This document shows positions 1 through 36,032 of a stretch of DNA of 36,032 nucleotides, piece after piece. This stretch comes from Parcubacteria group bacterium GW2011_GWA2_49_9 (lineage in GTDB: Bacteria > Patescibacteriota > Minisyncoccia > Phycocordibacterales > UBA10002), in assembly GCA_001004005.1 (NCBI GenBank), contig LCQF01000024.1:1-36032 (forward strand), in the 5' to 3' direction. The notes under the pieces are model-generated. The model saw nothing but the letters and a program-made list of their open reading frames with translations. It had not been told where the DNA came from and made no database searches. Each line of letters begins with the position of its first letter. The stretch's first letter is position 1. Made by a program: the position numbers and the translations under genes.

Positions 1-1689
1 CCCCGCCACGCCGAAGCGGCGTCCTTTTTCATACTCCCGAAGACTTCCAGCCTCACTATCGGAGAGGAGTTTTCCGTTGACCTAAAAATCAACGCGACGG
101 ACGAGTTTTTGAACGCGGGGCAGGCGACACTCCGCTTTCCGCCCGCTGTGTTGGAGCTTGAAAGCGCAGACAAAACAGGTTCCTCGTTTAATTTCTGGGT
201 TGAGGAGCCGTCCATTTCCAACGATGAGGGTACACTCACGTTTATCGGCGGTACTGCGCGGGGAATATCGGGAAGCTCGCTTCAGGTGCTTCGGCTGAAA
301 TTCAAAACGAAGGGAGCGGGGGCAGCCACGCTTTCCATTTCCGATGCTGTCATTACCGCGAGCGACGGAAAAGGCACCAACATTCTCGGGACGGTGGAGG
401 ACGCCAGTGTCAGAGTCGGCACGCAGATAGTGAAGTCAGAAGTCCCGAGCGAAACCACCGCGCCGAAGATAGAACCGCACGTCGTGACGAGACAGCCGGT
501 TGCTTCCACTAAACTCCCTCAAACTCCCTCGGTGACCGTGCCACTCTATCCCGACAGCGCTCGCTGGTATAACAAGCAAGGAGAAGTTATCGCGCTCTGG
601 GATATTCAAAATGACGTACATGCCGTCGCGGTCGTCCTTGACCATACGCCAGACGCGGTTCCTTCCGAAGCGGAAGCTGAATTGTCAAACGGAAAGACGT
701 TCGGCGTACTCACGGAGGGAATATGGTACGTCCATGTTCGTTTCAGAAATAATATCGGTTGGGGTAACGTAAGCCACTACCGCATCAACATTGATACGAC
801 CGCCCCGCTTCCTTTTGACGCCGTCATAGACTCGGGAGTGAGCGACAATCCTACCCCGATGGTCAGCTTCAGTACGGAAGACAGCCTGTCGGGTATCGGT
901 ATGTATCAGGTGTTTGTTGATGCCCAGCGGTTTTCCGAGACGGATAGCACATCTCTGACGCTTTCCGCGCTTCCTCCAGGCAGGCACACGTTGCGGGTGC
1001 GGGCGTCCGACAAGGCCGGTAACAGCACCGAGAGTGTGCTTCTCTTTGAAATCCTCCCGCTTGAAATGCCGGTAGTTAATTTCTATACGCCGACCATATC
1101 GCAAAGCGAGACCCTGTTCGTGTCCGGTACCGCGCTTCCCGAATCCGCAGTACTCTATGTCATTAAAAACGGCAAAGGCGGCGAGTTGATGAAAGGCGTT
1201 GTGAATTCGGATACGGGAGGACGCTGGGAGTTCCGAACCGCTGACCCGTTCAGTGTCTCCGGACGATATACCCTTTACGTAACCGCGGTGGATTCACGCG
1301 GAGCGCGGAGTTTCCCCACGCCGGACGCGACGTTCCGCGTCCGCGCACTTGTCCTCTTTTCCCTCGGTTCGGTTGATGTCGGCTGGTTTGAGACTTTGAT
1401 GCTTATTCTGGTGTGTGTCCTCGGTACGGGCGCGTGGCTTTATCGGAGTGAAACGGAACGGTACAAAACGCGTGGCACCTACGGCACGATTATTACGCGA
1501 GACGTCGTCAAATTCGCCGATATGCTGGATGAAAAACTCGGAGAAGTCCAGAAAGGCGTAACATCCCTAACCGACTCGTGCGCCACATCGCACAAACAGG
1601 AAATCGTTTTCCATCTGGATGCGATGACTGACGTAGTGGAACGGATGCGGAAATATTTAAGTCAGGAGGTAGGGAAGATGAAGAAATGA
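1..1689 (+). CDS. Surface protein, 5'-truncated by window edge: cohesin-like domain, Ig-like repeats, C-terminal TM helix and short cytoplasmic tail
   Basis: Frame is open from base 1 (...SSLTIGEEFSVDLKINATDEFLNAGQATLRFPPAVLELES...), cohesin-like pattern; Ig-like blocks; TM segment WFETLMLILVCVLGTGAWLY. The track start at 109 (TTG) is internal. Confidence 0.75.
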   Translation, partial: PRHAEAASFFILPKTSSLTIGEEFSVDLKINATDEFLNAGQATLRFPPAVLELESADKTGSSFNFWVEEPSISNDEGTLTFIGGTARGISGSSLQVLRLKFKTKGAGAATLSISDAVITASDGKGTNILGTVEDASVRVGTQIVKSEVPSETTAPKIEPHVVTRQPVASTKLPQTPSVTVPLYPDSARWYNKQGEVIALWDIQNDVHAVAVVLDHTPDAVPSEAEAELSNGKTFGVLTEGIWYVHVRFRNNIGWGNVSHYRINIDTTAPLPFDAVIDSGVSDNPTPMVSFSTEDSLSGIGMYQVFVDAQRFSETDSTSLTLSALPPGRHTLRVRASDKAGNSTESVLLFEILPLEMPVVNFYTPTISQSETLFVSGTALPESAVLYVIKNGKGGELMKGVVNSDTGGRWEFRTADPFSVSGRYTLYVTAVDSRGARSFPTPDATFRVRALVLFSLGSVDVGWFETLMLILVCVLGTGAWLYRSETERYKTRGTYGTIITRDVVKFADMLDEKLGEVQKGVTSLTDSCATSHKQEIVFHLDAMTDVVERMRKYLSQEVGKMKK

Positions 1690-2105
1690 TAGCAACCGAA
1701 ATGAAAAACAAGAAAGTACTATTGGTTACCGAGGATGAACCTTCGCTCCGTGGTGCGCTTCGCGACACGCTCCTCGGAGAGGGCTTTGTGGTGCTTGAGG
1801 CAGTGAACGGCGTGGAAGGCGTTAAGACCGCGCTCCGCGAGCGCCCCGACCTCATCCTTCTTGATATCCTGTTGCCAAAAATGGACGGAATAGCTATGAT
1901 GAAAACACTACGGGGGGAAAACGAGTGGGGGAAGAACGTTCCGATTATTTTGCTCACTAATGTAAGCCCCAATGATGAAAACATAAATAAAACAGTGGCG
2001 GAGAATGACCCCGCGTATTATCTGGTAAAAGCAACGACCTCTATCGGGGAGGTTGTTGAGAGAATTAAAGAACGGCTGTCGGATAAGACGAGTACCTCCG
2101 ACTAA
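1686..2105 (+). CDS. Stand-alone response regulator receiver domain protein
   Basis: KVLLVTEDEPSLRGALRD...PDLILLDILLPKMDG...YLVKA; ATGA overlap with the upstream CDS. Confidence 0.85.
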   Translation: MIATEMKNKKVLLVTEDEPSLRGALRDTLLGEGFVVLEAVNGVEGVKTALRERPDLILLDILLPKMDGIAMMKTLRGENEWGKNVPIILLTNVSPNDENINKTVAENDPAYYLVKATTSIGEVVERIKERLSDKTSTSD

Positions 2106-2115
2106 ATTGCATGAT

Positions 2116-2487
2116 ATGAGAAAAGCAAAACAAATTCTTTTGGTGGAAGAAAATGCTCTGTTGCGCGGCACGCTTCGCGACGCTCTTTCCGGGGAAGGTG
2201 TTACCGTGCTTGAAGCGGAAAACGGGGAAGAAGGACTTCGCGTTTCATTGCGCGAGCACCCGGACCTTATCTTGCTGGATATACTGATGCCGAAAATGAG
2301 CGGTATAGAAATGGCGAAGCGGTTGCGGGAAGACCTCTGGGGCAAAACCGCGAAAATCATCATTCTTTCCAATTCGACCGACGCGGAAAAGGTGGAACAG
2401 GCGGTGGAATGTGACATCTTCACCTATCTCGTTAAGTCCGATATCGGAATAGACAACCTGCTTAAAAAAGTCAGGGAAACGATATAA
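2116..2487 (+). CDS. Stand-alone response regulator receiver domain protein (tandem paralogue)
   Basis: MRKAKQILLVEENALLRGTLRDALSGEGVTVLEAENGEEG...PDLILLDILMPKMSG...YLVKSD; ATG at 2116 preferred over the track start at 2053. Confidence 0.85.
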   Translation: MRKAKQILLVEENALLRGTLRDALSGEGVTVLEAENGEEGLRVSLREHPDLILLDILMPKMSGIEMAKRLREDLWGKTAKIIILSNSTDAEKVEQAVECDIFTYLVKSDIGIDNLLKKVRETI

Positions 2488-2577
2488 CATTCCTTGGTGG
2501 TGTTCGCGACAAGCCAATTTCCTTCAGGTATGGTAGACTAAAGGGGTTATAATTTTTAGCAACATAAAATCATACGT

Positions 2578-2832
2578 ATGGCAAAAGAGAACTCTGCGTT
2601 TATGAAGCCACTCAATGTGAGTGCGGACCTCGCGGTCGTTGTCGGAAAGGGCCCTATGCCTCGCTCCGAGGTAGTGAAGAAGCTCTGGGTATACATCAAG
2701 GGCAAGAATCTTCAGGACCCTACGAATAAGCGCAATATCAAGGCGGATGCGGCACTCAAGAAGGTTTTCGGAGGTAAGGATGTCGTCAATATGTTTGAGA
2801 TGACCAAACTTGTTTCGGTACACCTTTCATAA
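2578..2832 (+). CDS. SWIB/MDM2 domain protein
   Basis: 84 aa, MKPLNVSADLAVVVGKGPMPRSEVVKKLWVYIKGKNLQDPTNKRNIKADAALKKVFGGKDVVNMFEMTKLVSVHL is a full SWIB pattern. Confidence 0.92.
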   Translation: MAKENSAFMKPLNVSADLAVVVGKGPMPRSEVVKKLWVYIKGKNLQDPTNKRNIKADAALKKVFGGKDVVNMFEMTKLVSVHLS

Positions 2833-2841
2833 GAAGAAGCC

Positions 2842-2880
2842 CCGACGCTTTGGCCGGGGAGCCGACCAAAGCGTCGGCTT
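2842..2880 (+). terminator. Hairpin downstream of SWIB gene
   Basis: ccgacgctttgg (2842-2853) pairs with ccaaagcgtcgg (2866-2877). Confidence 0.6.
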
Positions 2881-2915
2881 AGAAAGTGAAAAGTGGAAAG
2901 TTCAAAGCTGAAAGT

Positions 2916-2945
2916 AAAAGCCGCCCCCGAACGGGGCGGCTTTTA
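2916..2945 (+). terminator. Rho-independent terminator
   Basis: aaaagccgcccc-cgaac-ggggcggctttt. Confidence 0.75.
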
Positions 2946-2983
2946 TGTTTTGAGAAACAACCGGAAAGGTGTAGAGTTTTGGT

Positions 2984-3829
2984 ATGAAAAGAATTGGCGT
3001 CATTGGAACGGGAATTATGGGAAGTGGCATCGTAGCCAACTATTTGAAAAAGGGCTATCAGGTCTTTATTTGGAATAGGACAAAGAAGAATGCCACGAAA
3101 CTGGTAAAGCAAGGGGCGGTTTTCGAGAAGACACCGCGTGAAGTGGCGAAAAAGTCCGATGTTGTTTTTGAGGTAACCGGCAATGACGAATCGTCAAGAG
3201 CGGTTTGGCTCGGCGAAAGTGGAATACTTGCCGGTGCCCAGGCTAATGCAGTACTGATTACTTGCGCCACTCTCTCTGTGAAGTGGGTGGATGAGCTTGC
3301 TATGTGTTGTGCGAAAAAACGGTATACTTTTTTTGATATGCCAATGACGGGCAGTCGAGTCGGTGCGGAGAGCGGTAAGCTGACCTTTCTTGTTGGCGGT
3401 GATGAAGAGAAACTTAAGGGTTTGAAGACAGACCTTATGGCCGTGAGCGAAAGGCAAATACGGTTCGGAGAGGCAGGTTCAGGTACTCGCTATAAACTAC
3501 TTCTCAATATGCTTGCTGCAATTCACATCGTCGGGCTGGGGGAAGCGCTAAAAATAGCGGAAAAGTCTGGAATGGATATTAAAAAAGTGGGAGATGCGCT
3601 TGCGGAAAAGCCGGGAGGAATCACCACGAATCTTGCCTGGCGTGATTATCAAAAAGCTCCAAACCCGATTAATTTTTCGGTTGAGTGGATTACTAAAGAC
3701 CTGACCTACGCCAAAAAGTTTGGGCAAGGCATTTCGCTTCCGCTTCTTGATGACGTGTTGGTTGAGTATAAAATGGCAATCAAAAAAGGGTTAACTGCGG
3801 AGGATTGGACGGTGGTGAACAGGGACTGA
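2984..3829 (+). CDS. NAD(P)-dependent oxidoreductase, 3-hydroxyisobutyrate dehydrogenase/6PGDH-like family
   Basis: MKRIGVIGTGIMGSGIVANYLKKGYQVFIWNRT Rossmann motif; FDMPMTGSRVGAESGKLTFLVGGD; KLLLNM. Confidence 0.9.
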   Translation: MKRIGVIGTGIMGSGIVANYLKKGYQVFIWNRTKKNATKLVKQGAVFEKTPREVAKKSDVVFEVTGNDESSRAVWLGESGILAGAQANAVLITCATLSVKWVDELAMCCAKKRYTFFDMPMTGSRVGAESGKLTFLVGGDEEKLKGLKTDLMAVSERQIRFGEAGSGTRYKLLLNMLAAIHIVGLGEALKIAEKSGMDIKKVGDALAEKPGGITTNLAWRDYQKAPNPINFSVEWITKDLTYAKKFGQGISLPLLDDVLVEYKMAIKKGLTAEDWTVVNRD

Positions 3830-3895
3830 TATCAGAACTATCTCTTTCGTTGCAAAAAGTGTAGACTGGCGATATCAGAGTCTTTACTACTAGGA

Positions 3896-4339
3896 ATGAC
3901 ATATATGTACGATAACCATGGACAAGGCGGGTATAAGGGAGGCAATGATAAGAAGCAGTTTGGCGGACCGAAACAATTATTTTCGGCTATTTGCGCCGAT
4001 TGCCGGAAGCCGTGTCAAGTGCCGTTTCGGCCGAGCGGCGACAAGCCGATTTACTGCAAAGACTGTTTTATGAAGCGAAAGGAGAAGACAGCAGGGGATA
4101 CATGGCGTTCGGATGCGCCGCAGAGTGGTTCACCGAAGCAGAATTCGACTCCCGCCAAACCCCAACCATCTTCCGGAGGAGTACAACTTGTTGATTTGAA
4201 GCGCCAAATGGATGTGATGAGTGAGAAGTTGGACGCGTTACTTCAAAAGCTGGAAGGAGTGGGGACAAAAGCGAAAAAATCCGCCGCTAAGAAAACTCCA
4301 GTGAAGAAAGAGAAGAAGGTGGGGAAGGGGAAGAAATAA
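3896..4339 (+). CDS. Small CxxC...CxxC zinc-ribbon protein with Lys-rich tail
   Basis: CADCRKPCQVPFRPSGDKPIYCKDCF; basic low-complexity C-terminus. Confidence 0.75.
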   Translation: MTYMYDNHGQGGYKGGNDKKQFGGPKQLFSAICADCRKPCQVPFRPSGDKPIYCKDCFMKRKEKTAGDTWRSDAPQSGSPKQNSTPAKPQPSSGGVQLVDLKRQMDVMSEKLDALLQKLEGVGTKAKKSAAKKTPVKKEKKVGKGKK

Positions 4340-4411
4340 AGTACAGTAGCTACTAAGAACTACCACCCCTCCAGTCCCCTCCTTTCCAAGGAGGGGAGGA
4401 AGAGAAAAGCA

Positions 4412-4444
4412 AAAACCGTCCCGATATAACATCGGGACGGTTTT
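4412..4444. terminator. Bidirectional terminator between convergent genes
   Basis: aaaaccgtcccgat-ataac-atcgggacggtttt, perfect 14-bp stem. Confidence 0.85.
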
Positions 4445-4459
4445 GCGTCTACATAGTTA

Positions 4460-4858
4460 CTACAGCCCTGCTTTCTTAGCGACCCGTCCGGCGCTTGCCG
4501 AAACATCGCGCTTGGCGCTCTTTACCGAATGACTAAGACTCTTCCAGTGCTTTTTCAAGTCCTCCGCGAGAGCGCTTATTTCCCGTTCGCCCGCCTTCTT
4601 ACCCCTTGTGTATTCGGCAGCCACGGAATCTACAATCTCATGATATACCGATTCGCTAACGTCTTTTGCTTTCTCAAGCCTTTCCACGACATCACCCTTC
4701 ATCTTGATGGCCCAGGCCTTGGCGTGAGTCCGATGTGCTTTTCCGTCCGGTCCCAAGAAATAATAGCTTGCCGCGAGTCCGGCGATACTGGCTCCGATAA
4801 TTCCAAGCTTCACCGCTGTGGAACTTCCCTGTGCTGTTTTCTTTTGCATAGTGTACAA
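4460..4858 (-). CDS. Hypothetical protein with N-terminal TM helix (YtxH-like architecture)
   Basis: KLGIIGASIAGLAASYYFLGPDGKAHR followed by a charged helical region; downstream of the sigma gene on the same strand. Confidence 0.6.
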   Translation of the reverse strand: MYTMQKKTAQGSSTAVKLGIIGASIAGLAASYYFLGPDGKAHRTHAKAWAIKMKGDVVERLEKAKDVSESVYHEIVDSVAAEYTRGKKAGEREISALAEDLKKHWKSLSHSVKSAKRDVSASAGRVAKKAGL

Positions 4859-4961
4859 ATGATAGAAGATTATTAATACCTACTCTTTTCCCGTTTCGTA
4901 TTCTTTTTTCCACTCATCTTTCGGAAAGAGGGAAGAGGGAAGAGAAGGCAACATACCATAC

Positions 4962-5474
4962 TTACGCGTGATTATGGAGAAGTTTGAGCTTAGCCAGTCC
5001 GCGATGCACCTGTACGGCCACAGTGTTTCTTGACTGTCCTGTGACCAGTGACATTTCACCAAGCGAAAGGTCTTGCACGTATCGCATACGCATCACCCGT
5101 TGATAGGTGAGAGGAAGTCGCTCAATGAGAAGTACTGCCGCCTTTCCGTCCAAAACGTTTAAAAAACGATTTGAATCAACGGCAACCGGCTCAAAACCCT
5201 TCTCAACGAGAACGTCAAGCGAGGTTGTTGTATGCTTCCGATATTGGTCCACGATAAGGTGGTTGAGAATATGATACAAAAATGCCTTCATAACTTCAAT
5301 CCTTCCGCCTTTTACGAGATACTTCCACGTCTTCAGAAATGTGTCCTGTACCAAGTCTTCGCCGGTGGAGTGGTCGTGCACCTTATAGAACGCGTATGCA
5401 GTAAGGCCCTTTCCGTAGTCGCTGTGTGCTACTGTAAGGATTCTTCTCTGTTCCAACTCCTGTGTTTGGGTCAT
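4962..5474 (-). CDS. RNA polymerase sigma factor, sigma-70 family, ECF type
   Basis: DHSTGEDLVQDTFLKTWKYL (sigma2) and IERLPLTYQRVMRMRYVQDLSLGEMSLVTGQSRNTVAVQVHRGLAKLK (sigma4). Confidence 0.88.
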   Translation of the reverse strand: MTQTQELEQRRILTVAHSDYGKGLTAYAFYKVHDHSTGEDLVQDTFLKTWKYLVKGGRIEVMKAFLYHILNHLIVDQYRKHTTTSLDVLVEKGFEPVAVDSNRFLNVLDGKAAVLLIERLPLTYQRVMRMRYVQDLSLGEMSLVTGQSRNTVAVQVHRGLAKLKLLHNHA

Positions 5475-5492
5475 TAAGATATTATTAAAATT

Positions 5493-5517
5493 AACGTAGA
5501 TTTAATGATACTATTAC
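5493..5517 (-). promoter_or_regulatory. Candidate ECF promoter of the sigma gene
   Basis: Minus strand GTAAT-agtatcattaaatc-TA-CGTT, 19 nt upstream of the sigma start codon. Confidence 0.5.
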
Positions 5518-5597
5518 CCTATGCAATTAAAGTCAATTAACTATAATCATTACAACACATAATCGGGGAATTACTTTAATACAGAATTAACAATACC

Positions 5598-5626
5598 TTG
5601 CATTTTGTAGCCATAAGTGCTATACA
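5598..5626 (+). promoter_or_regulatory. Sigma70-type promoter for the two-component operon
   Basis: TTGCAT-17 bp-TATACA; ATG at 5636 lies about 10 nt after the -10. Confidence 0.6.
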
Positions 5627-5635
5627 TAACAGTGT

Positions 5636-6304
5636 ATGCCAATCTTAATCATTGAGGATGAGAAAAAACTGGTAGACATATTGAAACGTGCGCTTAAAGG
5701 CGAGCGCTATTCCGTTGATGTCGCCTATGATGGGGAGACAGGTTTGGAAAAGGGTATGAAGAATACATACAGTATGATTATTCTTGATATTATGCTTCCC
5801 AAGAAAGATGGTTTTGCCGTGTGCAAGGAATTACGAGCACGCCAGATTCATACTCCTATTATTATGCTTACCGCTAGAGGAAGCACCGAAGACCGTGTAC
5901 TCGGTCTTGACGCGGGTGCTGATGACTATCTTATAAAGCCATTTGGCATCAATGAGCTTTTTGCTCGGATCCGTGCCGTCTTACGTCGCCGAAAAACAAC
6001 CGATGCGAATATCATCAAAGTTGCGGATTTACTACTGGATAAAAAGAAACACGAGGTGACCCGTGCCGGTAACGTTATTTCGCTTACGCCAAAAGAGTAT
6101 AAGCTCTTGGATATACTTCTCTCTAGCCACGGGGAGGCGATTACCAGACGCAAACTTATTGACCACGCATGGGGGCCGGATTTCAGAGAGTCCAATAATG
6201 AATTAAACGTGCATATTGCTTATTTGCGCACAAAAATAGGAAAAGGAGGCGCGAAAGCTTTGGTTCATACCATACGCGGTGTCGGATTTGTGTTGAAGGA
6301 ATAG
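5636..6304 (+). CDS. OmpR/PhoB-family response regulator
   Basis: Receiver LIIEDEKKLV...IILDIMLPKKDG...MLTARG...KPF plus winged helix LTPKEYKLLDILLS...HIAYLRTKI...TIRGVGFVLKE. Confidence 0.95.
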   Translation: MPILIIEDEKKLVDILKRALKGERYSVDVAYDGETGLEKGMKNTYSMIILDIMLPKKDGFAVCKELRARQIHTPIIMLTARGSTEDRVLGLDAGADDYLIKPFGINELFARIRAVLRRRKTTDANIIKVADLLLDKKKHEVTRAGNVISLTPKEYKLLDILLSSHGEAITRRKLIDHAWGPDFRESNNELNVHIAYLRTKIGKGGAKALVHTIRGVGFVLKE

Positions 6305-6316
6305 TCACCATCTAAT

Positions 6317-7999
6317 ATGAAAAAAAATTCCACCGCCATTACGGCGAAAGCACTTCATCTTAAAGTCAAAGAACTCGCCGTCACGGCGAAGGAGAAGGAG
6401 GGTATCAGGCAGAAGCTTGCCGTGACAGCGGAAAAGCTAAGTGTAAAAGCAAAGCAGCTTGCGGTAACTGCAAAAAAACTTAGCCTCAAAGCGAAGGAGC
6501 TTGCCGTTGTCGCGAAGGAGAAGGAGGTTATCAGGCAGAAGCTTGCCGTGACAGCGGAAGAGCTTCGTGTCAAAGCGAAGGAACTCGCCGTTACGGCGAA
6601 GGAGAAAGAAAGCATCAGACGCAAACTTGCCGTAACTGCCGGAGAACTTCGCTTCAAAGCGAAGGAGCTCGCCGAGATTGCAAAGGAAAAGGAGGTTGTT
6701 AGGCAGAAACTTGCCGTGACGGCGGAAGAACTTCGCGTGAAAGCAAAGGAGCTTGCGGTTACGGCGGAAGCGCTTCGGGGTAAGGCGAAGGAACTTGCTT
6801 TAATTGCCGCCGAGAAGGAGGAAGTTAGGCAGAAACTTGCCGTGACGGCGGAAGAACTTCGTGTCAATGCGGAAGAGCAGGCAAAAAGCGAAGCAAAGTC
6901 AAAGGAATCCGAAATCAGATACAGACGCCTTTTTGAGACCGCTCACGACGGTATCTTGATACTTAACTCCGCCACCAGTCAAATTACGGATGTGAATCCT
7001 TTCTTGGAAAAACTGCTCGGGTATTCCAAAAATGAATTTCTCAACAAGAAATTATGGGAAGTCGGAGCGTTTAAGAATATGAGGGCAGCCAAGGATGCCT
7101 TCAAAATTTTGCAGAAAGAAGGGTATGTACGCTATGAGGACCTACCACTGGAAACAAAAGACGGGCGGTCCATTGAGGTTGAGTTCGTCAGTAATTCCTA
7201 TATGGCCGGCGACAACCTTGTTATGCAATGTAATATACGAGATATCACCGAGCGTAAAAGGTTGGATTTGATTAAAGAGACAAAGAGACTCCTTGACGAA
7301 GAGAGGTCTAAGGTGGAGTCAATCGCGGACGCGACACATGAACTGCGCACCCCCATTGCCATCATCAAAGGTAATGTTGACCTCGCCTTGCAAAGCGAAA
7401 GCAAAAATCCGAAGCCTGCTCGGAGTGCTCTTCGGGCAATCAACTATGAGGTGAAGCATCTCTCTATCATTCTTACCGAACTTTCCCTCATTACCTCTAA
7501 GGCGTGGGAATTGAAAAACAGAATTCTCTTTGAGGAAATACACCTGAAATCTCTCATCGGTATTGTTGTGGAACGATGCGAAGCTCTTGCGTATAAAAAG
7601 AATATCTCCATAACCGTCGGAAACATCTCCGATGTCACGCTCTTGGGCGATAAAATGTATTTGGAAAAGATGCTCATCAATCTTATCAAGAATTCTATTA
7701 TTTACGGCAACAAAGACGGACATACGGCGATTGACATCGTGGATGCAAAAGGAGGTATCGTTATACATATAGCGGATGACGGTATCGGCATATCCGAGGA
7801 AGATTTGCCTCACGTGTTTGAACGATTTTATCGGGCGGACAAATTTCACAGCTCCGGTGGAAACAGCATCGGCCTCGGACTCGCTATCGTGAAATGGATT
7901 GCGGAAGTGCATGGCGGAACGGTGAGCGCCACAAGTGAAAAAGGGAAAGGCAGCGTGTTTAGTGTGTCGTTACCTCTCAAAGCGGTAGCGCCGCTCTAA
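6317..7999 (+). CDS. Sensor histidine kinase with long heptad coiled coil, PAS, HisKA and HATPase_c domains
   Basis: PAS RYRRLFETAHDGILILN...NIRDITERK; H-box DATHELRTPIAIIKG; N/G boxes NLIKNSIIYG, ADDGIGISEEDLPHVFERFYR, GLGLAIVKWIAEVHGG. Confidence 0.95.
   Translation: MKKNSTAITAKALHLKVKELAVTAKEKEGIRQKLAVTAEKLSVKAKQLAVTAKKLSLKAKELAVVAKEKEVIRQKLAVTAEELRVKAKELAVTAKEKESIRRKLAVTAGELRFKAKELAEIAKEKEVVRQKLAVTAEELRVKAKELAVTAEALRGKAKELALIAAEKEEVRQKLAVTAEELRVNAEEQAKSEAKSKESEIRYRRLFETAHDGILILNSATSQITDVNPFLEKLLGYSKNEFLNKKLWEVGAFKNMRAAKDAFKILQKEGYVRYEDLPLETKDGRSIEVEFVSNSYMAGDNLVMQCNIRDITERKRLDLIKETKRLLDEERSKVESIADATHELRTPIAIIKGNVDLALQSESKNPKPARSALRAINYEVKHLSIILTELSLITSKAWELKNRILFEEIHLKSLIGIVVERCEALAYKKNISITVGNISDVTLLGDKMYLEKMLINLIKNSIIYGNKDGHTAIDIVDAKGGIVIHIADDGIGISEEDLPHVFERFYRADKFHSSGGNSIGLGLAIVKWIAEVHGGTVSATSEKGKGSVFSVSLPLKAVAPL
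6332..6877 (+). repeat. Coding heptad repeat region (26 uninterrupted 21-nt units)
   Basis: LAVTAEE LRVKAKE LAVTAKE KEVIRQK-type heptads without phase break. Confidence 0.9.
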
Positions 8000-8028
8000 A
8001 AGGGCCAAGCTCCAGTATCGTATTCACA

Positions 8029-8068
8029 AAACACTACCCTACGGCTATTCGCCGTCGGGTAGTGTTTC
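8029..8068 (+). terminator. Rho-independent terminator
   Basis: aaacactaccctacggc-tattc-gccgtcgggtagtgttt. Confidence 0.8.
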
Positions 8069-8097
8069 GTTTCTATCGATTGAACGTTACAAAGAGT

Positions 8098-8122
8098 GTA
8101 ATAACACAGGTTCAGTAGCGGC
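8098..8122 (+). promoter_or_regulatory. Candidate ECF-type promoter (motif 1)
   Basis: GTAAT-N16-CGGC, 46 nt before ATG 8169. Confidence 0.5.
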
Positions 8123-8168
8123 CTTAACGTAAGCGAGACGTGATTAACAAGCGACCTATTGTAAAAAG

Positions 8169-8549
8169 ATGACATTCATTCAAAAAAAATCTGACAAGAA
8201 AATTTTGCTTTTCCTACTTATCTTGACAACGGTGTTGGTGCTGGGAGGTTTGGCGTATAACCAATTGAGCATTGTACCAGACAATTCTGTCCAGCCCTCG
8301 GTGATGGAAGCTCCGGTAACCTTCGTTACCGCATTAGAACCTGGTAATTCGGCTGGGACTATTACTCTCGGTGATTTACTGCGTGTGTGTCCGAGTGAAG
8401 AAATTATCAATAAAATGCCGACACTCACTCCCAGTCAAAATCCTCCCTCAATCTATTTTATCCTTGAGGGGGAGCGGCGCGAACTCACTGAATTTGACTT
8501 GCCGTGGGTGGCGGCGAATTGCGATGTCGGAGAGCAGGCGGTGTATTAG
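8169..8549 (+). CDS. Hypothetical membrane-anchored protein
   Basis: N-terminal TM ILLFLLILTTVLVLGGLAYNQL. Confidence 0.65.
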   Translation: MTFIQKKSDKKILLFLLILTTVLVLGGLAYNQLSIVPDNSVQPSVMEAPVTFVTALEPGNSAGTITLGDLLRVCPSEEIINKMPTLTPSQNPPSIYFILEGERRELTEFDLPWVAANCDVGEQAVY

Positions 8550-8580
8550 AACGTATTAGTAATTTAATAACGACAATTTT

Positions 8581-9234
8581 ATGCATACTCAAAAAGGCAT
8601 CGCACCCATTATTATCGCGCTCATTGTCGCGCTTCTTGCCAGCGGTGGGTATGTGGTGGTGAAAACCAACCCAGGACTTGCCAAGAAGCTTGGGATGGAG
8701 AAGCAAGTGGAGAAAGAGGAAACGAAGGCAGACAAGAAAGGCGAGACTGCAAATTGGAAAACCTACAAAAATGAAAAGTATGGGTTTAAGTTCTCAATAC
8801 CAAAAGATTGGGCAACGACGCAGGAAAGTACGGGCAAGACCTTTTCGGAATCGTCCGTAAGCGTAACATCCCCTGATTACAAAACAGTTCTTCACCCCGG
8901 TGAACTTGAGTATTACGAGTTAGTACAAGGGGGACGCATTACGATATACGTTCAAGAGCCCTCTCCTAAAAGTATAAGGACACTAAAAGAGTTATCTGAT
9001 TTTAACAAACTTGGTCGCGACGGAGGCCCCGATTTCAAGAATGAGCGAGTAATTGTCGTGAACGATGAAGATGCGCTTTTATATGATTACGAGGGAGGGT
9101 CGCGTGGGGGGAGAGGTCACAAGTTGGAGTTGTTATCCGAAAATCGCTGGGTCAGCATAGAAATCCAGTATGTAACTGCTGACGGAAGCAAGATTTGGGC
9201 TGAAATTCTTTCCACCTTGGAATTTACGAAGTGA
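8581..9234 (+). CDS. Hypothetical secreted/anchored protein (PsbP-like style ectodomain)
   Basis: GIAPIIIALIVALLASGGYVVV TM; YKNEKYGFKFSIPKDW motif. Confidence 0.7.
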   Translation: MHTQKGIAPIIIALIVALLASGGYVVVKTNPGLAKKLGMEKQVEKEETKADKKGETANWKTYKNEKYGFKFSIPKDWATTQESTGKTFSESSVSVTSPDYKTVLHPGELEYYELVQGGRITIYVQEPSPKSIRTLKELSDFNKLGRDGGPDFKNERVIVVNDEDALLYDYEGGSRGGRGHKLELLSENRWVSIEIQYVTADGSKIWAEILSTLEFTK

Positions 9235-9270
9235 AAATAAACATTTTTAGACAGGGAAAAATCTGGATTT

Positions 9271-9295
9271 GTAATAATCTGAACTCTCTAACGTC
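9271..9295 (+). promoter_or_regulatory. Candidate ECF-type promoter (motif 2)
   Basis: GTAAT-N16-CGTC, 10 nt before ATG 9306. Confidence 0.45.
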
Positions 9296-9305
9296 TGTAT
9301 GAAGT

Positions 9306-9485
9306 ATGAAAAAACCTAACGTAGACGAGCATGGCGTCGACATTGCGGAAATAATGGCAGTCGCTGAAAAGATTGTCGACCACACCAATCAGTTTCAGGC
9401 AAAGACGGTTGAGCAAGCGGGGCAGATTGAGGGGCGTGTGTCGGTATTGGAAAAAGAAGTAAGTGAACTGAAGTTAGGACAGTAG
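9306..9485 (+). CDS. Small coiled-coil protein (59 aa, absent from ORF track)
   Basis: MKKPNVDEHGVDIAEIMAVAEKIVDHTNQFQAKTVEQAGQIEGRVSVLEKEVSELKLGQ*. Confidence 0.6.
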   Translation: MKKPNVDEHGVDIAEIMAVAEKIVDHTNQFQAKTVEQAGQIEGRVSVLEKEVSELKLGQ

Positions 9486-9488
9486 GTT

Positions 9489-9513
9489 GTAATATCTTTT
9501 TCTTTCTGTCGGC
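9489..9513 (+). promoter_or_regulatory. Candidate ECF-type promoter (motif 3)
   Basis: GTAAT-N16-CGGC, 87 nt before ATG 9601. Confidence 0.45.
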
Positions 9514-9600
9514 TTAGGAGAGTAACACTACATATGTAAAGTATGTAAAGGTCGAGCAATTTTCAAAAAGCCAATTCTACTTCTAATTAAAATTTCATTT

Positions 9601-10290
9601 ATGAACAAAACTATACAGCTTCAAAAGTCATTTTCTCGTTTCTCTCTGCAGATAGGAACGCTCGCTCTCGCCGCTCTTGTTATGGCTACACCCTTACTTG
9701 CCAGCGCTGAAACCCTCTATCGTCAGTTGGACCTCGGTGCCACCGGCTCTGACGTATCGGCACTTCAGACATTTCTCGCGCAAGACGCGACGCTGTACCC
9801 GCAAGGACTGGTGACGGGCTACTTCGGCTCACTTAGTTTCGCCGCGGTCTCACGATTCCAAACACGCAATGGTATCGCTCCGGTCGGACGGGTTGGACCG
9901 GTCACGCTCGCGGCTCTTAACGCGAAGATGGGAAATGTCTCCAGCGCCGTGGGAGATGTCTACGCTCCCGCTCTCACCAGTGTTAACCTTAATGTCGGTA
10001 ACACGGCCGCAACGGTTAACTGGACGACCAGCTCACCGGCGAGAGGAAAAATGTTCTACAGCACCTCACCGATTCGGCTTAGCAATACGTTTGAGCAGAC
10101 CGGTATGAACTTTGTTGAACCGTATGTAAGCGGAACGCTCGCCTCGTATGACGGGGGAGAGCGAACATTCCAGACAGCTACGGTCAGTGGCTTATCACCG
10201 GATACAACCTACTACTATCTCGTTGAGGCACTTGATGCTTCCAACAACGTAAACATCACGCTTCCCGCCGCATTCCACACGTCTCGATAA
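9601..10290 (+). CDS. Secreted protein with PG_binding_1 domain and Fn3-like domain
   Basis: Signal peptide; LDLGATGSDVSALQTFLAQDATLYPQGLVTGYFGSLSFAAVSRFQTRNGI...VGPVTLAALN; PALTSVNLNVGNTAATVNWTTSSPARGKMFYST. Confidence 0.85.
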   Translation: MNKTIQLQKSFSRFSLQIGTLALAALVMATPLLASAETLYRQLDLGATGSDVSALQTFLAQDATLYPQGLVTGYFGSLSFAAVSRFQTRNGIAPVGRVGPVTLAALNAKMGNVSSAVGDVYAPALTSVNLNVGNTAATVNWTTSSPARGKMFYSTSPIRLSNTFEQTGMNFVEPYVSGTLASYDGGERTFQTATVSGLSPDTTYYYLVEALDASNNVNITLPAAFHTSR

Positions 10291-10306
10291 TAAGGGAGAT
10301 GTGTCG

Positions 10307-10348
10307 GCAAAAAACACCGCTCTGACGTTCGTCGGGGTGGTGTTTTTC
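10307..10348 (+). terminator. Rho-independent terminator
   Basis: aaaaaacaccgctctgacg-ttc-gtcggggtggtgttttt. Confidence 0.75.
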
Positions 10349-10372
10349 TGTGCAGAAAAGTCTCAAACTACG

Positions 10373-10397
10373 GTAATACTCATGTCGGTGGAACGGC
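10373..10397 (+). promoter_or_regulatory. Candidate ECF-type promoter (motif 4)
   Basis: GTAAT-N16-CGGC upstream of ATG 10497. Confidence 0.55.
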
Positions 10398-10406
10398 TCC
10401 ACCTAC

Positions 10407-10456
10407 GGAGTGCAAAAGGAAATGGCCTTTTGTTAAGGCTGCCTTGTTTGTTCTCC
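10407..10456 (+). ncRNA. Structured 5' leader element, copy 1
   Basis: GGAGTGCAAA...TTTGTTCTCC closing stem with internal GGCCTT...AAGGCT hairpin; similar in sequence to the elements at 12854 and 14153. Confidence 0.45.
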
Positions 10457-10496
10457 ACAACTGAAAATCCGGTATTCTGAAATCTGAAATTCTGTT

Positions 10497-11201
10497 ATGA
10501 AAAAACCTACAATTGGTCTGTTCGTCGGTTTCATCGGGCTATTCTTTGCTACGCGAACAAGCACGGCTGAAGAAGTTAACCTACCCACCCCTTACATCAG
10601 TGTCAGTAACGTTGTCCTTCCCGATGAGGATGGGAAACAGGCCATAGTGGTCGCGAATGAAGGTCAACAATTCACCCTTTATTGGGCAAGCATCGATCTT
10701 CCTGAAGGTGCGTCTATCGGTGTTCGCATCTTTAATGAGAAGCTGTCGGCGGGAGACAACATAAGCTACACTCCGAATAAAATGATTATCTCGGGACTAT
10801 CAGCTGTCGCCACTTCCTATACCTGGACAGTACGGGGTAACGACGGAACGTGGGGTGTGGGCTCTGATAATCGTCCCAATGTAAGTGGTTTGAGAGGCGA
10901 GAAGTATACTATCGTTTTGTACGCGAACAATCGGGACGGCCATACCATTGCAGTAGACGCTGGTTTTTACATCACCATCATCCCACCTCTCAGCCTGAAA
11001 AACCTAACCATTTTGGGAGGAAACGCTTATTTCCAGGTGTACGGTATCGCTCCAAATCAAAGCTACAGGATTGAAAGCAGTCAAAATCTGGAAAATCCAT
11101 GGCAGACAAGGTTTGTGTTTAGCGAAAAAGGAGAGGGTTCGGTGGTCTGCTTTCCGGTTTTCAACTCCTCGGCTGAGTTTTTCAGACTTGTGCAGCAGTA
11201 G
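10497..11201 (+). CDS. Secreted protein with C-terminal YRIESSQNLENPWQ...FFRLVQ-type domain
   Basis: Signal peptide MKKPTIGLFVGFIGLFFATRTSTAEE; C-terminus resembles the YRIE-S-nL...W...FFRL pattern of Verrucomicrobia-type secreted proteins. Confidence 0.7.
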   Translation: MKKPTIGLFVGFIGLFFATRTSTAEEVNLPTPYISVSNVVLPDEDGKQAIVVANEGQQFTLYWASIDLPEGASIGVRIFNEKLSAGDNISYTPNKMIISGLSAVATSYTWTVRGNDGTWGVGSDNRPNVSGLRGEKYTIVLYANNRDGHTIAVDAGFYITIIPPLSLKNLTILGGNAYFQVYGIAPNQSYRIESSQNLENPWQTRFVFSEKGEGSVVCFPVFNSSAEFFRLVQQ

Positions 11202-11234
11202 CCGTACAAATTCGCACATTCACGAGACGCACGC

Positions 11235-11271
11235 GACGCTCCTGGCCCCTTGGTCCCGAGCGTCTTTTTTT
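11235..11271 (+). terminator. Rho-independent terminator
   Basis: gacgctc...gagcgtc followed by ttttttt. Confidence 0.75.
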
Positions 11272-11294
11272 ATACCAAAACACACAAAAAGCCC

Positions 11295-11319
11295 GTAATA
11301 TCAGTGCCTTGTGAACGGC
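11295..11319 (+). promoter_or_regulatory. Candidate ECF-type promoter (motif 5)
   Basis: GTAAT-N16-CGGC upstream of ATG 11461. Confidence 0.5.
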
Positions 11320-11460
11320 TTCTCCTGTGTACGCACTACATACGAATAGCTGTATGTAGACGGTATCACATTTGCTCTTTGACACACATCAATTAGACAA
11401 CTACTAGAGGACTTCGGATGAGGTTCTATTTGTGTAGGGAAGAGAGCAAGGAAGGAAATT

Positions 11461-12735
11461 ATGCAGAGAAAATTCAGTATATTCGCAGTGATAGGCGCAC
11501 TCGCTTTCGTGTGCGTGGCAGTTTCAAGATTCTTTACGCCCGAACCTGCGAAGGTTACGGCGGAAGTAAAGACTGAAGCTGTTGCCAAAAAACAAAACTA
11601 TACTATTAATTGAACCGCTTCCGTTATTATTAATTGAAATTGATATTGAACCGCCAATAGCCCACCCCGACCGCAGGCACCTCCCTCGTTGCCCCCTCCG
11701 CCTAACTCACGACCAGGCGTAACGGTGGAAACGCCGGGTGCGCCCATTTCCCTTGACTGGACGCAATTCACCAACCGACGTGGCATGATTAAGTATGCCA
11801 TCGGTCAGGTCCGGCAACTCGTTATCATTATCACCGTTCCCAATTCACTTACGGGCGGTCATACAGTGATAATCAACTATACAAACACCGTCCCTACCTT
11901 CGCGGAAATGAAGGCGCTGGTCGAAGTTGAAATCGCTAAGTTTGAGGTTACATCAGCGCAGGCCATTAAAGTGGCCGGCGTGTTTAGAGATGACAGCTAC
12001 CACAACCCCAAAATATATTCACCGGACATGGGTGTGTTGTTTCAAGGCTCAACATTCGCTTCGCCTTTGTCTGAAAGTGGAAATGGCAGCGTGATGTGGG
12101 AAGCCGATGCTGAAATCATCATGCGCTTGAGCGACACGATTCCCGTGAGGATTGAGGGATTGAAATCGGCCCAGCTTATCACGTATCAAGAGGACGATGT
12201 ACCACGCAGCCGACCATTGGACATTGACTTGGATGGCAGACTGATGCTCCCCACCCAACTCTCTGGTGAGCAGGAAATTATCTATCGCGCTCCAAGCGAC
12301 GTCGGTAATTACACTACGGCCGCTTTCTCCCTAGTGACCGGGCAACGGATACCCATACGCCAGATTACGGTGCGAGCGTTGGTGTTTACACCCGACGTCT
12401 TGTCGTTCAAAAATAAGACATCGGTAGAGGTCATCATTCCAACATGGGAGGGCTACGGGATTATCCCACTCGTTGAGCTCATCTACGATAAAGAGAACGT
12501 AACCTCAAGGGTTGAGGTTTCAATCAGCACATATGATGGCGCACCCCCACCTACCCCGGCACTTAAAGTTCGTGGCTTCTGGATAGAAAACGCCCAAACC
12601 CACGAGCGGGGATATATCACAATTCACCCCGAGGAGAAATCGGTTATTCTTGAAAAGGTCTTACCGGGTGTGTACTGGGTTGAACTGGACATTGATGTCA
12701 ATGAAGGAGGGGCAGGGGACGGTAGTGGTGGTTGA
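11461..12735 (+). pseudogene. Secreted protein gene, apparently interrupted: 50-aa signal-peptide ORF (11461-11613) in the same frame as a 348-aa ORF (from about 11650)
   Basis: RBS aaggaagg before ATG 11461; MQRKFSIFAVIGALAFVCVAVSRFF signal/TM; TGA at 11611, 11635, 11641 and 11647; then TANSPPRPQAPPSLPPPPNSRPG linker and body. Confidence 0.55.
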
Positions 12736-12768
12736 AAGTCAAACTGACTGATGTGTTAAAATCATAAG

Positions 12769-12804
12769 TCGCATATTCTTCTCCGGAGGGGTATGCGCTT
12801 TTTT
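12769..12804 (+). terminator. Rho-independent terminator
   Basis: cgcata...ctccggag...tatgcg followed by cttttttat. Confidence 0.65.
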
Positions 12805-12819
12805 ATACCAAAAACCCCT

Positions 12820-12844
12820 GTAATCTTGCCACCTCTGAAACGGC
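12820..12844 (+). promoter_or_regulatory. Candidate ECF-type promoter (motif 6)
   Basis: GTAAT-N16-CGGC upstream of ATG 12920. Confidence 0.55.
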
Positions 12845-12851
12845 TTCACAG

Positions 12852-12901
12852 GTGGAGTACAAAAGAGACTGGCCTTAACTAAGGCTGTATTTGTTCTCCA
12901 C
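12852..12901 (+). ncRNA. Structured 5' leader element, copy 2
   Basis: GTGGAGTACAAA...TTTGTTCTCCAC with internal GGCCTTAACTAAGGCT. Confidence 0.45.
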
Positions 12902-12919
12902 AACTGAAAAGAAGGATTT

Positions 12920-13195
12920 ATGATTGACGCTACACCATTGAATACTGACGGGGAACTGACGGATAAACAACTGGAACAGTTTGTCGCCGATGGTCTTGAT
13001 GCAGAGCAGCACGCGGCACGGCTAGAGGAGTCTAAAAGAAGAAATGCGGCGATTGACTCTGCGCGTGGCGGACAGCCTCTGAATCGCGAAACCGTTACAA
13101 GGTGTATTTGTAAGAGCATTGATATGCAGTTTGTGACAAAAGAGCAACTGGAACAGATGGTTACTCTTGAAATAAACTTTCCGGGTGTGAGATAG
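12920..13195 (+). CDS. Hypothetical protein
   Basis: 91 aa, MIDATPLNTDGELTDKQLEQFVADGL...; preceded by gaaggattt and leader copy 2. Confidence 0.6.
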   Translation: MIDATPLNTDGELTDKQLEQFVADGLDAEQHAARLEESKRRNAAIDSARGGQPLNRETVTRCICKSIDMQFVTKEQLEQMVTLEINFPGVR

Positions 13196-13246
13196 TTTCT
13201 GTTCTCTGACAGATGAAAAGTAAAACGTCTACAATTTGGGGGATTT

Positions 13247-14041
13247 CTGAAAACAAACACAACAGCACGAAACGGCTTCACACTCATTGAACTTTTGGTC
13301 GTTATCGCCATTATCGGCGTTCTTGCAGGTCTGCTTTTACCCGCGCTCGCGAGTGCGAAGTCAAAAGCACACGCAACTTACTGCCGGAACAATCTTCGGC
13401 AGATTGGGATTGGGCTTCTGAACTACGCTCAGGACAACGGAGCATATCCCTTCTTTGAGCGACTAGCAGGTGTTTCCGAACCGAATGGAGCAAAGTGGTT
13501 TGACGATATTGTGCCAGAGCTTCCGAAAGGGTGGGGTAAAGGCATTTTCCGATGTCCGACATACACAGGAGCAGTTAGTGGGTATTCTTCTCCTGTCAAC
13601 TATCGTAACCATACATCGTTGGGTTCGTATGCATACAACATCGGAACTGCCAATGAAGCTGGCTCGTATTCTCACTACGGATTGGCGAAGATGTCTTTTC
13701 GGTCTTTGTTTGAACCAGTGACAACAGCCGTTCACGAATCGGAAGTGAGAAGTCCGAGCGAGATGATAGCAGTAGGCGATTCGTTTTCGCGCTCGTATCG
13801 TTCGTCGGCGTCCTCATCACGCATAACGTACGGGATGGATTCTCTTTCACGAAAGAACGGTATGAGTGCCATCTTCTTTTGGGATTCTGAGCTGTTACAT
13901 CACCGCGGAATGGCACACATTACGTTTGCCGATGGACACGTTGAGGGGAACTCGCTCACAAACTTGTTCTTTAACCTCAACGAAAAATGGCTTCGTCGCT
14001 GGCACACCGACAACGAACCTCACACGGAGTTGTTCCAGTAA
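13247..14041 (+). CDS. Type II secretion/prepilin-like protein with H-X9-DG motif (apparent CTG start)
   Basis: (L/M)[55 protein letters not shown]; the track start at 13295 cuts the prepilin peptide. Confidence 0.85.
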
Positions 14042-14074
14042 ACTCACAAGCACACATCTTCTCGCAACAACCAC

Positions 14075-14102
14075 CCGCCGGAACTTCACCGGCGGTTTTT
14101 TA
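14075..14102 (+). terminator. Rho-independent terminator
   Basis: ccgccgg-aacttca-ccggcgg-tttttt. Confidence 0.85.
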
Positions 14103-14118
14103 TGTCAAAAAATCCTCT

Positions 14119-14143
14119 GTAATGGCCCTACTCTTGAAGCGGC
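14119..14143 (+). promoter_or_regulatory. Candidate ECF-type promoter (motif 7)
   Basis: GTAAT-N16-CGGC upstream of ATG 14238. Confidence 0.5.
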
Positions 14144-14152
14144 TTCACCGTT

Positions 14153-14200
14153 GGAGTACAAAAAAGACTGGCCTTACCTAAGGCTGTTTTTGTTCCTCGA
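14153..14200 (+). ncRNA. Structured 5' leader element, copy 3
   Basis: GGAGTACAAAAA...TTTTTGTTCCTC with GGCCTTACCTAAGGCT. Confidence 0.4.
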
Positions 14201-14237
14201 TAGCCGAAAATTCCGAACTCTGAAACTCTACTATCCT

Positions 14238-14573
14238 ATGAAAAAATACCTCGTTCGTCTGATGATTGGTCTGGCGTCGCTACTTTCCGTTGCGCACACA
14301 AGCGCGGCGGAAATAACCCCCTCTATCTCTATCATCATACCGATTTTAATTGAACAGGTATATCCTAATCAAGTTCGGTGTATCTTCCAGACGGTAAAGG
14401 GGGAATGGTATGTCCATGAATATGCAACGGATATGGCGCATTGGACCACGGACTACTCGTTTCAGGCACACGGAAGCCAGTTTGTGTCCAGGGAGACGAA
14501 GACTATGAATATGATGTTTTTTCGCATCCGTCCGTTCGTACCGCAAAGCCCGACGCAGACGGCTTTTAGGTAG
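14238..14573 (+). CDS. Small secreted protein
   Basis: MKKYLVRLMIGLASLLSVAHTSAAEITPS signal peptide; ...MMFFRIRPF; the longer track ORF from 13866 is a frame extension. Confidence 0.7.
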   Translation: MKKYLVRLMIGLASLLSVAHTSAAEITPSISIIIPILIEQVYPNQVRCIFQTVKGEWYVHEYATDMAHWTTDYSFQAHGSQFVSRETKTMNMMFFRIRPFVPQSPTQTAFR

Positions 14574-14599
14574 ATAGCGTTCCTCCACTTCAGATAACC

Positions 14600-14632
14600 A
14601 CGCGCCACCCTTCGGTCGGCGCGTCATTTTTA
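14600..14632 (+). terminator. Rho-independent terminator
   Basis: acgcgcc...ggcgcgt followed by cattttta. Confidence 0.65.
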
Positions 14633-14659
14633 TATTTCGCAGAGATACAAGAAAACACT

Positions 14660-14684
14660 GTAATGTCTTCGTGTCTGTAACGGC
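14660..14684 (+). promoter_or_regulatory. Candidate ECF-type promoter (motif 8)
   Basis: GTAAT-N16-CGGC, 41 nt before ATG 14726. Confidence 0.5.
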
Positions 14685-14725
14685 ATTACTAAGTAGGTCG
14701 ACAATCAGCTTCACAAAAACTATGT

Positions 14726-14866
14726 ATGCTTTTAACTATTGGTTTAGTACTCGTCGTCCTGTGGCTCCTCGGAATTATCGCGTTTCCAGTTCTTGGCTCA
14801 TTTATTCATCTTTTACTTGTCGTTGCCATTGTGGTGGTTCTCGTACGAATTATCAGAGGGGAGTAA
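14726..14866 (+). CDS. Lmo0937-family small membrane protein (46 aa, absent from ORF track)
   Basis: MLLTIGLVLVVLWLLGIIAFPVLGSFIHLLLVVAIVVVLVRIIRGE*. Confidence 0.85.
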   Translation: MLLTIGLVLVVLWLLGIIAFPVLGSFIHLLLVVAIVVVLVRIIRGE

Positions 14867-14968
14867 AAACGTAACATTCAACACCAAAACCGAATCTGTT
14901 TCCGGAAAGCAAGCATCTTTTATTTTTCACTTTTACGTCCAGCACACCTACTCATTTTTTTGAATTCT

Positions 14969-16273
14969 ATGAACACTCGCACACATATATTTTTCTCTTC
15001 CGGCTTGGTGATTACGCTCGTCCTTTCGTTTCTTGGGGCGATTCCGGTGCATGCCGCCACTACGGCACCTGTACAACTAGGTACGGCAGCTGACTTCGCA
15101 TTATTGTCTAAAACCGGAGTGTCAACCACCGGAGTAACCTCGGTTACCGGAAACATCGGAGTGAGTCCCGCGGCCGCGAGTTACCTTACCGGCTTTGCGC
15201 TCACACTCCCCGCTGCCGGCTCATTTTCAACTTCGGCTCTCGTCACCGGAAAGATATACGCCTCCGATTATGCGAATCCGACTCCCGCGAACCTGACGAC
15301 CGCCGTTCTTGATATGCAAACGGCATATACGAGCGCTATGAGCATTGCTCCCACAGTTACCGAGCTTGGCGCGGGAAGCATTGGCGGTCTTACGCTTGTT
15401 CCAGGTGTGTACAAGTGGAGTACGAACCTTCTTGTACCGACCGATGTTACCCTTTCGGGGAGCGCGCAGGATGTCTGGATTTTTCAGATTGCGCAAAATC
15501 TTACGATACGTGCCGCGACGAAAGTAGTGCTCGCCGGAGGAGCGAAAGCGGATAACATTTTCTGGGTCGTGGCCGGACAGACAAGTGTCGGTACGACCGC
15601 CGTTGTATACGGAACTATTTTAGACCAGACCGCCATTGTGCTGAATACCGGTGCAACATTATATGGGCGAGCACTCGCGCAAACTGCCGTAACTCTTGAT
15701 GCCAATGTCATCACGGTTCCTACCGGTTCCGCTACTTCCGCTATTCCGGCAACTTCGGCGATACCGACTGTGATTTCAGCTATTCCAGCTACGCCCGCCG
15801 TTCCCTCAACCAACTCGCAGTCTTCACAAAATACGACTACCAATGCATCTGGGCAGACATCAGCTTCACAAACCTATCCTCGCGGTCAGGCAGTGACGCT
15901 CGGAAATGGACAGACCGTGTATGTGAATGCCAATGGAGGGTTTACCGACGCACAAGGGCAATCACTGTCAAACAGTGCGGTGTCCTCGACTGCTCTCGGA
16001 GCTATGCCGTCCGCTTCTTCTCTTGGACAACAGGTTAGAGCGATTGCAACGAATCTCGGAAAGGGTAGTAATGGCAATAGCGTCGCAACTCTCCAACAAT
16101 TTCTGATTTCTCAAAACAAGGGTTCCGCCGCAAGTGCTTTAGCTCGTGTCGGTGCGACCTCTCACTTTGGTTCACTGACGAAGACGGCGCTTGCCGAATT
16201 TCAGGCAAGCGTTGGCTTAATCTTGACCCCTCTTCCTCTCCCCCTTTCCAAAGGGGAGATTGAGAGGGGGTAG
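14969..16273 (+). CDS. DUF3494 (ice-binding) family protein with C-terminal PG_binding-like remnant
   Basis: LGTAADFALLSKTGVSTTG...SVTGNIGVSPAA...GTLDQ/ILDQTAIVLNTGATLYGRALAQTAVTLDANVI; C-term NGNSVATLQQFLIS...FGSLTKTALAEFQASVG. Confidence 0.9.
   Translation: MNTRTHIFFSSGLVITLVLSFLGAIPVHAATTAPVQLGTAADFALLSKTGVSTTGVTSVTGNIGVSPAAASYLTGFALTLPAAGSFSTSALVTGKIYASDYANPTPANLTTAVLDMQTAYTSAMSIAPTVTELGAGSIGGLTLVPGVYKWSTNLLVPTDVTLSGSAQDVWIFQIAQNLTIRAATKVVLAGGAKADNIFWVVAGQTSVGTTAVVYGTILDQTAIVLNTGATLYGRALAQTAVTLDANVITVPTGSATSAIPATSAIPTVISAIPATPAVPSTNSQSSQNTTTNASGQTSASQTYPRGQAVTLGNGQTVYVNANGGFTDAQGQSLSNSAVSSTALGAMPSASSLGQQVRAIATNLGKGSNGNSVATLQQFLISQNKGSAASALARVGATSHFGSLTKTALAEFQASVGLILTPLPLPLSKGEIERG
16225..16272. 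repeat. Palindromic CCCCTTT-CC-AAAGGGG repeat at the 3' end of the CDS
   Basis: acccctcttcctctccccctttccaaaggggagattgagagggggt; related palindromes at 4376, 21357, 22180, 23505, 24362 and 28388. Confidence 0.65.
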
Positions 16274-16311
16274 TTTCAGAATTAAGTTAAAGGAACACTA
16301 GCTCCAGCACT

Positions 16312-18228
16312 ATGAATATGAAAAAGTATCATACAAATGTAATAACTGCGGTATGCGCCGTCTTCCTCTTTCTCGGACTTTGGGGAGCTACACCTGTTCT
16401 TGCCGCTGGTCCGGCGGTTGTCAATCTGCTGACGGCCGGTAATTTTAGCATTCTTACAAAGACGGGCATCACAAACACCGGAAGCCACACTACGTCTATA
16501 ACAGGAAACATCGGTTCAAGTCCGATTACCGCCGCGGCGATGGATAATGTTTTTTGTACGGAAATAGCCGGAACCATCTATGGAGTTGACGCCGCCTACA
16601 CGGGAAGTGGTGCGGCATCGTGTTTCAAAGGGAATCCACCGTCAGGCAACAAGACGGTCGTGGACAACGCAGTGCTTGATATGGAAGCAGCGTACACCGA
16701 TGCTGCTGGTAGAGCTGGACCGGACGGACTGAACGTTGGTGCGGGAACATTGAGTGCTGGTACAATCTTTACTCCCGGACTGTATAAATGGACGACGGAC
16801 GTCAGTGTAACGGGAACCACCACTCTCTCTGGAGGAGCGAGTGATATTTGGATTTTTCAAATATCAGGGAATTTAAATCTTTCGTCGGCAGGTAGTATTG
16901 CCACCGGGGTCCACATCGCGCTTACCGGCGGAGCTGTCGCCTCCAATGTTTTCTGGCAGGTCGGCGGGGCAACCGGCGCGACACTCGGGACCTACTCCAC
17001 ATTCAACGGAACCATACTCTCTGCCAAACAAATCATCCTGCAAACCGGAGCGGTGCTGAATGGAAAAGCGCTTGCTCAAACGCAAGCCACGTTGGACGCG
17101 AATACGGTTGCAAGCACGCTTATGTCTATCATCACTCCCACGACGTCACGAAGCACGCAGCGTCCCGGGTCCCTTACGGTCGTCAAAACCCTTATTAACG
17201 ATAACGGCGGTACAAAGACGGTCGCGAATTTTCCACTTTTTATTGACGGTGTAAGCATTTCATCGGGTTCCACGAATGAATTTTCCAACACGGCCACTCA
17301 CATCGTTACCGAGACACCCGATGTGCGCTATGTCGGCGTATTTTCGGGCGATTGTGACGCGAGTGGGCGTGTCAGTGTCAGCGTCAATGACAATAAAATC
17401 TGCATTCTTACCAATAATGATATCGGCACCGCTGCCGCGGTAGTCCCCATACCTCCGCTTATTGATGTTATTAAGGTGCCGAATCCACTCGCGCTTCCGA
17501 ATGGTCCGGGCGAAGTTGCCTATACCTATACACTTCGTAATGTGGGAACGGTTCCCATCGGAAGTATCACGATGACGGGAGATACCTGTGGCCCCATCAC
17601 GCTTGTCTCTGGCGATAACAATGTTGACGGAAGACTGGATGTGTCTGAAGCGTGGATATATCGTTGTACGACCACGCTCTCGGAGACACACACCAATACG
17701 GTCGTTGCGACTGGTTGGGTGAACGGTCTTTCGGCAATTGATACCGCGAGTGCGACCGTCATTGTCGGTGCTTCATCAGTACCTCCTCTCATTCATATCA
17801 CCAAGGTCCCGAACCCGCTTACGCTTACAGGTGGCGGTGGTATGGTTGTCTACACCAAACGGGTTACCAATCCCGGAACAGTTGCCTTGAGCAACGTGAG
17901 CGTGGTTGATGATAGGTGCACACCGGTGACCTACATCTATGGGGATACGAACGGCGACCAAAAACTTGATACCACCGAAACGTGGCTCTACACGTGCCCT
18001 TCACTTCTTACACAGACAACCACGAACACCGCCGTCGCGACTGGTAACGCAAACGGTTTAACCGCGAGAGATTTCGCGGTCGCGACCGTTGTCGTCGCTG
18101 TTGCCCCGTCACTTCCCAATACCGGAATGCAACCTGAAGGTGCTTCGGCAGGAATTACACTGTTTCTTGGTATGGCTCTCATTGTTTTGGTTTCGCTCGC
18201 GCTTGTTCTTAGAAAACGGGTAAGGTAG
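16312..18228 (+). CDS. DUF3494 (ice-binding) family protein with two DUF11-like repeats and LPXTG anchor
   Basis: LLTAGNFSILTKTGITNTG...TGNIGSSPI...; C-terminal LPNTGMQ-TM-RKRVR. Confidence 0.92.
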   Translation: MNMKKYHTNVITAVCAVFLFLGLWGATPVLAAGPAVVNLLTAGNFSILTKTGITNTGSHTTSITGNIGSSPITAAAMDNVFCTEIAGTIYGVDAAYTGSGAASCFKGNPPSGNKTVVDNAVLDMEAAYTDAAGRAGPDGLNVGAGTLSAGTIFTPGLYKWTTDVSVTGTTTLSGGASDIWIFQISGNLNLSSAGSIATGVHIALTGGAVASNVFWQVGGATGATLGTYSTFNGTILSAKQIILQTGAVLNGKALAQTQATLDANTVASTLMSIITPTTSRSTQRPGSLTVVKTLINDNGGTKTVANFPLFIDGVSISSGSTNEFSNTATHIVTETPDVRYVGVFSGDCDASGRVSVSVNDNKICILTNNDIGTAAAVVPIPPLIDVIKVPNPLALPNGPGEVAYTYTLRNVGTVPIGSITMTGDTCGPITLVSGDNNVDGRLDVSEAWIYRCTTTLSETHTNTVVATGWVNGLSAIDTASATVIVGASSVPPLIHITKVPNPLTLTGGGGMVVYTKRVTNPGTVALSNVSVVDDRCTPVTYIYGDTNGDQKLDTTETWLYTCPSLLTQTTTNTAVATGNANGLTARDFAVATVVVAVAPSLPNTGMQPEGASAGITLFLGMALIVLVSLALVLRKRVR

Positions 18229-18272
18229 CGTTCTGTTTCGCACGATACGGCGAGAAACGCGGCAAAACCTCT

Positions 18273-18878
18273 ATGCAAACTAAAATCTGGATGCTCATCA
18301 TCGTCGGGATTATAGGAGTCGCCTTTTTTTCGGTGACGACATTCCTTGCATCCGGAGGTGAGACTCCGGCTCATTTCACTAATGATGCGTTTGCGGAGAC
18401 TGTGGTGAGTACTATCTCTCTCGCGCAGACAACTAGTTCGCTTCCGGTGCGACTCCGCATTCCGGTCATTTCAGTTGATGCCGTGATACTGCCGGTCGGC
18501 ATAACTTCGGAAGGAGCAATGGAGGCACCGAAAGACCCCACGGAAACAGCATGGTTCGCGCTCGGCCCGCGTCCAGGGGAAGAGGGCAGTGCCGTTATCG
18601 CGGGGCATTTCGGTTGGAAGGATGGAGAAGTGGCGGTGTTTGACAAACTTTTCGAAGTTCGGAAAGGAGATGTTCTCTTCGTGGAAGACGAGGGCGGGGT
18701 AGTGTATACGTTTGTCGTTCGTGAACTTCGCTCCTATGAAAAAGACGCGAATGCTTCGGGCATATTCAGTACGGAAGCAGGAAAAACACAGCTTGTCCTT
18801 ATTACCTGCGAAGGCGATTGGAACAAAAATGAGCAATCATACACGAAACGGCTTGTCGTTTTCGCCGATTTGAAATAG
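18273..18878 (+). CDS. Sortase (class E/F-like)
   Basis: RIPVISVDAVILPVG...AGHFGW...LVLITCEGDW...YTKRLVVFA: His, Cys and Arg catalytic motifs. Confidence 0.92.
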   Translation: MQTKIWMLIIVGIIGVAFFSVTTFLASGGETPAHFTNDAFAETVVSTISLAQTTSSLPVRLRIPVISVDAVILPVGITSEGAMEAPKDPTETAWFALGPRPGEEGSAVIAGHFGWKDGEVAVFDKLFEVRKGDVLFVEDEGGVVYTFVVRELRSYEKDANASGIFSTEAGKTQLVLITCEGDWNKNEQSYTKRLVVFADLK

Positions 18879-18936
18879 CATGAGCAGCCTTTCCCTATGA
18901 TGAAAAAAGTCTGAAAGTAGGGTAGAATATTCCCCA

Positions 18937-20349
18937 ATGATAAGCGAAGAGCTAAAAAGGCTCTGTGAGGGCTTTCGCCCACAGGGAGGAGAGGTACAAG
19001 AGGAGACAGGGCCGTATGTGACCGTTGAACAACTCACCGGCCGTTTCGGGGTGCTGTACGAGAAACTTCGCTCACTTGTGGATTACAAGGAGCAACATGT
19101 CATCCGTCAGAGTGCCATTCGGAGAATGCTGAAGCGCCAGCTCTATATAGAGCGAAAGCCGAACTCCGGTTCCGCGCTTCTTAAGGAACTCGTGAGTAGC
19201 GGATATCTCCCGAATAACAAAATTCCCGAAGCAAAAGCGATAGACCTGCAGAACATCATCCGTAAATGGATGGCGTTTGAGCATGAAGGACTTTCCATCG
19301 CCCTCTCGCTTGATTTTGCCTCCATTGAAATAGAGCGTTTTTTGTTTCCTGAACCGCTGAAGGACGCGCTCCTTGATTCATTCGTTCGCTCGGCGCAGAA
19401 GGCCGTCGTCTATCAGGGAAAGGATACGGTTGAGCACTCGCTCATCACCTATGCCGCGTGTCGGAGAAGCCTTTTTTCCGAAGACCGACCGAATCTGCTC
19501 TACGCGCTCGCGACACAGGTAGTGCCCGAGCTCCTTTCGCATAGCCTGACGGACCCCGCGGTTGCAACACTTGCTCCGCGTCTTCTTTCTAACATACAAA
19601 AATCGGAAGCGGTCGCGAAACACGCCCTTGTCTGGAAAGTGTCTTCACGCCTCAAGAACCACGCGCTCTATTACGCGGTACTCCTTGAGATTTTCAATTC
19701 GTACGGGACGGGAGGCGCCGAAATCGTGCTTGATGATGAAGCAAAGCTCAAAGAATACGCGCAATCCATTATTGAGAAAAAGCAGAAACAACAGCGGAAA
19801 TTGCTACGCATCAGCGGACGGCGCGCGGTTATTTATTTATTGCTTACCAAAATTCTTCTCGGAGTTGCTCTGGAATGGCCCTACGAGCAATTCATTCTTC
19901 ACGAGACCAATTATGTCGCGCTCGGTACGAACGCGCTTTTCCATCCCGTCCTCCTCTTGCTTATGGTCACGTTTGTGAAGAAGGAAAACCGAGGCGTTCA
20001 GCGTGTTATAGAAGGAGTTCTCGCGGTCGTGAATGGCAAGGATATGAAGCAAATCTTCATCAAGCCTCCGTCCAGCGCCACCACTTTCTTTTTCGTACTC
20101 TGTTTCTATCTCTTCCTCTTTGTCGCGTCATTCGGCGCCATACTCTGGGGATTGCTCGCTCTCGGTTTCAACGCGGTCAGTATCCTTCTCTATCTTCTCA
20201 AGAGACTGTCCTGTATGTTTTACGAGAAGCTCGTTTATCTTCTCGCGACGGTTCTGGACTTTTTGGTGGAAGTGCCGTTTAAGGCGTTCCTCGGCATTTT
20301 TGATGCCTCGCTTTCGTTCATTAAGGAGCATCGGGTAGATACCTATTAA
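18937..20349 (+). CDS. Hypothetical multi-TM membrane protein
   Basis: 470 aa, soluble N-terminal half and C-terminal hydrophobic helices. Confidence 0.75.
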   Translation: MISEELKRLCEGFRPQGGEVQEETGPYVTVEQLTGRFGVLYEKLRSLVDYKEQHVIRQSAIRRMLKRQLYIERKPNSGSALLKELVSSGYLPNNKIPEAKAIDLQNIIRKWMAFEHEGLSIALSLDFASIEIERFLFPEPLKDALLDSFVRSAQKAVVYQGKDTVEHSLITYAACRRSLFSEDRPNLLYALATQVVPELLSHSLTDPAVATLAPRLLSNIQKSEAVAKHALVWKVSSRLKNHALYYAVLLEIFNSYGTGGAEIVLDDEAKLKEYAQSIIEKKQKQQRKLLRISGRRAVIYLLLTKILLGVALEWPYEQFILHETNYVALGTNALFHPVLLLLMVTFVKKENRGVQRVIEGVLAVVNGKDMKQIFIKPPSSATTFFFVLCFYLFLFVASFGAILWGLLALGFNAVSILLYLLKRLSCMFYEKLVYLLATVLDFLVEVPFKAFLGIFDASLSFIKEHRVDTY

Positions 20350-20412
20350 GAAATTTCTAATTAATCTAATTCACCTAATTTCTAAAAGAGAAAAAGGTGT
20401 TTTTCGAATGGT

Positions 20413-21345
20413 ATGCGGAGATTTCTTGGTAATTTAATTCTTCTCGCCATCGTCGGCGCGGGTATCTATGTGTACCGAGGTCCGATAGTCGCGGGGTGGG
20501 CGAATCTCTACTTGCAGTATTTTCCTTGCACACAGCCGATTACCTATCGTATCGGGGCTTTTGACGAGCGCTTCGGGATTACAAAAGAAAGTTTTCTGAA
20601 GTCAATCGAAAAAGGCGAAGCTTTGTGGGAAACGTCAATCGGCAAAGATTTGTTTACATACGCTTCAGACGGCAAACTTACAATGAATTTGGTATTTGAT
20701 TATCGGCAGGAAGCAACGATAAAGATGCGAGCGCTCGGCCTGTCGGTAAGTGACGACCGGGTTTCGTACGACGCATTAACCGCACGGTACGACATACTCA
20801 AAAAGGAATTTCAAGAAAAAGAGGCATCGTATAAAGCCGTCGTTGCGAGTATACAGGCGAGAAACAATGCCTATAACATGGAGGTTGCGGAGTGGAACAG
20901 GAAAAAAGGAGCACCGCCGGACGTGTATGCCCGTCTGTCCGAGGAGAGCGCCTCATTAAAGCAGTCTGTCGAGGCGATGCGGGCGAGAGAATCCGAACTG
21001 CAAAGACTACAGGATGATATTAACGCGCTCGTCACGGTCATCAATCAGGTTGCAAACAACATAAATGTGACCGCGACGGAGTTTAACAACATCGGAAAAT
21101 CTCAGGGTGAGGAATTTACTGAAGGACTCTATACGCGTGATGCGACAGGGGAGCGAATTGATATCTTCCAGTTTAACGATACTGAGAAATTGACGCGCGT
21201 ACTCGCGCACGAGCTCGGCCACGCGCTCTCGCTTGAACACGTGGAAGACCCCAAAGCGATTATGTACCGGCTCAATCAAGGCACCGCTACCGCACTCACC
21301 CCCGCCGACATTTCCGCGCTCAAAAAGCAGTGCGGAATTAAGTAA
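20413..21345 (+). CDS. Matrixin-like zinc metalloprotease with coiled-coil insert
   Basis: N-terminal TM; VLAHELGHALSLEHVEDPKAIMYRL (HExxHxxxxxH plus Met-turn-like M). Confidence 0.88.
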   Translation: MRRFLGNLILLAIVGAGIYVYRGPIVAGWANLYLQYFPCTQPITYRIGAFDERFGITKESFLKSIEKGEALWETSIGKDLFTYASDGKLTMNLVFDYRQEATIKMRALGLSVSDDRVSYDALTARYDILKKEFQEKEASYKAVVASIQARNNAYNMEVAEWNRKKGAPPDVYARLSEESASLKQSVEAMRARESELQRLQDDINALVTVINQVANNINVTATEFNNIGKSQGEEFTEGLYTRDATGERIDIFQFNDTEKLTRVLAHELGHALSLEHVEDPKAIMYRLNQGTATALTPADISALKKQCGIK

Positions 21346-21423
21346 CGATTTGTCCCCATCCCCCTTACTAAAGGGGGTGCCCGAGTCGGCGAGGGCGGGG
21401 GTTGTGTTTCTTTTCCTCGGTCA

Positions 21424-21451
21424 TTCCTGCGAAGGCGTGAATCCAGGTTTC
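21424..21451. repeat. Intergenic GTCATTCC-CGAA-GAATCCAG-type repeat
   Basis: cattcctgcgaaggcgtgaatccag; sibling at about 32928. Confidence 0.5.
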
Positions 21452-21549
21452 TAGCCAACAAAATTTGCTTTATAAACCTGTCTATGCTAATGTCGGGGTA
21501 CAAATGCCTTCGGGCTCGCCCGCGCAAGCGGGAGAAAAAAGAAAAGCCG

Positions 21550-21936
21550 TCAGAGAAACCCTTTGACGGCTTTTCTTACGTTTGCGAACAGTACTTGGTC
21601 AACAAAACCGATTTTGTTTATGAGTCGCTTGGTATCAATAAGGCGAATCTGGGAAATAATCGCAAACGCGATTTTATCCTCAATCGTTCCAAGCGATACA
21701 TGGTAGGGGTTTTTCTTCTTTGATGTGGTAAGCGGTACCACTAAGCACACCTGACTGCTAAATCCCTTCAAAATTAAGACAGGTCGGTCGCTCTCAATTC
21801 CCGTACCGTCCTGTTCAAAACCGATATTCACGCCAAGCGCACACCACCACACTTCCCGTTCGTGATAGAGCTTGTTTTCGTTGTCGGCGTGAATCCGTTT
21901 CTTGTTGTTATTCCACGCATCAAAATCTTTCTTCAT
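21550..21936 (-). CDS. PemK/MazF-like toxin-family protein
   Basis: LYHEREVWWCALGVNIGFEQDGTGIESDRPVLILKGFSSQVCLVVPLTTSKKKNPYHVSLG...IISQIRLIDTKRL. Confidence 0.8.
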   Translation of the reverse strand: MKKDFDAWNNNKKRIHADNENKLYHEREVWWCALGVNIGFEQDGTGIESDRPVLILKGFSSQVCLVVPLTTSKKKNPYHVSLGTIEDKIAFAIISQIRLIDTKRLINKIGFVDQVLFANVRKAVKGFL

Positions 21937-22156
21937 ACCATGAAATTATAAATACCAATAAGATATAATACAAATCTGCGAATGCCTACGAATGGGAACA
22001 CCCTGCGCTCCTGCGCAGGGTTATTTGGTGCGACCCGCAGGGTTTGACGCCCTGCGGTGTCGCTCTTAATCTTCACACACCTGATACAGATTTTACGAGA
22101 CGAGAAATACGGCCATAAAATGGACACCTGCCACTTCCAGTGGTATCGTAGTAAGT

Positions 22157-22249
22157 GAGGACTTACGCGTTTTTTTCTTAATTCTCCCCATCTCCCCTAA
22201 AAAGGGGAGCACACGCCGTCTGCGGCGAGAGGGGTGTGCGTAAGTCCTA
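22157..22249. mobile_element. MITE-like element, copy 1 (93 bp)
   Basis: GAGGACTTACGC ... GCGTAAGTCCTA inverted ends; flanks taagt/taaat. Confidence 0.7.
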
Positions 22250-22254
22250 TAAAT

Positions 22255-22422
22255 ATGAAAAAGGCATTTTTCTATTCTCTCGGTATAACTTTGCTGATTG
22301 TCCCACAGATAACTTTTGCTGTTTGGTGGAAGCCTTATACGTGGTTTCAGAAACCACTCACCGACGCGCCTGTCTTGGAAGTTGTCGCAACATCTACCCC
22401 ATTGATGCAGGATCACAAATAA
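22255..22422 (+). CDS. Small secreted protein (55 aa)
   Basis: MKKAFFYSLGITLLIVPQITFAVWWKPYTWFQKPLTDAPVLEVV... Confidence 0.5.
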   Translation: MKKAFFYSLGITLLIVPQITFAVWWKPYTWFQKPLTDAPVLEVVATSTPLMQDHK

Positions 22423-22426
22423 TTTG

Positions 22427-23401
22427 ATGAGAGAAAGGCAACGACATACGCTTTGGAGAATACACATAAGACCTAAAGGACCGGATGGCAAAGCCGCCCC
22501 GCGAAAGTCCATAGACCTTTGTTTAGGAAAGGGTGTTATTGGCATTGGCTGGGGATTTCAAGGTGAAAAACCACCCACGTCGGTTAAGGAGTTTTATCGG
22601 CGTGCGAAAAAGAAGTTTTCGGGGAAAGGCTGGAAGGGCGCAGCTAACGCCATTATCAGCCCCGATGGAAAGGGTATGGAGATTGGCGACTTAGTCTGGA
22701 TGAGGAATCTGGAAGGGACTTATTATCTCGGACGAATAACTGGGGGGTGGGAATACAATCATAGCGGAGAATTTGGGGAGCATGACATAGTCAACATGAG
22801 GCCATGTGACCTCCATCGGGTGGATAAGCGCATTCCCGGCGCGATAATTAATCGTTTTGTATCTAGCCAGACGGTTTGCAGAATCCACGACAAGACAGCG
22901 CTCATATTTTCCAAACTCGTCTATAATGACATGACAGAAAGTGACCTCTATGATGATACTGATGTTGATCTATCGAACATATTCAGTCTGTTATCAGCCG
23001 AGGATTTGGAGGATGTTGTGGGGCTTTATTTGCAACATGAGCGCGGCTATATGCTCATCCCAAGTTCAAGAACTAGAAGGAACGACGCTATAAAATATGA
23101 ATATGAGCTTGTGCATAGAAAAACTGGAAAAAGAGCATTTGTTCAGGTTAAGAGCGGCGAGCTGTTGAACCCCATCAACTATAACGACAACGACGGAAAA
23201 TATTATCTCTTTTGTTCGAAGGGGTACATCGGAGAAGAAAGTAGTGTTAAAGTTGAGACGTTGAAGAGAAATGAAGTTGAAGATTTTCTGTATCGGGAGA
23301 AAGACAAGATGCCTTACCATATTAGAATGTGGATTGAATACAGGGTAGGTAAGTCGAACAAAATCCGGAATCGGAAGTTGGAGAAACGGGATGAGATATG
23401 A
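22427..23401 (+). CDS. Putative nuclease (PD-(D/E)XK-like C-terminal region) with N-terminal DNA-modification-reader-like domain
   Basis: N-term VIGIGWGF...GDLVWMRNLEGTYYLGRITGGWEY; C-term YEYELVHRKTGKRAFVQVKSGE. Confidence 0.5.
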   Translation: MRERQRHTLWRIHIRPKGPDGKAAPRKSIDLCLGKGVIGIGWGFQGEKPPTSVKEFYRRAKKKFSGKGWKGAANAIISPDGKGMEIGDLVWMRNLEGTYYLGRITGGWEYNHSGEFGEHDIVNMRPCDLHRVDKRIPGAIINRFVSSQTVCRIHDKTALIFSKLVYNDMTESDLYDDTDVDLSNIFSLLSAEDLEDVVGLYLQHERGYMLIPSSRTRRNDAIKYEYELVHRKTGKRAFVQVKSGELLNPINYNDNDGKYYLFCSKGYIGEESSVKVETLKRNEVEDFLYREKDKMPYHIRMWIEYRVGKSNKIRNRKLEKRDEI

Positions 23402-23649
23402 AAATCGCCTACGACAAAACGGTTGATGCGCTCAACGTAACGCTTCGCGCAGGAAGGGTGGCAAAAATGGTGGAAGTCGCGGCGGAAGTTATGTTGGGAG
23501 GATTTACGCACACCCCTCTCGCCGCAGACGGCGTGTGCTCCCCTTAGTAGGGGAGAATTAAGAAACAGATGCGTAAGTCCTCGTTGGATTTGGATAAACG
23601 GAGGAATGTCGTGCATCTGGAAGTCATCGGAGTGGGACAGAAACTTTGA
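23398..23649 (+). pseudogene. DUF2283-family gene interrupted by MITE-like element copy 2
   Basis: MKIAYDKTVDALNVTLRAGRVAKMVEVAAEVML | element | DLDKRRNVVHLEVIGVGQKL*; precise excision restores a 53-aa ORF. Confidence 0.88.
23498..23582. mobile_element. MITE-like element, copy 2 (85 bp, inverted relative to copy 1)
   Basis: GAGGATTTACGC ... GCGTAAGTCCTC; GTTGG duplicated at 23493-23497 and 23583-23587. Confidence 0.9.
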
Positions 23650-23684
23650 TGGAAAAGCGAAAGGTTTTATGTTAAGATATGCGA

Positions 23685-23885
23685 ATGGCAATAGATTGGA
23701 CCAACATTCTCAAAAAATACAAAGGCCTATGGGTGGCCCTGCTTGACGACCAAAAGACTGTCGTGGGGAGCGGGATGTCTTTAGTGAAGGCTCTTGAACA
23801 GGCGAGGAAGAAGGGATATGAAAATCCCATTATGATGAAAGTACCGACGAAGGTTCTTCCCTACATTGGCGGTTTCTGTGTATGA
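23685..23885 (+). CDS. DUF5678-family protein
   Basis: YKGLWVALLDDQKTVVGSGMSLVKALEQARKKGYENPIMMKVP. Confidence 0.75.
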   Translation: MAIDWTNILKKYKGLWVALLDDQKTVVGSGMSLVKALEQARKKGYENPIMMKVPTKVLPYIGGFCV

Positions 23886-24307
23886 AATTCAAGTATCTTA
23901 AATTTCCTTTACCGGAGCCGTCCCCCATACTTGGTTCCGCTCTTTTCAAGCCGATTATTCCCATTGAGCTGGCGTATGGTGGGCGAGCGGTTCGTTACGG
24001 AGCGCTTATAGATTCCGGTGCTGACTTCTGTATGGTGGACGGCTTGATTGGAGAATATCTTGGTATAGACGTTCGAGCAGGTATACGGGCACAATTCGGT
24101 GGTATTGAAGAGAGCGTAGGGGCAGAGGCATATTTTCATACTGTTACCATGAAAATCGGTGGCACCGAGTCGGAAGTGAATGTCGGTTTCTCGTATGATA
24201 TTGCGAGTCACGGTTTTGCGTTATTGGGGCAAAATGGATTCTTTGACCGCTTTTCAGTAAACTTTGATTTGCTGAAAGACGAGATAGTTCTAACAAAGAA
24301 AGTCTGA
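23882..24307 (+). CDS. Retropepsin-like aspartic protease family protein
   Basis: ALIDSGADFCMVD (D-S-G-A) ... FALLGQNGFFDRFSVNFD; ATGA overlap with upstream gene. Confidence 0.8.
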   Translation: MKFKYLKFPLPEPSPILGSALFKPIIPIELAYGGRAVRYGALIDSGADFCMVDGLIGEYLGIDVRAGIRAQFGGIEESVGAEAYFHTVTMKIGGTESEVNVGFSYDIASHGFALLGQNGFFDRFSVNFDLLKDEIVLTKKV

Positions 24308-24331
24308 CTTTTCCTCCATAACCTTCAACTT

Positions 24332-24502
24332 TAGGACTTACGCAATTTACTACTTTTCTTATTCCCCCTTTCCTAAAGGGGGTGTCCGAGTCATCGAGGA
24401 TGGGGGATTTAAAGCATAAAATCCCTCGGCTTATCAGCCACTCCCTTTAAGAAAAGCTTGCAGTCGTAGACTGGGAGAATTAAGAAGAATGCGTAGGTCC
24501 TA
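24332..24502. mobile_element. MITE-like element, copy 3 (171 bp)
   Basis: TAGGACTTACGC ... GCGTAGGTCCTA ends. Confidence 0.7.
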
Positions 24503-24544
24503 CAAAAAATTGACGACAAGAAGAAAAAATGAGAAAATCGCACT

Positions 24545-24754
24545 ATGAAATCAACAATTCCACAACGTACCTTTACCGCCCAGATATTTAAAGAAGGAAA
24601 ACAGTACGTTTCTTTTAATCCGGAACTGCGTGTGGCATCTTGTGGCAGTACCCCTCCAAAAGCAAAAGAGAATTTGAAGGATGCCATTCGCGGATTTATG
24701 CTGTCCGCGCATAAAAGAGGTACACTCGGAGATATTCTTGAAGAAGCAAAATAG
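24545..24754 (+). CDS. HicB-like antitoxin-family protein
   Basis: QYVSFNPELRVASCGSTPPKAKENLKDAIRGFMLSAHKRGTLGDILEEA. Confidence 0.75.
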   Translation: MKSTIPQRTFTAQIFKEGKQYVSFNPELRVASCGSTPPKAKENLKDAIRGFMLSAHKRGTLGDILEEAK

Positions 24755-24802
24755 GTGGTCACAAATGATTGCCTAAAAGATACAGACTGTTAACATAAAC
24801 AT

Positions 24803-25063
24803 ATGAAAAAGGAAAGTGGAAATAAAATTTCAATGGAGGATTTGGCGGGCATGGTAGCTCATGGTTTTGCAGGTATGGATACTAAATTTGCAGAGGTGGA
24901 TGCCAAAATGGAGAAAGAGTTTGATAAAGTAGAAGGCAACTTTAGGAAAATCCGAAGCGATATACTTGAAATCGGCGACAAATTCGTTCCTCGGCACGAG
25001 TTCGACACGCTACTCATAAGAGTAAGTCGCCTTGAACAGAGAGTGAAGGAAAGAGTTGGATAA
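24803..25063 (+). CDS. Small coiled-coil protein
   Basis: SMEDLAGMVAHGFAGMDTKFAEVDAKMEKEFDKVEGNFRKIRSDIL... Confidence 0.7.
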   Translation: MKKESGNKISMEDLAGMVAHGFAGMDTKFAEVDAKMEKEFDKVEGNFRKIRSDILEIGDKFVPRHEFDTLLIRVSRLEQRVKERVG

Positions 25064-25177
25064 CGAGCAAAGTTTCAAAAGTCTCCGATGAAACCCGCCA
25101 ACCCGGCTGGGTTTGGAGTTTCTAGAAAGACATTTTCAGTACTTATATACCTTTCATAAAGATGCTAGACTTAGAAA

Positions 25178-25702
25178 ATGAATCTACCCACTACACCCCC
25201 ACACCAATCCGCCGCGGATTGGTGTGGGGGTAAAGACGAAGCCCAAAAACAACTGGAATCGCACGTGCAGGACGAATACCAACGCTATCACGCAAAAATG
25301 GTGGCGACGGCGATGGAAGGATATGCACCGCAGTTTGGTGGCGACCCACTTTTATGGTACGTCACCGGATTACTTCACGACATTGATTTTGAAAAGTTTC
25401 CGCATCAGCATCCGGCCGAATCGCTCAAATGGTTTAAGGAGTGGGGATATCCCGAAGAGCTTATTCACGCAGTGGAAGCGCACGCGTACGGCTACAATGG
25501 ATTTACAACACTGCCGGAAGGAAAGCTTGCCGGAGCGCTGATGGCCTGTGATGAGATATCAGGCATCTTTTTCGCATACCGAAAAGTGAATCCAATCCCG
25601 TACGGACAGATGAAAGTTAGTTCCATCCTGAAACGGCTCAAAGAAAAAGCCTTCGCCGCCAAAATTGAACGCGAAACCATAAGGATTACGGTTTTACATT
25701 AG
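25178..25702 (+). CDS. HD-domain hydrolase
   Basis: YVTGLLHDIDFEKFPHQHPAESLKWFKEWGYPEELIHAVEAHAYGY. Confidence 0.85.
   Translation: MNLPTTPPHQSAADWCGGKDEAQKQLESHVQDEYQRYHAKMVATAMEGYAPQFGGDPLLWYVTGLLHDIDFEKFPHQHPAESLKWFKEWGYPEELIHAVEAHAYGYNGFTTLPEGKLAGALMACDEISGIFFAYRKVNPIPYGQMKVSSILKRLKEKAFAAKIERETIRITVLH
25195..25231. repeat. Perfect 17-bp inverted repeat inside the 5' end of the HD-domain CDS
   Basis: acccccacaccaatccg-ccg-cggattggtgtgggggt. Confidence 0.95.
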
Positions 25703-25713
25703 CCCATACAAAG

Positions 25714-25747
25714 AACATCCTTACAAACTGGAGTTTGTAAGGATGTT
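25714..25747. repeat. Intergenic perfect 16-bp inverted repeat
   Basis: aacatccttacaaact-gg-agtttgtaaggatgtt. Confidence 0.9.
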
Positions 25748-25764
25748 GAAAAGACAAAAAATGT

Positions 25765-26454
25765 ATGAAAATTAAAATTTTGTCATGGAACATTTGGATG
25801 GACAGTGATTTTGGCAAAGTCACGGAGTTTTTGCGTAGCTCTAATGCGGATATTGTCGCTGTACAGGAATATATGCCTGACGATAGCGGACGCGACATTG
25901 TCGCTTTCTTAACCAAACTTGGCTACCACTCGGCCGTTTCTTCCTCGTGGGAAATCAGAAAAGACGGAAGAAAAATGGGTGTCGCGCTTTTTAGTAAGTA
26001 TCCGATATGCAGAACTAGCACAGTCGTACTATCCGAAGACAAGCGCCGACTTGCCGTTGAAGCGGATATTGAAGTTGGAGAGGCACTTCTCAAGGTATTT
26101 TCCGTGCACACGCTCCATACGCACCTGCAGGAGTCCGATATTTTGAACGGGCAAGTTGAACATCTGATTAAGGCGCTACCTGAAGAGAAAGTCGTCGTGA
26201 TGGGCGATTTCAATGCGACTCCCGATATGACGACTATAGTACGAATGCGAAAGGTCTTGGTTGATACAGACCCAACATTGGCACCAACGTGGAGTTTGAA
26301 TCCGAAAGGGTGTGAAGGATGTGTCTTCTCGGGTCTCACTATCAAATTGGATTACATCTTTGCCAGCCGCGACCTCAAAACGCATTCATTCAAAGTCGAG
26401 ACGGACGCGAAAGGCTCCGACCATTTACCGGTGTCGGTAGTGGTTGAAATATAA
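25765..26454 (+). CDS. Endonuclease/exonuclease/phosphatase-family protein
   Basis: ILSWNIWMD...IVAVQEY...VVMGDFNATPD...DYIFASRD...SDHLPVSVVVEI. Confidence 0.92.
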   Translation: MKIKILSWNIWMDSDFGKVTEFLRSSNADIVAVQEYMPDDSGRDIVAFLTKLGYHSAVSSSWEIRKDGRKMGVALFSKYPICRTSTVVLSEDKRRLAVEADIEVGEALLKVFSVHTLHTHLQESDILNGQVEHLIKALPEEKVVVMGDFNATPDMTTIVRMRKVLVDTDPTLAPTWSLNPKGCEGCVFSGLTIKLDYIFASRDLKTHSFKVETDAKGSDHLPVSVVVEI

Positions 26455-26577
26455 AGCTCTATCGGGTTCGAACTGAAATAAAAGACGTCGCGTGGTGTAA
26501 TAAGAGGGGTGCTTACGGCACCTCCTTTTTGGTGTAGTATGTGAGGCACTCGAGTAATAATCGGCTAGAAAGTATAT

Positions 26578-28380
26578 ATGCACAGGTTTTTCTCACACAA
26601 AATTGTCCTGAGAATTCGCTCCTTTGTCCGTACTCGAAAGGTAGTAAGTTCCCTCATACTACTCGTACTTGTCGGCGGGGGGTATTACGCTATTTCGGCG
26701 TTTAGTGGTACGGATTTGGATACACGATATGTTATCGGGAAGGTAACTCGTGGAACGATTGTCTCTTCAATTACCGGCTCCGGACAGATTTCCGCCTCCA
26801 GCCAAGTTGACCTCAAAACCAAAGCAGCCGGAGATGTGCTCTATGTCGGCGTGAAGAGCGGACAAGAGGTACGAGCCGGTTCGCTTTTGCTACAGCTTGA
26901 CGCGCGTGATGCGCAGAAGTCAGTTCGCGACGCGGAGGCGAATTTGGAAAGCGCGAAGATTTCGCATCAAAAATTATTGAAGCCTGCCGACACGCTTTCG
27001 CTTATTCAGGCGGAAAACGCGCTTTCACAAGCAAACGCAAGTCTCGCAAAGGGATATGACGACGGGTTCAATTCGGTTTCAAACGCGTTTTTGGATTTAC
27101 CCACGGTTCTAATTGGACTTTCCGATATTATTTCGGGAACGAAGGTGGGGCAGTCGGGACAGGATAATCTCTCGGCGTACGCCGATTTGATTTCCACGTT
27201 TGACAGTACTTCGGTGCTCCTCCGAGATTCGGCGCGCGAGGCGTTCCAAAAGGCGCGAGCAGCGTATGACCGAACTTTCATCTTGTATCGCTCTACCAGC
27301 CGTCTTTCCGACAAGGCAACGATTGAAACGCTTATCAACGAAGTGTACGACAGCACAAAGACTATTGCCGAAGCGGTAAAACGCACCAACGACTTTCTTA
27401 GTGTGGTTAAGGACAGGCTTTCCGAACACAATCAGGCCTTACCTGCGCCGCTTTCGGGACACCTCTCGTCACTTTCCACCTATATCGGAAATACCAATTC
27501 ACATCTCCTTTCGCTTCTTGGTATCAAGGACACCATCACCTCGTCCAAATATTCCATTTCGGAAAGAACCGAATCACTCGCAAAACTGAAGGCGGGAGCG
27601 GAAGCGTTGGATATTTCAGCTTCGGAGCTTACCCTAAAGCAAAGGGAAAATGCATTACAAGACGCGAGGGAAAAACTTGCCGATTACTTCATCCGTGCCC
27701 CGTTTGACGGGACGGTGGCGAGTCTCTCGGTTAAGAAAGCCGATTCGCTTGGAAGCGGAGCCTCGGTCGGCGTGTTTATCACGAAGCAGCAGCTCGCCGA
27801 GATTTCACTGAACGAAGTGGACGTAGCACGGATAAAGATCGGCCAACCGGCTTTGTTAACTTTTGACGCCGTTTCCAATCTAAAAATCAACGGGACCGTA
27901 CTGGAAATGGACACCGTCGGGACGGTTTCGCAAGGAGTCGTTACGTACAACGTGAAAATCGGATTTAATTCACCTGACGGGGTTATAAAACCGGGGATGA
28001 GTGTGACTGCTGAAATTATTACCGATTCCAAGCCGGATGTGCTTATCGTCCCGCAGGGTGCAGTGAAGACGCAAGGGCGGACGAAGTACGTGGAGGTTGT
28101 GACGGATACCCTTCTGGAAGTGGAAAACGGTACGAGAGTCACGCAAACTGGAATTGTGCTCGCGTCGGCACCCGAACGAAAATCGGTTGAGGTCGGTATG
28201 TCAAACGATACGGTAACCGAAATTCTTTCCGGCCTTGAAGAAGGCGAACGTATCGTTATACGGACCATCTCCTCGGGTGTCGCGGCTACCCAGACCGCTC
28301 CAACTATTTTTGGCGCGTCGGGAGCCGGGAGAAACACAGGGGGAGGCGGAGTGAATGCAACGTTCAGGGTTCAGCGATAA
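26578..28380 (+). CDS. HlyD/MacA-type periplasmic adaptor (membrane fusion) protein
   Basis: GTIVSSITGSGQISASSQVDLKTKAAGDVLYVGVKSGQEVRAGSLLLQLDARDA...YFIRAPFDGTVASLSVKKADS. Confidence 0.9.
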   Translation: MHRFFSHKIVLRIRSFVRTRKVVSSLILLVLVGGGYYAISAFSGTDLDTRYVIGKVTRGTIVSSITGSGQISASSQVDLKTKAAGDVLYVGVKSGQEVRAGSLLLQLDARDAQKSVRDAEANLESAKISHQKLLKPADTLSLIQAENALSQANASLAKGYDDGFNSVSNAFLDLPTVLIGLSDIISGTKVGQSGQDNLSAYADLISTFDSTSVLLRDSAREAFQKARAAYDRTFILYRSTSRLSDKATIETLINEVYDSTKTIAEAVKRTNDFLSVVKDRLSEHNQALPAPLSGHLSSLSTYIGNTNSHLLSLLGIKDTITSSKYSISERTESLAKLKAGAEALDISASELTLKQRENALQDAREKLADYFIRAPFDGTVASLSVKKADSLGSGASVGVFITKQQLAEISLNEVDVARIKIGQPALLTFDAVSNLKINGTVLEMDTVGTVSQGVVTYNVKIGFNSPDGVIKPGMSVTAEIITDSKPDVLIVPQGAVKTQGRTKYVEVVTDTLLEVENGTRVTQTGIVLASAPERKSVEVGMSNDTVTEILSGLEEGERIVIRTISSGVAATQTAPTIFGASGAGRNTGGGGVNATFRVQR

Positions 28381-28387
28381 TCTTTCT

Positions 28388-28510
28388 GGTTCTCCCTTTT
28401 CTAAAGGGAGCAGACGAGGCTTCGAGTTGAGGGATTTAAATCCTCCGTCGCCGAAGCCGGCGACACCTCCTTTAAGAAAAGCCTGTAGTCGTAGACTAGA
28501 GGAATAAGTC
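28388..28510. repeat. Intergenic repeat related to MITE-like element copy 3
   Basis: tttaagaaaagcctgtagtcgtagact... versus tttaagaaaagcttgcagtcgtagact... at 24448. Confidence 0.6.
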
Positions 28511-28519
28511 CACGATACC

Positions 28520-29068
28520 ATGATAGAAATCAAAGACGTTACAAAAATATATAAAACCGGTGATGTTGAGTTCCAAGCACTCTATGGTGTCAGCTTTACT
28601 ATCCGTGACGGCGAATTCGTCGCCATTATGGGCCCGTCTGGTTCGGGTAAATCAACGTTGATGCATATTTTAGGGTGCCTTGATACGCCAACAAGCGGAA
28701 CATATTTTCTTGATGGTAAGAATGTCGCCTCGCTTGACGACGACGCGCTGGCCGACATACGGAAAGAAAAAATCGGCTTCGTCTTCCAGCAATTTAATCT
28801 TTTGCCACGTACCACGGTACTCCGGAATGTAAGTCTGCCACTTGTGTATGCATCAGTGCGAGGCGACGAGCGAAATAAAAAAGTTGAGAAGGCGTTGTTT
28901 TCGGCAGGATTTGACCGCAGTCATTTTTTACACCATTCAAACCAGCTTTCCGGCGGACAGATTCAGCGTGTTGCCATCGCGAGGGCGCTCGTCAATAATC
29001 CGTCCCTCATACTTGCGGACGAACCGACCGGAAATCTTGACACCAAAACAAGGACGGCGCGATTGTAA
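28520..29068 (+). pseudogene. MacB/LolD-type ABC ATPase, internally deleted and frameshifted near C-terminus
   Basis: Walker [40 protein letters not shown] then RTARL*; the expected tail [15 protein letters not shown] is readable in another frame up to 29099. Confidence 0.75.
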
Positions 29069-29099
29069 GCGATGAACGTATTCATAAGAACGTATAGCT

Positions 29100-30320
29100 A
29101 TGACCTTCGCGGATTTATTTCACGAAACTATCGCCGCGCTTTCGGCAAACAAGGTCCGGACCGGCCTCACGATGCTCGGTATTATTATCGGTATCGCGTC
29201 CGTGATTTCAATGGTATCAATCGGTGAGGGCGCCAAGAAATCCATAGAAGGAAGCATACAGGGACTAGGCTCAAATTTACTTACCGTTATGCCTGGAGTC
29301 GTACAGCCTGGAAGAGCGGTTGTCTCGGCGGGGCGAGGCTCGTCCCAAACACTTAAGAATACCGATGCCGAAGCACTTCGCGATATTCAGGGTATTTCGG
29401 CTATTTCGCCGGAGCTTAACCGGCGTTTCCAGATTACCGCCCCTACTACCGGTTTTAACACGAACTCCACGGTTATCGGAGCAGAGCCGGACTACGCGCT
29501 TGTTCGGAATCTCATCACGGACAACGGCTCATTTATCACTGCACCGCACCTGCGCGGTCTTGGGCGCGTCGCGGTACTCGGTCCTACGGCTGCTACAGAC
29601 CTGTTCGGCGAAGAAGACCCTGTTGGGCAAAGCGTGCGCATCAACAAGATGAACTTTACCGTTATCGGCACATTACAGAAGAAGGGAAGCGCGGGATTCT
29701 TTAATCCCGACGATATGATTTTCGTACCACTCTCCACGATGCAGAAACTTCTTTCCGGCGATGACTACCTTTCCACGATTGCGGTGAGCGTTACCGATAA
29801 AGATATGATGCCGATCGTTCAGCAGGAGATTACCGCGCTTCTCGCGGAGCGCCACCGCGTGGACCTAGAGAGTCCCGACTTTTCCGTGATTTCGCAGGCA
29901 GATATCTTGGGAACACTGACGCAGGTTACTACCACGTTCACGCTTTTTCTCGCCTCTATCGCGAGTATTTCACTTCTCGTCGGCGGTATCGGTATTATGA
30001 ATATGATGCTTACCACTGTGACGGAACGTACGCGCGAGATAGGACTCCGAAAGGCAATCGGAGCCAAGCGGCGCGATATTAATTTGCAGTTTTTGGCGGA
30101 GGCGGTAATGCTTACCTTTACCGGCGGGCTTATAGGAATACTTCTTGGCTGGCTTGTCGCGTTCGGCGTCACCAAGCTGGGTATTGTACAGACCAGCGTT
30201 TCGCTTTCTTCCATACTGCTCGCGTTCGGCGTTTCGGGTGCTATTGGGATTATTTTCGGATATTATCCCGCCCGCCGTGCCTCAAACCTTAGTCCGATTG
30301 AGGCGTTACGGTATGAATAG
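29100..30320 (+). CDS. MacB-type ABC transporter permease (FtsX-like)
   Basis: NKVRTGLTMLGIIIGIASVISMVSIGEGAKKSI...GIGIMNMMLTTVTERTREIGLRKAIGAKRRDI...YPARRASNLSPIEALRYE. Confidence 0.95.
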   Translation: MTFADLFHETIAALSANKVRTGLTMLGIIIGIASVISMVSIGEGAKKSIEGSIQGLGSNLLTVMPGVVQPGRAVVSAGRGSSQTLKNTDAEALRDIQGISAISPELNRRFQITAPTTGFNTNSTVIGAEPDYALVRNLITDNGSFITAPHLRGLGRVAVLGPTAATDLFGEEDPVGQSVRINKMNFTVIGTLQKKGSAGFFNPDDMIFVPLSTMQKLLSGDDYLSTIAVSVTDKDMMPIVQQEITALLAERHRVDLESPDFSVISQADILGTLTQVTTTFTLFLASIASISLLVGGIGIMNMMLTTVTERTREIGLRKAIGAKRRDINLQFLAEAVMLTFTGGLIGILLGWLVAFGVTKLGIVQTSVSLSSILLAFGVSGAIGIIFGYYPARRASNLSPIEALRYE

Positions 30321-30358
30321 CTTGTTTACATGAATTAAAAAAGTGCTAGGCTAGGAGC

Positions 30359-31477
30359 ATGAATGAGGATATCAGGGGAAGATACAATAATTTAAATTGG
30401 GCGAACCTTCTAAGAACTGATTTAGGTAATGCTGGTCAGCTTACAGCTGCAAAGCCAATTTTGGATAGAATAAAGGAGACTCTAGATTTCTTTCTTGACG
30501 GTACATTGCTCAATTCTCTTTCCGAAACTGCTGTTCAAGAAATCGGCTATCAATTTTCCGGGTTTCTTGAGCTTGCAGAAAAGCGAATTCTCCAGTTTTC
30601 TGATGTCTCGCAACGTGAGCAAATGATTCAGACAATCAAGAGCCAGGAGTGGAACATGATGAATGTCCTAAGTAAGTACCTGCAATATTTGAAATGGGAT
30701 AAAAGAGCACAAGGAAGTCAAGAAAGTATAGTCACAACGCAAATTGCAAATATACGGAAAGAGTGGGAAGACAAGAAGGTAGAAATTAAAGCCCTCCAGA
30801 ACGAAATTCCAAAGGTGTTGGGAGAAATTGAAAAGGCACAGGTTTTTGCTAATGCATTATTGAAAGACAAAGTGTCGGTTGAGGGCGCCATTAATCAAAC
30901 AAAGGAATTCCTAAATAAAAATGAAGAGGCAATTCAGTCGATACTTCGGCTAAACGCAACTGATGCCGCAAAAAAAGCAAAAGAGCACGAAACGTTTGTT
31001 CAGGAATTTGTGCCGGTTTGGTTTTTTAAAAAGTGGCCTTTAAGAAATATCCCCCTTTTACAGAAAGTTACGCAATTATCGTGGAGTGGTTCGTTTCTCT
31101 GGCTACTGGCTTCCGTTTTTTTCGGTTTGATTGTAATGACAATTGTTGGATACTTTATTTTTACGGGCGCCAACTTTACCATCGGTAATTCTTTATTGAG
31201 AATTGCCTCCCTTCTTGTTCCTGGATATTTTACTGTTTTCTGCGCACAGCAATATCTTAATCATCGGAGACTTTATGAGTCTTACCGATTCAAGGACATA
31301 TCCTTTCAAACCATGATTAATTTACGGCGGTTGTTACCTGAACACTCAAGACAGCAGGAGCAGACTCTGGAAAAGGCACTGAACGTTCTTTTTGCTGAAC
31401 CAGCTCTGAAGGACAGTATTCAGTACGATAAGCAGCTTTTGTTCGAACTCTTAAGAATGGTAAGGAAGGATATTTAG
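30359..31477 (+). CDS. Hypothetical coiled-coil protein with two TM helices
   Basis: 372 aa; GSFLWLLASVFFGLIVMTIVGYFIF and LLRIASLLVPGYFTVFC. Confidence 0.75.
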   Translation: MNEDIRGRYNNLNWANLLRTDLGNAGQLTAAKPILDRIKETLDFFLDGTLLNSLSETAVQEIGYQFSGFLELAEKRILQFSDVSQREQMIQTIKSQEWNMMNVLSKYLQYLKWDKRAQGSQESIVTTQIANIRKEWEDKKVEIKALQNEIPKVLGEIEKAQVFANALLKDKVSVEGAINQTKEFLNKNEEAIQSILRLNATDAAKKAKEHETFVQEFVPVWFFKKWPLRNIPLLQKVTQLSWSGSFLWLLASVFFGLIVMTIVGYFIFTGANFTIGNSLLRIASLLVPGYFTVFCAQQYLNHRRLYESYRFKDISFQTMINLRRLLPEHSRQQEQTLEKALNVLFAEPALKDSIQYDKQLLFELLRMVRKDI

Positions 31478-31535
31478 TGGTTTCTGCAAAAGGCAAGCTT
31501 TCTATTTAATCTAAAATACGCTATTCTGTGGCCTT

Positions 31536-32881
31536 ATGGCCAAAAGCGACACGGTACTTAGTTTTGATAACCTCACGTTTGAATACGGGCCCAACAACCC
31601 CATTTTGAGTGAAGTGGATTTTTCGGCGCGACGGCGCGCCAAGTTATTCCTCGCGACCAGCTGGACCTCACGGTGCGGGAGTTTTTTGAGAAGTGTTTTA
31701 AAGAGAAACGGTACGACATTGACCCGCGTATTGATGAAGTCTTGGAAGTGGTTAACCTCAAAGGTCACGAGAAGGTGCACGACCGGATTGTGAAGTCGTT
31801 TTCGGGCGGACAGCAGGCTCGACTTCTTCTCGCCTCCGCACTTATTCAGGAGCCCGACCTCCTTCTCTTGGACGAACCGACGAACAATTTGGACAAGGCG
31901 GGGATTGCACATCTTACGAAGTTTCTAAAGGAGTACACAAAAACGTGTATTGTCATTTCACACGATTCCGACTTCTTGAATTCGTTCACTCACGGCGTTT
32001 TGTATTTGGATATCTTCACGCATAAGGTAGAGCAGTATGTCGGCGACTATTTTGACGTGGTAGTGCAAATCACCGCACGATTGGAAAAAGAAAACCGCAA
32101 GAACGCCCAGCTTGCCAAATTGATTCAGGAAAAAAAGGACCAGGCGAACGTGTTTGCGAATAAAGGGGGACAAATGCGCGTCGTGGCGAAGCGAATGCGA
32201 GAGAAGGCGGAAGACCTTGAGGAAGAAATCGTTGATGTACGCAAGGAGGACAAAACTATCCGGCCGTTTACCATTCCGTCCCAACCGGAACTCATCGGGG
32301 AAATTCTGCACCTCACTTCCTGCAAAATTCTTTTACACAAGAAGGGGGGAGTAAAGCCGGTGGAACGAAAGGTGAATATTTCCCTCCGAAAAAATAATCA
32401 TTTGCTCCTTGCCGGACCGAATGGAATAGGAAAGTCCACGCTTCTTGAGGCTATCGCGCATGGAAAGGCCACGGGCGCGAAAGTTGCCGATGGTGTGAAG
32501 ATTGGCTACTACCGGCAAGATTTCTCCACGCTCAATTTTGAGGATACCGTACATGAGTCGCTTTCCGCGGTTATGGTACGCCAAACGGAAGAGCATCTTC
32601 GTTCTGTCGCGGCGGGATTCTTGATTACGGGAGAGCTTATGCATAACCGCATTAAAAGTTTGTCCGAGGGACAAAAGGGTCTTGTCGCGTTCGCTCGTCT
32701 TGTTTTGGAAAAGCCGGGGCTCCTTATTTTGGACGAACCGACCAACCACATTAACTTCCGGCACATTCCCGTTATCGCCGAGGCTTTGAATAAATACGAG
32801 GGCGCGATGATACTCGTCTCGCACGTTCCCGAATTTGTCGCGAAGATTCGTATTGATGAGGTATTGGATCTGGAGAAGTGA
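31536..32881 (+). pseudogene. ABC-F family ATPase with N-terminal Walker A region missing (frameshift at about 31630-31645)
   Basis: SFDNLTFEYGPNNPILSEVDFSARR (frame 0), then TARQVIPRDQLDLTVREFFEKCF...SFSGGQQARLLLASALIQEPDLLLLDEPTNNLD...GPNGIGKST...LSEGQKGLVAFARLVLEKPGLLILDEPTNHI (other frame). Confidence 0.8.
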
Positions 32882-32929
32882 CACAAAATAAAGACCCTGT
32901 ATTAAATACGGGGGACTATATTTTGTGTC
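32881..32929. terminator. Terminator-like nested hairpin
   Basis: acacaaaata...ccctgtattaaatacgggg...tattttgtgt. Confidence 0.6.
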
Positions 32930-32953
32930 ATCCCCACGAAAGTGGGGATCCAG
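32928..32953. repeat. Intergenic GTCATCCCC-ACGAAAGT-GGGGATCCAG repeat
   Basis: gtcatccccacgaaagtggggatccag. Confidence 0.6.
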
Positions 32954-33044
32954 AGAGCGTTAATCTTGTGTCAGCTGCAAGGTGTGGATTGAAGCGGAGA
33001 AAATTTTGCTATACTACTAGCACTATACGTGTCTTTACTAATGT

Positions 33045-33404
33045 ATGAAGAAAATATTTATCGGTATTGTCGTAGTTGCGCTCATTGTTTGGGCGTTCAT
33101 TTATATTTCCACTCCCCGTTATGATATGACGGGGCCGGATGTGGTGCGGACTGACCTGCATATTGAACATCTGAAATTGGTAGCAGGACCATCGGTGTTT
33201 CGGGCACGGGTAGGGAATACGGTTATGATTACTGTTTCCAGTGACCAGGCTGAAGAACTGCACTTGCACGGTTACGACAAAAAAATGAAGCTGGCGCCGA
33301 ACAAGCCAGGTATGTTTATAGTGAAAGCCGATAGGGTGGGGACATTCGTGGTTGAACTTGAAAGCTCAAAGAGCGAGATTTTTACGCTGGAAGTGATGCC
33401 GTAG
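33045..33404 (+). CDS. Membrane-anchored cupredoxin-like protein
   Basis: N-terminal TM; VGNTVMITVSSDQAEELHLHGYDKKMKLAPNKPGMFIVKADRVGTFVVELE. Confidence 0.75.
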   Translation: MKKIFIGIVVVALIVWAFIYISTPRYDMTGPDVVRTDLHIEHLKLVAGPSVFRARVGNTVMITVSSDQAEELHLHGYDKKMKLAPNKPGMFIVKADRVGTFVVELESSKSEIFTLEVMP

Positions 33405-33428
33405 AAGGAATGAACTATGAAATATGAA

Positions 33429-34430
33429 CTAATACTCTAAACTTTTTAATACCTTAAGATAGATTTCCTCCACAATTTTTTCTTGCGCCTTGCCACTGCG
33501 GGCATAGTGGTCCAAGCCCGGGGCGGCGTTCACCTCAAGTACCCAGAACTTTTTTGGCTTTTCTTCAAGCGTTCCTTCCACCATGAGGTCAACGCCGCAG
33601 AGACGAAGACCCATATCCTTTGTGAGCTTGATTGCGAGTTTTGCAAACTCCGGATGTATTCGCTTTACCTCAACCGAGTCTCCGCCCGTAGAAAGGTTTG
33701 CGTTATCGAGTAAAAACACTTTTGCTCCAGTTTTGAGTACCGATGTGAGCGAGAGTCCTTGGTGACGCAGTTTTGTTCGTATGCGCGGGTCATCTGCCTT
33801 TAGTTGTGTGTCACGACTTGAGGCGATAAACGTTTTTTGTTTTTTCTGTAAAAGTCTAGCAATCGTTGAATGCCCGTCTCCGGTGACGTTAAGCGGAATA
33901 CGCTCATAGGCGGAAATAATTTTGTCGTCGAGGACGACAATACGGTAATCCCTGCCGGAAACATATTTCTGTACAAGCGCGACGCGGTCGCGTTTGAAAA
34001 TCGTCCTTAATCCTTTTCGCAACTCGTTTGGAGAATGCACAAGCTGCACATTGCCGCCTTGACTGCCGCTGTTAGGCTTTACAATAACCGGCAAACCCAG
34101 CTTCTTTGCAAAACGAAAAGCGGCGTTTCTATTCCGGCGCGAACCGAGCATCTTCGCCCAGTCATCGGAAAGAAACGCCTCCCCTCGTACCGTCGGGTAG
34201 CCCATCCGCTTCATGAAGAAGTTCGCATAGTCTTTGTCTTGGGCGATACTGGAAGCGCCGAGCGGGTTAAGGTCTGAACTCGAGTACCGGAAATAGCGGC
34301 GTTTTCCGTTCCGAAAGGTGACTTGACCCACTATCTTCCATTTCGGTTCTACAATAACCTTCGCACCGATACGTGGGGCGATTTTACGGAAGATAGTGCC
34401 CAGAATAGGTTGTACAGCGCGTTTTTTCAT
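33429..34430 (-). CDS. ATP-grasp ligase (RimK/cyanophycin synthetase-like)
   Basis: LGLPVIVKPNSGSQGGNVQLV...ALVQKYVSGRDYRIVVLDDKIISAYERIPLNVTGDGHST...GVDLMVEG...VLEVNAAPGLDHY; MKKRAVQP start preferred. Confidence 0.88.
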   Translation of the reverse strand: MKKRAVQPILGTIFRKIAPRIGAKVIVEPKWKIVGQVTFRNGKRRYFRYSSSDLNPLGASSIAQDKDYANFFMKRMGYPTVRGEAFLSDDWAKMLGSRRNRNAAFRFAKKLGLPVIVKPNSGSQGGNVQLVHSPNELRKGLRTIFKRDRVALVQKYVSGRDYRIVVLDDKIISAYERIPLNVTGDGHSTIARLLQKKQKTFIASSRDTQLKADDPRIRTKLRHQGLSLTSVLKTGAKVFLLDNANLSTGGDSVEVKRIHPEFAKLAIKLTKDMGLRLCGVDLMVEGTLEEKPKKFWVLEVNAAPGLDHYARSGKAQEKIVEEIYLKVLKSLEY

Positions 34431-34478
34431 CGTGAAGCAAGGATAGAACAAAAGTCTAATATTGTATATAATGAGTTG

Positions 34479-34802
34479 ATGGAAACATTTATAAAGGCGG
34501 ACATCTTCTTTTTTATCACGTCAATTGCCGTGATTTTGATAACCGTAGGGGTTATCGTCATTTTGTATTATCTTATTAAGATTTTAAAGAACGTTACAAG
34601 TATTAGCGACCGCATTGAGGAGGGAAGCAGGGCACTTGAAGAGGATTTCACTACCCTTCGTCAAAAAGTGAAGTCGGGCGAAATTGCAATGCGTATCGCT
34701 CGTGCCGTCCTTGAGCGGACGAGCGCATGGATGTCCGGCACCGCGCCGAAGCGAAAAGGACGGACGAAGGCAAGTCAGCAATCAGACGAAACACACGGTT
34801 GA
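34479..34802 (+). CDS. Hypothetical protein with single TM helix
   Basis: METFIKADIFFFITSIAVILITVGVIVILYYLIKILKN...; the track start at 34323 overlaps the divergent gene. Confidence 0.7.
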   Translation: METFIKADIFFFITSIAVILITVGVIVILYYLIKILKNVTSISDRIEEGSRALEEDFTTLRQKVKSGEIAMRIARAVLERTSAWMSGTAPKRKGRTKASQQSDETHG

Positions 34803-36032
34803 CCGGCTGTCTTCTTTTGCGTTCTTGCCCGCCTCGGTTCCCGCCACAAACCCGGTTGTCCAGCAAAGCTGGAGCGAGTATCCGCCTGATGGGCGGTCTA
34901 TATCCAGAATATCGCCGACAAGAAGAAGGTTTGAGAAAAGACGTGAACGCATAGTTTTGAAATCCACTTCATCAAGCGCGACACCCCCACTCGTGACAAT
35001 CGCTTTGTCGGCCCCAAGTAATCCTTTCACCTTCATCGGAATATCCTTCAATAGTTTTACCAATTTCAAACGCTCCTCCCTCGTAATGGAGTTACACTTC
35101 GTGTCGGCGTTTATACCAGACAGCTCCACGATAATAGGGGAAAGTGCGGAGGGTAGGAGCGACTTCAGACTGTTTTTAAATTTCTTCGTGTGCTCTTCCT
35201 TAAAGATTTCCTGAAGTTTGGTGTTTAGCATTCCGTAATCAAGTTTGGGAAGCAGGTCAAGCGACAAAACCACCTCTCCGTATTTCAAAAGCTCACCAAT
35301 GTCCTTGCTCATATTGATAACCGTCGGTCCGCTTACCCCGAAATGAGTAAACAAAATTTTTCCTTTTTTCACTTCCTGTTTTACACCGTTCTGGAATGAG
35401 GTGAGCTTGATATTCTGAAGACTTACTCCCTGTAAACGCTTCACCCAAGCGTCTTTGACTGCAATCGGTACAAGAGCGGAATCCGGTTCGGTTACTTTGT
35501 GGCCGAGTTTCCTTAGCCACGTAAACCCATCTCCCGTAGAGCCGGTTTCAGGACGTGACGTTCCGCCTGTCGCGATAATATAGGAGCGCGCTCGAATTTC
35601 TTTTCCATTCAGAAGGCGGATTCTGGTAACTATCCTCGCGTCGGACTGTATTTCCGCGACAGGGGAGTTGGAGAGCACCATAACCTTACCTTGCTTCATA
35701 TATTCCACGAGCACATCCCACACCGACTGTGCTTTTTCACTTTTCGGGAACGCGCGTTTTTCCGCTTCAATTTTCGTTTCCATATTTCGTGCGTTAAAAA
35801 AATCAAGCGTTTCTTTTACTCCCCATTTGGAAAAAGTTGAAAACAAAAATTTATCACTTCCTTTAAATTTTGAAAGAAACGTGCGCACATCAAACTCGGC
35901 ATTGGTCACGTTGCATCGGCCGCCACCCGTAATAAGAAGCTTCTTACCTAGAGTATCGTTTTTTTCAATCAAAATAACCCGCGCGCCAAGCTCGGCTGCG
36001 CGCCCTGCCGACATCATACCTGCCGGCCCCCC
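34782..36032 (-). CDS. FAD-dependent oxidoreductase, HI0933/YhiN-like family (N-terminus beyond window)
   Basis: GGPAGMMSAGRAAELGARVILIEKNDTLGKKLLITGGGRCNVTNAE...ARSYIIATGGTSRPETGSTGDG...PSGGYSLQLCWTTGFVAG. Confidence 0.92.
   Translation of the reverse strand, partial: GGPAGMMSAGRAAELGARVILIEKNDTLGKKLLITGGGRCNVTNAEFDVRTFLSKFKGSDKFLFSTFSKWGVKETLDFFNARNMETKIEAEKRAFPKSEKAQSVWDVLVEYMKQGKVMVLSNSPVAEIQSDARIVTRIRLLNGKEIRARSYIIATGGTSRPETGSTGDGFTWLRKLGHKVTEPDSALVPIAVKDAWVKRLQGVSLQNIKLTSFQNGVKQEVKKGKILFTHFGVSGPTVINMSKDIGELLKYGEVVLSLDLLPKLDYGMLNTKLQEIFKEEHTKKFKNSLKSLLPSALSPIIVELSGINADTKCNSITREERLKLVKLLKDIPMKVKGLLGADKAIVTSGGVALDEVDFKTMRSRLFSNLLLVGDILDIDRPSGGYSLQLCWTTGFVAGTEAGKNAKEDSRSTVCFV

Follow-up and report, generated by a model that had tools for sequence, protein, structure and literature searches.

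Probable two-component control of an ECF sigma gene in a parcubacterium, from a sigma70-type promoter

Is the ECF sigma gene of this locus transcribed by its own product, or does its input come from elsewhere? The question is raised by a GTAAT motif close to the start codon of the minus-strand gene at 4962-5474, which the original prediction had read as a sign of autoregulation. It was addressed in the window, that is, the entire 36-kb contig of a 910-kb genome, and by comparison with orthologous loci.

The sigma gene and the promoters downstream of it

The sigma gene and its neighbors are arranged as follows:

4460-4858 (-): small protein, weakly YtxH-like (profile match E 0.098, below the cut-off)
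4962-5474 (-): ECF sigma factor gene, 170 aa (Pfam Sigma70_r4_2 1.6e-10, Sigma70_r2 2.6e-8)
5636-6304 (+): OmpR/PhoB-type response regulator (Pfam Response_reg 8e-30, Trans_reg_C 1.3e-21)
6317-7999 (+): PAS histidine kinase (Pfam PAS, HisKA, HATPase_c)

The assignment of the minus-strand gene to the ECF factors was borne out by profile searches. The protein contains regions 2 and 4 only, both scoring above the curated Pfam cut-offs (Sigma70_r2 34.0 against 24, Sigma70_r4_2 40.9 against 25.7), and it matches TIGR02937, the NCBIfam model of the sigma70-ECF superfamily, with 49.8 against a cut-off of 42.9. It is a genuine ECF factor. No second relative was found in its own genome, and its named relatives come from Paceibacterota/Parcubacteria such as Taylorbacteria, Zambryskibacteria and Nomurabacteria. 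A Pfam domain search of the adjacent genes revealed no anti-sigma domain beside the sigma gene, in agreement with the earlier statement that no recognisable anti-sigma factor lies next to it; one encoded elsewhere, or of an unfamiliar kind, may exist. The product of 4460-4858, which had been put forward as the only nearby candidate for this function, finds no support as such: its YtxH likeness is weak and below the cut-off, and it occurs only sporadically near sigma orthologs.

Eight sites on the plus strand between 8098 and 14684 consist of GTAAT-N16 followed by CGGC in seven cases and by CGTC in one. Over 2000 shuffles of that region, the mean number of such sites was 0.09 and the maximum 2; the eight sites are real. 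To build a weight matrix, we used 53 promoters of sigma genes without a two-component neighbor, all from other genomes. Nothing was imposed after the CG of the -10 element, and the same 53 promoters were selected with or without a forced final C. When both strands of the window were scanned, the eight downstream sites took ranks 1 to 8:

8098-8122 (+): ECF-type promoter, score 14.9, before 8169-8549
9271-9295 (+): ECF-type promoter, weakest of the eight, score 7.5, before 9306-9485 (short PAS-protein family homolog)
9489-9513 (+): ECF-type promoter, score 12.8, before 9601-10290 (PG_binding_1 and Pur_ac_phosph_N domains)
10373-10397 (+): ECF-type promoter, score 13.3, before 10497-11201
11295-11319 (+): ECF-type promoter, score 23.0, before 11461-11613
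12820-12844 (+): ECF-type promoter, score 19.7, before 12920-13195
14119-14143 (+): ECF-type promoter, score 15.3, before 14238-14573
14660-14684 (+): ECF-type promoter, score 14.4, before the DUF5670/lmo0937 gene 14726-14866 and then the ice-binding gene 14960-16273

Since the ninth-ranked match scores 7.4, close to the 7.5 of the site at 9271, this site is the one among the eight in which confidence is lowest. Owing to its independent origin in other genomes, the matrix ties the eight sites to the sigma family while setting the sigma gene's own promoter apart, and we infer that the sigma protein recognises GTAAT/CGGC. Genome-wide, GTAAT-N16-CGKY occurs 25 times against 21 in a reversed control, so no regulon signal was found outside the window; counts of GTAAT-N16-CGGC in 32 genomes were likewise too near the control for regulon mapping.

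Downstream of three of the eight sites lies a common leader, about 70 nt long (10398-10470, 12845-12915 and 14144-14215). It is predicted to fold into a two-part hairpin with GGAG...CTCC around GGCCTTAACTAAGGC, without covariation in the three copies, and a search of 5400-14800, including these leaders, gave no Rfam match.

The promoter of the sigma gene in the window and in its orthologs

The motif described upstream of the sigma start codon, GTAAT-agtatcattaaatc-TA-CGTT, is present at 5493-5517(-), with a gap to the ATG of 18 nt rather than 19. It had also been equated with the eight downstream sites: the 16-nt spacer is indeed the same, but the -10 element differs, being CGTT instead of CGGC or CGTC. 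A final T occurs in 0/53 training promoters (CGGC in 43, CGTC in 6 and CGAC in 4), and the site scores -2.5 and ranks 73rd in the window, both strands included. Because a matrix built on promoters of other genomes places the eight targets at ranks 1 to 8 and this site at rank 73, self-activation through 5493-5517 is not supported.

On the same strand, the region reads TTGACT-N17-TAGTAT-CA-TTAAATCTACGTTAA (5536-5531, 17 bp, 5513-5508, CA, 5505-5491), and the intergenic region as a whole contains the following elements:

5531-5536 (-): -35 element TTGACT of a sigma70-type promoter of the sigma gene; TTGAC-N18-TAnnnT in 14/17 syntenic orthologs
5508-5513 (-): -10 element TAGTAT, 17 bp from the -35, with a counterpart in syntenic orthologs
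5493-5517 (-): GTAAT-N16-CGTT match, probably coincidental judging by the ortholog comparison and the matrix score
5491-5505 (-): direct repeat TTAAATCTACGTTAA with an 11-bp period, predicted response-regulator box, at about -4 to +11; TTAA-N7-TTAA in 17/17 syntenic orthologs
5474-5488 (-): second TTAA-N7-TTAA box, which extends to the start codon, present in loci L062 and L104 too
5576-5590 (+): TTAATACAGAATTAA box upstream of the response-regulator promoter; the repeat is rare in the genome, and boxes are found there in orthologs too
5598-5626 (+): putative promoter TTGCAT-N17-TATACA of the response-regulator gene, from its sequence and its counterparts in syntenic orthologs

For the comparison, we gathered 100 distinct sigma orthologs of 48-100% identity from two whole-genome searches (148 relatives and 397 of the same order, the genomes partly overlapping) and one named collection. 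In 17 of them, the window included, the sigma gene is divergent from a response regulator 64-100% identical to the 5636-6304 product; these form the syntenic class. The non-syntenic set comprises the 82 orthologs with enough upstream sequence.

The two sets differ in their promoter elements. The repeat TTAA-N7-TTAA is found in all 17 syntenic promoters (0.97 expected) versus 1/82 non-syntenic ones, and TTAA repeats with any other spacing in at most 4 of the 17. The strict sigma70 pattern TTGAC-N18-TAnnnT occurs in 14/17 (0.05 expected) versus 0/82, and is absent in three syntenic orthologs; sigma start codons were difficult to place in L064, L065 and L102. Conversely, GTAAT-N16-CGGC is found in 0/17 syntenic versus 43/82 non-syntenic promoters (about 0 expected), and 62 of the latter carry a looser form of this motif. 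Where the distance could be scored, the repeat box begins 1-2 nt past the -10 in 11 of 15 promoters. This comparison shows two wirings, with conserved elements at conserved spacings: most non-syntenic orthologs seem to be autoregulated by GTAAT-N16-CGGC, and the window has the architecture of the two-component-linked wiring. The original prediction had connected the motif to this sigma factor, and the connection stands at the family level through the 43 non-syntenic promoters with the strict pattern, but not through the gene's own promoter site.

Alignment of the window with L062, L058 and L104 (the L107 row was left out) shows that the promoter and the repeat are kept while the GTAAT-N16-CG match is absent. 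L058, which is the sister of the window in the sigma-protein tree with good support, has the same sigma70/TTAA architecture and no GTAAT match. The presence of the motif upstream of orthologous sigma genes had been proposed as a check, and all 16 other syntenic orthologs lack it and carry a sigma70-type promoter with TTAA-N7-TTAA in its place. In the reported "GTAAT", the four letters GTAA close the spacer and the T opens TAGTAT; in "CGTT", the TT after the CG opens the second TTAA, so that three of the nine fixed letters are already set by the conserved -10 hexamer and the conserved repeat. GTAAT-N16-CGTT is most likely a chance overlay of the spacer end, the -10 hexamer and the repeat.

TTAA-N7-TTAA occurs at 10 places in the whole 910-kb genome, three of which lie at 5474-5590, and syntenic orthologs have such boxes upstream of the regulator's own promoter as well. 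The 5636-6304 product is predicted to bind these repeats, which are AT-rich and near-palindromic and are linked to the regulator by co-occurrence only.

A candidate circuit and its alternatives

Taken together, the comparison makes it probable that the sigma gene is controlled by the two-component system from its sigma70-type promoter, the GTAAT-N16-CGTT letters being a chance overlay. A signal would pass from the PAS histidine kinase to the OmpR-type regulator (5636-6304), while the sigma gene would be transcribed by the housekeeping machinery from TTGACT-N17-TAGTAT. The regulator may bind TTAA-N7-TTAA boxes at both genes, with one or two covering the start site of the sigma gene (5474-5505) and a further one before its own promoter (5576-5590). 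Repression of the sigma gene is suggested because the box covers the start site, and activation of the regulator gene because the box there lies upstream of the promoter; this positional rule, under which overlapping sites usually repress, is stated for direct-repeat binders in PMC4168254. The level of sigma would then set the output of GTAAT-N16-CGGC/CGTC promoters of local secreted, envelope and stress-type proteins.

Autoregulation is usual among ECF factors. The reported site could accordingly be a working ECF promoter, perhaps a recent gain on top of the sigma70/two-component promoter that adds positive feedback. Its spacing and its -35 are exact, most non-syntenic orthologs appear to be self-regulated with GTAAT-N16-CGGC, and a bare GTAAT-N16-CG[GT][CT] match is expected only about 0.005 times over 17 upstream regions of shuffled sequence. 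This rarity is why we leave a small probability for a weak ECF promoter of recent origin in this lineage; with a match in 0/16 other syntenic orthologs, a final -10 letter never seen in the training promoters, a score of -2.5 against 7.5-23 for the eight targets, and letters that coincide with the conserved -10 and repeat, we regard it as unlikely. A tentative variant of the two-component reading, less probable than repression, is that the regulator activates the sigma gene, acting on the sigma70-type promoter or on a second -10 that would directly precede the ATG. The precedent is the activation of sigE by CseB in Streptomyces (PMC6767563); L062 has TATAAT at that position, and an AT-rich, TAATAA-like sequence follows the repeat in the window. 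However, a -10 immediately before the ATG is not general, and in most orthologs the box lies at a constant distance and covers the expected start site, an overlap that usually represses (PMC4168254).

A reading of GTAAT as half of an OmpR-type binding site, and not as an ECF -35 element, is very unlikely. That idea draws on the tandem TGTAAT-N5-TGTAAT, which resembles the WalR/VicR box; among the 41 scored promoters of non-syntenic sigma genes, 33 have it. Against it, the tandem copy is found at just 15 of 144 other sites, the spacing of GTAAT-N16-CGGC is exact in the targets, and the more distant ECF genes of L083-L095 (sigma 35-42% identical) often have GTAAG- or GTAAT-N16-CGTC upstream, as read by eye. 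The tandem has an 11-bp period and is seen, for example, in the sigma promoters of L059, L069, L070, L071, L073 and L075. Because of its resemblance to the WalR/VicR box, a second regulator may act at these promoters.

Target genes and relation to known systems

Across genomes, matrix sites most often lie before three kinds of gene: the sigma gene of the autoregulated class, the PG_binding family (homologs of 9601-10290, 46 loci) and the PAS-protein family (homologs of 9306-9485, 41 loci). Fewer precede single-domain response regulators and YGGT-like, Transgly_assoc and DUF5670 proteins. The targets in the window include the DUF5670/lmo0937 protein, followed by ice-binding-like genes, and other two-component-linked genomes have matrix sites before PAS-protein, PG_binding and ice-binding-like genes. 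As genomes of this class keep the sites at target genes, the regulon motif persists without autoregulation. Judging by these families, the target set resembles a regulon for envelope or general stress. The stretch 10497-14573 holds short secreted-type ORFs and a DUF1559 pilin-like protein (13295-14041); homologs of these ORFs are missing from most of the sigma loci fetched, and they were possibly acquired.

The favored two-component reading has its closest studied counterpart in SigE-CseBC of Streptomyces coelicolor, where an anti-sigma factor is absent and SigE does not act on the sigE promoter (PMC6767563; reviewed in PMC8999054). The window likewise combines an ECF sigma without an evident adjacent anti-sigma factor, a linked two-component system and a sigma promoter that does not appear to be a sigma target, and SigE-CseBC-like control without an anti-sigma factor is, by analogy, the better reading of the locus. 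SigE-CseBC differs in forming one operon, whereas the two-component system here is divergent from the sigma gene and belongs to a different phylum. In addition, the window has predicted repeats over the start site, no CseA-like gene was seen, and its response regulator scores far below the cut-off of the CseB model. WalR/VicR-type regulators share the OmpR family and half-sites every 11 bp (PMC4168254), but their half-site is TGTWAH instead of TTAA, and the YycF equivalog model scores well below its cut-off on the window regulator.

A further comparison is with the autoregulated Paceibacterota sigma genes (L056, L059, L066, L069 and others), whose proteins are about 55-70% identical and share the target motif and part of the target families. 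These loci differ in having tandem TGTAAT and neither an adjacent two-component system nor TTAA repeats. We lean toward viewing them as one Paceibacterota ECF sigma family with two promoter wirings, self-activated with tandem TGTAAT or two-component-controlled with TTAA over the start site, which would mean that nature has rewired the input of a stress regulon while its target motif and output stayed constant. Little has been described of how transcription is controlled in these small-genome, mostly uncultured bacteria, and in the literature searched for ECF factors in Patescibacteria, the candidate phyla radiation or Parcubacteria, no study of a regulon of this kind came up. The comparison yields a concrete, testable circuit of regulator, box, sigma, target motif and targets. 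It also illustrates how a motif match that looks convincing can be misleading unless the promoters of orthologs are compared.

A few ortholog loci have further features. Genes for a small membrane protein and for a YtxH-like protein are found repeatedly downstream of the sigma gene (L132, L169, L173 and L146/L062), and in L132 a DUF5670-like gene lies in between. In L081 (G128:C20), the sigma gene is apparently split by a frameshift. In the distant loci L083-L095, a gene that perhaps encodes an anti-sigma factor often overlaps the 3' end of the sigma gene.

Follow-up and report, generated by a model that had tools for sequence, protein, structure and literature searches.

The DUF2283 gene at 23398 of the analysed DNA (the window, 36,032 nucleotides, contig C24 of a 910-kb assembly that is 92% complete) is interrupted by an 85-bp segment, which raises the question of whether this segment is a transposed element and, if so, which enzyme moved it. 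A first-pass annotation had placed such a segment between two GTTGG copies, and the sequence bears this out to the base: positions 23493-23587 read GTTGG / GAGGATTTACGCA...TGCGTAAGTCCTC / GTTGG, the two ends of the element pairing across 13 positions with one mismatch. The assembled structure matches exactly the pattern of the family described below. The outermost bases are G...C in this copy and usually T...A in the family. The element folds much more strongly than shuffled sequence (z -6.1), and the window gave no match in Rfam. The same annotation regarded the segment as a MITE-like, non-autonomous element; it indeed combines inverted ends, a target duplication, a short length without a transposase gene, multiple copies and a full-length relative with the same ends, as expected of a MITE. 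The features of the locus are collected in Table 1.

Table 1. Coordinates of the interrupted gene, the inserted element and the related elements within the window.
Feature	Position	Strand	Basis
Interrupted DUF2283 gene, 5' part (33 codons plus one base)	23398..23497	+	Frame, profile, orthologues
Interrupted DUF2283 gene, 3' part; in frame with the 5' part once the element and one GTTGG are removed	23588..23649	+	Frame, profile, orthologues
MITE, 85 bp, no ORF of its own; 13-bp terminal inverted repeats, one mismatch	23498..23582	+	Sequence
GTTGG, left copy of the 5-bp target duplication	23493..23497	.	Sequence
GTTGG, right copy of the 5-bp target duplication	23583..23587	.	Sequence
REP-like double-hairpin interior (GCCGC-AGAC-GGCG and CTCCCCTTAGTAGGGGAG)	23510..23563	+	Repeat search, folding
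Second family MITE, same interior inverted; imperfect duplication TAAGT/TAAAT	22157..22249	-	End pairing
Third element, same ends, different and longer interior (169 bp from AGG to CCT); no recognisable duplication	24332..24502	.	End pairing

Removal of the element together with one GTTGG (90 bp) restores a 53-residue protein, as had been proposed, and this protein matches the Pfam family DUF2283 (PF10049; E=2.8e-8, 34.2 bits, gathering cut-off 23 bits). In the interrupted gene, the reading frame meets a stop codon within the element, leaving a 49-residue ORF (23398-23547) made up of 33 native and 16 element-encoded residues. The insertion thereby removes the last 20 of the 53 residues, a loss that has probably inactivated the protein. 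The uninterrupted allele, which the first-pass annotation had suggested seeking in relatives, was found in two genomes of the same genus (G007 and G009) in a search of 41 genomes. The G007 orthologue, likewise of 53 residues, aligns without gaps across the insertion site and shares 68% identity with the restored protein; that of G009, in which the element is also absent, is 65% identical. Scores of 50.8 and 44.7 bits were obtained for the orthologues against the DUF2283 profile. Since both read straight through the site, the orthologues do not naturally contain the 85-bp segment; its presence in them was what the annotation had named as overturning its reading. The exact duplication and the empty alleles in relatives thus uphold its description of a base-resolved transposition event, here in small-genome, Parcubacteria-type bacteria.

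The element is one member of a family with many copies. Similarity searches and retrieved stretches of genomes, on which all repeat counts given here are based, yielded no fewer than 71 short elements that carry TAGGACTTACGCA-type ends, in the window's genome and related genomes. A perfect 5-bp duplication at an identical offset, one base outside AGG...CCT, flanks 48 of these 71 elements, six of them in the window's genome; mismatched end pairings gave 0.3 perfect duplications on average and 4 at most (2000 shuffles), so that the duplication is not a product of chance. The family duplicates AT-rich sites (77%), among which GTTGG stands out as unusual. Allowing at most one mismatch, the window's genome contains 25 copies of the end AGGACTTACGCA, against 3 of the reversed control; 11 elements there have paired ends, the pairs forming elements of 82-169 bp, three of which lie in the window (Table 1). 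In G009, whose genome is about 700 kb, 104 such ends were counted and 44 paired-end MITEs were retrieved (loci L103-L142 and L151-L153), most of them 142 or 165 bp long and differing very little from one another. Compared with its nearest neighbour, a copy has a median identity of 98.7% in G009 and of 84.6% in the window's genome, which suggests a recent burst in the former and older activity in the latter; near-identical copies of this kind suggest recent activity in lineages that are regarded as streamlined. Searches for similar DNA in phages and plasmids returned none.

The interior of the element, with its two hairpins (GCCGC/GGCG and CTCCCC/GGGGAG), is a repeat that mostly occurs in this genome without the transposon ends. 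Allowing that these counts are approximate, the stretches having been picked by similarity and overlapping hits possibly counting twice, the stretches retrieved from the window's genome contain 8 copies of this interior with both transposon ends, 5 with one end and 40 with none, and for a second interior (GTCATTCC...GGAATGAC) the corresponding numbers are 5, 5 and 26. Most simply, these are REP-like repeats in their own right that came to sit between transposon ends. A wider and tentative proposal, which we consider less likely than not, is that ISMesi2-like ends have repeatedly been combined in this genus with different REP-like palindromes that also spread alone, two repeat systems of different origin thus sharing cargo in composite MITEs and reshaping very small genomes, with G009 as a recent burst. 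The window's genome also carries three Y1_Tnp (RAYT-like) genes (C8:32313, C35:12155 and C6:42087; L156-L158), possible movers of REP sequences.

A full-length element with the same type of ends, together with its transposase, was the remaining item that the first-pass annotation had recommended looking for, and it is present within the genus. In G010, the sequence of which is identical to Parcubacteria group bacterium Greene0416_79, two such ends lie 1047 bp apart (C4:6072-7118) and enclose a single ORF of 323 residues, the whole element measuring 1049 bp. Its ends are perfect over 17 bp (AGGACTTACGCACTTTG) and have 12 bp in common with those of the window's MITE, the left end of which deviates at one position; a MITE of G007 (L068) agrees with it at 16 of 17 end positions. 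No clear duplication was seen at the flanks of the G010 element itself. The 323-residue protein scores 347.4 bits against NCBIfam NF049921 (IS701_2; cut-off 250), carries a DDE domain according to Pfam, and has the catalytic D, D and E that are invariant among the transposases compared. The AGGACTTACGC ends recur in relatives of this element from other bacteria and an archaeon (Saccharibacteria, a Loosdrechtia genome and Methanoperedens), and the spread of the clade over these groups and Parcubacteria hints that it has passed between widely differing organisms. More distant relatives, ISMesi2 among them, end in AGGAGTTACGCAG or AGGACTTACGCAG, and three of four distant full-length relatives, these three on plasmids, are flanked by perfect 5-bp duplications (ATGCT, ATGGT and TAGGA) at an identical offset. 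In cyanobacteria, the full-length relatives identified in this analysis have AGGAGTTACGCAG ends, and MITEs such as Nezha seem to end in a similar way.

An ISMesi2-like transposase was found neither in the window's assembly nor in G009, where MITE copies are most numerous, and only five of 297 sampled genomes of the order match it, two of the five as contig-end fragments. Because the assemblies are incomplete and repeats tend to break them, its absence from the window's assembly is weak evidence; it nevertheless points to a source element that was lost or went unassembled, and to a MITE that probably moved in trans. In a further genome (G171; L161 and L164-L169), seven similar transposase fragments each lie at a contig end, such copies being of the kind that break assemblies.

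Taking these sequence comparisons together, we assign a probability of about 0.92 to the reading that the 85-bp segment is a MITE inserted into the DUF2283 gene by an ISMesi2-like (NCBIfam IS701_2) DDE transposase acting in trans. Such a transposase would recognise the AGGACTTACGCA-type ends of the MITE, excise it from a donor site in what was presumably a cut-and-paste reaction, and join it to a 5-bp staggered cut within the DUF2283 gene, where gap filling would leave the two copies of GTTGG and a gene that ends inside the element.

Other explanations of the locus were weighed against this one. The segment might instead be a palindromic repeat of REP type that a Y1 (RAYT/IS200-like) transposase has dispersed, its ends being part of the repeat, and the REP-like double hairpin found at dozens of places and the three Y1_Tnp genes of the genome would fit such an origin. 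Y1 transposases, however, leave no target duplication, whereas 48 of the 71 elements have one; moreover, the ends occur with unrelated interiors, most copies of the interior lack the ends, and the interior was not found beside the Y1 genes save for a single short match about 800 bases off. We therefore hold this origin to be very improbable, the least likely of those considered. Hardly more credible is that the gene was never truly broken, with either a functional 49-residue product bearing an element-encoded tail or a segment that belonged to the gene ancestrally: its first 33 residues are intact and its start overlaps the end of the upstream gene, but the run-through in both orthologues and the loss of 20 residues speak against it.

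It is similarly improbable that an unrelated transposase moved the element, the candidate at hand being an IS4-type enzyme, which is encoded by the sole DDE_Tnp_1 gene in the window's assembly. The apparent ends of its own element, TTAACCGGAC / GTCCGGTTAA, are unlike those of the MITE, and IS4-family elements duplicate about 10 bp (PMC2266710) rather than five. This gene, which together with a DUF4372 domain makes up the IS4-type element at L067:1327-2496 (minus strand), was rejected as the source of the MITE on the grounds of its differing ends.

With an ISMesi2-like enzyme as the favoured mover, ISMesi2 itself is the nearest named element found; its transposase shows about 40% identity along the full length and is distant in sequence. 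ISMesi2 and its relatives (IS701-like; Allomeiothermus, cyanobacteria and Methanosarcina) resemble the present family in their ends, AGGA(G/C)TTACGCA, in their total length of about 1.05-1.14 kb, which is like that of the G010 element, and in the 5-bp duplications that three of them show at the same offset as the MITEs; a difference is that the G010 element reads CTTTG rather than GTTG after the common core. The IS701 family proper duplicates exactly 4 bp and measures 1400-1550 bp (De Palmenaer et al. 2008, PMC2266710), as against 5 bp in the MITEs and three distant full-length relatives and 1049 bp for the G010 element, while a partial match to its end consensus, ---YACT-Y--YR (PMC2266710), is a shared feature. 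On these published values of duplication and length, the parent element is filed in an ISMesi2-like clade and not in IS701 in the strict sense. ISAba11 is a candidate for a better-studied relative, although a paper on it states no length for its duplication. The prokaryotic MITEs reviewed in PMC10969869, QMITE2 of Coxiella among them, are likewise short, with IS-type ends, a target duplication and no transposase, and QMITE2 is associated with REP palindromes; the window's element differs in its host group.

The insertion of a MITE in the window is thus well supported and its mechanism is of a known kind, to which our data add the family, its host group and the transposase that probably moves it. 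Relative to the first-pass annotation, what is new is the multi-copy family (three members in the window), the interior as a separate repeat, and the type of transposase; with the likely enzyme and its ends now named, activity can be tested in the laboratory. Such an event has apparently not been described before in this Parcubacteria-type group: among the open-access papers searched, none combined 'miniature inverted-repeat' with 'Patescibacteria', which is no proof of novelty, and the end sequence led to unrelated papers only.

As regards the surroundings of the interrupted gene, the upstream gene (22424-23398, plus strand), the stop of which overlaps the DUF2283 start (ATGA), encodes a 325-residue protein matching the PADLOC candidate defence family PDC-S02 (E=3.5e-89), in which a QVKSGE stretch recalls PD-(D/E)XK nucleases. 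In the relatives, DUF2283 keeps company with nuclease or toxin-antitoxin-like genes, adjoining in G007 (L154:331-1470) a gene that is weakly HNH-like and a DUF433/DUF5615 pair, and in G009 (L155:471-941) a DUF4258-like gene.
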